64,000 nt of DNA, taken from contig NZ_CP060204.1 of assembly GCF_014250475.1 (NCBI RefSeq), positions 1,811,001 through 1,875,000 of the forward strand, read 5' to 3'. A model generated the notes under the pieces. That model was given only the letters and a program-made list of their open reading frames with translations, ran no database searches and was not told the DNA's origin. Below are positions 1 through 64,000 of the stretch, piece after piece. Within the stretch, counting starts at the first letter, position 1; each line of letters opens with the position of its first letter. The stretch is from Selenomonas timonae. Lineage in GTDB: Bacteria > Bacillota > Negativicutes > Selenomonadales > Selenomonadaceae. The translations under genes and the position numbers were made by a program.

Positions 1-21
1 AACATAGAAGGAGAGGATTTC

Positions 22-465
22 TTGCGCGCTGTAGTCACACGAGTCAAAGAAGCGTCTGTTAAAATCGAGGGAAAAATCTGCGGTCAGATCGAGACGGGCT
101 ATCTGATCCTACTCGGCATAGCGCCGGAGGATACAGCGGAGGATGCAACACATCTCGCGGAGAAAATCGTGCATCTGCGCGTGTTTTCCGATGAGGCGGG
201 GAAGATGAACCGCGCGCTTGCCGAGGTAAACGGCTCCGTTCTTGTCATCTCGCAGTTCACGCTGTTTGCCGATCTCAAAAAGCGACGGCCGGGGTTCTCG
301 AAGGCGGCAAAGCCAGAGATCGCCATCCCTCTGTATGAGGAGTTCATGGCGCAGCTCGAAGCGCGTGATGTGCATGTTGAGCGCGGGGAGTTCGGCGCGG
401 ATATGCAGGTGTATTCGCTCAACGACGGTCCCGTGACACTCCTCTTCGATACGAATGAGGTATAG
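22..465 (+). CDS. dtd: D-aminoacyl-tRNA deacylase
   Basis: Hydrolyses D-amino acids mischarged on tRNA, and Gly-tRNA(Ala), in the cytoplasm. The 147-residue length is normal for the DTD family. Both signature motifs are visible: SQFTL at residues 77-81 and GPVT near the C terminus (136-139), which carries the Gly-cisPro pair that rejects L-amino acids. The start is TTG, with GGAGAGG about 7 bases upstream. The next gene begins one base after the stop, so the two are probably cotranscribed. In many Firmicutes dtd follows relA, which would lie just outside the window (inference). Confidence 0.95.
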   Translation: MRAVVTRVKEASVKIEGKICGQIETGYLILLGIAPEDTAEDATHLAEKIVHLRVFSDEAGKMNRALAEVNGSVLVISQFTLFADLKKRRPGFSKAAKPEIAIPLYEEFMAQLEARDVHVERGEFGADMQVYSLNDGPVTLLFDTNEV

Positions 466-466
466 G

Positions 467-1699
467 ATGAATACAGAGATACTCCAAAAATACGCTGCAC
501 TCGTCATTCGCGTCGGCGTCAACCTACAGGAAGATCAGCCGCTTGTCATCCATGCGCCGATCTCCTGCGCGGACTTCGTGCACGCACTGGCGGAGGAAGC
601 CTATGCGGCCGGGGCATATGATGTTGCCGTCAACTGGAACGACGAAGAATTCGCCCACATCCGCTTCCGACAGGCGAAGGCGGAGCGGTTCCGTGAATTC
701 CCCGCATGGCGCAAGGCGTTCTATGAGGATCATGCCGAGCGCAATGCCGCATTCATCTCGATTGCGGCGTCGAATCCCGATATCTTTTCGGATGTTGATC
801 CGAAGCGCCTCACAGATGCGAGCATGGCTGCGGGAAAGGCACTCATGGACTACCGTGCGCGCCTGATGAGCAATAAAAACACGTGGTGTGTGGCCTCTGT
901 ACCTACAACGGCATGGGCGCGCAAGGTGTTCCCCGACTGTTCCCCCGAGGAGGCGGTCGAAAAACTCTGGGCGGCGATTCTGAGCGCCGCGCGCATTTCC
1001 GAGACGGAGAACCCGATATCTGCGTGGCATGCGCATATCGAGCGCCTGCAGCAGCGGACGGCCTTTCTCAATGCACACGCCTTCACGGAACTTCACTATC
1101 GCAATGGACTCGGCACGGATCTGCGCATTGCCCTGCCCGAGGGGCATATCTGGATGGGCGGTGCGGAGCGCTCGGCGGCGGGGACACTCTTTGCGGCAAA
1201 CATACCGACGGAGGAAGTATATACAATGCCAAAGCGCACGGGTGTCAACGGCACTGTATTTGCATCGAAGCCGCTCCACTACAACGGCAACCTGATTGAG
1301 GATTTCAGCCTCACGTTCCGTGACGGGAGGGTTGTCGATTATCGTGCGCAGCGGGGGCGTGAACATCTAAAGGAGCTCTTGGAAACGGACGAGGGAGCTT
1401 CCTATCTGGGTGAAGTGGCACTGGTGCCGCATGATTCGCCGATCTCGCAGAGCGGGATTCTCTTCTACAATACGCTGTTCGATGAGAACGCCTCTTGCCA
1501 CCTTGCACTTGGGAAGGCATATCCAACCTGCATTGAGAACGGCGAAAACATGACAGAAGATGAACTGCGTAAACACGATGTAAATCACTCCCTCGTGCAT
1601 GAGGACTTTATGATCGGCACAGCTGATCTTACAGTCGTCGGTCGAAAACGCTCCGGTGAGACGGTCACGATCATGGAGCACGGCAACTTTGCCTTTTGA
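467..1699 (+). CDS. M29-family aminopeptidase
   Basis: Metal-dependent leucyl-type aminopeptidase of the AmpS/AmpT/PepS family, acting on short cytoplasmic peptides. The 410 residues match family length. The expected metal ligands are all present: E250 in PTEEVYTMP, E316, E340 and H345 in FDENASCHLALG, and H378 and D380 in HEDFMIG. I use the ATG one base after the dtd stop; an upstream in-frame ATG overlapping dtd would add four residues and has no better ribosome binding site. Likely shares a transcript with dtd. Confidence 0.93.
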   Translation: MNTEILQKYAALVIRVGVNLQEDQPLVIHAPISCADFVHALAEEAYAAGAYDVAVNWNDEEFAHIRFRQAKAERFREFPAWRKAFYEDHAERNAAFISIAASNPDIFSDVDPKRLTDASMAAGKALMDYRARLMSNKNTWCVASVPTTAWARKVFPDCSPEEAVEKLWAAILSAARISETENPISAWHAHIERLQQRTAFLNAHAFTELHYRNGLGTDLRIALPEGHIWMGGAERSAAGTLFAANIPTEEVYTMPKRTGVNGTVFASKPLHYNGNLIEDFSLTFRDGRVVDYRAQRGREHLKELLETDEGASYLGEVALVPHDSPISQSGILFYNTLFDENASCHLALGKAYPTCIENGENMTEDELRKHDVNHSLVHEDFMIGTADLTVVGRKRSGETVTIMEHGNFAF

Positions 1700-1708
1700 T
1701 TTTGTGAG

Positions 1709-2362
1709 ATGGAGCATATGCAGAGATATTTTCGCTACAGTACACTTTTCTTTATGAGTCTCTTCTTCGTTCTCGCGAGCCTCTCATATGGAGAGGCGGC
1801 GGGGAAAATCACGACGGAGGACTTTTCCTATCAGGGGATTGCGCTGGGGGATTCCGAGGAAGCGCTGCGCAGCAAATGGGGCGCGCCCGATGACGAGAAT
1901 GTGCTCGCCGTCTGGGGGATTCCGCTCAGGACGCTCACCTACGGAGACCTTGTTGTGTCCACCTCGGCGGTGAACGGCAAGATTGTGGACATCAATTTGA
2001 TCGGCGAGAAATATCGTCTGCGCAAGGATGTGCACTACGGCTCGACGAGCAGCTATCTTGTGAAGGTCTATGGAAAGGCACAGCGCCAATTTCTGGACGG
2101 CTACACCTGCTATATCTTCTCCCACCCGACACAGGCGCATACGCGTCTGATCCTGAATCTGGATGCGGAGAACAAGGCGCTGCTCTCGGCGCGCATAACC
2201 ATGCTCCCCATCAGCGAGGAGGAAGCCGATGCGTTGGCGCTCTTGGACGATGAATCCCTTACGGAGTTCGATCAGAACCATGCGTTCATTGCCTCCAAGG
2301 AGATCGACGTGTCGGAGCTGCCGAACAATGATCGTGTGAAGCTCGGAGGATATGTCAAATGA
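1709..2362 (+). CDS. Secreted or periplasmic protein of unknown function
   Basis: I do not recognise a family. The N terminus is a clear signal peptide: a short basic stretch, then a hydrophobic run (LFFMSLFFVLASLSYG) ending in GEAAG, so export across the inner membrane is likely. The remainder of about 190 residues looks like a small globular domain; its opening part (GIALGDSEEALRSKWGAP) resembles the repeat-like start of small secreted proteins in which a GxS-x-xxxxxxxG-P segment is read as a BamE/SmpA-like fold, but I cannot establish this. The start is ambiguous between 1709 and 1718; the later ATG has GGAG only three bases upstream. The stop overlaps the start of the YitT gene by ATGA. 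Confidence 0.75.
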   Translation: MEHMQRYFRYSTLFFMSLFFVLASLSYGEAAGKITTEDFSYQGIALGDSEEALRSKWGAPDDENVLAVWGIPLRTLTYGDLVVSTSAVNGKIVDINLIGEKYRLRKDVHYGSTSSYLVKVYGKAQRQFLDGYTCYIFSHPTQAHTRLILNLDAENKALLSARITMLPISEEEADALALLDDESLTEFDQNHAFIASKEIDVSELPNNDRVKLGGYVK

Positions 2363-3279
2363 CACATGATCTGCACATGCGCGTACTCGGGCACCGCGTC
2401 ATGCGCTATGCCGGAATTACGCTCGGCTGCCTGATCGCAAGCTGTGCAATCAACCTCTTCCTGATTCCGGCGCATCTCCTGACGGGCGGTGCGACGGGTA
2501 TCGCGATGATCGTCTACTACCTCTTCGGGCTGCCGATCGGACTGCAGACCTTCCTTTATAATATCCCGCTGCTCTTCATGGCGTGGAAGCTGATGGGAAA
2601 GGCATATACGATCGACATCATCATCGGCACAGCGATCTTCTCCTTCTTTCTCGACTTTACACGGCCGCTCAATGCTTACGCGCCTGTGACCGACATGATG
2701 CTCACAACCGTCTACGGCGGTGTGTTTGCGGGGCTCGGTTACGGTCTTGTCTTCCGTATGAACGGCAGCACGGGCGGTTTCGACATCCTTGCCGCCATCG
2801 TGCGGAAATACTATGATCTGCATATGGGCGGCGTCCTCTTCTCGATGAACTGCCTGATTATGCTCATTGCAGCGTTCCTGTTCGGCATGGCACCCGCGAT
2901 GTTTACGCTCATCTATATGTTCATCAATGCGACAGTTGTGGATAAGATCGTCGCGGGCTTCAACCACCGCAAGGCGGTGCTCATCATCTCGGATAAGCAC
3001 AGGGAGATTGCAGAGAGCATCATCGACCAAATGCATCGCGGTGTCACGTTCCTGCATGGACAGGGAGCGTACACACGCCGTGAGCGTAACGTCGTCTTCG
3101 TTGCAGTCGGTACGACGCAGGTCGGCAAGCTGAAGTTTATCGTGCACAATGTCGATCCCCATGCCTTCGTCATCATCATGTCTGCAAACGAGGTTATGGG
3201 TCGCGGCTTCGGGCGCATCAATCAGAACGATGCCTCGGCATCGGATAATAATTATGAGGACGAGAAGGAGAGGAGATGA
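2359..3279 (+). CDS. YitT family membrane protein
   Basis: Integral membrane protein of the YitT/YpjC/YqfU type. The N-terminal two thirds hold about five hydrophobic segments, including ITLGCLIASCAINLFLIPAHL, LLTGGATGIAMIVYYLFG and LTTVYGGVFAGLGYGLVF. The last roughly 85 residues form the soluble DUF2179 domain usual for the family (HRKAVLIISDKHREIAESII onward). The length of 306 is slightly above the common 280-290 because of a charged, Asn/Asp-rich tail. The molecular function of the family is not established. The start is fixed by GGAGG nine bases upstream and the ATGA overlap with the preceding gene. Confidence 0.88.
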   Translation: MTHDLHMRVLGHRVMRYAGITLGCLIASCAINLFLIPAHLLTGGATGIAMIVYYLFGLPIGLQTFLYNIPLLFMAWKLMGKAYTIDIIIGTAIFSFFLDFTRPLNAYAPVTDMMLTTVYGGVFAGLGYGLVFRMNGSTGGFDILAAIVRKYYDLHMGGVLFSMNCLIMLIAAFLFGMAPAMFTLIYMFINATVVDKIVAGFNHRKAVLIISDKHREIAESIIDQMHRGVTFLHGQGAYTRRERNVVFVAVGTTQVGKLKFIVHNVDPHAFVIIMSANEVMGRGFGRINQNDASASDNNYEDEKERR

Positions 3280-3286
3280 TATTTAT

Positions 3287-3991
3287 ATGGAAGTAACTTA
3301 TTTGCTGAACAGCGGATTTCTTGTCCGCGTGGACGATGTGCTGCTGGTCTTCGACGCATTTGACGATCCTGCAGGCGTGCTGCCGCAGGCCTTGGAACAC
3401 GAACGCTACGAGCGGCTGTACTTCTTCGCCTCTCATGCGCATTTTGACCACTTCAATCCGAATATCACACGCTTTTCTGCCAAGGCGACGCGTTATCTCT
3501 TGAGCAAGGATATTCGTGCCCACGGGGGCGCTGCACTCATGCCGCCGGAACTGACGAGCTGGATCGGCGTCTATGATACGTGGAAGGACGACCGTATTGC
3601 AGTCACATCCTTTTCCTCGACGGACGAGGGGACATCTTTCCTCGTCGAGGTGAATGGAAAGGCGCTCTTCCACGCCGGTGACTTCAACTGGTGGGATTGG
3701 ACGGGGGACACGAGCGAGAACCGAAAACTCGCAGAGAATGCATTTCGCAAGCAGATGAAGCGCCTTGCAGGCCGCTCCTTCGACCTTGCCTTCTTCCCCG
3801 TGGACGGGCGTCTCGGTCCCTCGATGGAGCGCGGTGCAAAGGTATTCTGCGCCGAGACGCATCCGAAGGCGCTCGTCACGATGCACTCCGTCGGCTATCC
3901 TGCGTGGCAGCCATCTGCGGATTTCTTCGAGGAGGGGCGTGGGATTCCCGTCTGGTCACCGCAGACGGCGGGCGAGCGGCATTCTTTTTGA
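3287..3991 (+). CDS. Metallo-beta-lactamase-fold hydrolase
   Basis: A 234-residue protein of the UlaG/YtnP-like metallo-hydrolase group. The metal site motif HxHxDH is complete (SHAHFDHF, H50, H52, D54, H55); later candidate ligands are H in [12 protein letters not shown] and H in VTMHSVG. Substrate unknown. The start ATG has AGGAG about 11 bases upstream, seven bases after the YitT stop, so it belongs to the same operon. A longer in-frame extension into the YitT gene is rejected because it lacks a ribosome binding site and reads through the neighbour's coding sequence. Confidence 0.86.
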
Positions 3992-4026
3992 AATATGTAT
4001 TGAAATATAGGAGGGCTTTCGGTAGA

Positions 4027-4635
4027 ATGGGGAAGAAATTTTATCTCTTGACACTCGGCATTGCCGTCGCGGTCATCGCTGTATTGTTTGCGGCGCACAG
4101 CGGGAGTGCAGGGATGTCATTCAATATGCTTTTGGATCAGAATAAAGGAGAGAACAGAGCTGTGGCAAATCGCATTGCAGAATTTACGACAAACAAGGGG
4201 ACCTTCGAGGTGGAGCTCTTCGAGGACAAGGCACCCATTACGACGAAGAACTTCATCGACCTCGTGGAAAAGGGCTTCTATGACGGACTGATCTTCCACC
4301 GCGTCATTGACGGCTTTATGATTCAGGGCGGCGATCCGAAGGGCAACGGGACGGGCGGCCCCGGCTACACGATTCCCGATGAGTTCGATCCCGCGCTGAA
4401 GCATGACGACGAGGGTATTCTCTCGATGGCAAATGCAGGTCCGAATACGGGCGGCAGTCAGTTCTTCATCACGCTTGCCGCAACGCCGTGGCTCGACAAC
4501 CATCATGCTGTCTTCGGCAAGGTCGTCGAGGGCATGGACGTCGTGCGCGACATCGGCCACACGCAGACCGGTTATGGCGATCGTCCCGTGCACGATGTCG
4601 TGATTGAGAAGATTACGATCAAAGACGCGAAATGA
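4027..4635 (+). CDS. Cyclophilin-type peptidyl-prolyl isomerase, membrane-anchored or exported
   Basis: Catalyses cis-trans isomerisation of X-Pro bonds. Residues about 48-200 form a compact bacterial cyclophilin with the active-site segments [25 protein letters not shown] and [12 protein letters not shown]. In front is an N-terminal hydrophobic helix ([19 protein letters not shown]) with a basic start and no lipobox, so the enzyme is probably anchored to, or exported through, the cytoplasmic membrane. An AGGAGGG site lies 11 bases upstream of the ATG, which is rather far. The stop overlaps the next start as ATGA. Confidence 0.92.
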
Positions 4636-4928
4636 ACTACGCATATCTTTTATTGTGTGCGGATGACAGCATCTATGCAGGTTGGACGAACGACCTGCAG
4701 AAGCGTCTGCACGCACACAATGAAGGGCATGGTGCGAAGTACACGCGCGGGCGCAGACCTGTCCGCCTCGCCTACGCCGAGGCATTTGCCACGAAAGAGG
4801 AAGCGCAGAGCAGGGAGTGTCAGTTCAAGAAGCTGCGCCGAACGGAGCGCCTCTCGCTCATTCGTGCAGGACAGGACGATGCGCAGACAAGAGCGCTGAT
4901 CGAAGCGGTCAATACAGGAAAACTATAA
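4632..4928 (+). CDS. GIY-YIG nuclease-superfamily protein (UPF0213 type)
   Basis: A 98-residue stand-alone GIY-YIG domain like YhbQ/YazA. Visible core elements are [17 protein letters not shown] (the GIY...YIG equivalent, with GWT in place of YIG), the arginine in [11 protein letters not shown], and the glutamate of SRECQFKKL. These proteins are widespread; nuclease activity is known for some members, cellular role unclear. The ATGA overlap with the cyclophilin gene implies translational coupling. Confidence 0.9.
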
Positions 4929-4944
4929 TAAAGGGGATTATTTC

Positions 4945-6932
<1,988 letters not shown>

Positions 6933-6943
6933 TTTGCAAAACA

Positions 6944-6983
6944 CCTTGACAAGCGAGCGCATCATCGCATATACTTGTCAAGG
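6944..6983 (+). promoter_or_regulatory. Promoter of the tRNA-Tyr/tRNA-Met unit, spanned by a 9-bp inverted repeat
   Basis: TTGACA (6946-6951), an 18-base spacer and TATACT (6970-6975) lie just upstream of tRNA-Tyr. The arms CCTTGACAA (6944-6952) and TTGTCAAGG (6975-6983) are a perfect inverted repeat with 22 bases between them, one arm covering the -35 and the other the end of the -10. Confidence 0.85.
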
Positions 6984-6988
6984 TTCAT

Positions 6989-7074
6989 GGGTAGGTGGCC
7001 GAGTGGTTAAAGGCAACAGACTGTAAATCTGTCATCTTCGGATTACGATGGTTCGAATCCATCCCTGCCCACCA
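6989..7074 (+). tRNA. tRNA-Tyr (GTA)
   Basis: An 86-nt class II tRNA with a long variable arm. The acceptor strands GGGTAGG and CCTGCCC pair (one G-T), the anticodon arm ACAGA-CTGTAAA-TCTGT shows anticodon GTA, the T arm GGTTCGAATCC is present, and CCA is encoded. It is separated by two bases from the next tRNA. Confidence 0.96.
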
Positions 7075-7076
7075 CC

Positions 7077-7153
7077 GGCGGCATAGCTCAGTTGGCTAGA
7101 GCATGCGGTTCATACCCGCAGTGTCCGGAGTTCAAATCTCTGTGCCGCCACCA
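7077..7153 (+). tRNA. tRNA-Met (CAT), elongator
   Basis: A 77-nt tRNA. Acceptor strands GGCGGCA and TGCCGCC pair fully, the anticodon stem TGCGG/CCGCA encloses loop TTCATAC, and CCA is encoded. The paired first base and lack of three G-C pairs next to the anticodon loop argue against an initiator. The loop and acceptor resemble the Bacillus elongator tRNA-Met more than the lysidine-type tRNA-Ile, but sequence alone does not exclude the latter. Confidence 0.92.
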
Positions 7154-7164
7154 TATGACAATCG

Positions 7165-7199
7165 AACTCAGTCGATGAAAATAATCGGCTGAGTTTTTT
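7165..7199 (+). terminator. Terminator of the tRNA-Tyr/tRNA-Met unit
   Basis: A 12-bp stem AACTCAGTCGAT/ATCGGCTGAGTT (one G-T) with a 7-base loop runs into six Ts. Confidence 0.9.
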
Positions 7200-7290
7200 C
7201 GTGTGTACGAGAGAATTCGGGAGAAATGTATGCTGGGTGAAAAGAATGTCTTTTTCCACGAAAGTTTGAATAATTCTCCTAAATAAGTAA

Positions 7291-7319
7291 TTGATTTTTC
7301 TGAACGAGAATGTTATAAT
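7291..7319 (+). promoter_or_regulatory. Promoter of mdh
   Basis: TTGATT (7291-7296), 17 bases, TATAAT (7314-7319), with an extended TG two bases before the -10. The leader of about 90 bases holds a palindrome ATAGTT-ATG-AACTAT (7326-7340) at the predicted transcription start and a 6-bp hairpin TGTCAC/GTGACA (7363-7390) just before the ribosome binding site. The preceding segment 7200-7290 shows nothing else. Confidence 0.85.
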
Positions 7320-7415
7320 GATTCCATAGTTATGAACTATTGGTATACCCTGTTCCGAATCGTGTCACTTATTGCTAGGGATGGGTGACAGGAGAGTTTT
7401 TAAGGAGGAAATACT

Positions 7416-8366
7416 ATGAAGGTAACTGTTGTTGGTGCAGGTAACGTAGGCGCAACCGTAGCAAACGTCGTCGCGCTCAAGAAGTTTGCACAGGAAGTCG
7501 TCCTCATCGATATCAAAGAGGGCGTCTCCGAGGGCAAGGCGATGGACATGATGCAGTGCTCGCATGCCCTGAACTTTGACACGACGGTCAAGGGTGTTAC
7601 GAACGACTATGCTGCTACGGCGAACTCCGACGTTGTGGTTGTTACCTCCGGTCTGCCGCGTAAGCCGGGCATGACACGCGAGGAACTCGTCGGCGTCAAC
7701 GCAAAGATCGTCAAGAGCGTCGTGGAGCAGGCGCTCAAGCACTCCCCGAACGCAATCTTCATCATCATTTCCAACCCGATGGATGCGATGACCTATCTCG
7801 CGCTGAAGTCGACGGGACTGCCGCGCAACCGCGTCATCGGCATGGGCGGCATGCTCGACAGCAGCCGTTTCCGTTACTATCTCTCCGAGGCGCTCAACGC
7901 CGCAGGACATCCCGCAACCCCGAGCGATGTGGACGGCATGGTCATCGGCGGGCACAATGACAAGACGATGGTTCCTCTCGTCAGCATTGCAACGCTCCGC
8001 GGTATCCCTGTGACCCAGCTCCTCTCGAAGGAAGTGCTCGCAGACGTCGTCCAGAAGACGAAGGTCGGCGGCGCAACGCTGACGGGTCTCCTCGGTACGT
8101 CCGCATGGTATGCACCGGGTGCATCGGCAGCAACGCTCGTCGAGGCGATCGCGCTGGATGCGAAGAAGGTCATCCCCTGCTGTGTCTACCTCGAGGGCGA
8201 GTACGGCGAGAAGGAACTCTGCGTCGGCGTTCCCATCGTGCTCGGCAAGGGCGGCTTTGAGAAGGTCGTCGATGTCAAGCTCGAGGGCGAGGAGAAGGCG
8301 AAGTTCGAGGAGAGCGTCCAGGCAGCACGCGAGGTCAACGCACAGCTCGGCGATGCGCTGAAGTAA
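7416..8366 (+). CDS. mdh: Malate dehydrogenase (LDH/MDH superfamily)
   Basis: NAD-dependent interconversion of malate and oxaloacetate. The 316 residues begin with the Rossmann motif VGAGNVGATVA. The substrate loop reads SGLPRKPGMTREEL, with the arginines expected for a malate rather than a lactate enzyme, and the catalytic His lies in GGHNDKTMVPL. The gene has its own strong promoter, a long leader and an AAGGAGG site seven bases before the ATG, and ends at a strong terminator, so it is monocistronic. In propionate- or succinate-forming anaerobes the enzyme feeds the reductive branch of the TCA cycle (inference). Confidence 0.94.
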   Translation: MKVTVVGAGNVGATVANVVALKKFAQEVVLIDIKEGVSEGKAMDMMQCSHALNFDTTVKGVTNDYAATANSDVVVVTSGLPRKPGMTREELVGVNAKIVKSVVEQALKHSPNAIFIIISNPMDAMTYLALKSTGLPRNRVIGMGGMLDSSRFRYYLSEALNAAGHPATPSDVDGMVIGGHNDKTMVPLVSIATLRGIPVTQLLSKEVLADVVQKTKVGGATLTGLLGTSAWYAPGASAATLVEAIALDAKKVIPCCVYLEGEYGEKELCVGVPIVLGKGGFEKVVDVKLEGEEKAKFEESVQAAREVNAQLGDALK

Positions 8367-8387
8367 ATCGCTTTTGAACAAATCCAT

Positions 8388-8423
8388 AAAAGGTCTTTGC
8401 AGCCGGTCTGCAAAGACCTTTTT
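8388..8423 (+). terminator. Terminator of mdh
   Basis: A perfect 15-bp stem AAAAGGTCTTTGCAG/CTGCAAAGACCTTTT with a 5-base loop ends in five Ts. Confidence 0.93.
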
Positions 8424-8464
8424 CCTATGAAAGGCTTGTTTCTGCACAAATACGATATTGCCCC

Positions 8465-8494
8465 TTGACATTCCCTGTATATTTCCACTATAAT
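8465..8494 (+). promoter_or_regulatory. Promoter of tRNA-Lys
   Basis: TTGACA (8465-8470), 18 bases, TATAAT (8489-8494), ending 25 bases before the tRNA 5' end. Confidence 0.88.
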
Positions 8495-8519
8495 GGCTAT
8501 GCGCTCATGGAGCGTATAT

Positions 8520-8595
<76 letters not shown>

Positions 8596-8625
8596 TGTGT
8601 ATTTCATCCGCTTGGCGGTTTTTGG

Positions 8626-8655
8626 AAAAGCAGGTTGGTATGCCAACCTGCTTTT
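8626..8655 (+). terminator. Terminator of tRNA-Lys
   Basis: A perfect 13-bp stem AAAAGCAGGTTGG/CCAACCTGCTTTT with a 4-base loop, between tRNA-Lys and surE. The T run is four, followed by C, so surE might receive some readthrough; no separate surE promoter is evident. Confidence 0.85.
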
Positions 8656-8675
8656 CGTGTATAGGAGGCGTGCTT

Positions 8676-9437
8676 GTGAATATCCTGATACTGAATGACG
8701 ACGGCATTGCGGCGGAGGGGATACGGACGCTCGCGCGTCATCTGGCGCAGCGTCATACTGTGACCGTTGCCGCACCGATGCATCAGCAGAGCGGGACATC
8801 TCACGCACTGACGATCGGGCGTGCAATCGAGGTGCGCGCCGATGAGCGCTTCGATTGCACGCATGACATTCGGGCATGGGCGATCGATGGGACGCCGACG
8901 GACTGTGCAAAGCTCTATCTGGACGCGATTGCGGAGGAAACGCCGGACGTCGTGCTCTCCGGGATCAACCACGGCTCGAACCTCGGCACCGATGTGATCT
9001 ACTCGGGCACGGTCGGCGCCGCTTTCGAGGGGCTTTTTCACGGCATTCCGTCCTTTGCACTCTCCTTGGTCGAGGGGAGCAGCATTTCCTATGCGGAAGC
9101 GGCGGCATATTTTGAAGGCTTTATGGAAGATGTGCTGGCAGTGATGGAAAAGCCGTTTCTGCTCAATATCAATTTTCCGAAGGAACTTGCGGACGGACAG
9201 CCTCATTTCGTCTTCTGCAGGCAGGGTGGGCGTGACTATATTAATGCGTTCGAGCGCATTGAGGAGAACGGACGCGTGCACTACCGGGTGGCGGGCGAGG
9301 TGTCCGATACGGATAAGGGCGCGGGCACGGACATCTATGCCGTGGAGCACGGGCTGATCTCCGTAACGCCCGTCGGCATGGATATGACGGACTATCCGTT
9401 GCTTGAGGAATGCGGCAGGCTTATCGAGACGCGCTGA
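8676..9437 (+). CDS. surE: 5'/3'-nucleotidase SurE
   Basis: Metal-dependent survival protein that dephosphorylates nucleoside monophosphates. The GTG start is chosen because AGGAGG lies seven bases upstream and the product begins MNILILNDDGI, the family's conserved start with the metal-binding D-D pair; reading further upstream would cross the tRNA terminator. The conserved segments SGTSHALT, WAIDGTPTDCAKL and GINHGSNLGTDVIYSGTVGAA follow in order. Length 253 is standard. It is followed by a terminator. Confidence 0.95.
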   Translation: MNILILNDDGIAAEGIRTLARHLAQRHTVTVAAPMHQQSGTSHALTIGRAIEVRADERFDCTHDIRAWAIDGTPTDCAKLYLDAIAEETPDVVLSGINHGSNLGTDVIYSGTVGAAFEGLFHGIPSFALSLVEGSSISYAEAAAYFEGFMEDVLAVMEKPFLLNINFPKELADGQPHFVFCRQGGRDYINAFERIEENGRVHYRVAGEVSDTDKGAGTDIYAVEHGLISVTPVGMDMTDYPLLEECGRLIETR

Positions 9438-9458
9438 CTGCCCGTTGATAATCACTAT

Positions 9459-9494
9459 AAAGAGAGGGGATTCCGTCTTCTCCTCTTTTTTTTT
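9459..9494 (+). terminator. Terminator of surE
   Basis: AAAGAG-A-GGGGA pairs with TTCTC-CTCTTT across a 7-base loop, with one bulged A, followed by nine Ts (9486-9494). Confidence 0.8.
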
Positions 9495-9508
9495 GCGCCC
9501 ATTTGCGG

Positions 9509-9514
9509 TATAAT
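9509..9514 (+). promoter_or_regulatory. Probable -10 of the tetrapyrrole operon promoter
   Basis: TATAAT lies 40 bases before the first gene. The region 17 bases upstream is the T tract of the surE terminator, so the -35 is poor; activator dependence or a weak promoter is possible. Confidence 0.55.
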
Positions 9515-9553
9515 AGCGAACGTGAATAGGATTCATATTTCGGAGGTGTCTCT

Positions 9554-10225
9554 TTGCTGTACCCCGTGAATCTCGATCTAAGCGGTCGGCTCATCATTGT
9601 TGTGGGAGGCGGCACAGTGGCCGAGCGCAAGGTCGCGGGGCTGCTCGCTGCGGACGCCTCCGTCTCTGTGCGCGTGATTGCACCGCAGATGACAGAGCGA
9701 CTGCATGCGTTCGCAGCAGATGAGCGCATTGATTGGAGAAATGAACGCTATATACGCGGTTCCTTGGAAGGGGCATTCCTCGTCTATGCGGCGACGGATT
9801 CTCCCGCGATCAATGCGGAGATTGCCGCCGAGGCAAACGCATGCGGAAGCCTCGTGAATATCATCGACGATCCGCATGCCTCGTCGTTCCAGGTTCCCTC
9901 AATGCTGCGGCGCGGGGATTTCCTGCTGACGGCATCGACGGGTGGTGGGAGTCCCGCGCTTGCGCGGGCGATACGGATGGAGCTTGAGCAATTCTATCCG
10001 CCTTCGTTTGGCATGTGGTTGGAGCGTGCTGCGATTCTGCGCGCAAAGTTGCAGGAGGAGCTTCCGACGAGCAGTGCGCGCACGGAGTTCTGGCGGACGG
10101 CACTGCGTCCCGATATTTTGAATATGATTCGCTGTGGAGAGTTAGAGAAAGCGGAGGTTGAGTTACGGCATGCAGCTCTTGACATTGGGGCTAAATCATC
10201 GCACGGCTCCGGTAGACGTGCGTGA
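9554..10225 (+). CDS. Precorrin-2 dehydrogenase / sirohydrochlorin ferrochelatase
   Basis: Oxidises precorrin-2 to sirohydrochlorin with NAD and may insert iron to make sirohaem; equivalent to the N-terminal part of CysG, Met8p or YlnF. The 223 residues start with a beta strand and the NAD-binding segment IIVVGGGTVAERKV (about 14-27), followed by the conserved NIIDDPHASSFQVPS and LLTASTGGGSPALA segments. The TTG start has CGGAGGT about seven bases upstream. It overlaps hemA by 56 bases, an unusually long overlap. The C-terminal tail past the helical domain is the part inside hemA. Confidence 0.9.
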   Translation: MLYPVNLDLSGRLIIVVGGGTVAERKVAGLLAADASVSVRVIAPQMTERLHAFAADERIDWRNERYIRGSLEGAFLVYAATDSPAINAEIAAEANACGSLVNIIDDPHASSFQVPSMLRRGDFLLTASTGGGSPALARAIRMELEQFYPPSFGMWLERAAILRAKLQEELPTSSARTEFWRTALRPDILNMIRCGELEKAEVELRHAALDIGAKSSHGSGRRA

Positions 10226-11489
10226 GCGTGTATCATTTTCCCGTGAGGAACTGCGTTCGGGACTTCTGAGTCTGGGCGAATACGACGGTCTGAGCGGACT
10301 GGTCGTCCTGTCGACGTGTAACCGAACGGAGCTCTATGCTTCCGTGGACGATCATGAGCGCGGCGGACAGGCGCTGCGGCAGTTCCTCAACGATCTGGCG
10401 CAGGGTGGGGATGATCTGGACGAGTATCTCTACAACTACGCAGATGAAGAGGCGATTCGGCATCTGTTCCGAGTCGCCTCGAGCCTTGATTCGCTCGTGC
10501 TCGGCGAGGGGCAGATCCTCTCGCAGGTCAAGGAGGCCTATGCGATTGCCCGCGAGGCAGGTGCGACGAGCACTGTGCTGAACCTGCTCTTTCACCGCGC
10601 CATTGCAGCGGGCAAGCGCGTGCGGACGGAGACGCGCATTGCGTATCGCTCCGTATCCGTGAGCTATGCGGCGGTGGAGCTGGCGGCCGCCTCTCTCGGC
10701 GGCCTTGGCGGCTGTGCCGCGCTGATCTTCGGCGCGGGCAAGATGGCGGAGCTGACGGCAGAGCATCTGCGCGCACACGGCATTGAGCTGATTTACGTTG
10801 CGAACCGCCACATTGAGCGCGCCGAAAAGCTTGCAGAGCGGATCGGTGGGGAGGCAATTCCCTTCGATCGCGCGATGGAATATGCGACCTGCGTCGACGT
10901 GGTGGTCACCTCGACGGGCGCGCCGCACTATGTCATCAAGGCGTGGGAGGCACGCCGCCTGATGGCACGGCGGCAGGGGCGCAAGATCTTTCTCATCGAC
11001 ATTGCCGTTCCGCGCGATGTCGATCCCGATGTTGCGGGCATCAAGGGCATCGAGCTCTATAATATCGACGCACTCGAAGCCGTGGTGGACGAACATCTCA
11101 GCGAGCGTCAGGCAGAGGCGGTCAAGGCGGAGAAAATCGTGGAGGAGGAGGTTGACTCACTTCTCGAACGCTTCAAATATCTGTCCTTCCAGCCGCTCAT
11201 GGCACTCCTCTCGGGACGCTGTGAACGCATCCGTGAGCGCGAGATCAAGCGCGTGAGTGCGAAGCTGCCCGAGCTTTCGGAGGAGGAGGGGCGGCAGGTG
11301 GAGCATATGAGCCGCATGATTGTCCGAAAGATTCTGCGCATTCCCATGATGAAGCTGCGCGCCTCGGCGGGCACGGCGGATGAGGCGTTCTACATCGAGG
11401 CAATGCGCGCCCTCTTTAAATTGGATGCGATAGGAGAGACGGGAACAAGTGAACAGCGGCACAATCACTATCGGTACGCGGGCAAGTAA
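10170..11489 (+). CDS. hemA: Glutamyl-tRNA reductase
   Basis: First committed step of tetrapyrrole synthesis by the C5 route: reduces Glu-tRNA to glutamate-1-semialdehyde with NADPH. The catalytic cysteine is C50 in LSTCNRTELY; GEGQILSQVKEAY and the NADPH-binding GAGKMAELTAEHL follow, then a long C-terminal dimerisation helix. I take the ATG giving MQLLTLGLNHRTAP, the conserved N terminus; GGAGG is 12 bases upstream. The 439-residue product ends inside hemC (41-base overlap). Confidence 0.95.
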   Translation: MQLLTLGLNHRTAPVDVRERVSFSREELRSGLLSLGEYDGLSGLVVLSTCNRTELYASVDDHERGGQALRQFLNDLAQGGDDLDEYLYNYADEEAIRHLFRVASSLDSLVLGEGQILSQVKEAYAIAREAGATSTVLNLLFHRAIAAGKRVRTETRIAYRSVSVSYAAVELAAASLGGLGGCAALIFGAGKMAELTAEHLRAHGIELIYVANRHIERAEKLAERIGGEAIPFDRAMEYATCVDVVVTSTGAPHYVIKAWEARRLMARRQGRKIFLIDIAVPRDVDPDVAGIKGIELYNIDALEAVVDEHLSERQAEAVKAEKIVEEEVDSLLERFKYLSFQPLMALLSGRCERIREREIKRVSAKLPELSEEEGRQVEHMSRMIVRKILRIPMMKLRASAGTADEAFYIEAMRALFKLDAIGETGTSEQRHNHYRYAGK

Positions 11490-12384
11490 GCTGGCACTGT
11501 GGCAGGCGGAATACATTGCGGGAGAAATCGAAAAGCGGCATCCTGACTGCCGCGTCGAACTCAAAAAGATGACGACAAAGGGCGACCGCATTCTCGATGC
11601 ACCGCTCGCAAAGATCGGCGGCAAGGGACTCTTTACGAAGGAGCTTGAGCAGGCAATGCTCGCGGGGGAAATCGATCTCGCGGTGCACAGCCTCAAGGAT
11701 ATGCCAACGGAGGTTCCAGAGGGACTCATGATCGGCGCGATTACGGCACGTCTGGATGCGGGCGACGCATTTGTCAGCGTGCGCTACAAGGCAATTGAGG
11801 AGCTGCCACAGGGTGCGCGGGTCGGCACATCGAGCCTTCGCCGGCGGGCACAGCTGCTCGCTGTGCGCCCCGATCTCACGATCCTCGATCTGCGCGGCAA
11901 CGTCAATACGCGTCTGGCGAAGCTGGATGCAGGCGAGTTCGATGCCATCGTACTTGCTGCGGCAGGGCTGAAACGCCTCGGGTTGGGTGAGCGCATCCGT
12001 ACAATCCTGCCGCGTGCGATGATCCTCCCTGCTGTCGGGCAGGGCGCGCTTGCAATCGAGTGCCGCGCAGATGATCTGCAGGTTCGGGAGCTCATCGACT
12101 TCCTGTGCGACCCCCATATGACGGCGGCGGCGACGGCAGAACGTGCCTTCCTGCGGCGCGTCGAGGGCGGCTGTCAGATTCCCGTTGGTGTCTACGCCGA
12201 GGTCGGTGAGGGCAGTATGCTCCACGTCGAGGCGATGATTGCATCGGTGGACGGCATGCGCGTCTGCCGTTCGCGCACAATGGGGGCGACAGATACGGCG
12301 GAGAAGCTGGGCATTGCTCTGGCGGAGGAGCTGCTCGATGTTGGCGGTCGGGATATTTTGAAAGAGATAGGTATTACGGTATGA
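11449..12384 (+). CDS. hemC: Hydroxymethylbilane synthase (porphobilinogen deaminase)
   Basis: Polymerises four porphobilinogens to hydroxymethylbilane. The dipyrromethane cofactor cysteine is C242 in EGGCQIPVG, the same number as in E. coli. Other conserved parts are TIGTRASKLALWQ, DLAVHSLKDMPT with the catalytic Asp, and the arginine-rich SSLRRRAQL. The GTG start is close to the minimal N terminus and lies inside the 3' end of hemA. Its stop overlaps the cobA-hemD start by ATGA. Confidence 0.96.
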   Translation: MNSGTITIGTRASKLALWQAEYIAGEIEKRHPDCRVELKKMTTKGDRILDAPLAKIGGKGLFTKELEQAMLAGEIDLAVHSLKDMPTEVPEGLMIGAITARLDAGDAFVSVRYKAIEELPQGARVGTSSLRRRAQLLAVRPDLTILDLRGNVNTRLAKLDAGEFDAIVLAAAGLKRLGLGERIRTILPRAMILPAVGQGALAIECRADDLQVRELIDFLCDPHMTAAATAERAFLRRVEGGCQIPVGVYAEVGEGSMLHVEAMIASVDGMRVCRSRTMGATDTAEKLGIALAEELLDVGGRDILKEIGITV

Positions 12385-13898
12385 GCGGAAAAGTATTTCT
12401 TGTCGGCGCGGGTCCGGGCGATCCGCGCCTTTTGACGGTTGGTGCAATGAACTGCCTGAGAGAGGCGGATGTTGTGGTCTATGACCATCTGGCAGATGAG
12501 AGCATTCTTGCCCATGTGCCACATGGGGCAGAGCGCATCTACGTCGGGAAGCAGTCCTGCAAGCACACGATGCGGCAGGAGGACATCAACGTCCTGCTTG
12601 CCGACAAGGCAGATGAGGGTAAGACGGTCGTGCGTCTCAAGGGTGGCGATCCATTTGTGTTCGGGCGGGGCGGCGAGGAGGCGCTCGTGCTTTTGGAACG
12701 CGGCGTGCCCTTTGAAGTGTTGCCGGGCGTGACCTCCGCGATCAGCGTCCCCGCCTATGCCGGGATTCCCGTGACGCATCGCGGTGTTGCCGTCTCCTTT
12801 GCCGTCATCACAGGACATGAAGATCCAACCAAATCCGAATCCCATATTCGCTGGGAACATCTTGCGACAGGCGTCGATACCCTCGTCTTTCTGATGGGGG
12901 TTGCAAACCTTCCCGTCATCACGAAGAATCTCATCAACAACGGCCGTCCTGCCGACACCCCTGCGGCAATCATCCGCTGGGGGACGCGTGCAGATCAGGA
13001 GACATTCGTCACGACGGTCGGAGAGGCTGCCGAAATGGTGCAGCGTGACGGCATTCGTCCGCCCGCGATCTTCATTGTGGGCGATGTGGTAAGGCTCCGC
13101 GAGCAGCTGCGCTGGTTTGATCGTGCAGATATACGCCCCCTCCACGGGAAGCGCATCCTTGTCACGCGTGCGCGCGCGCAGGCATCGGCGCTGACAGAGA
13201 AGCTGACGGCGCTTGGGGCTTCCTGCATCGAGACGCCCGTGATCCGCATTACACCGCCCGCCAATGCCTATGCAGCACTCGATCATGCAATCGGTGAACT
13301 GCATTCCTATCATTGGGTGATTTTTACGAGTGTCAATGGTGTGGAGCATTTTTTTGCGCGGCTCGCTCATGCGGAAAAGGACACGCGTGCGCTCGGCTAT
13401 GCAAAGGTCGCCGCCATTGGCTCGGCGACGGCTGAGGCACTGCGCTCCTATGGCATTCATGCCGACCTCGTGCCCGCCGAGTTCCGTGCGGAGGCGGTCG
13501 TGGACGGACTGAAGGACATCCTGCCGCCGCGTGCCCGCATCCTTTTGCCGCGCGCACAGGAGGCGCGCGATGTACTGCCGGAGTCGCTGCGTGCGCATGG
13601 GGCGACAGTCGATGTCGCCTCTGCCTATGAGACAGTGCCTGAACTGGACGGCGGTTCGGAACTCGCCGAGCGACTGATGCGCAGCGAGATTGACATTGTC
13701 ACCTTTACTAGTTCCTCTACAGTCAAGAATCTCGTACAGCAGCTCGGCAATATCACGCCCCTGCAGCAGGTGAAGATTGCCTGCATCGGCCCTGTTACAG
13801 CGGATACAGCGCGGAATTTTGCACTCGAACCTGACATTGTGGCAGAGGCCTATACGATTGACGGATTGGTGAATGCGATAAAGGAGTATGTGCAATGA
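12381..13898 (+). CDS. cobA-hemD: Fused uroporphyrinogen-III C-methyltransferase / uroporphyrinogen-III synthase
   Basis: Two enzymes in one 505-residue chain. Residues 1 to about 245 are the SAM-dependent methyltransferase making precorrin-2: [15 protein letters not shown] at the start and [14 protein letters not shown] further on. Residues about 250 to 500 are uroporphyrinogen-III synthase, recognisable from the opening [31 protein letters not shown] and the closing [15 protein letters not shown]. The fusion puts cyclisation of the bilane next to the first branch-point methylation. The same arrangement occurs in other Firmicutes haem operons. ATGA overlaps lie on both sides. Confidence 0.95.
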
Positions 13899-14866
13899 AT
13901 CTGACTCAGCGCCCGCGGCGTTTGCGTATCTCATCTGCGATGCGTGATCTCGTGCGTGAAACCGAGCTCTCGCCGCGCGATTTTGTCTATCCGATCTTCG
14001 TCGTGCCGGGGGAGCAGATCAAGGAAGAGATTCCGAGTATGCCGGGGTGCTTCCACTATTCCGTGGATCAGGTCGCAGGTCTCGCGCGTGAGATTGCGGC
14101 GCGCGGCATTCCTGCGGTCGAGGTCTTCGGTCTGCCCGCATATAAGGATGAAATCGGCTCGAGTGCATGGGATATGACGAGCCCTGTCCAGCGCGCAATC
14201 ACAGCGATCAAAGGGGCGGTGCCGGAGCTGCTTGTGGTCGGGGATGTCTGTCTTTGCCAGTATACGAGTCACGGACATTGCGGTGAGCTGCACGATCACT
14301 ATGTAGATAATGACGCAACCCTGCCGCACCTCGTCAAGACGGCAGTCAGTCAGGCGCGTGCGGGCGCGGACATCGTTGCGCCCTCGGACATGATGGACGG
14401 GCGCGTTGCGGCAATCCGCGCGGGACTCGATGCAGAGGGCTATGTCAACACGAGCATTATGAGCTATGCCGTGAAGTACGCCTCCGGCTACTACGGACCC
14501 TTCCGTGATGCAGCGGACAGCACGCCCGCCTTTGGCGATCGGCGGCAGTATCAGATGGATCCCGCGAATGTGCGTGAAGCGCTAAAGGAGGCTGCGCTGG
14601 ACATGGCGGAGGGGGCGGACATCATCATGGTGAAGCCTGCGCTCGCCTATCTCGATGTTGTGCGTCAGGTCTACGAGGTAACGGATCGTCCCATTGCGGT
14701 CTACAATGTGAGCGGAGAGTATGCGATGGTGAAGGCCGCAGCAGCAAACGGCTGGATTGATGAGCAGCGCATTGTCCTGGAGACGCTCACGAGTATGAAG
14801 CGTGCGGGGGCGAAGATCATCATTACCTATCATGCGATGGACGCTGCCGCATGGCTGAGTGCGTAA
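13895..14866 (+). CDS. hemB: Delta-aminolaevulinic acid dehydratase (porphobilinogen synthase)
   Basis: Condenses two 5-aminolaevulinates to porphobilinogen. Both Schiff-base lysines are present, K194 in [13 protein letters not shown] and K247 in [10 protein letters not shown]. The cysteines C119, C121 and C129 in [14 protein letters not shown] indicate the zinc-dependent form. Length 323 is standard. The start overlaps the preceding stop by ATGA. Confidence 0.97.
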
Positions 14867-14876
14867 GGAGATATTT

Positions 14877-16196
14877 ATGCGGAATACGAAGCAGTCGAAG
14901 GCCGCCTTTGCCGAGGCAAAGGAATATATGCCGGGCGGGGTGAACAGCCCCGTGCGTTCCTTTGCGAACGTGGGCGGAAATCCGCTCTTTATCGCACGCG
15001 CAGAGGGTTCTCATATCCACGACATCGACGGGAACGAATACATTGACTACGTTGGGTCATGGGGGCCGATGATCGTCGGTCACGCACATCCGCAGGTGGT
15101 GAGCGCCTTGCAGGAGGCTGTGACGCGCGGCACAAGCTACGGCGCGCCGACCCTCCTCGAAACGGAGCTGGCGAAGCTCGTACAGTCAGTCTACCCAACC
15201 ATCGAGGTCATCCGCATGGTGAACTCGGGGACGGAGGCGACGATGAGCGCGCTCCGTCTTGCGCGCGGCTATACGGGGCGCGACAAGATTGTAAAATTTA
15301 TCGGATGTTATCACGGACACAGCGACAGCCTGCTCGTCAGCGCCGGCTCGGGGATGGCGACGTTCGGCGTGCCGAGTTCGCCTGGGGTGACGGCGGGCAC
15401 GGCGGCGGATACGATTGCCGTGCCGTACAATGACGAAGATGCCATTCGTTCCGTCATGGAGCGTGAAGGTGAGCACATCGCCGCAGTCATCGTCGAACCG
15501 GTTGCGGGCAACATGGGACTCGTGCTGCCACGTCAGGGCTATCTTGCCCTGCTTCGTGAACTCACGCAAAAGCACGGCACACTGCTCATCTTCGATGAGG
15601 TCATGTGCGGCTTCCGTGCATCCCTCGGCGGTGCACAGGCAGCCTACGGCATCCGCCCCGACCTCACCTGCCTTGGCAAGATCATCGGCGGGGGACTGCC
15701 CGTTGCGGCATACGGCGGGCGGCGTGAGATTATGGAGCGCATTTCTCCGGCGGGTCCCGTCTATCAGGCGGGCACACTCTCGGGCAATCCGCTCGCAATG
15801 ACGGCGGGCATCGAGACGCTGAAGATCCTCACGGCAGAACCGGAAGAGGGGAAGGCGGACTACAGCCGCGAGCTGACGATCAAGACGAAGGAGCTGCTGC
15901 TCGGATGGCAGCGTGCGGCGAAGGATGCGGGCGTGCCGATCTGTGCGCATCAGGCGGGTTCGATGTTCGGCATCTTCTTCATCGACCGCGAGGTCTATGA
16001 CTACGCAGACGCGGAGGCGGCAGACCAAGAGGCGTTCCGCATCTGGTTCGAGACGATGCTGGACGAGGGGATCTACCTTGCGCCCTCACAATTTGAGACA
16101 CTCTTCCTCTCGGGCGCGCATACGGACGCGGATATTGCGCAGACGATCGCTGCTGCTGAGAAAGGTTTCGTGGCGGTAAAGAAAATGCGTGGATAA
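14877..16196 (+). CDS. hemL: Glutamate-1-semialdehyde 2,1-aminomutase
   Basis: PLP enzyme that converts glutamate-1-semialdehyde to 5-aminolaevulinate. The ATG after AAGGAG is chosen over an in-frame ATG that overlaps hemB. Conserved features in order are [13 protein letters not shown], the Asp of [12 protein letters not shown], the PLP lysine in [16 protein letters not shown] (about residue 265) and [13 protein letters not shown]. Length 439 is normal. Last gene of the tetrapyrrole operon; a hairpin terminator follows. Confidence 0.97.
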
Positions 16197-16208
16197 TTTT
16201 TCGATCAG

Positions 16209-16246
16209 CCTTCTGTGCGTTATACACGTGCAGGAGGTTTTGTTTT
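16209..16246 (+). terminator. Terminator of the tetrapyrrole operon
   Basis: A 12-bp stem (16209-16220 with 16226-16237, several G-T pairs) around loop TATAC, followed by TTTTGTTTT. Confidence 0.8.
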
Positions 16247-16259
16247 GAGAAAAGTCCGA

Positions 16260-16288
16260 TTGCTCCATGGGGTTGCATATGGTATAAT
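16260..16288 (+). promoter_or_regulatory. Promoter of the flippase/lipid kinase pair
   Basis: TTGCTC (16260-16265), 17 bases, TATAAT (16283-16288). Confidence 0.65.
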
Positions 16289-16327
16289 TCAATCGTAGTT
16301 TATTGTTCAAAATATCGTATTGAGGCG

Positions 16328-17983
16328 GTGTTTCTCATTCGTGAGATAGATGTTGCTGAAGGGAAAAGCAGCAAGGGAGAATCCTTCCTCAAGGGAACCT
16401 TTGTCCTGACGATTGCAGGTTTCGTCGTCAAGGTCATCGGCTCACTCAACTGGATCTTCGTTTCCCGCATCCTCGGCGGTGAGGGAATAGGTCTATATCA
16501 GATGGCTTTTCCCATTTATTTTTTTGCCATGACAGTTTCGCAGGCAGGTGTGCCTGTTGCCATCTCCATCATTACGGCGGAACGCGTGGCTCTGAACGAT
16601 ATATACGGCGCGAAGCGCGTATTTCGCATCTCGATGGCGCTCATGCTCATGACGGGTCTTCTTTTTTCGATTCTGACCTATCTGGCTGCGGACTGGCTGA
16701 TCGATTGGCAGCTGATTCGTGACGCGCGCGCCTATAAGGCTGTGGTGGTACTCGCACCAACGGTCTTTTTCGTGACTCTGCTCGCGAGCTCACGCGGCTA
16801 TCTACAAGGCTGGCAGCGCATGACACCGACAGCGGTGTCGCAGATTGTGGAGCAGATCTTCCGCGTGGTAACGATGATTGTCCTTGCGAGCCTTTTCATG
16901 CCGTGGGGTCTTGACTACGCAGCGGCGGGTGCATCGCTTGGTGCACTTGCAGGAGCCGTGACGGGGCTCATTGTACTCGTCTACTTCCACATCAAGCTCG
17001 AGCGCGATATTGCGCGTGACTACGGCACGGAGCTGAAGCCCCTGCCGGGGGCAGCATACGAGTCGCGCATCTCCATCATCAAGCGGATCTTCAAGCTGTC
17101 CCTGCCCGTTTCGGCGGCGAGCATCATGCTGCCCGTCGTATCGAATCTCGACCTCATGATCGTCCCACAGCGTCTCGAAGCAGCGGGCTACAGCATCAGC
17201 GAGGCAACGGAGCTCTTCGGCTATCTGAACGGCATGGCGGTGCCGCTCGTCAATCTCGCAACCATCCTGACCGCCTCCATGGCGATGAGCATTGTACCCG
17301 CGATCTCCGAGTCACGCGTGCTCGGCGATCGGGCGCGCGTCTACGATCAGACGGCGGCATCTGTGCGCATTTCGAACTTTGTCTGTTTCCCGGCATTTGT
17401 CATCGTCTTCGTACTCGCAACACCGATTTCCAGCCTGATCTACAATGCGCCCGGTGCAGGTCCCGCCGTCATGATCTCGGCGGTGAGCATCATCCTGCTC
17501 GGGCTGCATCAGGTGTCAACAGGCATCCTACAGGGGCTCGGACACCCGACCATTCCAATGGTGAATATGCTGCTTGCAGCTGCGGCAAAGGTCTTTCTGA
17601 ACTGGCATCTCACGGCGATCCCGTGGCTTGGCATCATGGGTGCGGCGTGGGCGACGGCGGCGGATATGGGCGTTGCAGCGCTCATCAACCTCTACTTCAT
17701 CTATCGTTTCATTGGCTATCAAATTGAGTTGCTGCAACTCATCAAGACCATCTGTGCCGCTGCTATCATGGCGGGCGCAGTCTATCTGTTCTACACATGG
17801 ACGCTTGAATGGTCGGGGATTGCTGCCATCTCTACGTTTGGCGCAGTCTTCTTCGGCTGCGCGGTTTATATCGCGGCAATGCTGCTCCTGCGTGCACTGA
17901 TTGAGGATGATCTGCGCCGTCTGCCGATGATCGGCACGGTCGGGATTCGTTTCCTGCAGCGGATAGGAGTTTTTAAGGCATGA
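16328..17983 (+). CDS. MOP-superfamily polysaccharide/lipid flippase (SpoVB/YtgP-like)
   Basis: A 551-residue polytopic membrane protein with about 14 hydrophobic segments. The opening SFLKGTFVLTIAGFVVKVIGS followed by RILGGEGIGLYQMAFPIYFF is characteristic of the SpoVB/YtgP branch, which includes lipid II or polyprenyl-linked glycan flippases and transporters of undefined cargo. No sporulation genes are seen here, so the general flippase role is preferred. The GTG start has a GAGG only two bases upstream, and an upstream in-frame stop rules out a longer form; a start slightly further in cannot be excluded. ATGA overlap with the lipid kinase gene. Confidence 0.88.
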   Translation: MFLIREIDVAEGKSSKGESFLKGTFVLTIAGFVVKVIGSLNWIFVSRILGGEGIGLYQMAFPIYFFAMTVSQAGVPVAISIITAERVALNDIYGAKRVFRISMALMLMTGLLFSILTYLAADWLIDWQLIRDARAYKAVVVLAPTVFFVTLLASSRGYLQGWQRMTPTAVSQIVEQIFRVVTMIVLASLFMPWGLDYAAAGASLGALAGAVTGLIVLVYFHIKLERDIARDYGTELKPLPGAAYESRISIIKRIFKLSLPVSAASIMLPVVSNLDLMIVPQRLEAAGYSISEATELFGYLNGMAVPLVNLATILTASMAMSIVPAISESRVLGDRARVYDQTAASVRISNFVCFPAFVIVFVLATPISSLIYNAPGAGPAVMISAVSIILLGLHQVSTGILQGLGHPTIPMVNMLLAAAAKVFLNWHLTAIPWLGIMGAAWATAADMGVAALINLYFIYRFIGYQIELLQLIKTICAAAIMAGAVYLFYTWTLEWSGIAAISTFGAVFFGCAVYIAAMLLLRALIEDDLRRLPMIGTVGIRFLQRIGVFKA

Positions 17984-18864
17984 AAAAACTTGGGCTGATT
18001 TACAACCCCGTTTCGGGTCATGCGCTTTTCAAAGGGAAGATTGACTTCCTCATCGACCTGTTCCAACGTCATGGAATCGTCCTTACGCCCTACCGCACGC
18101 GCGGAGGCGGGAAGGACGACCTCGGGCGCTTCCTTCGTGATATCCGTCCGGAAGGTGTGCTTGCTGCGGGCGGGGATGGTACGGTGCACGCCGTGGTGAA
18201 CGCGATGCTCGAATCGGATACGGATGTGCCGCTTGGCATTCTCGGCAGCGGTACATCGAACGATTTTGCCACACATCTCGGCATTCACGGAGACTGGGAG
18301 TCCTATGTCGAGCGCATTGCTGCGGACGAATCCCGCCGCGTCGATCTGGGGCTGCTCGAAGGGCACGGGCAGTATTTCATCAATGTCGTGAGTGCCGGCA
18401 TGCTCACAGGGATCGCCCACGAGGTGAAGTCGACCTACAAGAACGCACTGGGCAAGGTGGCATACTATCTCAAGGGAATCGGCGAGATTCCGCGGCTGCG
18501 CTCGTTCAGTCTGCGCATTGCAGCAGATGGCGTCCAATACGAAGAGGAGGCATTTCTCTTCGTCATTGCCAACAGTCCCGTGGTTGCAGGCATGAAGCAG
18601 ATTGGGCACGACATTGCCATCGATGACGGGATGCTCGACCTTCTCGCCGTCAAAAAAACAGGTCTGCCGCAGTTTATGTCTGTTGCGGCAGACCTGTTTT
18701 CTGGAAAGTCGGTAACGGAACGCGAGAACATCCTGCACGTTCGGGCAAAATCCTTTGAAATTCATACAGAGGAAGAGCTCTGCAGTGATATCGATGGGGA
18801 GTACGGACCGCTGCTTCCGCTGCGCGTGCGGACGCTGCCGCTTGCACTGTCGGTCTATTGCTGA
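17980..18864 (+). CDS. Diacylglycerol/lipid kinase, YegS/BmrU family
   Basis: ATP-dependent kinase of lipid substrates such as diacylglycerol; 294 residues, with the DAGK catalytic signature: GLIYNPVSGHALFKGK, the nucleotide motif AAGGDGTVHAVVNAM, and GSGTSNDFATHLG. The C-terminal half carries the beta-rich domain with SxDG-like DDGMLDLL. Its pairing with the flippase suggests envelope lipid or glycan recycling. The codons for about residues 226-241 contain a 17-bp perfect inverted repeat, described separately. The stop is only four bases from the stop of the convergent DUF815 gene. Confidence 0.92.
   Translation: MKKLGLIYNPVSGHALFKGKIDFLIDLFQRHGIVLTPYRTRGGGKDDLGRFLRDIRPEGVLAAGGDGTVHAVVNAMLESDTDVPLGILGSGTSNDFATHLGIHGDWESYVERIAADESRRVDLGLLEGHGQYFINVVSAGMLTGIAHEVKSTYKNALGKVAYYLKGIGEIPRLRSFSLRIAADGVQYEEEAFLFVIANSPVVAGMKQIGHDIAIDDGMLDLLAVKKTGLPQFMSVAADLFSGKSVTERENILHVRAKSFEIHTEEELCSDIDGEYGPLLPLRVRTLPLALSVYC
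18652..18700 (-). terminator. Terminator-like hairpin inside the lipid kinase gene
   Basis: AAAACAGGTCTGCCGCA (18655-18671) and TGCGGCAGACCTGTTTT (18684-18700) form a perfect 17-bp inverted repeat with a 12-base loop. Read on the minus strand it runs into seven Ts, a good intrinsic terminator about 170 bases beyond the DUF815 stop; read on the plus strand the T run is four. Since the two convergent stops are four bases apart, this is the only terminator visible for the minus-strand operon. Confidence 0.7.
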
Positions 18865-18868
18865 TTCC

Positions 18869-20092
18869 TTAGTGAATGCCGAGATAGTGGGCGACGAACT
18901 GCTGTGCCGTGCGCCCGCTGCGTCCGCTGTGCGTCATCTCCCAGCGCAGACCTGCAATACGGAGTTCTTCAGGCGAAAGATGAATTCCCTTTTGTGAAAG
19001 CATATGGTCGATGATCGCCAGATACTCGTCCTGATCTGGCGTGTGGTAGTGGATGACGAGACCGAAGCGATCCGAGAGCGAGATCGTCTCGTTGATGCTG
19101 TCATCGCGATAGAGTTCTTCCTGCTCGCGGTCACGCCATGTCTCACGCACGAGATGGCGGCGGTTGGAGGTCGCATAGAGACGCACATTCGGCGGGCAGG
19201 AAGAGACACCGCCTTCGATGGCCGACTTGACCGCCTTGAATTCTGCATCGGAGTCCTCAAATGAAATATCGTCGAGAAAGAGGATGAACTTGCGTCCCGC
19301 ATAGTTCCGCAGCGCCGTCATAATCTCGGGCAGCTTGCGCAGCTGCTCCTTTGTGACCTGCACGAGGCGAAGGCCGCTCTCCTCGTATTCACTGACGAGT
19401 GCCTTGACCGCAGAGGATTTGCCCGTGCCGCGCGCACCCACGAGAAGGACGTGATTGGCGGGCTTCCCTTGAACAAAGGCACGCGTATTTTGGAGCAGCT
19501 GCTCTTTCTGATGCTCGTAGCCGATGAGATTCTTCATCTGTGTACGCTCAAAATGCGCAATGCCGCGGATCTTATTCGCCTTGTCATCCCAATGGAAGAC
19601 GACATGTCCCGCCAGCTCGCCATATCCGTATCGTGCATAGTAGGTGAGCAGTGCCTCGGCATAGTCGATCGGGCTCTGTGCTGCCTCGATCCACGGGAGG
19701 AGGAAGTCCTCGCTCTTGTCGTATACGTTCTGGGTCGGCTCATAATGATCCAACAACGGCGCACCGAGGAAGCTGCTCGTCGGCTGTGTGAGCAGGGGAT
19801 AGAGGCGCTCGATGTCCTGATAGAATGCCTGACGCAGACTGCTTCCCGGCGGCAGTCCTGTCCGCTCCATGGTCTCTGAGACAAGATTCGCCTCATGGGT
19901 GAATACATGAAGCAGATACTGCGGCAGCAGATTGCCGCTGAGCCCGCGCGTTTCAGCGGCGCGGATGAGACGGGCGGCACATTCTGCCTGAACTTCCACA
20001 TCATCGGCATCCCACTCAAGGAAGCTGAGAATCGGATCCTGATCCAGGGTGTTTAGTACGAGCAGCGTTGAAAGTTTCACATTCTGGCTCAT
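18869..20092 (-). CDS. DUF815-family AAA ATPase
   Basis: A 407-residue ATPase. The N-terminal half has no recognised fold; from about residue 190 comes the DUF815 AAA module: IGYEHQKEQLLQNTRAF, Walker A VGARGTGKSSAVKAL, Walker B KFILFLDDISFE, sensor-like LYATSNRRHLV, and the closing GRSGRTAQQFVAHYLG. The role of the family is not known. It lies 15 bases downstream of tmcAL in a two-gene operon on the minus strand, with an AAGGAA site before the ATG. Confidence 0.9.
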   Translation of the reverse strand: MSQNVKLSTLLVLNTLDQDPILSFLEWDADDVEVQAECAARLIRAAETRGLSGNLLPQYLLHVFTHEANLVSETMERTGLPPGSSLRQAFYQDIERLYPLLTQPTSSFLGAPLLDHYEPTQNVYDKSEDFLLPWIEAAQSPIDYAEALLTYYARYGYGELAGHVVFHWDDKANKIRGIAHFERTQMKNLIGYEHQKEQLLQNTRAFVQGKPANHVLLVGARGTGKSSAVKALVSEYEESGLRLVQVTKEQLRKLPEIMTALRNYAGRKFILFLDDISFEDSDAEFKAVKSAIEGGVSSCPPNVRLYATSNRRHLVRETWRDREQEELYRDDSINETISLSDRFGLVIHYHTPDQDEYLAIIDHMLSQKGIHLSPEELRIAGLRWEMTHSGRSGRTAQQFVAHYLGIH

Positions 20093-20107
20093 AATACATT
20101 CCTTTCT

Positions 20108-21349
20108 TTATGTAAGAAATTGTGGTGACATGATAAAATCTGTGCGCCGTCTGCCGTTCATAGGAGTCGGGCAGGTCAGCAGACGTAGCTCGGTCGCGCG
20201 GGTATCAAAGGCGAGCATGCGCTGCAGCGGTGAGAGCGTTCTTTGCGGCTGACCGCGCTCCGCGGACGACAGGAACTCCGCCGTACGCGTGATAATGGGG
20301 AGCTGCCCCTGCTGTTTCATCATGCGTAGCAGTTTGCGCCCGCGTGTATTGAACGCAAGGGGGTGGATGTTTGCGGCACCGCTCGTATCAAAATCCTCCG
20401 CCTGCGCTTTGGTGAGATGCAGGAGCAGATGGACGATCAGGCGTGCAATGCGGCTCTGCGGATAGCGCTTTGTTGCAGCATTTCTGAGGAAATCGCTGTA
20501 ATCCTGCGCTGTTCTGCTCTGTATGAGGCGATTCTCAATGCCTTCAGCAATGCCATAGATCTCGGTCAGTACGGAGCTGTCTGTCACGAGGAGGAGGTAA
20601 CGCAGAAGGTCAAGGAGTGTATTTTCCTGCGGCAGTCCTCGCGCATGTGCCGCACGGAGATCGTCCAGTACCGAGGGCATGAGGCTCTCGCTGAGCTCTG
20701 TCCACGGCGGCGATGATGCGGCGAGCACCCGACGGATGGAAGAGGCGCTTGTAATGCCGGCATGAAGATGTGTGTCGCGATGCTGCGCCGTTCTCCGCCG
20801 AATGACGATGGGAACAATCTGCGGTGCCAGAAGCCGCAAGGCACGCAGATATTCGATGGCGAGGATGTTGTTCGGCGCACGCAGCATTTCTTCGGAGAGT
20901 ATCGCATCTGCCGTCAGTGCGCGCGTGAGTGCTCCTGCGTACGAGTGACCCTCGTCCATATGCTTGCGCAGGCATCTCTGAACGGGCTCTGCATCAATTC
21001 GTGCCGCCGCATTGACGAGTGGCGCGAGTTCCGCTGCCTCCATGCCAAAGGCAAGGTGACTGACAATGCCGAGGCGGGAGAGGAGTGAGATGCCGCCTCG
21101 TGCAAAGTCCTGTGCACTGCGGCAAGCAAAGACAAAGGGAAGCTCGAGCACGAGATCTGCGCCTCCCTCTACAGCATGACGCGCGCGCGTCCATTTATCG
21201 AGGACAGAAGGCGTACCGCGCTGTGTGAAGCTGCCGCTCATCACAGCGACAACTGCGGCGGAGGGATATTGCTTCCGTATCGTTTCGATCTGGAAGCGAT
21301 GCCCGTGATGGAAGGGATTGTATTCGGCAATGATGCCTATGATCTGCAT
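20108..21349 (-). CDS. tmcAL: tRNA(Met) cytidine acetate ligase (TmcAL)
   Basis: Makes N4-acetylcytidine at the wobble base of elongator tRNA-Met, using ATP and acetate. The 413-residue product opens with IIGIIAEYNPFHHGHRFQI, containing the HxGH-type nucleotidyltransferase motif, followed by VAVMSGSFTQRGTPSVLDKW and LELPFVFACRSAQDFA, all conserved in the YlbM/DUF795 family. The second ATG is used because GGGGAGG is six bases upstream of it and would abut the first. The likely substrate tRNA is encoded in the same window at 7077. Confidence 0.93.
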   Translation of the reverse strand: MQIIGIIAEYNPFHHGHRFQIETIRKQYPSAAVVAVMSGSFTQRGTPSVLDKWTRARHAVEGGADLVLELPFVFACRSAQDFARGGISLLSRLGIVSHLAFGMEAAELAPLVNAAARIDAEPVQRCLRKHMDEGHSYAGALTRALTADAILSEEMLRAPNNILAIEYLRALRLLAPQIVPIVIRRRTAQHRDTHLHAGITSASSIRRVLAASSPPWTELSESLMPSVLDDLRAAHARGLPQENTLLDLLRYLLLVTDSSVLTEIYGIAEGIENRLIQSRTAQDYSDFLRNAATKRYPQSRIARLIVHLLLHLTKAQAEDFDTSGAANIHPLAFNTRGRKLLRMMKQQGQLPIITRTAEFLSSAERGQPQRTLSPLQRMLAFDTRATELRLLTCPTPMNGRRRTDFIMSPQFLT

Positions 21350-21421
21350 GCCCATCCTCCCCGCATTTATTTTCTCTCATATTCTAACAAAAAAAACAAG
21401 ATTTGGGTAGGTCTGCAATGG

Positions 21422-21462
21422 AAATACAATTTCTTGTATTTTCAAGGCGCGAATGCTATACT
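21422..21462 (+). promoter_or_regulatory. Promoter of mnmA with an inverted repeat over the -35
   Basis: TTGTAT (21434-21439), 17 bases, TATACT (21457-21462) with an extended TG. The arms AAATACAA (21422-21429) and TTGTATTT (21434-21441) form a perfect 8-4-8 inverted repeat overlapping the -35, a possible operator. Confidence 0.7.
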
Positions 21463-21510
21463 AAACGAAAATTTAAGTCATGGGAAAGCAGGGGGATATT
21501 GGATCGTAAG

Positions 21511-22596
21511 ATGAAGCAGGAACGTGTCTTGGTTGCAATGAGCGGAGGAGTGGACAGTTCGATGACAGCAGCGCTGCTCCTTGAGCAGGGCTATGATGTG
21601 ATTGGTGCGACCATGCGTCTCTCAGAGGACAGCCGTGAGGCTCTGTCGGAGGAGAATAACGGAGAGATGCCGAGCAGTATTGTCGACGCGCGGCGCGTGG
21701 CAGATGTGCTTGGCATCCCGCATTATGTGGTCGATTTTATGTCATCGTTCGAGCAGACGGTAATCGGCTATTTCCTCGATGAATATCAGCGCGGACGTAC
21801 GCCGAATCCATGCGTTGTCTGCAATCGTCATATCAAATTCGGAGCACTCCTCCAAAAGGCAGCAGAACTCGGTGCCTCATATATTGCGACGGGGCATTAT
21901 GCGCGCGTTGAACGCGGTGCGGATGGCATATATCGCCTGCGGAAGGCGCAGAACTATGCAAAGGATCAGTCCTATGTGCTCTATCATCTGAATCAGGAGA
22001 CACTGGCGCATATCCTGTTTCCGCTCGGCAGCTTCAGCAAGGATGAGACACGACGTATGGCGGAGGAATATCATCTGCCCGTTGCCCACAAGGCTGAGAG
22101 TCAGGAGATCTGCTTTGTCCCTCATGATGATTACAAGGCATATCTGCGCAAGAAGCGTCCCGCATCTGTTCAGCACGGCGAAATTATCGATCAGTCGGGG
22201 AATGTGCTCGGCATGCATGAAGGTGTTTCGTTTTACACCATCGGACAGCGCAAGGGGCTTGGCATCGCTGCGCCTGAGCCGCTCTATGTGACTGCGCTCG
22301 ATCCTGTCGAGAACCGTGTAATTGTGGGGGCGGCAGATGAGGTATATGCACAGGAGCTCATTGCATCGCATCCTCTCTGGACGATGTGGGATGTGCTTCG
22401 CGAAGAGCGTACGGTGCACGCAAAGATCCGCTACGGGAAAAGGGAGGCGACGGCAGTCGTTTCACCGTACGGGGATGACAGTATATGCGTTCGTTTTGCA
22501 GAGCCGCAGCGTGCTGTGACGCCAGGGCAGTCAGTTGTATTTTACGAGGATGATATCGTACTGGGCGGCGGCGTCATCGATGAGGTGATTGCCTGA
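21511..22596 (+). CDS. mnmA: tRNA-specific 2-thiouridylase MnmA
   Basis: Thiolates wobble U34 of tRNA-Lys, -Glu and -Gln. The 361 residues begin with the PP-loop AMSGGVDSSM (11-17), then the conserved RTPNPCVVCNRHIKF with catalytic C101, and the second catalytic cysteine C201 in ESQEICFVPHDDY. The C-terminal beta-barrel domain is complete. The ATG after GATCGTAAG gives the family's N terminus; an in-frame TTG four codons earlier is possible because the GGGGGA site is 14 bases from the ATG. Transcribed divergently from tmcAL. Confidence 0.95.
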   Translation: MKQERVLVAMSGGVDSSMTAALLLEQGYDVIGATMRLSEDSREALSEENNGEMPSSIVDARRVADVLGIPHYVVDFMSSFEQTVIGYFLDEYQRGRTPNPCVVCNRHIKFGALLQKAAELGASYIATGHYARVERGADGIYRLRKAQNYAKDQSYVLYHLNQETLAHILFPLGSFSKDETRRMAEEYHLPVAHKAESQEICFVPHDDYKAYLRKKRPASVQHGEIIDQSGNVLGMHEGVSFYTIGQRKGLGIAAPEPLYVTALDPVENRVIVGAADEVYAQELIASHPLWTMWDVLREERTVHAKIRYGKREATAVVSPYGDDSICVRFAEPQRAVTPGQSVVFYEDDIVLGGGVIDEVIA

Positions 22597-22631
22597 CTTT
22601 CCGGTAAAGTAAATAGGGAGAGGGGATTGTG

Positions 22632-23681
22632 ATGATGAGCCGAACCATGAAAGCAAAGGTCGCATGTGCTGTACTGCTTGCCGTTGCAGTGCTGCTATCG
22701 GGGCTATTTTGGTATTTCCGCATCTATACGAAGACGCCGGAATATGCGCTCCGAACCATTGAATCAGCATTGGATCAGCATGACGAAGCTCTTTTCCTGC
22801 GCCATGTCCAATTGGATGCTGTGTTGGACACGGGATACGATGACTTTATGACGGGTACGATGGATGCGGAGTTCGGTCATTCGCACGAGGCATCGGCAGC
22901 GCTTGAGGATTTTTCCAAAATGCTCAAGCCTGCATTTATCAGCATGCTCAAGGATGCAGTACATACGCGTCTGACAACGGGGGAATGGCCTTCTGTCAAT
23001 CCTGCGGATGAGGCTGCAGATACGGAGAACATTCTCTCGCGCATCGGCGTACGTGACCTGACATTCCGCGAGATCGCGAACCTGACGCAGAATGATGAGG
23101 CGCAGACCGCCGAGGCGGATGTCATCGCACATCAGGGAGAGGCAGACAGCGACTTCACGTTCAAAATCCTGCTCGCCCCCTCCGAAGAGGGGGATTGGCA
23201 GGTTGTATCCATTCAGAATCTGCATGAATATGCCGTCGTATTGCAGCAGGCGCGCCGTCTGCGCATTGAATCCTATCTCGAGGAGAGTAATGCCATCATC
23301 GCACGTCATGACCAGACGGTGGGCGCCGCTCAGCTCCGCCTCTACTCCGTCCTTGGTGCGGGTGCGCTCGGCAGTCAGGCAACGCGCGATATGGCGCGTC
23401 AGATCATGGAGCAGGACATCCTCGCGGACTGGCAGGAGCGGAGAGACGAGCTCTCTGCTGTCTCCGTGCCGCGCAGCATGCAGAGTCTGCAGCAGCTGCG
23501 CCTCAAGATCTGCGATCTGCATATTGCATATGCGCAGGGCTACGCAACATGGATGACGGATAAGAATGCAGCGACCATTCGTGCCGCCGAAAACAGTCTG
23601 CGTCAGGCGGAGGTACTCGAAGTGGAGGCGTCGTTCCTCGTACAACGCGCGAAGCGATCATTCGGAGATAAAATGGAGTAA
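22632..23681 (+). CDS. Membrane-anchored protein of unknown function (possibly DUF2939-like)
   Basis: About 349 residues with a single N-terminal transmembrane helix (VACAVLLAVAVLLSGLFWYF) and a long extracytoplasmic part. After the helix comes TPEYALRTIESALDQHDEALF, which resembles the start of DUF2939-type proteins, but I cannot confirm the family. The C-terminal part is helical and rich in charged residues. GTG 22629 and ATG 22632 and 22635 are all possible starts; 22632 is best spaced from GGGG. Confidence 0.75.
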   Translation: MMSRTMKAKVACAVLLAVAVLLSGLFWYFRIYTKTPEYALRTIESALDQHDEALFLRHVQLDAVLDTGYDDFMTGTMDAEFGHSHEASAALEDFSKMLKPAFISMLKDAVHTRLTTGEWPSVNPADEAADTENILSRIGVRDLTFREIANLTQNDEAQTAEADVIAHQGEADSDFTFKILLAPSEEGDWQVVSIQNLHEYAVVLQQARRLRIESYLEESNAIIARHDQTVGAAQLRLYSVLGAGALGSQATRDMARQIMEQDILADWQERRDELSAVSVPRSMQSLQQLRLKICDLHIAYAQGYATWMTDKNAATIRAAENSLRQAEVLEVEASFLVQRAKRSFGDKME

Positions 23682-23692
23682 GGGGAGAGAGT

Positions 23693-24538
23693 ATGCTCGA
23701 CTCGAGCAATGATACGGTGGCAATTCTCTACGATATTGAGAACGCACCGATTGAAATGCTTCAATATACAATCGATCAGGCACAGCGCTATCAGCCCTGC
23801 CGCATGATCGTTGTCTCGGACTGGGAGGCGCATCCCGAGCAGAAGCGATGGGATCGGCTCATGGAATACCCGGATCTGACCTTTCGGCAGATCAGCCGCA
23901 CCTTCTATGGAAAGAACTCTCTGGATTCCGCGCTCTATGATGCGGCACAGATGCTCTATCAGGAAGGTGTGCGCAAATACTTTATCATTACAACGGACTC
24001 GGATTTTGTGGACATTGCACAGTCCCTGAATGCGGAGGATCCGTCCTATATCGTTGGCGTTGGAACGAAGCAGGCAAGCGAGGATCTACGCAATGCCTAC
24101 AATGAATTTTTCGTCTATCCGCCAGAACCGAAAACGATGGGAAAGACAAAGAAAAAGGATGTGCAGAGTGCAGAGGTGAAGAACGTGGCAAAGAAGAAAT
24201 CATCAGAGGATAAGAACGCAAAGCAGAAGCCGACGGCTGAGCAGACGGCAAAAACAGCAGAAGTGAAAAAAAATACAGGAAATTCTCCAAAGAAGAAAGC
24301 AGTGGCCGAAAAGCCCGCAGAAGAGTCGACGAAATCCGCATCCAAGGCAAAGAAAAAGCAGGCGCAGAAGACAGCGCCTCCTTCTGACGCTGTGCCGACG
24401 CCGGCGATGAACGGCTTTTTGACGGTACGTCTGCCGAAGACGTTGCGTAGCTCGCTCGAGCAGAAGATGTTGGAGGAGGAAGTCTCTCTCGATGAACTCG
24501 TGACCTATCTCCTTATGCGTGGGCTTGCGTCAAAGTAA
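23693..24538 (+). CDS. NYN/LabA-like RNase domain fused to a ribbon-helix-helix tail
   Basis: A 281-residue protein in three parts. Residues 1 to about 142 are an NYN (PIN-like, LabA/DUF88) domain with the acidic residues expected at the metal site: D14 in ILYDIENAP, the Asp in SLDSALYDAA and ITTDSDFVDIA. Residues about 145 to 238 are a lysine/alanine-rich disordered linker. The last 45 residues, MNGFLTVRLPKTLRSSLEQK then EEEVSLDELVTYLLMRGLA, fit a ribbon-helix-helix or HicB-tail DNA-binding or dimerisation unit. Ribonuclease activity is inferred from the fold. A GGGGAGAG site precedes the ATG. Confidence 0.85.
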   Translation: MLDSSNDTVAILYDIENAPIEMLQYTIDQAQRYQPCRMIVVSDWEAHPEQKRWDRLMEYPDLTFRQISRTFYGKNSLDSALYDAAQMLYQEGVRKYFIITTDSDFVDIAQSLNAEDPSYIVGVGTKQASEDLRNAYNEFFVYPPEPKTMGKTKKKDVQSAEVKNVAKKKSSEDKNAKQKPTAEQTAKTAEVKKNTGNSPKKKAVAEKPAEESTKSASKAKKKQAQKTAPPSDAVPTPAMNGFLTVRLPKTLRSSLEQKMLEEEVSLDELVTYLLMRGLASK

Positions 24539-24549
24539 CAGGAACTGTA

Positions 24550-24951
24550 ATGATGAAAAAAGAAGAGCGTGTCCTGCTCTATCAGTTCCCTGAGGAGCAG
24601 ATTGTGACAGCGCACGATGCGCTTCGTGAGCTTGGTATTCGCGTGCAGATTCTTCCCGCAGATGCGTGGCGTGAGAAGGTCGGCTATCTGCTCGGATATA
24701 AGGGCTATAAAGCCGCATTGCCTCAGGAGGACACGTATTTTGACTTTTCGCACCGCCTGCTTCTGCTCGAGCATATTCAGGGGAAGCGTCTGACGAAGGT
24801 TCTCCTGGCACTTGAGGAGGCCGGCATCCCACGCATTACGTATAAATCGGCGATCACGCCCTACAATACGCTGTGGACACTGCGCTATCTGTGTGAGCAT
24901 ATGGCGAAGGAGCACGCGGCGACCGGAGGAGACCGGGAGGGAGATATATGA
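24550..24951 (+). CDS. DUF3783 family protein
   Basis: A 133-residue cytoplasmic protein. The body from RVLLYQFPEEQIVTAHDALRE to ALEEAGIPRITYKSAITPYN with closing LWTLRYLCEHM fits the DUF3783 family, whose role is unknown. It sits 11 bases after the NYN gene and its stop overlaps the start of the lipoprotein gene, so all three are probably cotranscribed. The tail (KEHAATGGDREGD) appears unstructured. Confidence 0.8.
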   Translation: MMKKEERVLLYQFPEEQIVTAHDALRELGIRVQILPADAWREKVGYLLGYKGYKAALPQEDTYFDFSHRLLLLEHIQGKRLTKVLLALEEAGIPRITYKSAITPYNTLWTLRYLCEHMAKEHAATGGDREGDI

Positions 24952-25892
24952 TGAAGAGATTTCTTGCAGCAGCACTTTCCTGCTTGCTGCTCCTTATGGC
25001 GGGCTGCGGAAGTCAGCCGCAGGAGAAGGAGAAAAAACTCTCAAAGCTGACCATCGGGCTCATGCCCGATACAGACTCCATTCCGTTCATCATCGCCGCA
25101 GAACATGGCTATTTTGCGGAAGAGGGCGTCGAGGTGGAGCTCGTGCCGTTTAAGAGTGCAATGGAGCGCGATGCGGCACTGCAGAGTGGGAATCTTGACG
25201 GTGCAATCTCCGATCTGCTGGCCGTCATCTTTGCTCGCTCGGGCGGCTTTGCCGTTCATGCGACATCCTACACGGACGGGAATTATAATCTCGTTGCCGG
25301 CAGGAACTCCGGGATTGCTGCATCTGCTAATCTGCGCGGCAAGGAGATCGCCATTTCCCGCAATACCATCATCGAGTATGTGACGGATGAGATCCTTGCG
25401 GTCAACGGCATTGAGGAGCAGGATGTCTCGAAGGTTGTCATCCCGCAGATTCCCGTGCGCCTCGAGATGCTCCAGAGCGGAAATCTCGCAGCTGCAGTCC
25501 TGCCCGAGCCGATGGCGAGCGTTGCTGTTGCGTCCGGAAGCCGTTATGTGACGGGGTCGGGTGAGCTTGGTATCAATCCAGGCATAATTGTGTTTTCGGA
25601 TGCCTCCATTCAGGAAAAGGAGGCGTCCATACGTGCGATGTACCGTGCCTATAACAAGGCTGTCAACTATCTCAATAATACGCCGCGTACAGAGTATATT
25701 GATCTCGTGATGGAAAAGAGTGGCTTTCCCGCGCCCGCCCGCGATGCACTTGAACTCAAGCCCTATCGCTCTGCTGGTATGCCTGCACAGAAGGATGTGG
25801 AGGAGGCTGTTCACTGGGTCAAGAGCAAGGATCTGGCAGGAGACTACAGCTACGATGACCTTGTATCGAAACTGCTCGCGGAGGAGAAGTAA
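24948..25892 (+). CDS. ABC transporter substrate-binding lipoprotein, NMT1/SsuA-like
   Basis: Periplasmic solute-binding protein of the NMT1/THI5-SsuA fold. The lipobox LMAGC places the lipidated cysteine near residue 20. The mature part begins KLTIGLMPDTDSIPFIIAAEHGYFAEEGVEVELV, typical of the family, with the SGNLDGAISDLLAV and LPEPMASVAVASG segments. No permease or ATPase gene is adjacent, so it is an orphan whose partners are elsewhere. The last base of its TAA stop is the first base of the next ATG, linking it to the polyamine genes. Substrate unknown. Confidence 0.88.
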   Translation: MMKRFLAAALSCLLLLMAGCGSQPQEKEKKLSKLTIGLMPDTDSIPFIIAAEHGYFAEEGVEVELVPFKSAMERDAALQSGNLDGAISDLLAVIFARSGGFAVHATSYTDGNYNLVAGRNSGIAASANLRGKEIAISRNTIIEYVTDEILAVNGIEEQDVSKVVIPQIPVRLEMLQSGNLAAAVLPEPMASVAVASGSRYVTGSGELGINPGIIVFSDASIQEKEASIRAMYRAYNKAVNYLNNTPRTEYIDLVMEKSGFPAPARDALELKPYRSAGMPAQKDVEEAVHWVKSKDLAGDYSYDDLVSKLLAEEK

Positions 25893-27346
25893 TGCCATAT
25901 CTCTCCCAGACGAGTGCCCCCATTCAGGAAGCATTGGAGCGCATGAAGCGCGCGCGCCTTGTCCCGTTCGACGTGCCAGGGCATAAGCGCGGGCGTGGGA
26001 ATCCGGAGCTTGCGGCATTCCTTGGCTCAGCTTGTCTCGATGTCGATGTGAACTCCATGAAAATGCTGGACAATCTCTGTCATCCCGTCTCTGTGATTCG
26101 GGATGCAGAGATTCTTGCTGCAGAGGCATTTCGCGCTGCGCACGCATTCTTCATGGTGAGCGGTACGACGGGATCGGTACAGGCGATGGTGCTCTCGGCG
26201 GTGGGGCGGGGTGATAAGATCATCATGCCGCGCAATGTGCATCGCAGCGCAATCAACGCACTCATCCTCTGCGGCGCCATTCCGATCTATGTCAACCCCG
26301 GGATCGATGATATGCTTGGTATCGCACTCGGTATGCGCGTCGAGGATGTGGCGGCTGCGATTGCATGCCATCCCGATGCCAAGGCGGTATTTGTCAACAA
26401 TCCGACGTATTACGGCATCTGCTCCGATCTGCGCGCGATTACAAAGCTTGCACACGATCACGGAATGAAGTTGCTCGTAGATGAGGCGCATGGAACGCAT
26501 CTCTATTTCAGCGATCGACTTCCAACAGCAGCCATGGATGCGGGTGCAGACATGGCTGCGATCAGCATGCATAAATCCGGTGGCTCTCTCACGCAGAGTT
26601 CGATTCTGCTCTGTGCCGACAGTATGCCGCTCGGCTATGTTCATCAGATCATCAACATCACACAGACGACGAGTGCGTCCTATCTGCTCCTGGCGAGTCT
26701 TGACATCAGTCGGCGGAATCTTGCCCTGCGCGGTCGGGAGGTGATCGACAAGATCATCGATCTCGTCGCTTATGCGCGCGATGAGATCAATGCCATTGGC
26801 GACTATTATGCCTACGGGCGTGAGCTGATCAACGGGTCTGCCGTATACGATTTCGACATGACAAAGCTCTCCATCTTTACACGCTCGACGGGGCTTGCCG
26901 GCATTGAGGTCTATGACATCCTGCGCGATGACTATGACATTCAGACGGAGTTCGGCGATATTGCAAATCTGCTTGCATATGTCTCCGTCGGGGATCGTCC
27001 GAAGGATGTGGAACGCCTTGTGGCGGCGCTCGCTGAGATTCGGCGCAACTACCGCAAGGATTCGTCCAAGACCCTCAGGATGGAGTATATCGATCCCACC
27101 GTTGTCTGCGGACCACAGGATGCCTTCTATGCGGAAAAAGAGTCACTTCCGATTGCAGAAACCTGCGGACGTATATGCAGTGAATTTGTCATGTGTTATC
27201 CACCCGGCATTCCGATTCTCGCACCAGGGGAGCAGATTACGGAAGAAATCCTGACCTATATTCGCTACGCGAAGAAAAAGGGCTGCCAGATCACGGGGCC
27301 CGAGGATATGAGCATACAGAGGCTCAATGTGATGACGGAGCGTTAG
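25892..27346 (+). CDS. speA: Orn/Lys/Arg decarboxylase (short SpeA type)
   Basis: PLP-dependent amino-acid decarboxylase of fold type I, 484 residues, the length of the Bacillus biosynthetic arginine decarboxylase rather than the 700-residue inducible forms. The PLP lysine is about K228 in ISMHKSGGSLTQSS; the aspartate segment LLVDEAHGTH precedes it, and the opening PFDVPGHKRGRGNP is a family signature. With agmatinase-type speB two genes downstream, arginine is the most likely substrate, giving agmatine. Lysine or ornithine cannot be excluded from sequence. Confidence 0.9.
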   Translation: MPYLSQTSAPIQEALERMKRARLVPFDVPGHKRGRGNPELAAFLGSACLDVDVNSMKMLDNLCHPVSVIRDAEILAAEAFRAAHAFFMVSGTTGSVQAMVLSAVGRGDKIIMPRNVHRSAINALILCGAIPIYVNPGIDDMLGIALGMRVEDVAAAIACHPDAKAVFVNNPTYYGICSDLRAITKLAHDHGMKLLVDEAHGTHLYFSDRLPTAAMDAGADMAAISMHKSGGSLTQSSILLCADSMPLGYVHQIINITQTTSASYLLLASLDISRRNLALRGREVIDKIIDLVAYARDEINAIGDYYAYGRELINGSAVYDFDMTKLSIFTRSTGLAGIEVYDILRDDYDIQTEFGDIANLLAYVSVGDRPKDVERLVAALAEIRRNYRKDSSKTLRMEYIDPTVVCGPQDAFYAEKESLPIAETCGRICSEFVMCYPPGIPILAPGEQITEEILTYIRYAKKKGCQITGPEDMSIQRLNVMTER

Positions 27347-27349
27347 ACT

Positions 27350-28210
27350 ATGGAATTTTGGTATACGGAACAACATACGCCCGATGTGCGCTTTTCGATT
27401 CGTGTGAACCGCCAGCTTTACAGCGGCCAGAGCGAGTTTCAGCGCATTGATGTGTTTGAGTCACCCGAGTTCGGGCGATTTTTGACGCTCGACGGCTATA
27501 TGATGCTGACAGAGAAGGACGAGTTCATCTATCACGAGATGATTACGCATGTGCCCATGTGCGTACATCCAGAGGCTGCGGATATCCTCGTCATTGGCGG
27601 CGGGGACGGCGGGACTGTGCGTGAGCTTCTGCGCTATCCGTCCATACGTCGTATTGACCTTGTAGAGATTGATGAAATGGTCGTCGATGTCTGTCGGGAA
27701 TATTTGCCGTCTACAGCTTCGGGACTTTCTGACCCGCGTGTCAGCATTCACTATGAGGATGGTCTGCGCTTCGTACGCAAGCCGATCGACGCCTATGATC
27801 TTATCATCGTGGACTCGACCGATCCGTTCGGGCCGGGGGAGGGGCTTTTCACGAAGGAGTTCTACGGGAACTGCTTCAAGGCGCTGCGCGCGGACGGCAT
27901 TATGATCAATCAGCATGAGAGCCCATTCTACGAGCAGGATGCCTATGCAATGCAGCGGATGCATCAGCGCATAGTCCATTCATTCCCATTTAGTCGTGTG
28001 TATCAGGTGCATATACCGACCTATCCATCAGGGCACTGGCTCTTTGGTTTCTCATCCAAGAGCCGCCGTCCCGTGGAGGGTGTGGACTTTGCACGCTGGA
28101 AGGCACTTGGCATCAAGACGCGTTACTATAATACCCAGCTGCATGCGGCTTCTTTTGCCCTGCCGAACTATGTGGAGGAGATACTCGAAGATGTGGAACC
28201 GGAACATTGA
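27350..28210 (+). CDS. speE: Spermidine synthase (polyamine aminopropyltransferase)
   Basis: Transfers an aminopropyl group from decarboxylated SAM to putrescine or a related diamine. The 286 residues include the N-terminal beta domain (SGQSEFQRIDVFES), the nucleotide loop LVIGGGDGGTVRELL, the acidic VEIDEMVVDV, and the catalytic DSTDPFGPGEGLFTKEF. The ATG is three bases after the speA stop. No SAM decarboxylase gene is seen in this window. Confidence 0.94.
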   Translation: MEFWYTEQHTPDVRFSIRVNRQLYSGQSEFQRIDVFESPEFGRFLTLDGYMMLTEKDEFIYHEMITHVPMCVHPEAADILVIGGGDGGTVRELLRYPSIRRIDLVEIDEMVVDVCREYLPSTASGLSDPRVSIHYEDGLRFVRKPIDAYDLIIVDSTDPFGPGEGLFTKEFYGNCFKALRADGIMINQHESPFYEQDAYAMQRMHQRIVHSFPFSRVYQVHIPTYPSGHWLFGFSSKSRRPVEGVDFARWKALGIKTRYYNTQLHAASFALPNYVEEILEDVEPEH

Positions 28211-29072
28211 AACCTTTCTCGGCTGCGACGGCACATACGAGGAGAGCCATATCGTGATCTTCGGCGCGCCGTTTGATTCGACGACATCCTATCGCCCCGG
28301 AACGCGGTTCGCCGCGCGTACGATGCGCGCAGAGTCGTATGGGCTCGAGACGTACAGCCCCTATCAGGATCTCGATCTCGAGGATGCGCGCGTCTTTGAC
28401 GGCGGCGATTTGGAGCTGCCCTTCGGCGACACCGCGCGTGCACTCGATATGATACACAGCTATGCCGCGAATGTGCTTGCGGACGGCAGACTTCCTCTGC
28501 TCATCGGCGGCGAGCATCTCGTCAGCCTTCCTGCGATTCGGGCTGCGGCGGAGAAGCATCCCGATCTCGCCGTGATCCACTTTGACGCGCATACGGATCT
28601 GCGCGACGAATACCTCGGCAACCGTCTCTCCCACGCAACTGTGATTCGCCGTGTCTGGGATATTCTGGGAGATGGACGAATTCATCAGTTTGGCATCCGC
28701 AGCGGAGAGCGTGCGGAGTGGGAGTGGGCGCGCGAGGGACATACGAATCTTCGCCCTTTCACCTTTGACGGACTTGCAGGGGCAATCGAAGCGGTCAAGG
28801 ATCGCCCCGTCTATCTCACCATTGATCTGGACGTACTCGATCCCTCGGCGTTCCCGGGAACGGGGACACCGGAGGCGGGCGGCGTGACCTTTGTCGATCT
28901 CATGAAAGCGACGCTGCGCATTATCCACGGCTGCAATATTGTCGCCTGTGATATGGTGGAACTCTCGCCGCCGCTCGATCCGAGCGGCACGTCGACGGCA
29001 ACGGCGCTCAAACTCCTGCGTGAGATGCTGCTCGCGCTCGAGGAGGATTTTATACGACCACAGACCGCATGA
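28191..29072 (+). CDS. speB: Agmatinase / ureohydrolase
   Basis: Manganese ureohydrolase that splits agmatine into putrescine and urea. The 293 residues hold the binuclear metal motifs GGEHLVSLP, FDAHTDLRDEY and TIDLDVLDPSAFPGTGTPE. The start is ATG 28191, inside the last 20 bases of speE, with GGAGGAG 11 bases upstream; an upstream in-frame extension overlapping speE is rejected. It completes an arginine to putrescine to spermidine route with the two genes before it. Confidence 0.92.
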   Translation: MWNRNIETFLGCDGTYEESHIVIFGAPFDSTTSYRPGTRFAARTMRAESYGLETYSPYQDLDLEDARVFDGGDLELPFGDTARALDMIHSYAANVLADGRLPLLIGGEHLVSLPAIRAAAEKHPDLAVIHFDAHTDLRDEYLGNRLSHATVIRRVWDILGDGRIHQFGIRSGERAEWEWAREGHTNLRPFTFDGLAGAIEAVKDRPVYLTIDLDVLDPSAFPGTGTPEAGGVTFVDLMKATLRIIHGCNIVACDMVELSPPLDPSGTSTATALKLLREMLLALEEDFIRPQTA

Positions 29073-29082
29073 TGATTTCCAT

Positions 29083-29111
29083 TTGATACCTGCGGGGCGA
29101 TTTGGTATAAT
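29083..29111 (+). promoter_or_regulatory. Promoter of gatCAB
   Basis: TTGATA (29083-29088), 17 bases, TATAAT (29106-29111), 34 bases before gatC. Confidence 0.85.
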
Positions 29112-29145
29112 AATGCGGATATTGCTAAGAAAGATGGTGTAGGTA

Positions 29146-29436
29146 ATGAATGTAACGGAACAGGATCTCACGACTACGGCGCATCTCTCTCGCCTTGCGA
29201 TTCCTGCGGAGGAAAAGGAAGAGGCGCTGAAATCGCTGGGAGACTTTCTCTCGTATGTGGATAATCTCTCAAGTGTAGATACAGACGATGTGCAGCCGAC
29301 GACGTATGCTCTGCCCATCGAGAATGTCTTCCGTGCGGACGAGGTGCGCCCGTCCCTTTCCAATGAGGCGGCGCTCTCGAATGCCCCGCTGCAGGAGGAC
29401 GGCTATTTCAAGGTGCCGAAGGTACTCGAAGGCTAA
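29146..29436 (+). CDS. gatC: Asp-tRNA(Asn)/Glu-tRNA(Gln) amidotransferase subunit C
   Basis: Small 96-residue subunit that stabilises the GatCAB complex. The N-terminal helices (LTTTAHLSRLAIPAEEK) and the C-terminal Pro-rich belt with the terminal GYFKVPKVLE are typical. First gene of the gatCAB operon. Confidence 0.95.
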   Translation: MNVTEQDLTTTAHLSRLAIPAEEKEEALKSLGDFLSYVDNLSSVDTDDVQPTTYALPIENVFRADEVRPSLSNEAALSNAPLQEDGYFKVPKVLEG

Positions 29437-29448
29437 GGAGGATCTGTT

Positions 29449-30915
29449 TTGAGTCTATATGAAAAACCGGCGCATATCCTTCACGATATGCTGACGCGCA
29501 AGGAGATCTCTGCGCGTGAACTGATCGAGGATGTATGTGCACGCATGGATGCCGTTGAGGGCGAGGTCGGTGCATATCTCTTGGATACGCGCGAAGCAGC
29601 CCTTGCCGAAGCGAATCGCGTGGATACCAAGATTGCGGCGGGAGAGGAGATCTCTTTCCTCGCAGGAATTCCGGGCGCAATTAAGGACAATATCTGTACG
29701 AAGTCTGTACGGACGACGGCAGGATCGAAAATATTGGAGAGCTTCATTCCGCCCTACGATGCAACGGTCATAACGAAGCTCCATGCGGAGGATGCCGTCA
29801 TTCTCGGCAAGGTGAATCTCGATGAGTTTGCAATGGGCGGCTCAACGGAGAACTCGGCATTCCAGCCGACGCACAATCCGTGGGATACGTCGCGCGTTCC
29901 CGGCGGCTCCTCGGGCGGCAGTGCGGCGGCGGTCGCGGCGGGCACGGCAATCTGGGCACTCGGCAGCGATACGGGCGGCTCGATCCGTCAGCCGGCATCG
30001 TTCTGCGGCATCGTCGGCCTCAAGCCGACCTATGGGCGAGTCTCCCGCTATGGGCTCATGGCATATGCCTCCTCGCTCGATCAGATCGGGCCTCTCACGC
30101 GCGATGTCACGGATGCGGCACATATCATGAATGTGATTGCAGGGCATGATGTGATGGATTCGACCGCAAGCAAGGCGGCGGTTCCTGACTATACAGAAGC
30201 ACTTCGTGCAGATGTGAAGGGGCTGAAGATCGGTCTGCCCAAGGAGTATTTTGTTGCAGGCATGGACAGCGAGGTAGAGGCGTCCGTCCGCAAGGCGATT
30301 TCCGACTTTGAAGCGATGGGTGCGGAGGTCAGAGAGATCTCCCTGCCGCATACGGACTATGCCGTATCGACCTACTATCTGATTGCGCCTGCCGAGGCTG
30401 CGACGAATCTCGAACGCTACGACGGCGTCAGCTACGGCGCCCGCGTGGACGGTGAAGATCTCGTCGACATGATGACACGCACGCGCACGGAGAAATTCGG
30501 CGCAGAGGTCAAGCGCCGCATTCTCATCGGCAACTATGCACTTTCTGCAGGCTATTACGACGCCTACTATCTCAAGGCGCTCAAGGTGCGGACGCTCATT
30601 CAGCAGGACTTCACGCGCGCCTTTGAGGAGGTCGATGTTATCATGACGCCGACCGCACCGACCCCCGCCTATAAAATCGGCGAGATGTCGAATCCGCTCC
30701 AGATGTACTTGCAGGATATTTCGACCGTTCCGGTCAACCTCGCGGGGCTCCCGGGCATCTCCGTACCCTGCGGCTTCACTGCTGCCGGACTTCCCATCGG
30801 ACTGCAGATCATCGGGCGGCCGCTTGCCGAGGAGACGATCCTGCGCGCGGCATACGCCTATGAGCAGGGACATGACTTTCATACGAAAATGGCGCCGATT
30901 GGAGGAAGGGCATGA
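29449..30915 (+). CDS. gatA: Asp-tRNA(Asn)/Glu-tRNA(Gln) amidotransferase subunit A
   Basis: Amidase subunit that releases ammonia from glutamine for transfer to misacylated tRNA. The amidase-signature triad is present: the lysine in GAIKDNICT and the serines of the [10 protein letters not shown] stretch plus the following [10 protein letters not shown]. Length 488 is standard. The start is TTG with AAGGAGG seven bases upstream. ATGA overlap with gatB. Confidence 0.97.
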
Positions 30916-32351
30916 AATACGAAACCGTCATCGGCCTTGAGATTCACTGCGAGCTCAAGACAAAGACCAAGATTTTCTGCGGCTGTGCCACGGGATTCGG
31001 CGCAGATCAGAATACGCATGTCTGTCCCGTCTGCCTCGGACTGCCCGGCGTTCTGCCCGTTGTCAATCGCCAGGTCGTGAACTATGCCATCAAAGCGGGG
31101 CTTGCGACAAACTGCACGATCAACGGGTACAGCAAGTTTGATCGCAAGAACTACTACTATCCCGACCTGCCGAAGAACTTTCAGACCTCACAGTTCGATC
31201 TTCCGATTGCCGAGCATGGTTGGGTGGACATCGACACGGAGGCGGGGAAGAAGCGCATCCGCCTGACGCGCATCCACATGGAGGAGGATGCGGGCAAACT
31301 CGTGCACTCCGGCACGACGATCAAGGACTCCGCCTCGTCCAATGTGGACTACAATCGCACGGGTGTCCCCCTGCTCGAGATCGTCTCCGAGCCGGATATG
31401 TCCTCGGCAGAAGAGGCGCGCGCCTACATGGAGAAGATCAAGACGATCATGGAGTACATCGACGTCTCCAACTGCCGTATGGAGGAGGGCAACCTCCGTG
31501 CAGACATCAACGTCTCCCTGCGTCCCGTCGGCTCGGATGTACTTGGCACGCGCACGGAGATGAAGAACATCAACTCCTTCAAGGCGCTCGAAGATGCAAT
31601 CAACTACGAAATCGAGCGTCAGACTGAGGTGCTCGAGGACGGAGGTCATATCATACAGGAAACCCGCACATGGGATCCCGAGCGCGGCATTACCCTCTCC
31701 ATGCGCAGCAAAGAAGAGGCGCACGACTACCGCTATATGCCAGAGCCTGACCTGCCGCCGATCGTGACGAGCGCAGAGGAGATCGAGGCAATCCGTAAGG
31801 AGCTGCCCGAGCTGCCCGACGCGAGACGTGTACGTCTGATGGACGAGGCGGGGCTCTCTGCCTATGACGCAGGGATCATTACGAGTTCGCGCGCAATGGC
31901 GGAGTACTACGATGCCATCACTGCGACAGGAGCGGACGCAAAGCTCGCGGCAAATTGGCTGATGGGCGATCTCGCGAAAAACCTTAACGCAGAGGGCAAG
32001 ACCATCGAGGAATCTCCTGTCGATGCAAAGCGCCTCGGCGAAATGATTCTCCTCATTTCAAAGGGTACAATCTCCTCGAAAATAGGCAAGACCGTGTTCA
32101 AGGAGATGTGGACATCGCCCGATGCGCCCGAAAAAATCGTGAAGGACAAGGGGCTTGTCCAGATCACGGATACAAAGGAAATCGAGGATATTGTCGATCA
32201 GGTCATCACCGCAAATGCGAAGGCGGTCGAGGACTACAAGGGGGGCAATAAGAAGGCAATCGGGGCACTTGTCGGACAGGTCATGAAGCAGTCCAAGGGC
32301 AAGGCAAACCCGCAGATGGTCAACGAACTCTTGGCAAAAAAACTCGGCTGA
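30912..32351 (+). CDS. gatB: Asp-tRNA(Asn)/Glu-tRNA(Gln) amidotransferase subunit B
   Basis: Transferase subunit that phosphorylates and amidates Glu- or Asp-tRNA. The 479 residues open with [20 protein letters not shown] and contain the zinc-type cysteines in CGCATGFG and CPVCLGLPG, the [14 protein letters not shown] motif and the C-terminal YqeY-like helical domain. A strong terminator follows the stop. Confidence 0.97.
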
Positions 32352-32358
32352 CAGCATG

Positions 32359-32393
32359 AAAACAGCCTTTCCGCAGGGGAAAGGCTGTTTTTT
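32359..32393 (+). terminator. Terminator of gatCAB
   Basis: A 14-bp stem AAAACAGCCTTTCC/GGAAAGGCTGTTTT with loop GCAGG ends in six Ts. Confidence 0.92.
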
Positions 32394-32410
32394 CAAAGGA
32401 GGGTATTTCC

Positions 32411-33079
32411 ATGCAGTATGAAGCAGCTATATTCGATCTGGACGGCACATTAGTAGATTCACTTAATGATCTTGCGGACAGCGCGAACGCTGTTCTCCAT
32501 GCGCATGGATTTCCCCTGTATGATGTGGAGGCATACCGCTACTTTGTTGGCAATGGATCGCGCAAGCTCATCGAGCGGATTCTGCCTCCAGGTCGCGCAG
32601 CAGATGCAGCATTCGTGCGTGACTTTATGGCGGAGTATAAGGCGCGCTATGCTTCACATCTGCTTGATAAAACGAAGCCGTATGAGGGAATCATGGAGAT
32701 GCTGGAGGAACTGCGTCGGCGCAGCATCCCGATGGCAGTCTGCACCAATAAGCATCAGTCTGCGGCAGAGGCAATCATGGAGGAGCTGTTTCCACGCGAT
32801 ATGTTCTGCGAAATCATTGGAGATCAGGACGGTCTTCCACGCAAGCCCGACCCGCACAAGGTACTTCACATTATGACGAATATGGGCGTTGCGGGGGATA
32901 AGGCTCTGTATTTCGGCGACACGAGCGTGGATATGGATACGGCACGCAACGCCGGGACGTTTGCCGTCGGCGTCCTCTGGGGATTTCGTCCGGCTGAGGA
33001 ACTGACCGAGCACGGTGCTGACATCCTCTTGAAACATCCGATGGAACTATTTGAAAAGGTGACATTTGCAGAGCGATGA
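32411..33079 (+). CDS. gph: HAD-family phosphatase, phosphoglycolate phosphatase-like
   Basis: A 222-residue haloacid-dehalogenase hydrolase. Motif I is FDLDGTLVDS with nucleophile D9 and acid D11; motif II lies in AVCTNKH; the lysine of motif III in LPRKPDPHKV; motif IV in YFGDTSVDMDTARNAG. The helical cap is of type C1. Closest to Gph, but other HAD phosphatases share this pattern. AAAGGAGG precedes the ATG by nine bases; no separate promoter is obvious. ATGA overlap with rlmD. Confidence 0.85.
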   Translation: MQYEAAIFDLDGTLVDSLNDLADSANAVLHAHGFPLYDVEAYRYFVGNGSRKLIERILPPGRAADAAFVRDFMAEYKARYASHLLDKTKPYEGIMEMLEELRRRSIPMAVCTNKHQSAAEAIMEELFPRDMFCEIIGDQDGLPRKPDPHKVLHIMTNMGVAGDKALYFGDTSVDMDTARNAGTFAVGVLWGFRPAEELTEHGADILLKHPMELFEKVTFAER

Positions 33080-34476
33080 AATCAAAAGAGAAGACGAAGC
33101 GATCCGCAGAGATGATTCCCGTCCGCAGGGGCCAGGTCTATGAAATCCAAATCGACCGCCTTGGCACAAGTGGGGAAGGCGTCGGACGATATGAAAACTT
33201 CACCGTTTTTGTTCCGAATGCACTGCAAGGCGAGCGTGTCTTAGCTGTGATCGATGAGGTCAAAAAGACCTATGCGCGCGGACGGATCCGGAAGATCCTG
33301 CAAGAGAGCCCCGCTCGCGTCGCGCCGCGCTGTGAAATCTACGACGCATGCGGCGGCTGTCAGCTCCAACACCTCTCCTATGAGGCACAGCTGCATGCCA
33401 AACGTGCGCAAGTCGTAGAGGCATTGACGCATATCGGTAAGCTCCCGCAGATTCCCGTGAACGAAACACTGCCTGCGGATGACCCGTGGAACTATCGGAA
33501 CAAGATGCAGTTTCCCATTGGCGTCGATAAAGGCCGGCTCGTTGTCGGCTGCTTCGCACAGGGCAGCCATCGCATCATCAACACGGAGAACTGCCACATC
33601 CAGCGCAGTGCGAACAACGAACTCGCAAACACCGTGCGCGAGGTTGCCGAAAAACTGCACATCCCCGTCTACAACGAGGACACGCACAAGGGTATCCTGC
33701 GCCACATCGTCGGGCGCGTCGGACGTGGCAACGAGTTGATGGCAGTCATTGTCACAGCGACCAAGCAGCTGCCGCATGCCAAAGATTTTGTTCGTCTGCT
33801 GCGCGAACGACTGCCGCATCTCGTCAGCGTGCATCAGAACATCCAGACCTATCGGAACAACGTCATTATGGGGCGTGATACCGAGTTGCTGTGGGGCAGA
33901 CCAACCATTTTGGATACCTTGGGACGGCTGAACTTTCACATCTCCCCGCGCTCCTTTTTTCAGGTCAATACGAGGCAGGCGGAGCGTCTCTACGAGCAGG
34001 CACTCGCCTATGCCGATCTGCACGGCACGGAGACCGTCATCGACGCCTACTGTGGAACGGGCACGATCACCCTCTTCCTTGCACAGAAGGCGCGCAAGGT
34101 CTACGGCATCGAGATCGTGCAGCCCGCCATCCTCGATGCGCGGAAAAATGCACGCGACAATCACGTGAAGAACGCCGAGTTCATCGTGGGGGACGCCACT
34201 GCCGTTATGCCGGCACTCTACAAGCAGGGTATCCGTCCCGATGTCGTCGTCGTCGATCCGCCGCGTGCCGGCTGCACCGAAATCGTCCTCCGCACCTTCG
34301 CCAACATGAAACCGCAGCGCATCGTCTACGTCTCATGCAATCCCGCCACACTCGCGCGTGACCTCGCCATATTAAAAGACCTCGGCTATATCACGCAGGA
34401 AGTCCAGCCCGTAGATTTATTTCCGCAGACTTCGCATGTTGAAAATGTGGCGCTTCTTATGCGAAAATCCATTTGA
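33076..34476 (+). CDS. rlmD: 23S rRNA (uracil-5-)-methyltransferase, RlmD/TrmA family
   Basis: SAM-dependent m5U methyltransferase of the RumA group, 466 residues. In order: a TRAM-type RNA-binding domain (about 20-75, IDRLGTSGEGVGRYENFTVF), the iron-sulfur cysteines CEIYDACGGCQLQH, the SAM motif DAYCGTGTITLFLA, and the nucleophile in VYVSCNPATLARDL. Whether it acts on U747, U1939 or both cannot be read from sequence; the gene symbol is by family only. Confidence 0.88.
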   Translation: MKSKEKTKRSAEMIPVRRGQVYEIQIDRLGTSGEGVGRYENFTVFVPNALQGERVLAVIDEVKKTYARGRIRKILQESPARVAPRCEIYDACGGCQLQHLSYEAQLHAKRAQVVEALTHIGKLPQIPVNETLPADDPWNYRNKMQFPIGVDKGRLVVGCFAQGSHRIINTENCHIQRSANNELANTVREVAEKLHIPVYNEDTHKGILRHIVGRVGRGNELMAVIVTATKQLPHAKDFVRLLRERLPHLVSVHQNIQTYRNNVIMGRDTELLWGRPTILDTLGRLNFHISPRSFFQVNTRQAERLYEQALAYADLHGTETVIDAYCGTGTITLFLAQKARKVYGIEIVQPAILDARKNARDNHVKNAEFIVGDATAVMPALYKQGIRPDVVVVDPPRAGCTEIVLRTFANMKPQRIVYVSCNPATLARDLAILKDLGYITQEVQPVDLFPQTSHVENVALLMRKSI

Positions 34477-34513
34477 ATGGACATCGTGAGAAAATGATTT
34501 TCGATGGAAACAC

Positions 34514-34774
34514 GTGGAAGACAAGTATTTTACAGTACATTCTTCACTTTGCCGGAGAGATAATCTACAAAGGAACAGCCTGTATCCCCGAACGGTTTTT
34601 ATCTTAATCACTAACCATCTATCATTATCTGTATATTCGACAGCGCGGATCAGCAAAACGATCGTCATTCCCGTATCTGACTTTCTGAAGAAGCTCGGGA
34701 AGGTATCTGATGATGATTGGGACAACATAACTGATCTGCTCATGCGGTATATGGAGCGTCATGGAATCGAATAG
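34514..34774 (+). CDS. Small hypothetical ORF, possibly a gene remnant
   Basis: An 86-codon open frame in a locally AT-richer segment between rlmD and rbgA. The first half has no protein-like character; the C-terminal 38 residues, VIPVSDFLKKLGKVSDDDWD and on to LLMRYMERHGIE, look like a real helical coding end. No ribosome binding site precedes the GTG. It may be a degraded gene whose 5' end is lost, or a short gene starting at a non-standard codon. The 444-base segment 34477-34920 otherwise holds only the terminator at 34790. Confidence 0.3.
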   Translation: MEDKYFTVHSSLCRRDNLQRNSLYPRTVFILITNHLSLSVYSTARISKTIVIPVSDFLKKLGKVSDDDWDNITDLLMRYMERHGIE

Positions 34775-34789
34775 AAAAATTTCGTTTTG

Positions 34790-34820
34790 ACCGTCCGGAG
34801 GTGATGCTCCGGGCGGTTTT
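34790..34820 (+). terminator. Terminator upstream of rbgA
   Basis: An 11-bp stem ACCGTCCGGAG/CTCCGGGCGGT (one G-T) with loop GTGATG, followed by four Ts. It closes the gph-rlmD transcript or the small ORF. A possible -10 (TATAGT near 34825) for rbgA follows but without a good -35. Confidence 0.8.
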
Positions 34821-34920
34821 ATGGTATAGTATAGATAATGATGAATTATGATTTTCTTGCACCATATATATTCGCATGATGATGAACGCCAGTAAAATTA
34901 AAGTCTGAGAGGAATATATA

Positions 34921-35823
34921 ATGATTGATAATGACAACGTAATCGACATCCCGAGCCTGCAATGGTACCCGGGGCACATGCGCAAGGCAGAGCGGCTTGT
35001 CAAGGAGAATCTGAAGCTGGTCGATGTGGTGGTGGAGCTGCTGGATGCGCGGATTCCGCTGAGCTCGGCGAATCCTGTGCTGCGTGAGATTGTGGGTGGA
35101 AAGCCGCGTTTGATTGTGCTCAACAAAGCGGATCTTGCGGATGAGACAGCGACGCGCACATGGGTAAAATATTTTGCGGCGCAGGGGATCACGGCAGTGC
35201 CTGTGGATGCGGTGAAGGGGCACGGCGTGAAGGAGCTCGTACAGGCGATTGCAAAATGTGCAAAGCCGAAGACGGATAAACTCGTTCAGCATGGTGCAAA
35301 GGCGCGTGCGGCGCGATGCATGATCCTCGGCATCCCGAATGTGGGCAAGTCCTCCCTCATCAACCGTCTGTCGGGCGGAACGAAGACGAAGGTGGAGAAC
35401 CGCCCTGGCGTGACGCGTGCAAAGCAGTGGATCAGACTCGGAGCGCAGTTGGAACTGCTCGATATGCCAGGGATTCTCTGGCCGAAATTCGAGGATCAGC
35501 AGGCGGCGCTTCACCTCGCATTTACGGGCGCAATCAACGACAATGTCTACGACGTGGCGAGCGTCGTCCTCCTGCTGCTCAATACGCTGCGGGAAGCATA
35601 CCCCGCCGATTTGGCGGCGCGCTATCGCATGGAAGGAGACCTGCCGTCCGGCACAGAGTTGCTTGAGGAGATCGGACGCAGACGCGGCTGTCTGCGGGCG
35701 GGCGGAAAGATCGACTACGAAAAGGCGGAACAGATCGTGTTGACGGATTTTCGTAGCGGACGCCTCGGGCGGGTCACGTTGGATTCCTTGCCTGACATGT
35801 CATTCGACGGAGATGTACGGTAA
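34921..35823 (+). CDS. rbgA: Ribosome biogenesis GTPase RbgA (YlqF)
   Basis: Circularly permuted GTPase needed for late 50S assembly. The G motifs appear in permuted order: G4 LNKADLAD (about 62-69), then G1 GIPNVGKSSLINRL, then G3 DMPGILWPK. The opening WYPGHMRKAERLVKENLKLVD and the C-terminal RNA-binding helical domain are family features. Length 300 is slightly longer than the 282 of Bacillus. GAGAGGA precedes the ATG. First gene of the conserved rbgA-rnhB-ylqG-ylqH cluster. Confidence 0.95.
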   Translation: MIDNDNVIDIPSLQWYPGHMRKAERLVKENLKLVDVVVELLDARIPLSSANPVLREIVGGKPRLIVLNKADLADETATRTWVKYFAAQGITAVPVDAVKGHGVKELVQAIAKCAKPKTDKLVQHGAKARAARCMILGIPNVGKSSLINRLSGGTKTKVENRPGVTRAKQWIRLGAQLELLDMPGILWPKFEDQQAALHLAFTGAINDNVYDVASVVLLLLNTLREAYPADLAARYRMEGDLPSGTELLEEIGRRRGCLRAGGKIDYEKAEQIVLTDFRSGRLGRVTLDSLPDMSFDGDVR

Positions 35824-35837
35824 AGGAAATGGAGAAA

Positions 35838-36593
35838 ATGACGATAAAAGAAATAGAGAACGTATTTCTCCAAGGCGATGCCCCAGCAGAGTTCATCGAA
35901 CTCTGTCGGCATGACTCAAGAAAATCGGTTCAGACAATTCTACGTCGCTACGAAAGGGCACAGAAGGAACGTGAGCGGTTGCACGCGATGTATGCATATG
36001 AGCGCGCTGCAGCAGAGGCGGGACGCACGATTGTTGCGGGCGTAGACGAGGCTGGACGCGGCCCTCTCGCAGGTCCCGTTGCCGTTGCCGCCGTCATTTT
36101 GCCGCAGGAATGCCATCTACCGCGCCTCAACGACTCAAAGAAGCTCTCTGCTGCCGTGCGCGAGGCGCTGTACGACGAGATTGTCAATGCTGCGATTTCC
36201 TATCATGTCACTCTGATTGATGCAGAGACGATCGACCGCATGAACATCTTGCAGGCAACGCGGATGGGGATGTATGAGGCGATTGACGCATTGTCGCCTA
36301 CGCCAGACGAGGTTCTGATTGATGCCGTGGAGCTTCCGAAACTCACGATGCCTTCAAACTCCATCATCAAGGGGGATGCCAAGTCTGCATCGATTGCTGC
36401 GGCCTCGATCTTGGCGGAGGTGACGCGCGATCATTTGATGGAACAATACGATACAGAATATCCGAACTATGGCTTTGCAAAGCATAAGGGCTATGGAACC
36501 CAGGAACATATCGACGCGATTCGCAAATATGGTGTCTGCCCCATTCACCGTAAATCCTTCGAGCCGATACGCTCCATGCTGAACAATATATAA
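35838..36593 (+). CDS. rnhB: Ribonuclease HII
   Basis: Cleaves RNA in RNA-DNA hybrids and at single embedded ribonucleotides. The 251 residues have an N-terminal extension of about 65 residues (IKEIENVFLQGDAP onward), as in the Bacillus enzyme, then the catalytic GVDEAGRGPLAGPV with the DE pair, the Asp in LIDAVEL and the later KGDAKSASIAAASILAEVTRD. I choose ATG 35838 over 35829 because AAGGA sits ten bases upstream of it but only one base from the earlier codon. Confidence 0.94.
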   Translation: MTIKEIENVFLQGDAPAEFIELCRHDSRKSVQTILRRYERAQKERERLHAMYAYERAAAEAGRTIVAGVDEAGRGPLAGPVAVAAVILPQECHLPRLNDSKKLSAAVREALYDEIVNAAISYHVTLIDAETIDRMNILQATRMGMYEAIDALSPTPDEVLIDAVELPKLTMPSNSIIKGDAKSASIAAASILAEVTRDHLMEQYDTEYPNYGFAKHKGYGTQEHIDAIRKYGVCPIHRKSFEPIRSMLNNI

Positions 36594-36604
36594 CAGAAAA
36601 GGCT

Positions 36605-38788
36605 GTGAACACCGTGTCGATGGAAGCAAATACTACAACAGCATCTCCCGTCATTCCTGCCGCATCCCAGATTTCGCAGGGGAAAACGACCGAGGCTGTT
36701 CAAAATCGTGGAAATCAGGGAGATTCGTCCGCTGCATTCAGCCAGCGGACGAATGTCTCGATTGAAACTGCCATCGACCATATGGCGGATGTTCTCGCGA
36801 AGATCAGCGGACGCCAGCAGACGAATGTGCAGCAAATGCCCGCCGAACTCAAGGAAGTCATCCAGAATATGATGCGGCAGTCCTTTTCGATCGAGACGAC
36901 GCTCGGACAGGGGCTCGGCAGCACCGCTGCCAGTCAGCGCTTCTCGACCGATCAACTCACGACGCTCGCGCGTATGCTCAACCAGCTGGGGACAATGGCG
37001 GAGGAGGGCGGATCCCCACAGGTGAGCGATGATCTTGCAGCACTCCTCACGGGGCTGAAGTCCGCGCTTGCAAAGGAATCCGGCGGAACATTCGAGCCGA
37101 TCATGCTGACAAAGGCGGCATTTCAACTGCTCGATACCGGGAATGCGGAGCTACTGCCGAAGGAATTGCAGACTTTTCTCACACAGCTGAATGCGCAGGG
37201 AACTGCTGTGGGGACATCGGGCGGGGCGGGCTCGACCTCGCTCTCTTTCCTGAATCAACTGGTTCAGCTCCTCATGCCGCGCGATGCGGAAGCTGCGCCG
37301 CAGCCAATGACGACAAACACAAATTCACAGGGTGAAAGTGCACAGACTCCGCCGAGTTCCACAGGGGGACAGGAAGCGCGTGCATCTTCGTCCGCACAAA
37401 ACGCAATTCCTGCAATGCCCGAGGAAGGACAACCTGAACAGCAAATGCCACGTGCACAGACTGGAATGACAGCCACGGATACCTTGACAAAGGAAAACGC
37501 ATCGCCCGCGCTGCGACAGGCAGGGACTACGCCACAAGAAAACGTCGGAAAGGCTGCGACAGAGATGCCGCAGCAAAATGCAGGAAAAACAATGCCTGAT
37601 GCTCCTTCGCCTTCCAATAACTCTTCCGCGCAGAATGCTCAGAGCGCATCCAATGAAGCGGGAAGTGCGCAGAAAACAATGTCGAACGAGGCTCCCCAAA
37701 CGGGGACGCACGCCGAACGCGGACAGAATACAGCACCGCCGACCGGGAGTGCCAACACTCCCATGCAGACGGGCAAAGAGCCGACAAATGCGATGCCGCG
37801 TCAGGGTGACCCTGCCGCCACTCCGGAAAACAAGCCTTCCACAGATGTGAGCACACGAGCATCAACCAATACGGAAACACAGACTCAGTCCGCAAGATCC
37901 GCTCCGCAGGCAGAGGCAACGGTGCAGACCGCACGCCCAAAGACGGGAGCCGAGACAGAACTTGCCAATGCAGCAAAATCTCCGTCGCAAGCCGCCGCCC
38001 AGATGAAGTCCCCAGAGATACAGAGTGCGATTCCGCGCTTCTTCACACAGACGATGGAGAACACGCCGCAGACGATGAATGTCCTGCGGAATCTCGCACA
38101 GTCGCTTCTCCAAAATGAGAATCTGAACCCGAAAGAGACACTGCTGCTGCAAAACTTTGTCAGCGGACGCGGTCAAACGCTCAGCGAGGGAGATGCGAAG
38201 CAGCTCCAACAGCTCATCCAATTAACCCAGCAGAATATCCCGGGAACCGTGCGTCAGGCAGCACTTGAACAGCAGATGCTCGACCTCCCGCGTCTGTGGG
38301 CATTCATGCAGATGGCGGACATTGTAAAGACGCGCAGGATGACGGCAGAGCAGTACAAGCGTGCGGGTAGGGATGTCGCGGCACTTGCCCTCACCATGCG
38401 CAACGCACTTGAGGGCGAGAATGCCGCCCCACAGCCGGGGCAGCGCTCGATGAATTTCGTCATGCCGCTCTTCATGGGCGCATCCGAATATCCCGCCTAC
38501 ATCCATGTTTACGATGAGACAAAAAAGGATGAGGAAACGGATCTCGTCAAGAAGGAGACCTGGCTGCGTATCTGCGTGCTCACAGACAATATCGGCACGG
38601 TGGAGCTCATCAATCGCATCTACGAGGAGAATCACGTGGATATGCGGCTCTATTTCTCCGACGCAGACGCGGCATGGGAGTTTCGCAATGCGCTCGACAG
38701 CATACGGGAGACGGCGGACAGTACCTCCCTCATCATCGAGGGCATCCAGATCGGCGCCATCGGTGAGCGGCGTTTCTTTACAAACTGA
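36605..38788 (+). CDS. FliK-like / YlqG-position protein with a long disordered linker
   Basis: A 727-residue cytoplasmic protein in the place occupied by ylqG in Bacillus. Residues 1 to about 220 are mostly helical. Residues about 225 to 455 are a low-complexity Gln/Ala/Thr/Pro/Asn/Ser-rich linker. The C-terminal 260 residues are ordered and end in a segment (FVMPLFMGASEYPAYIHVYD then LRICVLTDNIGTVELINRIY) that resembles the C-terminal substrate-switch domain of flagellar hook-length proteins (FliK), though this is weak by eye. GTG 36605, GTG 36614 and ATG 36620 are all possible starts. It overlaps no gene and lies 11 bases after rnhB. Confidence 0.72.
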   Translation: MNTVSMEANTTTASPVIPAASQISQGKTTEAVQNRGNQGDSSAAFSQRTNVSIETAIDHMADVLAKISGRQQTNVQQMPAELKEVIQNMMRQSFSIETTLGQGLGSTAASQRFSTDQLTTLARMLNQLGTMAEEGGSPQVSDDLAALLTGLKSALAKESGGTFEPIMLTKAAFQLLDTGNAELLPKELQTFLTQLNAQGTAVGTSGGAGSTSLSFLNQLVQLLMPRDAEAAPQPMTTNTNSQGESAQTPPSSTGGQEARASSSAQNAIPAMPEEGQPEQQMPRAQTGMTATDTLTKENASPALRQAGTTPQENVGKAATEMPQQNAGKTMPDAPSPSNNSSAQNAQSASNEAGSAQKTMSNEAPQTGTHAERGQNTAPPTGSANTPMQTGKEPTNAMPRQGDPAATPENKPSTDVSTRASTNTETQTQSARSAPQAEATVQTARPKTGAETELANAAKSPSQAAAQMKSPEIQSAIPRFFTQTMENTPQTMNVLRNLAQSLLQNENLNPKETLLLQNFVSGRGQTLSEGDAKQLQQLIQLTQQNIPGTVRQAALEQQMLDLPRLWAFMQMADIVKTRRMTAEQYKRAGRDVAALALTMRNALEGENAAPQPGQRSMNFVMPLFMGASEYPAYIHVYDETKKDEETDLVKKETWLRICVLTDNIGTVELINRIYEENHVDMRLYFSDADAAWEFRNALDSIRETADSTSLIIEGIQIGAIGERRFFTN

Positions 38789-38812
38789 CGGAGATAAGTA
38801 CGTGCTCCCCGC

Positions 38813-38842
38813 TTGACGGAGAACGCTGCTCCTCGGTATAAT
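38813..38842 (+). promoter_or_regulatory. Promoter of the FlhB-tail-like gene
   Basis: TTGACG (38813-38818), 18 bases, TATAAT (38837-38842), 38 bases before the ATG. It gives this gene and yraN transcription independent of the FliK-like gene. Confidence 0.8.
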
Positions 38843-38880
38843 GTGGACGAATAAATAGCAGTCACAAGGATGGGTGAGAG

Positions 38881-39207
38881 ATGGCGGAACATTGGGATCA
38901 GGACACTTCGCCTGTCGATGATATGCCGGCGTCAGAGGAACAGCGCGCGGTTGCGATCAAATATGATGTGAAAAACGACCGTGCCCCGCGCGTGACGGCA
39001 AAGGGGCGCTCGCTCGTCGCCGACCGCATTCTTGCGGAGGCAAAGAAGAACGGAATCCCCGTCTACCAGAATAAATCCCTCGTCAATATGCTGATGGCGC
39101 TTGAGATCGACCGCGAGATTCCGCCGGAACTCTATCGCACGATTGCAGAGATTCTCGCACATGTCTACCGCATTGACCGCCATGCGGGTGAACGGAGACT
39201 GTCATGA
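38881..39207 (+). CDS. FlhB C-terminal-domain-like protein (YlqH type)
   Basis: A 108-residue stand-alone version of the cytoplasmic FlhB/YscU export-switch domain. The body AVAIKYDVKNDRAPRVTAKG, NGIPVYQNKSLVNMLMALEI and IPPELYRTIAEILAHVYRID aligns with the post-cleavage part of FlhB. The autocleavage motif NPTH, which would precede AVAIKYD, is absent: the sequence there is ASEEQR. It lacks the FlhB membrane domain. This is the YlqH position of Bacillus. ATGA overlap with yraN. Confidence 0.87.
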   Translation: MAEHWDQDTSPVDDMPASEEQRAVAIKYDVKNDRAPRVTAKGRSLVADRILAEAKKNGIPVYQNKSLVNMLMALEIDREIPPELYRTIAEILAHVYRIDRHAGERRLS

Positions 39208-39560
39208 GCAGTAAGACGCTCGGTGATCAGGGAGAATCCTGTGCTGCAGAGTATCTGCGCCGACAGGGCTGCCGCATCCTCACGCGCAACTATCGGTGCA
39301 AAATCGGCGAGATCGACATCATCGCAGACGATCATGGAACACTCGTCTTTGTCGAGGTGAAGACGCGCCGCAGTATCCGCTGTGGAACGCCTGCAGAGTC
39401 GGTTCACTACCGTAAGCGTCAAAAAATCGTACAGACGGCATATTGGTACCTGCGTGAGCACCATATGGAGAACGCGCATTGCCGTTTTGATGTGCTTGAG
39501 GTCTACGCTGTCGGCGACACATGGACAGTACACGCAATCAAGAACGCATTTGAGGTATAG
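39204..39560 (+). CDS. yraN: UPF0102 protein YraN, Holliday-junction-resolvase-like nuclease fold
   Basis: 118 residues. The nuclease-fold core is complete: GDQGESCAAEYLRRQGCRIL, then IGEIDIIADDHGTLVFVEVKTRRS with the Asp and the ExK pair, and the GTPAESVHYRKRQKI segment. Function not established. Overlaps the FlhB-tail gene by ATGA and is followed by a hairpin terminator. Confidence 0.92.
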   Translation: MSSKTLGDQGESCAAEYLRRQGCRILTRNYRCKIGEIDIIADDHGTLVFVEVKTRRSIRCGTPAESVHYRKRQKIVQTAYWYLREHHMENAHCRFDVLEVYAVGDTWTVHAIKNAFEV

Positions 39561-39564
39561 TTTT

Positions 39565-39606
39565 AGATGTCGGCGTATTCCTGCGAGCGCCCACATCTTT
39601 TTATTT
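39565..39606 (+). terminator. Terminator of yraN
   Basis: AGATGTCGGCG (39565-39575) pairs with CGCCCACATCT (39588-39598) with one mismatch, followed by TTTTTATTTTT. Confidence 0.75.
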
Positions 39607-39615
39607 TTGCAAAAA

Positions 39616-39644
39616 TTGAATCACATCCGTGAGTATGCTATAAT
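39616..39644 (+). promoter_or_regulatory. Promoter of the pyrophosphatase gene
   Basis: TTGAAT (39616-39621), 17 bases, TATAAT (39639-39644) with extended TGC. Confidence 0.85.
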
Positions 39645-39693
39645 GGGAATCAAAGTGTGCGGCATGTGGAAGCCGCGATAGGGAGGTATCATC

Positions 39694-41340
39694 TTGAATG
39701 TTGCAAAGCCGATCTACGTCATCGGGCACCGCAATCCGGATACAGATTCCATTTGCTCTGCGGTCGGATACGCGCATCTGAAACAGGCGATGGGCGTCAA
39801 TGCCGTTGCGGCACGTGCCGGTAAGGTGAATAAGGAGACGAAGTTCGCACTCGAGTATTTCCATGTCGAGCAGCCGCTCCTCATTCCCGATCTCTATCCG
39901 CGCGTCAAGGACATTGCGATGGACTGCAAGATTGTCGTTCGTCAGCATGACACCCTGCGCAATCTGGGCGAGGTGCTGCGCGAGAACGATCTGCGCTCGA
40001 TCCCCGTGACGGACAGCAAGGGCATTCTCGTCGGCATCGTCTCGGTCAGCGATCTTGCAAAGCGCTATTTCCAAGAGCTCGGCATGACGAATCTCTCGGA
40101 TATGCGCGTGCGCTATCGCGACATCATCCGTGCGACGGACAGCAATGTGCTCGTCGCCGGGGAAGAGGGCGAGACGATCAAGGGACAGATTCGCATTGCC
40201 GCCGGCAGCGTAGAGACCATCCATAAGCTCATCAAGGAAAACGACATTGTGCTCGTCGGCGACCGTCGGACAGAGACGATTCTCGCCTGCATTCAGCAGG
40301 GCATCGCCTGCTTGATTGTGACGGGAGATGGGCGCGTGCCCGCAGAGGCACTTGAGGAGGCAGAGGCACGCGGGATCTTCGTGCTATCGACGCCGTATGA
40401 TACCTATACTGTGGCGCGTCTCATCAACCAGTGCGTCCCAATTCGGCGGATCATGCACGACAATCCCGTCTGCTTTAAGCCGCTCGACCTCCTCTCGGAT
40501 ATCAAGGGGACGATGGAGGAGACGAATTTCCGCAATTACCCCGTGCTGGAAAACGGGCGCATCGTAGGCCTTGTCAGCCGCGACCGCCTCGTCGTCTCGG
40601 AGCCGGCGCAGGTCATCCTCGTGGATCACAACGAGCGCAATCAAGCGGTCGAGGGGATCGAGGAGGCGAAGATCATCGAGATCATCGACCATCATCGCTT
40701 CGGCGGCATCAGCACGAGCGAGCCGATCTACACACACGCGGAGCCGGTCGGCTGCACGGCGACGATTGTCTCGAATATGCACTGGCAGAACGACATCGAC
40801 ATCCCGCCGTCGATCGCAGGACTTCTGCTCTCGGCGATCATCTCGGATACCGTGCTCTTCAAGTCCCCGACCTGCACGCCGAAGGACAAGAAGGCGGCAG
40901 AACGACTCGCGGACATTGCAAACGTCGATCTGAACACCTACGGACTCGAGATGCTCAAGGCAGGCTCCAGCATCGGCAATATGTCTCCGATGGAGATTGT
41001 ACGCAACGATCTCAAGGAATTCACCATCGGTGCATATCGCGTCATTGTCAGTCAGACCTCCGTCATGGATACGAAGGAAATCATGGCGAAGGAGGACGAG
41101 CTCCTCGCTGCGATGAAGAGCATCTGCGACTCCGAAGGGTTTGACCTGAGCCTCGTCATGATTACGGACATCCTCGAGGAGGCGACCTATCTGCTCTTCA
41201 CGGGATCGCCGCGCACGCTGATCGGCGAGGCTTTCCGCAAGGATACGAGCGGGACGCATCTCTATCTGCCCGGGGTCATGTCGCGCAAGAAGCAGATCAT
41301 TCCGCCGCTCTCGGAGGCGGTCAAGCGGATCAAGACGTAA
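39694..41340 (+). CDS. ppaC: Manganese-dependent (family II) inorganic pyrophosphatase with CBS-DRTGG regulatory insert
   Basis: Hydrolyses pyrophosphate. The DHH catalytic domain is split: the metal motif GHRNPDTDSICSA lies at 8-20, and the rest resumes at about residue 300 with LVDHNERNQ, EIIDHHRFGG and SDTVLFKSPT; the DHHA2 domain with SRKKQIIPPL closes the chain. Between about 70 and 300 sit two CBS motifs flanking a DRTGG domain, which in characterised relatives bind adenine nucleotides and tune activity. Length 548 fits this subtype. The TTG start has GGGAGG seven bases upstream. Confidence 0.94.
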   Translation: MNVAKPIYVIGHRNPDTDSICSAVGYAHLKQAMGVNAVAARAGKVNKETKFALEYFHVEQPLLIPDLYPRVKDIAMDCKIVVRQHDTLRNLGEVLRENDLRSIPVTDSKGILVGIVSVSDLAKRYFQELGMTNLSDMRVRYRDIIRATDSNVLVAGEEGETIKGQIRIAAGSVETIHKLIKENDIVLVGDRRTETILACIQQGIACLIVTGDGRVPAEALEEAEARGIFVLSTPYDTYTVARLINQCVPIRRIMHDNPVCFKPLDLLSDIKGTMEETNFRNYPVLENGRIVGLVSRDRLVVSEPAQVILVDHNERNQAVEGIEEAKIIEIIDHHRFGGISTSEPIYTHAEPVGCTATIVSNMHWQNDIDIPPSIAGLLLSAIISDTVLFKSPTCTPKDKKAAERLADIANVDLNTYGLEMLKAGSSIGNMSPMEIVRNDLKEFTIGAYRVIVSQTSVMDTKEIMAKEDELLAAMKSICDSEGFDLSLVMITDILEEATYLLFTGSPRTLIGEAFRKDTSGTHLYLPGVMSRKKQIIPPLSEAVKRIKT

Positions 41341-41359
41341 CGGTAAATATTTCTATGAC

Positions 41360-41404
41360 GGCAGGGGCGGAGTTGGCCAGATGTGGCGGCCCCGCCTTTC
41401 TTAT
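41360..41404 (+). terminator. Probable terminator of the pyrophosphatase gene
   Basis: GGC-A-GGGGC pairs with GCCCCGCC (one bulged A) across a 19-20 base loop, followed by TTTCTTATTT. No clear promoter is seen between it and pcrA. Confidence 0.6.
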
Positions 41405-41423
41405 TTGAGACAAAGGAGTTTCC

Positions 41424-46373
<4,950 letters not shown>

Positions 46374-46418
46374 GGAAGCACCTATCAGCAATTTCATAAG
46401 CAGAGATGAGGGAATGAA

Positions 46419-47564
46419 ATGCGGTTCATCCATACGGCAGACTGGCATTTGGGAAAACTCTTCGGGCAGCGGCATATGACGGAGGACCAGGCATATGTGC
46501 TGGAGGAACTGCTCGCATTGTGCAGAGATGTGCGTCCTGATGCGCTCGTCATTGCAGGGGATGTCTATGACCGTGCCATTCCGCCGCCCGAGGCAGTCGA
46601 ACTCTTCAACAACATATTGACGCGGCTGGCAGAGCAAGGGGTCAAGGTGCTCTTCATCGCAGGGAATCACGACAGCGCTGTGCGTCTTCATTTTGGCGCA
46701 CAGCTTCTTCGTGCGTCCGGCATCTATCCTGCGGGGACTGTGCGTGCCGATGAGGCTCCCGTCGTTCTCTCGGATGAATTCGGCCCTGTGTATTTCTCGC
46801 TCATTCCCTATGGAGATCCGCCCCATGTGCGCGCGGCATTCTCCGTGGAGGAGGCGCTTTCGTTTGACACGGCGCTCGCCGTACAGATCGCGGCGGCACG
46901 CGCGCAGATTCCACCCTCGGCACGCAGTGTGGCAGTGGCGCACGCCTTTGTCATCGGTGGGCAAGTTTCGGAATCGGAGCACGCGCTCTCCGTCGGCGGG
47001 AGCGATCAGGTGAGCGCAGAGAACTTCTCTGCGTATTCGTATGCGGCACTCGGACATCTGCATGCACCTCAGCGGGCAGGCGCGGAGAATGTACGATACT
47101 CCGGCTCTCTGCTGAAATACTCCTTTGATGAAGCCCGCCAGAAAAAGGGCGCCGAATTCGTCGAGTTAGGTGCCGAGGGAATGGCGTCCCATATGTTCTA
47201 TCCGCTGACGCCGCGTCACGATGTACGCATTGTCAGCGGGCTGATGGATGAACTCATGCGCGAGGACTTCGATCCGCTTTCGCATGATGACTACATCTGC
47301 GTGGAGCTCCTCGACACGGATGCCGTACTCGCTGCACACGAGAAGCTGCGCAGGATCTATCCGAATCTCTTTACCATCACGCGCCCGAACATCAACGTCA
47401 ATCGCCTTTCCTCCACGGAGCGCAGCTATGAGCGCGGCAAATCCGATCTCCACCTCTTCTCCGACTTCTTTGCCGAGGTGACCTCAGACGAGCTGACAGA
47501 AGCTGAGCGGAGGGAACTCGTTCGTGTGATTGATTCGCTGGAACAGGGGGCGCGTGCAGAATGA
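46419..47564 (+). CDS. sbcD: Exonuclease subunit SbcD
   Basis: Mn-dependent nuclease subunit of SbcCD (Mre11 homologue), which processes hairpins and protein-blocked DNA ends. The 381 residues hold the phosphoesterase motifs HTADWHLGK, AGDVYDRA, AGNHDS and the GHLHAPQ metal site. The capping domain and SbcC-binding C terminus follow. Start 45 bases after deoC; ATGA overlap with sbcC. Confidence 0.96.
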   Translation: MRFIHTADWHLGKLFGQRHMTEDQAYVLEELLALCRDVRPDALVIAGDVYDRAIPPPEAVELFNNILTRLAEQGVKVLFIAGNHDSAVRLHFGAQLLRASGIYPAGTVRADEAPVVLSDEFGPVYFSLIPYGDPPHVRAAFSVEEALSFDTALAVQIAAARAQIPPSARSVAVAHAFVIGGQVSESEHALSVGGSDQVSAENFSAYSYAALGHLHAPQRAGAENVRYSGSLLKYSFDEARQKKGAEFVELGAEGMASHMFYPLTPRHDVRIVSGLMDELMREDFDPLSHDDYICVELLDTDAVLAAHEKLRRIYPNLFTITRPNINVNRLSSTERSYERGKSDLHLFSDFFAEVTSDELTEAERRELVRVIDSLEQGARAE

Positions 47565-50500
47565 GACCGCTGAAACTACGCTTGCAGGCATTCGGCTCCT
47601 ATGTCGAGGAACAGGTGCTGGATTTTGAATCTGCGCTTGCAGACGCTCCGTTTGTACTCATTCATGGAGCGACGGGAGCAGGAAAGACCACGATTCTTGA
47701 CGCTATTGTATTTGCATTGTACGGAGAATCCAGCGGTAATGTCCGAGAGGGAACAACACTGCGATCTGCCACTGCTCCACCGGAGCGGACAACAGAGGTG
47801 GAGTACGTCTTTGCGCTCGGACGCCGCCGCTATCGCGTCCTGCGCTCACCGACATACGAGCGCATGTCACGCGGGAAGATGACGCGCCGTCCGCCGACAG
47901 GTCAGCTCTACCAACTCCCGAATGAGGGAGAGGACGGCGATGATATTCTGCTCGATTCGAACGTGACCGAGGTATCGAAACGAATCGGTCAGCTCATCGG
48001 CTTTGACGCCGATCAATTCCGCCAGGTCGTCCTTCTCCCGCAGGGGCAGTTTCAGCGCTTCCTGCTTGCCGAAGTCAAGGATCGCAGCGCCATTATGCAG
48101 CGCATCTTTCGCACGGAGCGTTATCAACGCATCGAGGATGCTCTGCTGCAGGAGTCTCTGCAGCTTGAGCGCGCGGCAGATGAGGAGCGTGCGCGCATCG
48201 ATCAGATGCTGCACGGGGAGAATCTCGGCAGCCTCGATGAGCTGCGTACGCGCGTCGCCGAACTGAGTGTGGTGATTGACAGCCATGCTGCAGAGATCAA
48301 GGCGTTGGAGGAGAAGCAGCGCGAGGCGCGCCGCGCACGTGAGGCGGGGATGGCGGCACAGCAAAAACTGCAGGAACTTGCCAATGCACAGAAACGATTT
48401 GAGGAAAAGCAGGCACAGGAAAAATCAGTCGCGGATTTTCGCATACTTCTGGAACGCGCGCAGCGTGCGCAGCCCGTCATCTACAAGGAGCACGCAGCCG
48501 TGCAGGCAGCGGAGCAGGAGAAGACGAGAGCGGGGGAGCTGAAGGACGCCGCCCTGCGTCTGACTGCGGCACAGACGGCGCTCCACACGGCAAAGGAGGC
48601 GTTGACAGCAGCAGAGGAAGCCGAGCCGGAGCGCACGAAAAAAACGGAGCGCATTCAGCTGCTCTCGAACAATGCGGAGCGTGCACAAAAACTTCTGGAC
48701 TGCCGCGCATCGGCAGAGAAGCTGCGCGCGTATGCAGATGAACTCGAAGCGAAAAAAAAGACGGCTGCAGATGCCATTGAGAAGCTGACATCCGAATGCA
48801 AGGAGAATGAGGAGCGGATTGCCGCCCTTGAAAAGATATTGGCAGGCAAGGAGGCGCTTCAGCACGAACAGGATCGCCTGAAACGCTGTCAGAGCGCCGC
48901 AGCCCGCATCACTGCGATGACTGCACAAGAATCGGAACTGCATACGCAGCAGGAAACGGCGCAGCAGACTGTGAAGGACGAATCGGAGCAGCTGGCAGAA
49001 GCCAAGACAAAGCTGCGGCAGATGCAGACGCTCTATGATCTCGGCAGTGCAGCGCGCCTTGCCGAGACGCTTGCGGACGGCGCACCATGTCCTGTCTGCG
49101 GCGCACTGTCGCATCCCAGCCCTGCGATGCACGCGGAGGACATCCCCTCCGAGCAGGAGGTGGAGTCCTGTGCAAAGGCTGTGGACGCTGCCGAACAGAA
49201 CGCACAGAATGCCGCACGGAAGTTGGAAGAGGCAAAAGAGAAGTATGCACGCGCAAATCAGAGCCGCACACAGGAGCAGGAACTTCTGGATGATCTTCTG
49301 GGTTCTGATACAATTGAGGGAATGGCACAGCGGACAGAGCAGCACGATGCGCAGTTAAGGCACGCCGAAAAGGAGCATACGGAGCGGACGACGCAGCGCG
49401 CCGCGCAGCAGGCACGGCTTGAAGCCCTACGCGTGGAGCAGGAGAAGCAGAATGCCGACGCACAGCAGCATCGCGACCTTCTGCGTACACGCGAGGGAGA
49501 GCGGGCGGCGCTTGAGGCAGAGCTGCCCGAGGAATATCGTGACTACGCGAAGATCGCCCCCGAAATTCAGCGGCTGACTGCGGAGGTCGCGCAGCAAAAG
49601 CGTGCATACGATACCGCGCGGGAAAAGGAGAAGGAGTCCGCTGCCGCCCGTGCAGGTGCGGAGAGCGCACATACTGCCGCACAGCGTGCCCACACAGAGT
49701 CGATACAGACGGCACAGACGGCGCAGAGCGAATATGACGCTGCGCGTGCACAGGCGGGATTCTCCTCCGAGGAGGAATATCATGCGGCAATTGCGGGCAA
49801 CTGGGCGGACAGCAAGCATTTGGAGAAGGTACAGAAGAGGATCAACGCCTATGAGACCGACTACAAGACCGCAGCAGAGCTGCTGAATACGGCAAAAAAA
49901 GCCGCAGAGGGGCTGACTCCTCCCGATATGGCTGCGCTCATGGCGGCGGAAACCGCCGCCGATCAGGCGGTACGCGATCAGGCGAGGGAGCAGGGCATCC
50001 GCACGGAGCGGCGGGACGCGCTCACTCGTATGATGAACGAGATCGATGCGCTCGAGCGAGCGGGGGCGGCGCGTGCAGAGCGCTATCGTGTCATTGGCAG
50101 ACTTGCGAATGTGGCGGCGGCAAAAGCGCCCTATCAGGTACATTTTCAGACCTACGTCCTGCGTTCGATTCTGAGCGATGTCATCGAGGCAGCAAACGCA
50201 CGCCTCGTCGTCATGAGCCGCGGCCGCTATCGTCTCGTACACGGCGAGGGCGGTCACAGGAATAAATGGTGGGGGCTTGAGATCGATGTATTCGATGAGT
50301 ACACGGGGCTTCCGCGCGTCTCACGCACGCTGTCCGGCGGCGAGACCTTTCTCGCATCTTTGGCGCTTGCGCTCGGGCTCTCGGATGTCGTTCAGCACTA
50401 CGCGGGCGGGATGCACCTCGATATGATCTTCATCGACGAGGGCTTCGGCTCGCTCGACAGCGAGACACTCGACGTCGCCATCCGCGCCCTGCTCGAGGTG

Positions 50501-50641
50501 CAGCAGGAGGGGGGGCGGCTCGTTGCAATTATCTCGCACGTCGAGGAGCTGCGCGCGCGCATTCCCGTGCATCTCGAGGTCACGCGCACGGCGAGCGGCA
50601 GCAGGGCGCGCTTTACACAGGGCGGAGCGGAGGCATTATGA
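47561..50641 (+). CDS. sbcC: Exonuclease subunit SbcC
   Basis: SMC-like ATPase subunit of SbcCD (Rad50 homologue). The 1026 residues comprise the N-terminal ATPase lobe with Walker A HGATGAGKTTILDAI, a long Gln/Glu/Ala-rich antiparallel coiled coil, the zinc hook CPVCGALSHP near residue 510, and the C-terminal lobe with signature TLSGGETFLASLALAL and Walker B MIFIDEGFGSLDSE. ATGA overlaps lie on both sides. Confidence 0.96.
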   Translation: MRPLKLRLQAFGSYVEEQVLDFESALADAPFVLIHGATGAGKTTILDAIVFALYGESSGNVREGTTLRSATAPPERTTEVEYVFALGRRRYRVLRSPTYERMSRGKMTRRPPTGQLYQLPNEGEDGDDILLDSNVTEVSKRIGQLIGFDADQFRQVVLLPQGQFQRFLLAEVKDRSAIMQRIFRTERYQRIEDALLQESLQLERAADEERARIDQMLHGENLGSLDELRTRVAELSVVIDSHAAEIKALEEKQREARRAREAGMAAQQKLQELANAQKRFEEKQAQEKSVADFRILLERAQRAQPVIYKEHAAVQAAEQEKTRAGELKDAALRLTAAQTALHTAKEALTAAEEAEPERTKKTERIQLLSNNAERAQKLLDCRASAEKLRAYADELEAKKKTAADAIEKLTSECKENEERIAALEKILAGKEALQHEQDRLKRCQSAAARITAMTAQESELHTQQETAQQTVKDESEQLAEAKTKLRQMQTLYDLGSAARLAETLADGAPCPVCGALSHPSPAMHAEDIPSEQEVESCAKAVDAAEQNAQNAARKLEEAKEKYARANQSRTQEQELLDDLLGSDTIEGMAQRTEQHDAQLRHAEKEHTERTTQRAAQQARLEALRVEQEKQNADAQQHRDLLRTREGERAALEAELPEEYRDYAKIAPEIQRLTAEVAQQKRAYDTAREKEKESAAARAGAESAHTAAQRAHTESIQTAQTAQSEYDAARAQAGFSSEEEYHAAIAGNWADSKHLEKVQKRINAYETDYKTAAELLNTAKKAAEGLTPPDMAALMAAETAADQAVRDQAREQGIRTERRDALTRMMNEIDALERAGAARAERYRVIGRLANVAAAKAPYQVHFQTYVLRSILSDVIEAANARLVVMSRGRYRLVHGEGGHRNKWWGLEIDVFDEYTGLPRVSRTLSGGETFLASLALALGLSDVVQHYAGGMHLDMIFIDEGFGSLDSETLDVAIRALLEVQQEGGRLVAIISHVEELRARIPVHLEVTRTASGSRARFTQGGAEAL

Positions 50642-53600
50642 CGGCAGGACTGGAGTTCATCATCGGGCGCGTGGGCACGGGCAAGACACATGCCTGTCTT
50701 GCTGCGATGACGGAGGCTCTGATGCGTGAGCCACTCGGCAGACAGCGCATCCTCCTCGTGCCGGAGCATATGACCTATGCCGCGGAGCGCGCTCTGGCAG
50801 AGACGCTGACGGACAGTGCGGGCTTTTTGCAGACGTATGTGTTCGGCTTTCGCCGCCTTGCACGACAGGTGCTCCTTGAGACCGGCGGTGCGCATCTGCC
50901 GCGCATCAGCGAGATCGGGCGCCGCATCCTGCTCAAGGACATCCTGCTGAAGCACCGGGAGGAGTTCTCCGTCTTTGCGCGCTCCATTACCAAGCGCGGC
51001 TTTACAGAGACATTGGGGCGTACCATCGCCGAGCTCAGACGCTACCGCCTGAGCCCCGAGATTCTGCGCGATACTGCCGATCAGAGCGAAGACAGCGCGG
51101 GGCGGCTGCCTCAGAAACTAAAGGAACTTGCGCTCATCATGGACGAACTGTCCGCGCGCATGGAGGGGCGGCTGACCGATCAGACAGATCGGATGGAGCG
51201 CCTTGCACAGCAGCTTGCGGATGCGTCCTTTCTACGCGGCGCTGAAATCTGGGTCGACGGATTCGATTTTTTCAATCCGCAGGAGCTGGCTGTCTTTCGT
51301 GCGCTCTTTCAGACAGCAGACATGATTCACGTCAGCCTGACGATGGGCGGACGGCGTGAGGGTGATCGCGTGCGTACGAATTTACCCGAAAATACATTGG
51401 ACACGGGGCTATTTGCACGAAGCTATCAGACCATGAACGCGCTGACGGATACTCTCAGGGAGCTCGATCCGTCCGCTGCTCTCACCATCCGACTGATGCA
51501 GGAACAACACCGCGCGCAGAGCGACGCGCTCAGAATGGTCGAGGCGAAGCTGTTCGGTCACGAGCACCTTGCCCCTGTCACAGACGATGCACTGAGACTC
51601 GTGGAGGCGGCGAATCCGCGCCTCGAAGCGGAATCCGTGGCGGCGGACATCCTCCGTCTCGCACGAGAAAAGCAGTACCGCTATCGCGAGATTGCCGTAC
51701 TCGTGCGCGATATAGATACCTACGGCGAACTCCTGACGCAGGCATTGACGGACTGCGAGATTCCATGCTATCTGGACGCAAAACGTCCCAGTACGCATCA
51801 CCCGCTCGCCGAACTCCTGCGTGCTGCAGCACAGACAGCGTGGCGCGGCTGGGGCTATGACAGCGTATTCCGTGCGCTGCGGACGGGATTCTTCCCCGTC
51901 ACAGCGGACGCGGCGGAGGAAGAAGACGCGCGCTTTAACTGCGGCGACTGGCAGGAGGCTGTGGATCGGCTCGAGAACTACTGCATTGCATTTGGCATCC
52001 GCACCGAGCGTCAGTGGACGATGACGGATGAGTGGAACTTCGTCCGCCACGCAATCCCTGACGAGGAGATGGGAACGGAGCAGAACGCCCTACGCATTGC
52101 CGAGGAGATCGCCCTCGACGCGATGCGCAGACGCATCGCCGCACCGCTCTCCATCCTGACGCAGCATCTTTCGAGCGAGCAGAGCACGGCATATGAGCGC
52201 ACGCGCGCCCTCTACGACTTCCTCGATCAGCTGGGGGTGCAGCAGACGCTCGATGCGTGGCGGACAGCGGCAGATGCGGAGGGGCGTCTCGCGGATGCGG
52301 CGGCGCATCGTCAGATCTGGGCTTCCTGCATGACGCTCTTCGAGCAGCTTGTCGAGGTCAGCGGTGAGCAGGAGATCTCCGCCCGCGACTTCGAGGAGCT
52401 GCTGGGAGACGGTCTGGATGCGCTTGAAATCGCATTGATTCCCCCGGGGCTCGATCATGTGACGCTTGCCTCCTTCGATCAGAACAGCCTCGCAGGCATC
52501 CGCGCCGTCTACATCGTGGGTGCCAATGCGGGCATCATGCCGCGCGCCGCAGCGCCGCAGGGTGTATTGTCGGACGCAGACCGCCTTTCCATACGTGAAT
52601 CGCTCTCCGATACGCCGTATATGATCTTCGGCGGCACACAGGAGCAGACGTTTCTCGAACCCTATCAGCTCTATCGCGGCTTCACGGAGGCGCGTGAATA
52701 CCTGTTGGTCTCCTATGCGCTCTCCTCTGTCGACGGCACTGCGCTTGCACCGTCGCCGCTCGTGGCACGTCTGCGTATGATAGCCCCGGAGGTGCTCTCG
52801 ATACCGCTTGCAATGGTACAGCGGCAGGATGATCTCGTCCTGTCTGCGCCGCATCCGATGCTTTCATCGCTTTCAGGTGCATTGCTGGGGCAGAAGGAGC
52901 TGGGGGAAATGCGCCCTCTGTGGCAGGATGTCTACAATTGGATGCGCAGCGATCACGCCATGCACCCACTCCTTCGCCTAATGGTACGCGGTCTGTTTGC
53001 CGCGCCGCGCGAGGAGGCTCTTTCTGCTTCTATCGCAGCGGAGCTGTACGCGCGCAATGGGCGGATCAGCGGCAGTACGACCAGACTCGAGACCTTCCGT
53101 CAGTGTCCGTTTCGCCACTTTGCGCGATACGGGCTTGGTCTGCGCGAGCGCGATGTCTATGAGTTCCAGAGCAGCGATTTCGGAACCCTCCTGCATGAAA
53201 TTCTGCACGGATACGGTGAGTGGGTACGCACAGAGCATGCAAATGATTGGGTCGTAGCAGAGGCGGGCGGCGCGGCGCAGATTGACGCGCTGCTGCAAGG
53301 TCTCATACCGAAGATACGGAGCGCCGTCCTCATGAGCAGCGCCGGCTACCGTCACCGAGTCGAGCGGATACGCAGCACCGCACAGCAGGTCATCCGCCAT
53401 CTCACCTCGTGGGCGAAGAAATCCTCCTTTCATCCCCACCGATTTGAACTCAGCTTCGGACGCCGCAGCGACGGGGTCAAGGTAGCGGACTTCCAGCTCT
53501 CCAACGGCATGACCCTGTCCCTGCGCGGTCAGATCGACCGATTCGACGTGACGAGGGACATGGACTACTACCTTGTCCTCGACTACAAGACGGGCGGGAC

Positions 53601-54222
53601 ATCGCTGCTTCTGCCCGAGATTCGACACGGGCTGAAAATGCAGCTGCTCCTCTATCTTTTCGTCGTCCGTTCCCTGCTCGATGGCAGCAGCATCCCTGCC
53701 GGCATGCTCTATGTGCCTGCGGTGAATCCCGTTGTGTCGGACGACAAGCGTCTGGATGATGAAAGTTTACAAAAGAAAATTGCGGCTGCAATGGTGCTCA
53801 CAGGCCTCCTGATCAAAGACGAAAAGATTGTGAAGCAGATTGACAAGATGGGCGAACATCTCTGCATATCGTTCAACAAGGACAGCAGCTTTTCCAAGAA
53901 CTCGGAGAAGCACATTCACTCACAGGAGGAGTTCGAGCAGCTTCTCGCATATCTGCCAAAGCTCGTATGTGAGACAGCCGAGGAGATACTGCGTGGGAAT
54001 ATACAGGTTGCGCCCTATCGCTTCAACGAGCGCAATGCCTGTACCTTCTGTACCTATCGCGCCGTCTGCGCGTTCGAGCCGGAACTCGGGCGGGGCGATG
54101 TCTACCGCGATATTGCAGACAATGGGCAGGCGGCGATGGAGGAAATCGCACAGATCGTATGTGGGGAGGTGAAATCCGATGGCACAGATGACATTTACGG
54201 CAGATCAGAAAAAGGCGATTGA
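50638..54222 (+). CDS. addB: ATP-dependent helicase/nuclease subunit B
   Basis: Subunit of the AddAB recombination nuclease, which resects double-strand ends up to Chi-like sites. The 1194 residues begin with Walker A GRVGTGKTHACL, followed by an inactivated helicase core and a C-terminal RecB-type nuclease domain with VLDYKTGG. Iron-sulfur cysteines are visible as the single C in FRQCPFRHFARYG and the cluster CTFCTYRAVC near the end. Its 3' end overlaps addA by 44 bases. Confidence 0.95.
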   Translation: MTAGLEFIIGRVGTGKTHACLAAMTEALMREPLGRQRILLVPEHMTYAAERALAETLTDSAGFLQTYVFGFRRLARQVLLETGGAHLPRISEIGRRILLKDILLKHREEFSVFARSITKRGFTETLGRTIAELRRYRLSPEILRDTADQSEDSAGRLPQKLKELALIMDELSARMEGRLTDQTDRMERLAQQLADASFLRGAEIWVDGFDFFNPQELAVFRALFQTADMIHVSLTMGGRREGDRVRTNLPENTLDTGLFARSYQTMNALTDTLRELDPSAALTIRLMQEQHRAQSDALRMVEAKLFGHEHLAPVTDDALRLVEAANPRLEAESVAADILRLAREKQYRYREIAVLVRDIDTYGELLTQALTDCEIPCYLDAKRPSTHHPLAELLRAAAQTAWRGWGYDSVFRALRTGFFPVTADAAEEEDARFNCGDWQEAVDRLENYCIAFGIRTERQWTMTDEWNFVRHAIPDEEMGTEQNALRIAEEIALDAMRRRIAAPLSILTQHLSSEQSTAYERTRALYDFLDQLGVQQTLDAWRTAADAEGRLADAAAHRQIWASCMTLFEQLVEVSGEQEISARDFEELLGDGLDALEIALIPPGLDHVTLASFDQNSLAGIRAVYIVGANAGIMPRAAAPQGVLSDADRLSIRESLSDTPYMIFGGTQEQTFLEPYQLYRGFTEAREYLLVSYALSSVDGTALAPSPLVARLRMIAPEVLSIPLAMVQRQDDLVLSAPHPMLSSLSGALLGQKELGEMRPLWQDVYNWMRSDHAMHPLLRLMVRGLFAAPREEALSASIAAELYARNGRISGSTTRLETFRQCPFRHFARYGLGLRERDVYEFQSSDFGTLLHEILHGYGEWVRTEHANDWVVAEAGGAAQIDALLQGLIPKIRSAVLMSSAGYRHRVERIRSTAQQVIRHLTSWAKKSSFHPHRFELSFGRRSDGVKVADFQLSNGMTLSLRGQIDRFDVTRDMDYYLVLDYKTGGTSLLLPEIRHGLKMQLLLYLFVVRSLLDGSSIPAGMLYVPAVNPVVSDDKRLDDESLQKKIAAAMVLTGLLIKDEKIVKQIDKMGEHLCISFNKDSSFSKNSEKHIHSQEEFEQLLAYLPKLVCETAEEILRGNIQVAPYRFNERNACTFCTYRAVCAFEPELGRGDVYRDIADNGQAAMEEIAQIVCGEVKSDGTDDIYGRSEKGD

Positions 54223-57200
54223 AACCCACGGACAGAATATCCTCGTGGCGGCAGCAGCAGGCTCCGGAAAGACGCGCGTCCTCGTGGAGCGCATCATCTC
54301 GCAGGTACGCAGCGGTACGCTCTCACTAGACCGCGTCCTCGTCCTCACCTTTACCAAGGCGGCGGCATCAGAGATGCGGGAGCGCATCGAGGCGGCGCTC
54401 AACGAGGAGATTGCCGCACTGGCTGTGGGCGGCGGCTTCGCATCCGACCTTCATCAGCGCATCGGCGCTCTCGAACGCCAGCGCGTCCTGCTCACAGGAG
54501 CAGACATTTCGACCTTTCACTCCTTCTGCCAGCGTCTGATTCAGTCGCATATTGACGCGACCGACATCTCGCCGAACTTCCGCATTGCAGGCGAGCAGGA
54601 GATCACCCTTCTGAAAAACAAGGTCGTGGAAGATCTGCTCGAACAGGAGTATCAACGTGCCGAGAACGGCGATGTGGACGGATTTCTTGCCTTTTCTGAC
54701 GCCTATGGTGGGGTCAGGGGCGATGACGAGCAGCTGCAAGGAGACATTCTCTCCCTCCATGCCTTTTCTCTCAGTCAGCCCTCACCCGAGACATGGCTGC
54801 GGGCACAGGGGCAGGAGAGCGCGGATACCCCATATTGGGCGCGCAGCGGCTTTTCCATGCTTGCGGATGAACTGAAGCAAGCTCTCTCGCAGCTGTGCGC
54901 AGACTATGCCGAGGCAGCAGCGCTCCTCGTTGCAGGGGATGCGAACCTGCGCGCGGCAGCTGCAAAATGTCTCGACGCACTTGAGGGCAATCGGGAGATT
55001 TACGAAGCGCTCCGTTCTTCACTCGCTCACTTCCTGCACGCAGAGGATGAAGCTGCGTGGGAAATATTCCTGACCGAAGCAGCCACAGCAAAGAAACAGC
55101 GAAAAAACATTCCGCGAAAGGCAGTCGAGAACTACGATGCCGCAGTCGGCGCGCGTCTGAAAAAGCTGACAGAGAAAATCCACGCCGCGTGGGACGGCTG
55201 CATCGGACAGCTGCCCACAACAGCGGATGAGCTCTGTGAGACGGAAAACCGCGCAAACGCGTCAATCCGTCAATACGTACGACTGACAACAGCATTTCAC
55301 AAGGCGTTTCAAAAGGAAAAACTGCAGCGCGGCATCCTTGACTTCAGCGACCTCGAACACACAGCGCTTGCCCTCCTCTGCGCGCAGCCCGCGCTCCTGC
55401 AGGAGAAGCCGACCACCCCCATGCCAACGGAGATTGCAGAGGAGCTGCGCAGACATTACGACGCAATTATGGTGGACGAGTATCAGGATACGAACGGCTT
55501 GCAGGAGGGCATCCTGAGTCAGATTGCACGAGACGCGAATCGTTTCATCGTCGGCGATGTGAAGCAGAGCATCTACCGATTTCGCCTTGCCGATCCCGCC
55601 CTCTTTCAGGCGACCTATCGGAAGTATCGCACGAATGGGGTGGACGGGACGCTCGTCACCATGTCCGAGAACTTCCGCAGCCGTGCCGAGGTGCTTGAAC
55701 CCATCAACGAGATATTCTCCCAAATCATGAGCGAGGAGTCCGTTGAGATCGCCTATGACGACACTGCACGGCTGAATCCAGGGCGGCAGTTCGATGATCT
55801 ACCGCAGGGAAGATCACTCGTGGATCCGCTTGAGATCGACCTTCTCCGTGCCGATTACTCCACCTCTGAGGATGAGGAGGCAGAGGAGGAGCGCAAGGCA
55901 TTCGAGGTTGAGGCGCACTTCATCGCACGCCGCATCGACGAACTCAAATCGGAGGGCTATGTCCTCCAGAACGGGGAGCCACTCCGCAACAGGGACATCG
56001 TGATTCTTCTGCGCGGGGCGAAGGAGCGCGCAGGGCTTTTGCTCAACGCACTGCGCGCACGGAACATTCCCGCCTATGCGGATGATACGGCGGGCTACTT
56101 CGAGGCGAGCGAGATCCGCATGATCCTCTCCCTCCTCGCAGTCCTCGACAATGCGCGTCAGGACACCCCGCTCGCCGCTGTGCTCACCTCACCGATGATT
56201 GGGCTCACGATGGCGAAGATGGCGGAGCTGCGCGTACGCACGCCGAGCGGCAGCATTTACGATATGCTCACGGGCGCGGCGGGGGACGAGGCGGCTGAGA
56301 ACGCATTGGAGCGCATTCGCCGCTGGCGCCGTCATGCGCTGACGCACAGCGTTCCCGAACTGCTCTGGGCACTTTATCGTGAGACGGGATACTATGACTA
56401 TGTCGGCACGCTCCCCGGGGGCACGCTGCGTCAGGCGAACCTGCGCATGCTCATCGACCGTGCCGCCGACTTCGAACGGACGAACGAGCGCGGCCTCTTC
56501 CGCTTCCTGCGTTACATCGACGCACTGAAACGCCGCAGCACGGATCTCTCCGTTGCCCGAACGCTCGGCGAGAGTGAGGATGTCGTGCGCATCATGACGA
56601 TCCACAGGAGCAAAGGGCTGGAGTTCCCCGTTGTCTTCCTCGCCAATATTGCGGGCACATTCAACACACAGGACACGAGGGGCGACCTCCTCTATCACGC
56701 ACATATGGGAATCGGACTGCGCGTCTCTGAGAATACAACAGCAGGACGACAGAAATACGATACCATGGCAAGAAGGAAGGTCAAGAACATCATTCAGCGT
56801 GAGTCCATTGCGGAGGAAATGCGCATCCTCTACGTTGCTATGACGCGCGCACAGGAAAAGCTGATTCTGACGGGAACGCTCAGCATCACGCGCACAGGCA
56901 GGGATGCACTGGAACAGCTGCGTGCGTTCTGTCTGAAATACGCACAGACGCAGGAGGCGCAGTTTCCTGCATCTGCCATTCTCTCAGCGAAGTCCTATCT
57001 CGACTGGATTACGCTCGCGCTCATGCGCCACCCCGACGGCGCGCTGCTGTTCGAGGGTGAGAAGGAAATCGCACATCGTCAGCCGACGCACCCGCAGGCA
57101 CGCTTCCATGTGAGGATTCTGGATGAGAGCGTCCGTGCCGCTCAGACAGAGGCGCAGGAGGCGACAGATGACATCCTCTCCGCAGTCCGTGTGGATAAGC

Positions 57201-57943
57201 CTCTTCCGGACGGCGGCACAGCCGACCGCGTTGCAGCGGTGCTGGACTGGACATACGACCTGCGCGGCACGGCGCATATCCATGCCAAGACCAGTGTGAC
57301 CGAGCTAAAGCGGCAGCAGGCGGTGGAGGAAGAGGTGATCGCACCATTCCTGCCCGCCGTCGGCAATGCTGAAAGTATGCAGCCGGAATGGGAAATGCCG
57401 CGCTTCCTACGCGCGTCGGAACGGGAGCATCTGACCCCGATGGAGCGCGGTACGGCAATGCACACAGCCATGCAGCAGCTCGATCTCGATCATGTGGAGA
57501 ATATCGCTGCCATTGCGGCGCAGGCCGACGAACTCCTGAAAAAGGGGATTCTCACGGAAGCAGAACGCAAAAGCATCGATGTCGGCAAAATCTGGAAATT
57601 TGCCTCCTCGCCGCTGGGGCGTCGTATGCGCACGGCAAAGGCGATCTACCGCGAGCTGCCGTTTGGACGGCTGCTCCCTGCGCGGCGCTACTATGAGGAG
57701 GCAACAGATACATCCGATCGGATCTTCCTGCAAGGCATCATCGACGTACTCTTTGAGGACGAGCACGGCGACTACATCCTACTCGACTACAAGACGGATC
57801 GCAGGATTTCCGCTGTCGCTGCGCGCAAGCGCTACCAGTTCCAGATCGACCTCTACTGCGACGCCGTGGAGACCATCCTGCACAAGGCGGTCAAGGAACG
57901 CTATCTCTTCCTGCTCGATACGGGCATAGAGGTAAAAATGTAG
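54179..57943 (+). CDS. addA: ATP-dependent helicase/nuclease subunit A
   Basis: Motor and nuclease subunit of AddAB, 1254 residues. UvrD-type helicase motifs appear in order: AAAAGSGKTRVLVERI (about 23-38), VLTFTKAAASEMRERI, MVDEYQDTNGLQE, VGDVKQSIYRFRLADP, MTIHRSKGLEFPVVFL and LYVAMTRAQEKLIL. The C-terminal nuclease has ILLDYKTDR. GGGGAGG lies about ten bases before the chosen ATG; ATG 54188 is also possible. Last intact gene of the repair cluster. Confidence 0.96.
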   Translation: MAQMTFTADQKKAIETHGQNILVAAAAGSGKTRVLVERIISQVRSGTLSLDRVLVLTFTKAAASEMRERIEAALNEEIAALAVGGGFASDLHQRIGALERQRVLLTGADISTFHSFCQRLIQSHIDATDISPNFRIAGEQEITLLKNKVVEDLLEQEYQRAENGDVDGFLAFSDAYGGVRGDDEQLQGDILSLHAFSLSQPSPETWLRAQGQESADTPYWARSGFSMLADELKQALSQLCADYAEAAALLVAGDANLRAAAAKCLDALEGNREIYEALRSSLAHFLHAEDEAAWEIFLTEAATAKKQRKNIPRKAVENYDAAVGARLKKLTEKIHAAWDGCIGQLPTTADELCETENRANASIRQYVRLTTAFHKAFQKEKLQRGILDFSDLEHTALALLCAQPALLQEKPTTPMPTEIAEELRRHYDAIMVDEYQDTNGLQEGILSQIARDANRFIVGDVKQSIYRFRLADPALFQATYRKYRTNGVDGTLVTMSENFRSRAEVLEPINEIFSQIMSEESVEIAYDDTARLNPGRQFDDLPQGRSLVDPLEIDLLRADYSTSEDEEAEEERKAFEVEAHFIARRIDELKSEGYVLQNGEPLRNRDIVILLRGAKERAGLLLNALRARNIPAYADDTAGYFEASEIRMILSLLAVLDNARQDTPLAAVLTSPMIGLTMAKMAELRVRTPSGSIYDMLTGAAGDEAAENALERIRRWRRHALTHSVPELLWALYRETGYYDYVGTLPGGTLRQANLRMLIDRAADFERTNERGLFRFLRYIDALKRRSTDLSVARTLGESEDVVRIMTIHRSKGLEFPVVFLANIAGTFNTQDTRGDLLYHAHMGIGLRVSENTTAGRQKYDTMARRKVKNIIQRESIAEEMRILYVAMTRAQEKLILTGTLSITRTGRDALEQLRAFCLKYAQTQEAQFPASAILSAKSYLDWITLALMRHPDGALLFEGEKEIAHRQPTHPQARFHVRILDESVRAAQTEAQEATDDILSAVRVDKPLPDGGTADRVAAVLDWTYDLRGTAHIHAKTSVTELKRQQAVEEEVIAPFLPAVGNAESMQPEWEMPRFLRASEREHLTPMERGTAMHTAMQQLDLDHVENIAAIAAQADELLKKGILTEAERKSIDVGKIWKFASSPLGRRMRTAKAIYRELPFGRLLPARRYYEEATDTSDRIFLQGIIDVLFEDEHGDYILLDYKTDRRISAVAARKRYQFQIDLYCDAVETILHKAVKERYLFLLDTGIEVKM

Positions 57944-57960
57944 GATACGGAGGTTTTTTC

Positions 57961-58516
57961 TTGAACTATCGGAATCTGTATGATGAAATCATTGCCGGAC
58001 TACCCGACGATGTTCGGATTGATGACTATGCTGTCGGACGACCATGGACGTATATGCGTGCAGGGGGACTAGGGGGTATTTGCATGACGATTCCAGCGTA
58101 CACGCGCCCGCGTCTGCGAAAGGAGAGCTTTCTCGGCTGCTCCCTGCGCGAAGCGGGGGAGTATGTGAGATCCTTGCAGGGACAGTAGGCGTCCATCGTC
58201 GCCGCAGCGATCAATGTATAGGAATCGCTGATAAAATGAAGTCCGTCAGATTGGCACAGATTTTTCTGTCCGATTGAGGCAGCAAACCGGACGCATAGCC
58301 AGAGCTATGTGGAGGATTTGTCGACACAGAGAGGGCAAAAAAGATACGCCAAGATGGCGGTGCTGAATTTATCAGTGCGTCCTTAACTATGGTGTAGACG
58401 GTCTCTCTGGCTTTACCGTGACCGATGTGGCACTCGCCGCCGATCTCGTGCATTTCGGCTACGAGACGGATATTGCAAACTGCGGCAAGATGGCGGATGT
58501 TCTTCCTCAATCTGAT
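57961..58516 (+). pseudogene. Broken DUF4213/DUF364 putative heavy-metal chelation gene
   Basis: The first 75 codons, from a TTG with GGAGG upstream, read as an intact DUF4213 start (YDEIIAGLPDDVRIDDYAVG, then FLGCSLREAGEYVRS). A TAG follows at 58186, yet the same frame continues with ASIVAAAINV, which matches the family's conserved alanine-rich segment, before a second TAG at 58219. The C-terminal DUF364 tail is recognisable at 58382-58498 (LNYGVDGLSGFTVTDVALA, then the GKMADV end). About 100 internal codons are missing and a short insert lies between the pieces. Full-length relatives have about 250 residues. Nonfunctional by sequence. Confidence 0.75.
58220..58383. mobile_element. MITE-like insert with imperfect terminal inverted repeats
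   Basis: A 164-base non-coding segment inside the pseudogene. Its ends, AGGAATCGCTGATAAA (58220-58235) and the reverse complement of TTTATCAGTGCGTCCT (58368-58383), match at 13 of 16 positions, with CTGATAAA perfect. An internal hairpin ACAGA/TCTGT lies near 58256-58269. It encodes no transposase. The MITE reading is an inference; the short flanking TA duplication is uncertain. Confidence 0.45.
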
Positions 58517-58626
58517 TGAATATTTCTGATTGCTTCTATATTCAAAGATAGATGCACGGATGCAGGAATCATTCAGTCTGCGGCGAATTAGTCCAATACA
58601 AAACATATTGAAAGGAAGCGAGTGAA

Positions 58627-58974
58627 ATGACGGATTGTATCTTTTGCAGGATTGCACAGGGAGAGATTCCTTCGACAAAGGTCTATGAGGACGATTTGGT
58701 GCTAGCGTTCCGCGACCTCGATCCGCAGGCGCCGGAGCACGTTCTCGTCATTCCGAAGAAGCATATCGCAAGCGTGCTGGATTTCGCAGAAGAGGATCGG
58801 GAACTGGCTGCGCATATTCTGACCGTAGTTGTGCCAAAGATTGCACGAGAGCTCGGTGTCGATGTAGGCGGCTTCCGCCTTGTGACGAACACCGGTGCAG
58901 ATGGCGGACAGACGGTCGGACACCTGCATTTCCATCTTCTCGGCGGACGCTCCCTCGCATGGCCGCCGGGCTGA
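58627..58974 (+). CDS. HIT-family (HINT-like) nucleotide hydrolase
   Basis: A 115-residue histidine-triad protein that hydrolyses purine phosphoramidates. The triad is in GHLHFHLLGG; the opening CIFCRIAQGEIPS supplies the zinc-type CxxC, and HVLVIPKKHI is conserved. AAGGAAG precedes the ATG. Between the pseudogene and this gene lies an 8-bp inverted repeat TTGAATAT/ATATTCAA (58517-58546) of unknown meaning. Confidence 0.95.
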   Translation: MTDCIFCRIAQGEIPSTKVYEDDLVLAFRDLDPQAPEHVLVIPKKHIASVLDFAEEDRELAAHILTVVVPKIARELGVDVGGFRLVTNTGADGGQTVGHLHFHLLGGRSLAWPPG

Positions 58975-59123
58975 CGGAGTGCACAACAGAGCGCATTAGG
59001 GCAGCATTATTTCACGTTATATTGTGGTAAATACTACCTTTTTTGTTTAAGTTCCATCGCGGGCAGACGATATTATTGATATAAGATAGAATAGTGTGTC
59101 AATAATGATTGGAGGTGTCAGCG

Positions 59124-59402
59124 ATGGTAGAACGTATTGAGCGCGTCATGCGCATAAAGCGTCTGCGGTTCAACAACGACGAGCTGTTTGAGCGTAGGAA
59201 AGGCTTTGAAGAGAAGGAACAAGGCGAGACATTCGCATCCATCTTTCAAGATGAGATCGAGAAGAAGAAACAGCGTCAGTCAGAAAATTCTTCTTCGAAT
59301 CGAGCCTATCAGCTTGAGGTCGGTCGTCCGACGCAGTCCCTCTTTTATCAGGGGAAAGCTGATATCTCGGATGTGAAGGGGAAGCTCCCTCATGCCGGAT
59401 GA
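59124..59402 (+). CDS. Small protein of unknown function
   Basis: 92 residues, highly charged, with no signal or membrane segment (MVERIERVMRIKRLRFNNDE, then a Glu/Lys-rich stretch and a polar tail). I do not recognise a family. GGAGGTG seven bases before the ATG supports translation. Its last 11 bases overlap the start of tadA, so it is probably cotranscribed with it. The upstream gap 58975-59123 holds a weak GGTA/TACC hairpin followed by six Ts near 59026-59044. Confidence 0.7.
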   Translation: MVERIERVMRIKRLRFNNDELFERRKGFEEKEQGETFASIFQDEIEKKKQRQSENSSSNRAYQLEVGRPTQSLFYQGKADISDVKGKLPHAG

Positions 59403-59865
59403 TTCCTACGGAATGCGCCTTGCACTGGCAGAGGCGGAGCGCGCCTATGCGCTCGGTGAGGTTCCGATCGGCGCCGTTATCTTGAATGACGCTGGGGAAC
59501 TGATTGCCAGTGGATACAATCTTCGCGAGACGGAACATGATGCAACGGCACATGCCGAACTGATTGCGATTCGGTGTGCCTGTCAGAAGCTCGGGCGTTG
59601 GCGGCTCACGGGGCTGACCCTGTACGTGACGATCGAGCCGTGTCCCATGTGTGCCGGTGCAATTGTCATGAGCCGCATTAGCCGCGTTGTGTACGGCAGT
59701 ACGGATGCGAAGGCGGGAGCGTGTGAATCGCTCTTTAACATCACGGGCTGCCCCGCGCTCAACCATCAGCCGGAAATACGCGCTGGCGTGCTCGCGGACG
59801 AGTGCTCAGAGATTATTAAGTGCTTCTTTCGAGAGCGCCGAAAAAATAAGGTTTCCGAAATATAG
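59392..59865 (+). CDS. tadA: tRNA-specific adenosine deaminase
   Basis: Deaminates the wobble adenosine of tRNA-Arg(ACG) to inosine. The zinc-dependent deaminase site is complete: H54 and E56 in ATAHAELIAI, C84 and C87 in EPCPMCAGA. Length 157 is standard. The final motif FFRERRKNK is typical of the family. Followed by a bidirectional terminator. Confidence 0.95.
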   Translation: MPDDSYGMRLALAEAERAYALGEVPIGAVILNDAGELIASGYNLRETEHDATAHAELIAIRCACQKLGRWRLTGLTLYVTIEPCPMCAGAIVMSRISRVVYGSTDAKAGACESLFNITGCPALNHQPEIRAGVLADECSEIIKCFFRERRKNKVSEI

Positions 59866-59898
59866 ACGATCATATCCGAGATGAATTTCTTGCAAAGC

Positions 59899-59936
59899 AA
59901 AAGGCATCCACAGCGTATTTGCCGTGGATGTCTTTT
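59899..59936. terminator. Bidirectional terminator between tadA and the metal-binding lipoprotein gene
   Basis: AAAAGGCATCCAC (59899-59911) pairs with GTGGATGTCTTTT (59924-59936) with one G-T, giving T runs on both strands between convergent genes. Confidence 0.85.
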
Positions 59937-59949
59937 CGTTTGCGTTAGG

Positions 59950-60855
59950 TTACTGCAGAGCTTCCTGCAATACCTTCATATTCTTTTTCATCGTATCAAT
60001 GTATGCGTCCTTTGCCGCAGACGTTGCCTCACCAGTGACAACAGGATCAAGCGTGTAGATCTTGGCGCCTGTCTCGCGTGCAATGGTCTCAGCGGCAGCG
60101 GGGGAGTACTGCGGCTCTGTAAAAAGCACCTTCGTCGGAAGTGCATTCACCTGCTCGATGGTCTCCTGCAGCTCTGTCGGTGTTGGCTCCGTACCCGGCT
60201 CACGCTCTACCACGCCAATGATGTTCAGATTGAACTCCTTTGCAAAGTAGGGGAAAGCTTCGTGGAAGGTGACAATATCCTTGTGGGGCACATTGTCGAG
60301 TGCTGCGTGCATCTCATTTTTGAGCGCCGTGAGTTTTTCGATATAGGCAGCGGCGTTCTTCTCGTATTTGTCGGCATGTGCGGGATCGGCTTCTTTCAGC
60401 TGATCGGCAATGTTGCGCACCTGAGCAATTTCGTCGGTCACGCTGAGCCAGACATGGGGGTTATCGCCCTCATCATCGTGAATGAGTTCAATGCCGCGTG
60501 ATGCATCGATGACCTTGAGCTTCTTCTGCTGCTCGGTCACCTTGTCCATGAAGTCCTCCATACCGGCGCCGTTGATGACAAAGGCATCCGCCTTTTCGAG
60601 CGTCTTCATGTCCTCTGTCATGAGCTGATAATCATGCAGACAGCCAGTCTGTGGCTTCGTCATATTGTATACCTCGACACCGTCCACGCCGTCCGTAATG
60701 TTGATGGTCGCAACATACATGGGATAGAATGATGTCACGATGCGGAACGGTTCCGCACTTTTCTTTTCTGCGCCTTTGTCTGCACCGCCGCAACCGACCA
60801 GTGCGACGGAGAGGACGAGAAGCAGCAGAGATAGAATTTTCGTTGTACTGTGCAT
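59950..60855 (-). CDS. znuA: Metal ABC transporter substrate-binding lipoprotein (ZnuA/AdcA-like)
   Basis: Cluster A-I metal-binding lipoprotein, probably for zinc or manganese. The lipobox ALVGC places the lipidated cysteine at C22. Candidate metal ligands are H74 in GCLHDYQL, H134 in NPHVWLS, H198 in TFHEAFPYF and D270 in TLDPVVTGE. Three histidines favour zinc, but manganese is possible. The usual His-rich loop is replaced by a short acidic HDDEGDNPH. No permease or ATPase gene is adjacent. AAGGAGA precedes the ATG by about ten bases. Confidence 0.9.
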   Translation of the reverse strand: MHSTTKILSLLLLVLSVALVGCGGADKGAEKKSAEPFRIVTSFYPMYVATINITDGVDGVEVYNMTKPQTGCLHDYQLMTEDMKTLEKADAFVINGAGMEDFMDKVTEQQKKLKVIDASRGIELIHDDEGDNPHVWLSVTDEIAQVRNIADQLKEADPAHADKYEKNAAAYIEKLTALKNEMHAALDNVPHKDIVTFHEAFPYFAKEFNLNIIGVVEREPGTEPTPTELQETIEQVNALPTKVLFTEPQYSPAAAETIARETGAKIYTLDPVVTGEATSAAKDAYIDTMKKNMKVLQEALQ

Positions 60856-60918
60856 GGGTAACAGATCTCCTTAATGTAGCTGAACGTTTTGTGAATTGGG
60901 TTAAGTCTCACGAGTAAA

Positions 60919-60950
60919 ATCATAGCTAAGGTGAGATGTATTGTCAATAC
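60919..60950 (-). promoter_or_regulatory. Promoter of the metal-binding lipoprotein gene with a 6-1-6 palindrome
   Basis: On the minus strand, TTGACA (60947-60942), 17 bases, TATGAT (60924-60919). The palindrome GTATTG-T-CAATAC (60938-60950) covers the -35, and a second dyad TCTCAC/GTGAGA (60906-60911, 60931-60936) spans the -10 and spacer. Spacing of the first resembles Fur-family operators. Confidence 0.75.
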
Positions 60951-61061
60951 GAAAAGAGTAAAATATAAAAATTTTTTATTGTTGCATACTATGTATAAAT
61001 AGATGTTCAAACGAACAGTTGATGATATCATCCTATGTTTTGTGAAAATTTCATTACGCGA

Positions 61062-61091
61062 TTGACACGGATTATCTCTATGGGGTATAAT
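61062..61091 (+). promoter_or_regulatory. Promoter of rpsU
   Basis: TTGACA (61062-61067), 18 bases, TATAAT (61086-61091). Between this and the divergent lipoprotein promoter the sequence 60951-61030 is very AT-rich but shows nothing else I can name. Confidence 0.88.
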
Positions 61092-61148
61092 GTCCTTGCA
61101 TCATTTATCGGTGCAAAATTACTCCGCGCGTGGAGGGAGGGGAAATGC

Positions 61149-61331
61149 ATGGCAAATGAAATCAAGGTCGGCAAGAACGAGTCGATCGATAGTGCTCTCC
61201 GCCGCTTTAAGCGTATGTCACAGAAGGCCGGCACTCTTGCCGAAGTTCGAAAGCGTGAACATTACGAGAAACCGAGCGTTCGCCGCAAGAAGAAATCTGA
61301 GGCAGCGCGTAAACGCAAATACAGGGGCTGA
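61149..61331 (+). CDS. rpsU: Small ribosomal subunit protein bS21
   Basis: A 60-residue, lysine/arginine-rich 30S protein: [20 protein letters not shown] and the basic tail [17 protein letters not shown] strong GGAGGGAGGGGA site lies five bases before the ATG; longer in-frame starts overlap the promoter and are rejected. Followed by a terminator; yqeY is next, the usual rpsU-yqeY order. Confidence 0.97.
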
Positions 61332-61336
61332 TTGCA

Positions 61337-61373
61337 AAAAGGCATCCGTGGACGCTGTTCCGCGGATGTTTTT
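61337..61373 (+). terminator. Terminator of rpsU
   Basis: CATCCGTGG (61343-61351) pairs with CCGCGGATG (61360-61368), preceded by AAAAAGG and followed by five Ts. Readthrough into yqeY is likely, since yqeY has no promoter of its own that I can see. Confidence 0.75.
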
Positions 61374-61407
61374 CTATTCTGCTTCGACTGAGGAAAGGAT
61401 GAAGAAG

Positions 61408-61851
61408 ATGTCATTGATGGAAAAACTCACGGCGGATATGAAGGATGCTATGAAGCAGGGCGAGAAGGAGCGGCTCTCTGTCATTCGCCTTGTACGCGGT
61501 GCCGTTCGTCAGGCTGAGATTGACGGCAAGAAAACGCTGAACGATGATGAGATCATCGGTGTAATCACGAAGGAAGTGAAGATGCGCCGCGATTCCATCG
61601 AGGAGTTTGAGCGCGGCGGGCGCGCAGATCTCGTGGATAAGACCAAGGCGGAGATCGATATTCTGATGCCCTATCTGCCCGCACAGCTCAGTGCCGATGA
61701 GGTCAAGAAGATCGTTGAGGAAGCTGTCGCCGAGGTTGGTGCAGCGACGGCGAAGGACATGGGCAAGGTCATGGGCGTCCTTATGCCGCGTATCAAGGGG
61801 CGTGCCGACGGCAAGCTCGTAAACGAAATTGTCCGCTCTCTTTTGAAATAA
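61408..61851 (+). CDS. yqeY: GatB/YqeY domain protein
   Basis: A 147-residue all-helical protein with the YqeY fold shared with the C-terminal part of GatB. Conserved segments are MEKLTADMKDAMKQGEKERL, SVIRLVRGAVRQAEID and the closing LVNEIVRSLLK. ATG 61408 is preferred: the AAAGG site is nine bases upstream of it but abuts ATG 61399. Role presumed in tRNA or translation, not established. Confidence 0.93.
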   Translation: MSLMEKLTADMKDAMKQGEKERLSVIRLVRGAVRQAEIDGKKTLNDDEIIGVITKEVKMRRDSIEEFERGGRADLVDKTKAEIDILMPYLPAQLSADEVKKIVEEAVAEVGAATAKDMGKVMGVLMPRIKGRADGKLVNEIVRSLLK

Positions 61852-61867
61852 CTCACGCGCATAACAT

Positions 61868-61909
61868 AAAATCCCCGCACATTCCTTTTGACAAAGGTGC
61901 GGGGATTTT
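61868..61909 (+). terminator. Terminator of yqeY, enclosing the recA -35
   Basis: A perfect 13-bp stem AAAATCCCCGCAC/GTGCGGGGATTTT with a 16-base loop (61881-61896). The loop contains TTGACA (61888-61893). Confidence 0.9.
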
Positions 61910-61948
61910 CGTATAATTGGGAATGGAATAGAACATCAATAGAACATC
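61888..61948 (+). promoter_or_regulatory. Promoter and leader of recA with an 11-bp tandem repeat
   Basis: TTGACA (61888-61893), 18 bases, TATAAT (61912-61917). The -35 lies in the upstream terminator loop. The perfect direct repeat AATAGAACATC (61927-61937 and 61938-61948) sits just after the predicted transcription start and abuts the AAAGGAG ribosome binding site. No canonical GAAC-N4-GTTC SOS box is seen. Confidence 0.78.
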
Positions 61949-61963
61949 AAAGGAGTGCACGAT

Positions 61964-63094
61964 ATGGCAGAGAAGGACAAGAAGGATACGAAGCGAGACA
62001 AGCAGATGACACGCGAAGAGGCTCTGGAGAATGCACTCAAGCAAATTGAGAAAACGCATGGCAAAGGCGCGATCATGCGTCTCGGCGAAGCAAAGGCGAA
62101 TATGAATATCGATGTCATATCGACCGGTATTCTGCCGCTGGACATTGCACTTGGCGTCGGCGGCATCCCGCGCGGACGTATCATCGAGGTGTACGGTCCC
62201 GAGTCCTCCGGAAAGACAACCGTCACCCTCCATATGATTGCTGAGGCACAGAAGGCAGGAGGGCTTGCCGCGTTCATCGACGCCGAACACGCCCTTGACC
62301 CCGAGTATGCGCGCAAATTGGGCGTCAATACGGAGGATCTTCTGATCTCTCAGCCGGACACAGGGGAACAGGCTCTTGAGATTGTGGATGCGCTTGTACG
62401 CAGCGGTGCCATTGACATCATCGTCGTTGACTCCGTTGCTGCGCTGGTGCCAAAATCCGAGATTGAGGGGGACATGGGCTCCTCCGTTGTTGGAATGCAG
62501 GCGCGTCTTATGAGTCAGGCAATGCGCAAACTCACGGGTATCATCAGCAAGACGCGCACGGTCGCAATCTTCATTAATCAGCTGCGCGAGAAAATTGGCG
62601 TATCCTACGGCAATCCCGAGACGACGACGGGCGGTCGGGCTCTCAAATTCTATGCCTCCGTGCGCATTGATGTGCGACGTGCAGACTCCATTAAGCAGGG
62701 GACGGAATCCCTCGGCAACCGCACACGCGCGAAGATTGTCAAGAACAAGGTTGCACCGCCGTTCAAGACGGCAGAATTTGACATCATTTACGGTGAAGGT
62801 GTCTCGCGCCTGGGCAGCATCATCGACATGGGCGTCGAGCTGGACATCGTGAACAAGAGCGGTGCATGGTATGCCTATGAGGGGGAGCGCCTCGGTCAGG
62901 GCAAGGAAAATGCAAAGGCGACCTTAGAGGAAAAGCCGGAGCTGATTGCCGAAATCGAGGAGAAGATTCGCACGAAAATTCTCGTAGAGGGAGCTGCGTC
63001 AAAAAAGAAAGGTTCGAAAAAAACTTCTGCAGATACGGATCAAGATGCAACGGATATTCCTGAGGAAGAGGCAATGCCGGAGATGGATGAATGA
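61964..63094 (+). CDS. recA: Recombinase RecA
   Basis: Forms filaments on single-stranded DNA for strand exchange and SOS induction. The 376 residues include Walker [10 protein letters not shown] (78-86), Walker [14 protein letters not shown], the MAW segment [14 protein letters not shown], and a long Lys/Glu/Asp-rich C-terminal tail. ATG 61964 is used because AAAGGAG lies eight bases upstream; GTG 61955 overlaps that site. recX follows with an ATGA overlap. Confidence 0.97.
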
Positions 63095-63582
63095 ATGGCA
63101 CGGGCGACGCGCCGAAGAAACGTGGTCGAAAATCGCAGGCAAAGACCGCACTTGTGACTGCTGTTGACTATCTTGCGCGGCAGGCACATAGCGAAAAGAA
63201 ACTGCGTGAGAAGCTCGAGCGCAAGGGTTTTCCGGAGGAGGAGATCGATGCTGCCATCGCACGCCTGATCGAACGCGGCTATCTGGACGATTCGGATCTC
63301 TGCGCGCAGCAGTTCATGTACCTCTACAACGAGAAACGAAACTCTGTCCGACAGATCTGTGCAAAGCTGATCCAGCGTGGATTCAATCATGACCTCGTAT
63401 GGAGTGTTGTGCCGGAGGATACCTTCGAGCGGGAGATTGCCACAGCAGAGCGCGTACTTGCAATGAAGTATCAGCCGACGGACAATCGTCAAAAGATGAT
63501 GGCGAATCTCTATCAAAAGGGGTTCTCCGTCGATGCGGCACGTCATGCCGTGGAAAACTATACAGAGGGTGCAGAAGAATAA
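63091..63582 (+). CDS. recX: Regulatory protein RecX
   Basis: Modulates RecA filament extension. The 163 residues show three-helix repeats: [20 protein letters not shown], then [21 protein letters not shown] and the third repeat near [26 protein letters not shown] is divided over the C-terminal half. The N terminus is basic ([10 protein letters not shown]). Cotranscribed with recA. Confidence 0.92.
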
Positions 63583-63600
63583 AAGTAGGAAAGGACTTCC

Positions 63601-64000
63601 ATGATGAACAGACCCGATGCCGCCGAAATGATCTTAGTGCTCGATTTCGGAGGACAGTACAACCAGCTCATTGCGCGCCGTGTACGCGAGAACTCCGTAT
63701 ATTGTGAAGTACATCCACATACATTGTCATTGGATCGTATTCGTGAACTTGCACCGCGCGGCATTATTCTGACGGGCGGTCCGAACAGTGTCTACGGCGA
63801 GGATGCCGTTACTGCGCCAAACGAGCTCTTTTCGCTCGGGATTCCCGTCCTCGGCATCTGCTACGGCGCGCAGCTGATAGCGTATCTCTGCGGGGGACGC
63901 GTCGAAACTGCGCCAACAAGCGAGTACGGTAAAACGGAAGTAGACATCACGGACAAGAATTCACTTCTGTTTGACGGTATTCCTGCGAAAAACATCTGCT
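63601..64000 (+). CDS. guaA: GMP synthase (glutamine-hydrolysing), 5' part
   Basis: Only the first 133 codons are in the window; the gene runs off the end. They form the class I glutamine amidotransferase domain: [32 protein letters not shown] and the nucleophile elbow [11 protein letters not shown] with C87. The common GICYGMQ has Ala in place of Met. AGGAAAGG lies seven bases before the first ATG; a second ATG follows directly. It begins 18 bases after recX without a visible promoter. Confidence 0.93.

Follow-up and report, generated by a model that had tools for sequence, protein, structure and literature searches.

What is the short segment that lies between two pieces of a broken gene near the end of the 64,000-nucleotide stretch of Selenomonas timonae DNA analyzed here (the window), and why should its inside fold so well? 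From the letters alone it had been read as a MITE-like, non-autonomous element of about 164 bp (58220-58383) with 16-base imperfect terminal inverted repeats, internal hairpin potential and no coding capacity, which may have inactivated its host gene. The repeats are present: AGGAATCGCTGATAAA at 58220-58235 and AGGACGCACTGATAAA, read on the minus strand at 58383-58368, are identical at 13 of 16 bases, and two matches to the family end pattern were held by 1 of 100 shuffles of the window. The element stood, and only its limits had to be revised. The column identity of the aligned copies, together with the target columns, places it at 58221-58382, one base shorter at each end, as 58220 and 58383 are target bases (Table 1). 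It is 162 bp long with 15-bp ends, has no coding capacity and contains no transposase gene.

Table 1. Positions in the window of the focal element, its parts and the remnants of its host gene; the very short elements are placed in G000
Feature	Position	Strand	Remark
Host gene 5' remnant (DUF4213 domain)	57961..58188	+	Ends at in-frame stop 58186-58188
Left target 4-mer TATA	58217..58220	.	Unequal to right 4-mer in focal copy
MITE copy, 162 bp	58221..58382	+	Ends set by 33 aligned copies
Left terminal inverted repeat GGAATCGCTGATAAA	58221..58235	+	97-100% per column in 33 copies
TGAA facing TGAA at 58364-58367	58237..58240	+	Tandem G-A mismatch; own reading of the arms on the predicted fold
Conserved hairpin core	58247..58356	+	Model R2, 98.6 bits; sole match in the window
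AGAT facing AGAT at 58352-58355	58248..58251	+	Tandem G-A mismatch, predicted fold
AGAT facing AGAT at 58342-58345	58258..58261	+	Tandem G-A mismatch, predicted fold; 10 bases past AGAT at 58248
Right terminal inverted repeat GGACGCACTGATAAA (family consensus GGAAGCACTGATAAA)	58368..58382	-	
Right target 4-mer TTAA	58383..58386	.	
Host gene 3' remnant	58383..58520	+	85% over 41 residues against the end of the intact S. massiliensis gene
Short elements L058, L054, L059-L062	G000 77432-77469, 632334-632390, 594777-594834, 1259570-1259628, 1691719-1691766, 1275948-1275984		

Searched against its own 2.35-Mb genome, the focal segment gives 41 matches (E <= 0.001), two of which overlap to leave 40 places, and this rules out a single-copy relic. 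The 33 matches kept for alignment each cover at least 156 of the 164 bases, so that the genome holds the many dispersed copies with the same ends that the original prediction had said would support it. When these 33 copies are aligned, the terminal 15 bases agree at 94-100% per column and the four A/T-rich target columns that flank either end at 64-82%; from the fifth outside base identity drops to 27-48%, which excludes similarity continuing across the proposed ends. Exact 4-bp direct repeats flank 18 of the 33 copies, against a mean of 3.9 and a maximum of 12 exact duplications when the right flanks were dealt at random in 10,000 trials. The focal copy itself lacks a matching target duplication (TATA against TTAA).

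For ten exactly duplicated copies, the flanks were joined and compared with 14 genomes of the genus. At least six of the ten (L019, L022, L025, L030, L031 and L042) have an empty site in a relative, with an unbroken match across the junction; for L031 the match to genome G008 is continuous over 254 of 254 positions at 95%. In G005 the sites of L026 and L036 are interrupted, by 160 bases (L026, where the gap was not read) and by 157 bases (L036), and the core is present in G005 at the L036 site. The junction of L023 is spanned only by a 75% match (G001), and L021 gives an ambiguous picture because another related place exists in the own genome. Empty sites in relatives show that the MITE has moved in the past; they do not cover movement at the present day. 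The filled L036 site in G005 (C1 1480696-1481118) has flanks 99-100% identical to those of the own genome, other places being far more divergent, and from these sequences a recent exchange between species is suggested.

The duplicated target bases had been expected to give the transposase family, and the 18 exact duplications are accompanied by an IS5-family partner with matching ends. IS5 targets are four-base, A/T-rich sites of the YTAR kind. The exact duplications found here are TTAA (seven), TAAA (three), CTAA (two) and six single ones; the rule is met overall, with TAAA and the six single ones fitting less well or not at all. The own genome has three IS5-family copies whose ends correspond to those of the MITE: GGAAACACTGATAAATTC on the left and GGAATCACTGATAAATAG on the right, the latter replaced by GGAATCGCTGATAAATAG in one copy. 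The copy that was scanned matches NCBIfam NF033581 best, at 239.9 bits (cut-off 140), the copy in L277 has TTAA on each side, and the right end of the copy in L285 is the same 15 bases as the left terminal inverted repeat of the focal MITE. Since two of the three carry an in-frame stop and the third is shortened, its left end not found, none of them looks active. At L056 broken insertion sequences lie nested: one of the IS5-family copies interrupts, or adjoins, a Mutator-type (PF00872) transposase gene that is itself shortened (3923-4828 and 4779-6013). In eight other genomes, a partner was sought through DDE_Tnp_1 matches only. Genome G704 had no such match, and none of the 26 loci fetched from the 84 DDE_Tnp_1 matches in the others (G015, G286, G214, G224, G368, G239 and G580) was bounded on both sides by local ends, whose patterns were derived from few copies with 3 mismatches allowed. 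A neighboring element is present at L284 (G015), and one end lies nearby at L290 (G286).

Judged by its ends, the element is a new MITE of the IS5 kind, and mobilization by an IS5-family transposase is the best explanation for its spread. With dispersed copies, common ends, 4-bp target duplications, empty sites and an IS5-family partner in hand, we regard the identification of the focal segment as a MITE, which was the original prediction, as practically certain. In a search of relatives it turned up in 15 of 41 genomes, namely all 14 of the genus, counting its own, and a single genome from a further genus of the family. The ends and the inside of the element do not always travel together. Very short elements of 37-59 bp have similar ends and little or no core, so an element can have such ends without the core. 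Six places in the own genome match only inside 58247-58356 and have other outer stems (the second hit in L026, L050, L051, L052, L053 and L055), and in L046 the left end is not recognizable. Two own-genome cores with ends GGGAATCACGAACGCA (L026 338-446 and L051 1002-1110) lie within a longer shared repeat, with similarity on both sides.

The two pseudogene pieces beside the focal copy are genuine: both belong to one DUF4213-domain gene that in Selenomonas massiliensis, near a HIT-family gene, is open throughout and without the element. S. massiliensis has an own element copy just upstream of the HIT-family gene (L162 2248-2403). A flanking gene of the focal locus is 99% identical in Selenomonas sp. 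FOBRC6, which together with the remaining named neighbors indicates an oral Selenomonas. The suggestion that the element may have inactivated its host gene holds only in part: it sits where the gene lost 389 bp (absent between 58214 and 58383), but there is also a separate in-frame stop at 58186-58188, and the copy lacks a matching duplication and looks mosaic. The left half of the focal copy equals L020 in 81 of 82 columns; for the right half the closest copy is L027 (74 of 80), and the switch between them falls at the tip of the hairpin. Compared with the best single copy, the mosaic gains 6 columns, which ranks second among the 33 (the strongest is 8, and five others reach 5; the twelve strongest gains lie at 4-8 columns), and a signal that ranks only second of 33 can be no more than suggestive. 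Plain insertion into the host gene is not favored, with 389 bp missing and flanking 4-mers that differ. A recombination event between two copies that deleted the missing part agrees better with the data, the order of events remaining unresolved; by inference, recombination between two direct copies may explain the mosaic, the deletion and the unequal flanks together.

The hairpin is where the locus departs from what had been seen in it. Its potential was recognized correctly (the predicted RNA fold has -65.7 kcal/mol and z -5.4, and 0 of 200 shuffles folded as low), and its conservation across the class and beyond went unseen. Over 51 copies, 95.7% of cells form standard pairs, double changes occur in 30 of 34 pairs, and none of 500 shuffles did as well on any of five measures; when one arm was slid by 1-3 columns, pairing fell to 30-47%. 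Forty diverse copies still pair in 90.9% of cells, with double (compensatory) changes in 33 of 34 pairs and 379 cells, against 108 when shuffled. Owing to kinship among the copies, the double changes are not independent events, a relatedness that the slid control retains. Both alignments of pairs were fitted by a model and lean towards standard pairs, G-U included. One core collection took 48 of 67 sources under a stricter limit (second readings of the same place), and another rests on 38 chosen loci. Near-invariant unpaired bases frame an internal loop, CAAGG facing RACGCAG, with A in column 38 in 39 of the 40 copies, G in column 40 in 38 and A in column 93 in 39.

The fold also prefers one strand. 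In the paired columns of 71 cores (86 rows minus 15 second readings of the same place) there are 209 G-U against 35 A-C combinations, and in the diverse set of 40 cores 102 against 28. The plus strand gives the more stable fold in 71 of 73 elements; for the focal copy it has z -5.4 as RNA and -2.7 as DNA, compared with -3.0 and -1.75 for the minus strand. Among the two-by-two internal loops of the predicted folds, 135 of 206 are GA/GA; the opposite strand has none among 148, and mutated random hairpins have 2 among 81. At least one such motif is found in 65 of the 73 elements and two or more in 43. Neighboring motifs (n = 70) are spaced by 10-12 bases in 31 cases and by 19-21 in 23, which in the predicted folds would correspond to about one or two helical turns. 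It must be said that the RNAfold parameters favor GA/GA loops and that the elements are relatives. We nevertheless hold it very likely that a strand-specific fold is under selection.

A first covariance model, built from 28 core copies, detected the core in 71 of the 189 genomes searched within the family, which represent 19 of 30 genera. Within the class it did so in 67 of 300, spread over 28 of 97 genera and a total of 13 families, and 24 of these 67 genomes lie outside the own family. In 398 genomes drawn from the phylum, a second model found it in 33. Of these, 27 do not belong to the class, and 10 of the 27 have a best score of at least 45 bits and up to 70. Class and phylum are here taken to be Negativicutes and Bacillota. 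Because minus-strand readings of true elements score 22-37 bits with the first model, the weakest matches in the phylum need care. The specificity control covered 78 loci surrounding an unrelated gene, 400,460 bases in all (L162 and L221, which hold or adjoin an element, were left out of 80); at E up to 10 it gave two matches, one at 13.8 bits and L213 at 64.7 bits, the latter, from a Clostridia MAG, itself lying between inverted ends. Among 22 genomes accessed by way of named loci, matches were absent from 17 and present in five: S. massiliensis, Centipeda periodontii, Anaeromassilibacillus sp. An200 (3), Firmicutes MAG ADurb.Bin193 (5) and a Clostridia MAG (1, E = 6.5e-4). Whole-genome counts with the first model reach at least 118 cores (G214), at least 64 (G033), at least 42 (G224), at least 41 (G034) and at least 37 (G215); the second model counts at least 148 in S. 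massiliensis and at least 117 in C. periodontii, scoring having been capped at 150 candidates for each genome. The model search found no core in one member of the genus, G002, and blastn gave no match to phages or plasmids at E <= 1e-5. The outer ends vary widely between groups. In G015, from another genus, there are 26 matches, and the left end is GGGCGTGTTGATTAA at all 15 places where the ends were read (14 and L071). A stretch TGATWAA recurs in many of the ends, so that these may equally have diverged step by step from a common ancestral end or been newly captured.

No Rfam family was found that accounts for the core. Rfam 15 has no match in 57900-58700 at E <= 1, nor at the element in 39 of 40 divergent loci; a known Rfam family is thus ruled out at the element, save for a sub-threshold T-box match at L256 (1343-1664; 55.4 bits, gathering score 93), which is on the other strand and spans the element. 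L256 may be a T-box leader with the element inserted inside it. T-box matches below threshold also occur nearby in L134, L146 and L247.

One rival reading makes the hairpin an RNA element domesticated by the host, which would stabilize or process host transcripts, its transposon ends serving only to spread it. A few copies do sit in highly expressed operons. One own-genome core lies between rplB and rpsS (L053), another copy is found between rpmC and rpsQ (L070) and another in a 16S-23S spacer (L067), the proteins at these sites being named from a reading of their translations. The latter two are the only strong cores of G013, at L070 1500-1603 and, after tRNA-Ile, at L067 1466-1574. Copies L137 and L159 occupy the same site, with flanks common to two genomes of one genus. 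Orientation, however, speaks against such a role. Of 135 sites, 61 are tandem, 23 convergent and 19 divergent, while 24 coincide in part with a called ORF and 8 lie at an edge; in the tandem settings the element runs with the genes in 28 and against them in 33. The own genome alone is likewise without bias, so host regulation through orientation can be set aside; its convergent settings number 12 and its divergent ones 3. ORFs were called by length alone, and the ribosomal site L053 is visibly miscalled. As the copies point at random relative to their flanking genes, a role in host transcripts is not favored and would leave the strand preference unexplained. At least six of the ten tested sites are, moreover, empty in a near relative, and we judge domestication by the host to be very unlikely.

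The pairing might also be explained without any function. In an ordinary MITE, palindrome correction during repair, together with descent from few masters, would keep the arms complementary while the fold did nothing. Such correction gives changes on both sides of a pair, the copies have a common ancestry, and mosaic patterns are seen among the 33 own copies. Yet it should erase mismatches, and the same tandem G-A mismatches persist across families; nor does it offer a reason for G-U standing far above A-C. We find this account improbable, and we give similarly little weight to a hairpin that acts as single-stranded DNA and is recognized by a protein during replication or transposition. A role in DNA would suit the random orientation towards genes, and tandem G-A and G-T pairs are tolerated in DNA too. 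The DNA fold of the focal strand is only modestly better than that of shuffles (z -2.7), however, and to our knowledge the cut-and-paste movement of IS5-type elements has no single-stranded stage.

The explanation that we prefer, a MITE moved by an IS5-family transposase and containing a hairpin whose plus strand selection keeps foldable, we put at even chances when the inferred RNA is counted in. We take the folded strand to have some function, as yet unproven; whether it functions at the RNA level is, without transcript data and with no sigma-70-like promoter found by pattern in 57900-58700, just as finely balanced. If it does, the folding strand would be an RNA read from the element and bound by a partner common to many Bacillota. 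The near-universal loop CAAGG / RACGCAG may be its recognition site, and the tandem G-A pairs, which recur roughly once in each turn of the helix, would keep the rod stable while denying RNase III a long regular helix. Since copies point either way, the fold would serve the spread or survival of the element rather than a host gene. This mechanism of partner binding, loop recognition and RNase III evasion we offer as doubtful. Somewhat better placed, and still short of an even chance, is a broader possibility: that DNA transposons throughout the phylum enclose between their ends a structured RNA outside Rfam, comparable to the IStrons but without splicing, in which a G-A rod carries a near-universal loop read by a common bacterial protein or the ribosome, and that the transposon ends were repeatedly replaced or remodeled while the RNA was kept.

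MITEs are usually regarded as short-lived parasites whose insides are unimportant. Here the same fold is kept across a class and beyond while the ends vary, and some genomes hold more than 100 copies. Its strand-specific conservation is the surprising part and is well supported, as far as comparison of sequences can carry it; RNA action and a binding partner are inferred. Should the fold be an RNA, it would represent a new kind of partnership between RNA and a DNA transposon, and its many variants would amount to an extensive natural collection of mutants in tandem G-A motifs. The element is, in addition, a ready marker of genome plasticity in oral Selenomonas.

No published account of the element was found in openly licensed full texts, the only ones searched, so that one may exist elsewhere; nor does the searchable literature describe a conserved fold of such depth inside a MITE. 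REP-type elements are moved by RAYT tyrosine transposases, without target duplication. The Selenomonas element differs in its IS5-type ends and 4-bp duplication, and given the latter it does not qualify as a REP or REPIN. REPINs are like it in being miniature mobile hairpin DNA with many copies per genome (PMC3116915). IStrons, which are known also from Selenomonas, resemble it in joining a structured RNA to a DNA transposon, and are distinguished by a self-splicing group I intron and IS605/IS607-type ends, neither of which the Selenomonas element has (PMC4227781). It is not counted among them, there being no Rfam match at E <= 1 in 57900-58700 that would reveal a group I intron. The closest likeness is to the IS5-derived MITEs of Porphyromonas gingivalis, which are also short, non-coding and multicopy, with predicted stem-loops and terminal inverted repeats near those of IS5-family elements in the same genome (PMC4596501). 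Their inside is a minisatellite and their target duplications are variable, whereas the Selenomonas element has a constant 4-bp duplication and a single hairpin that is conserved across bacterial families (PMC4596501).
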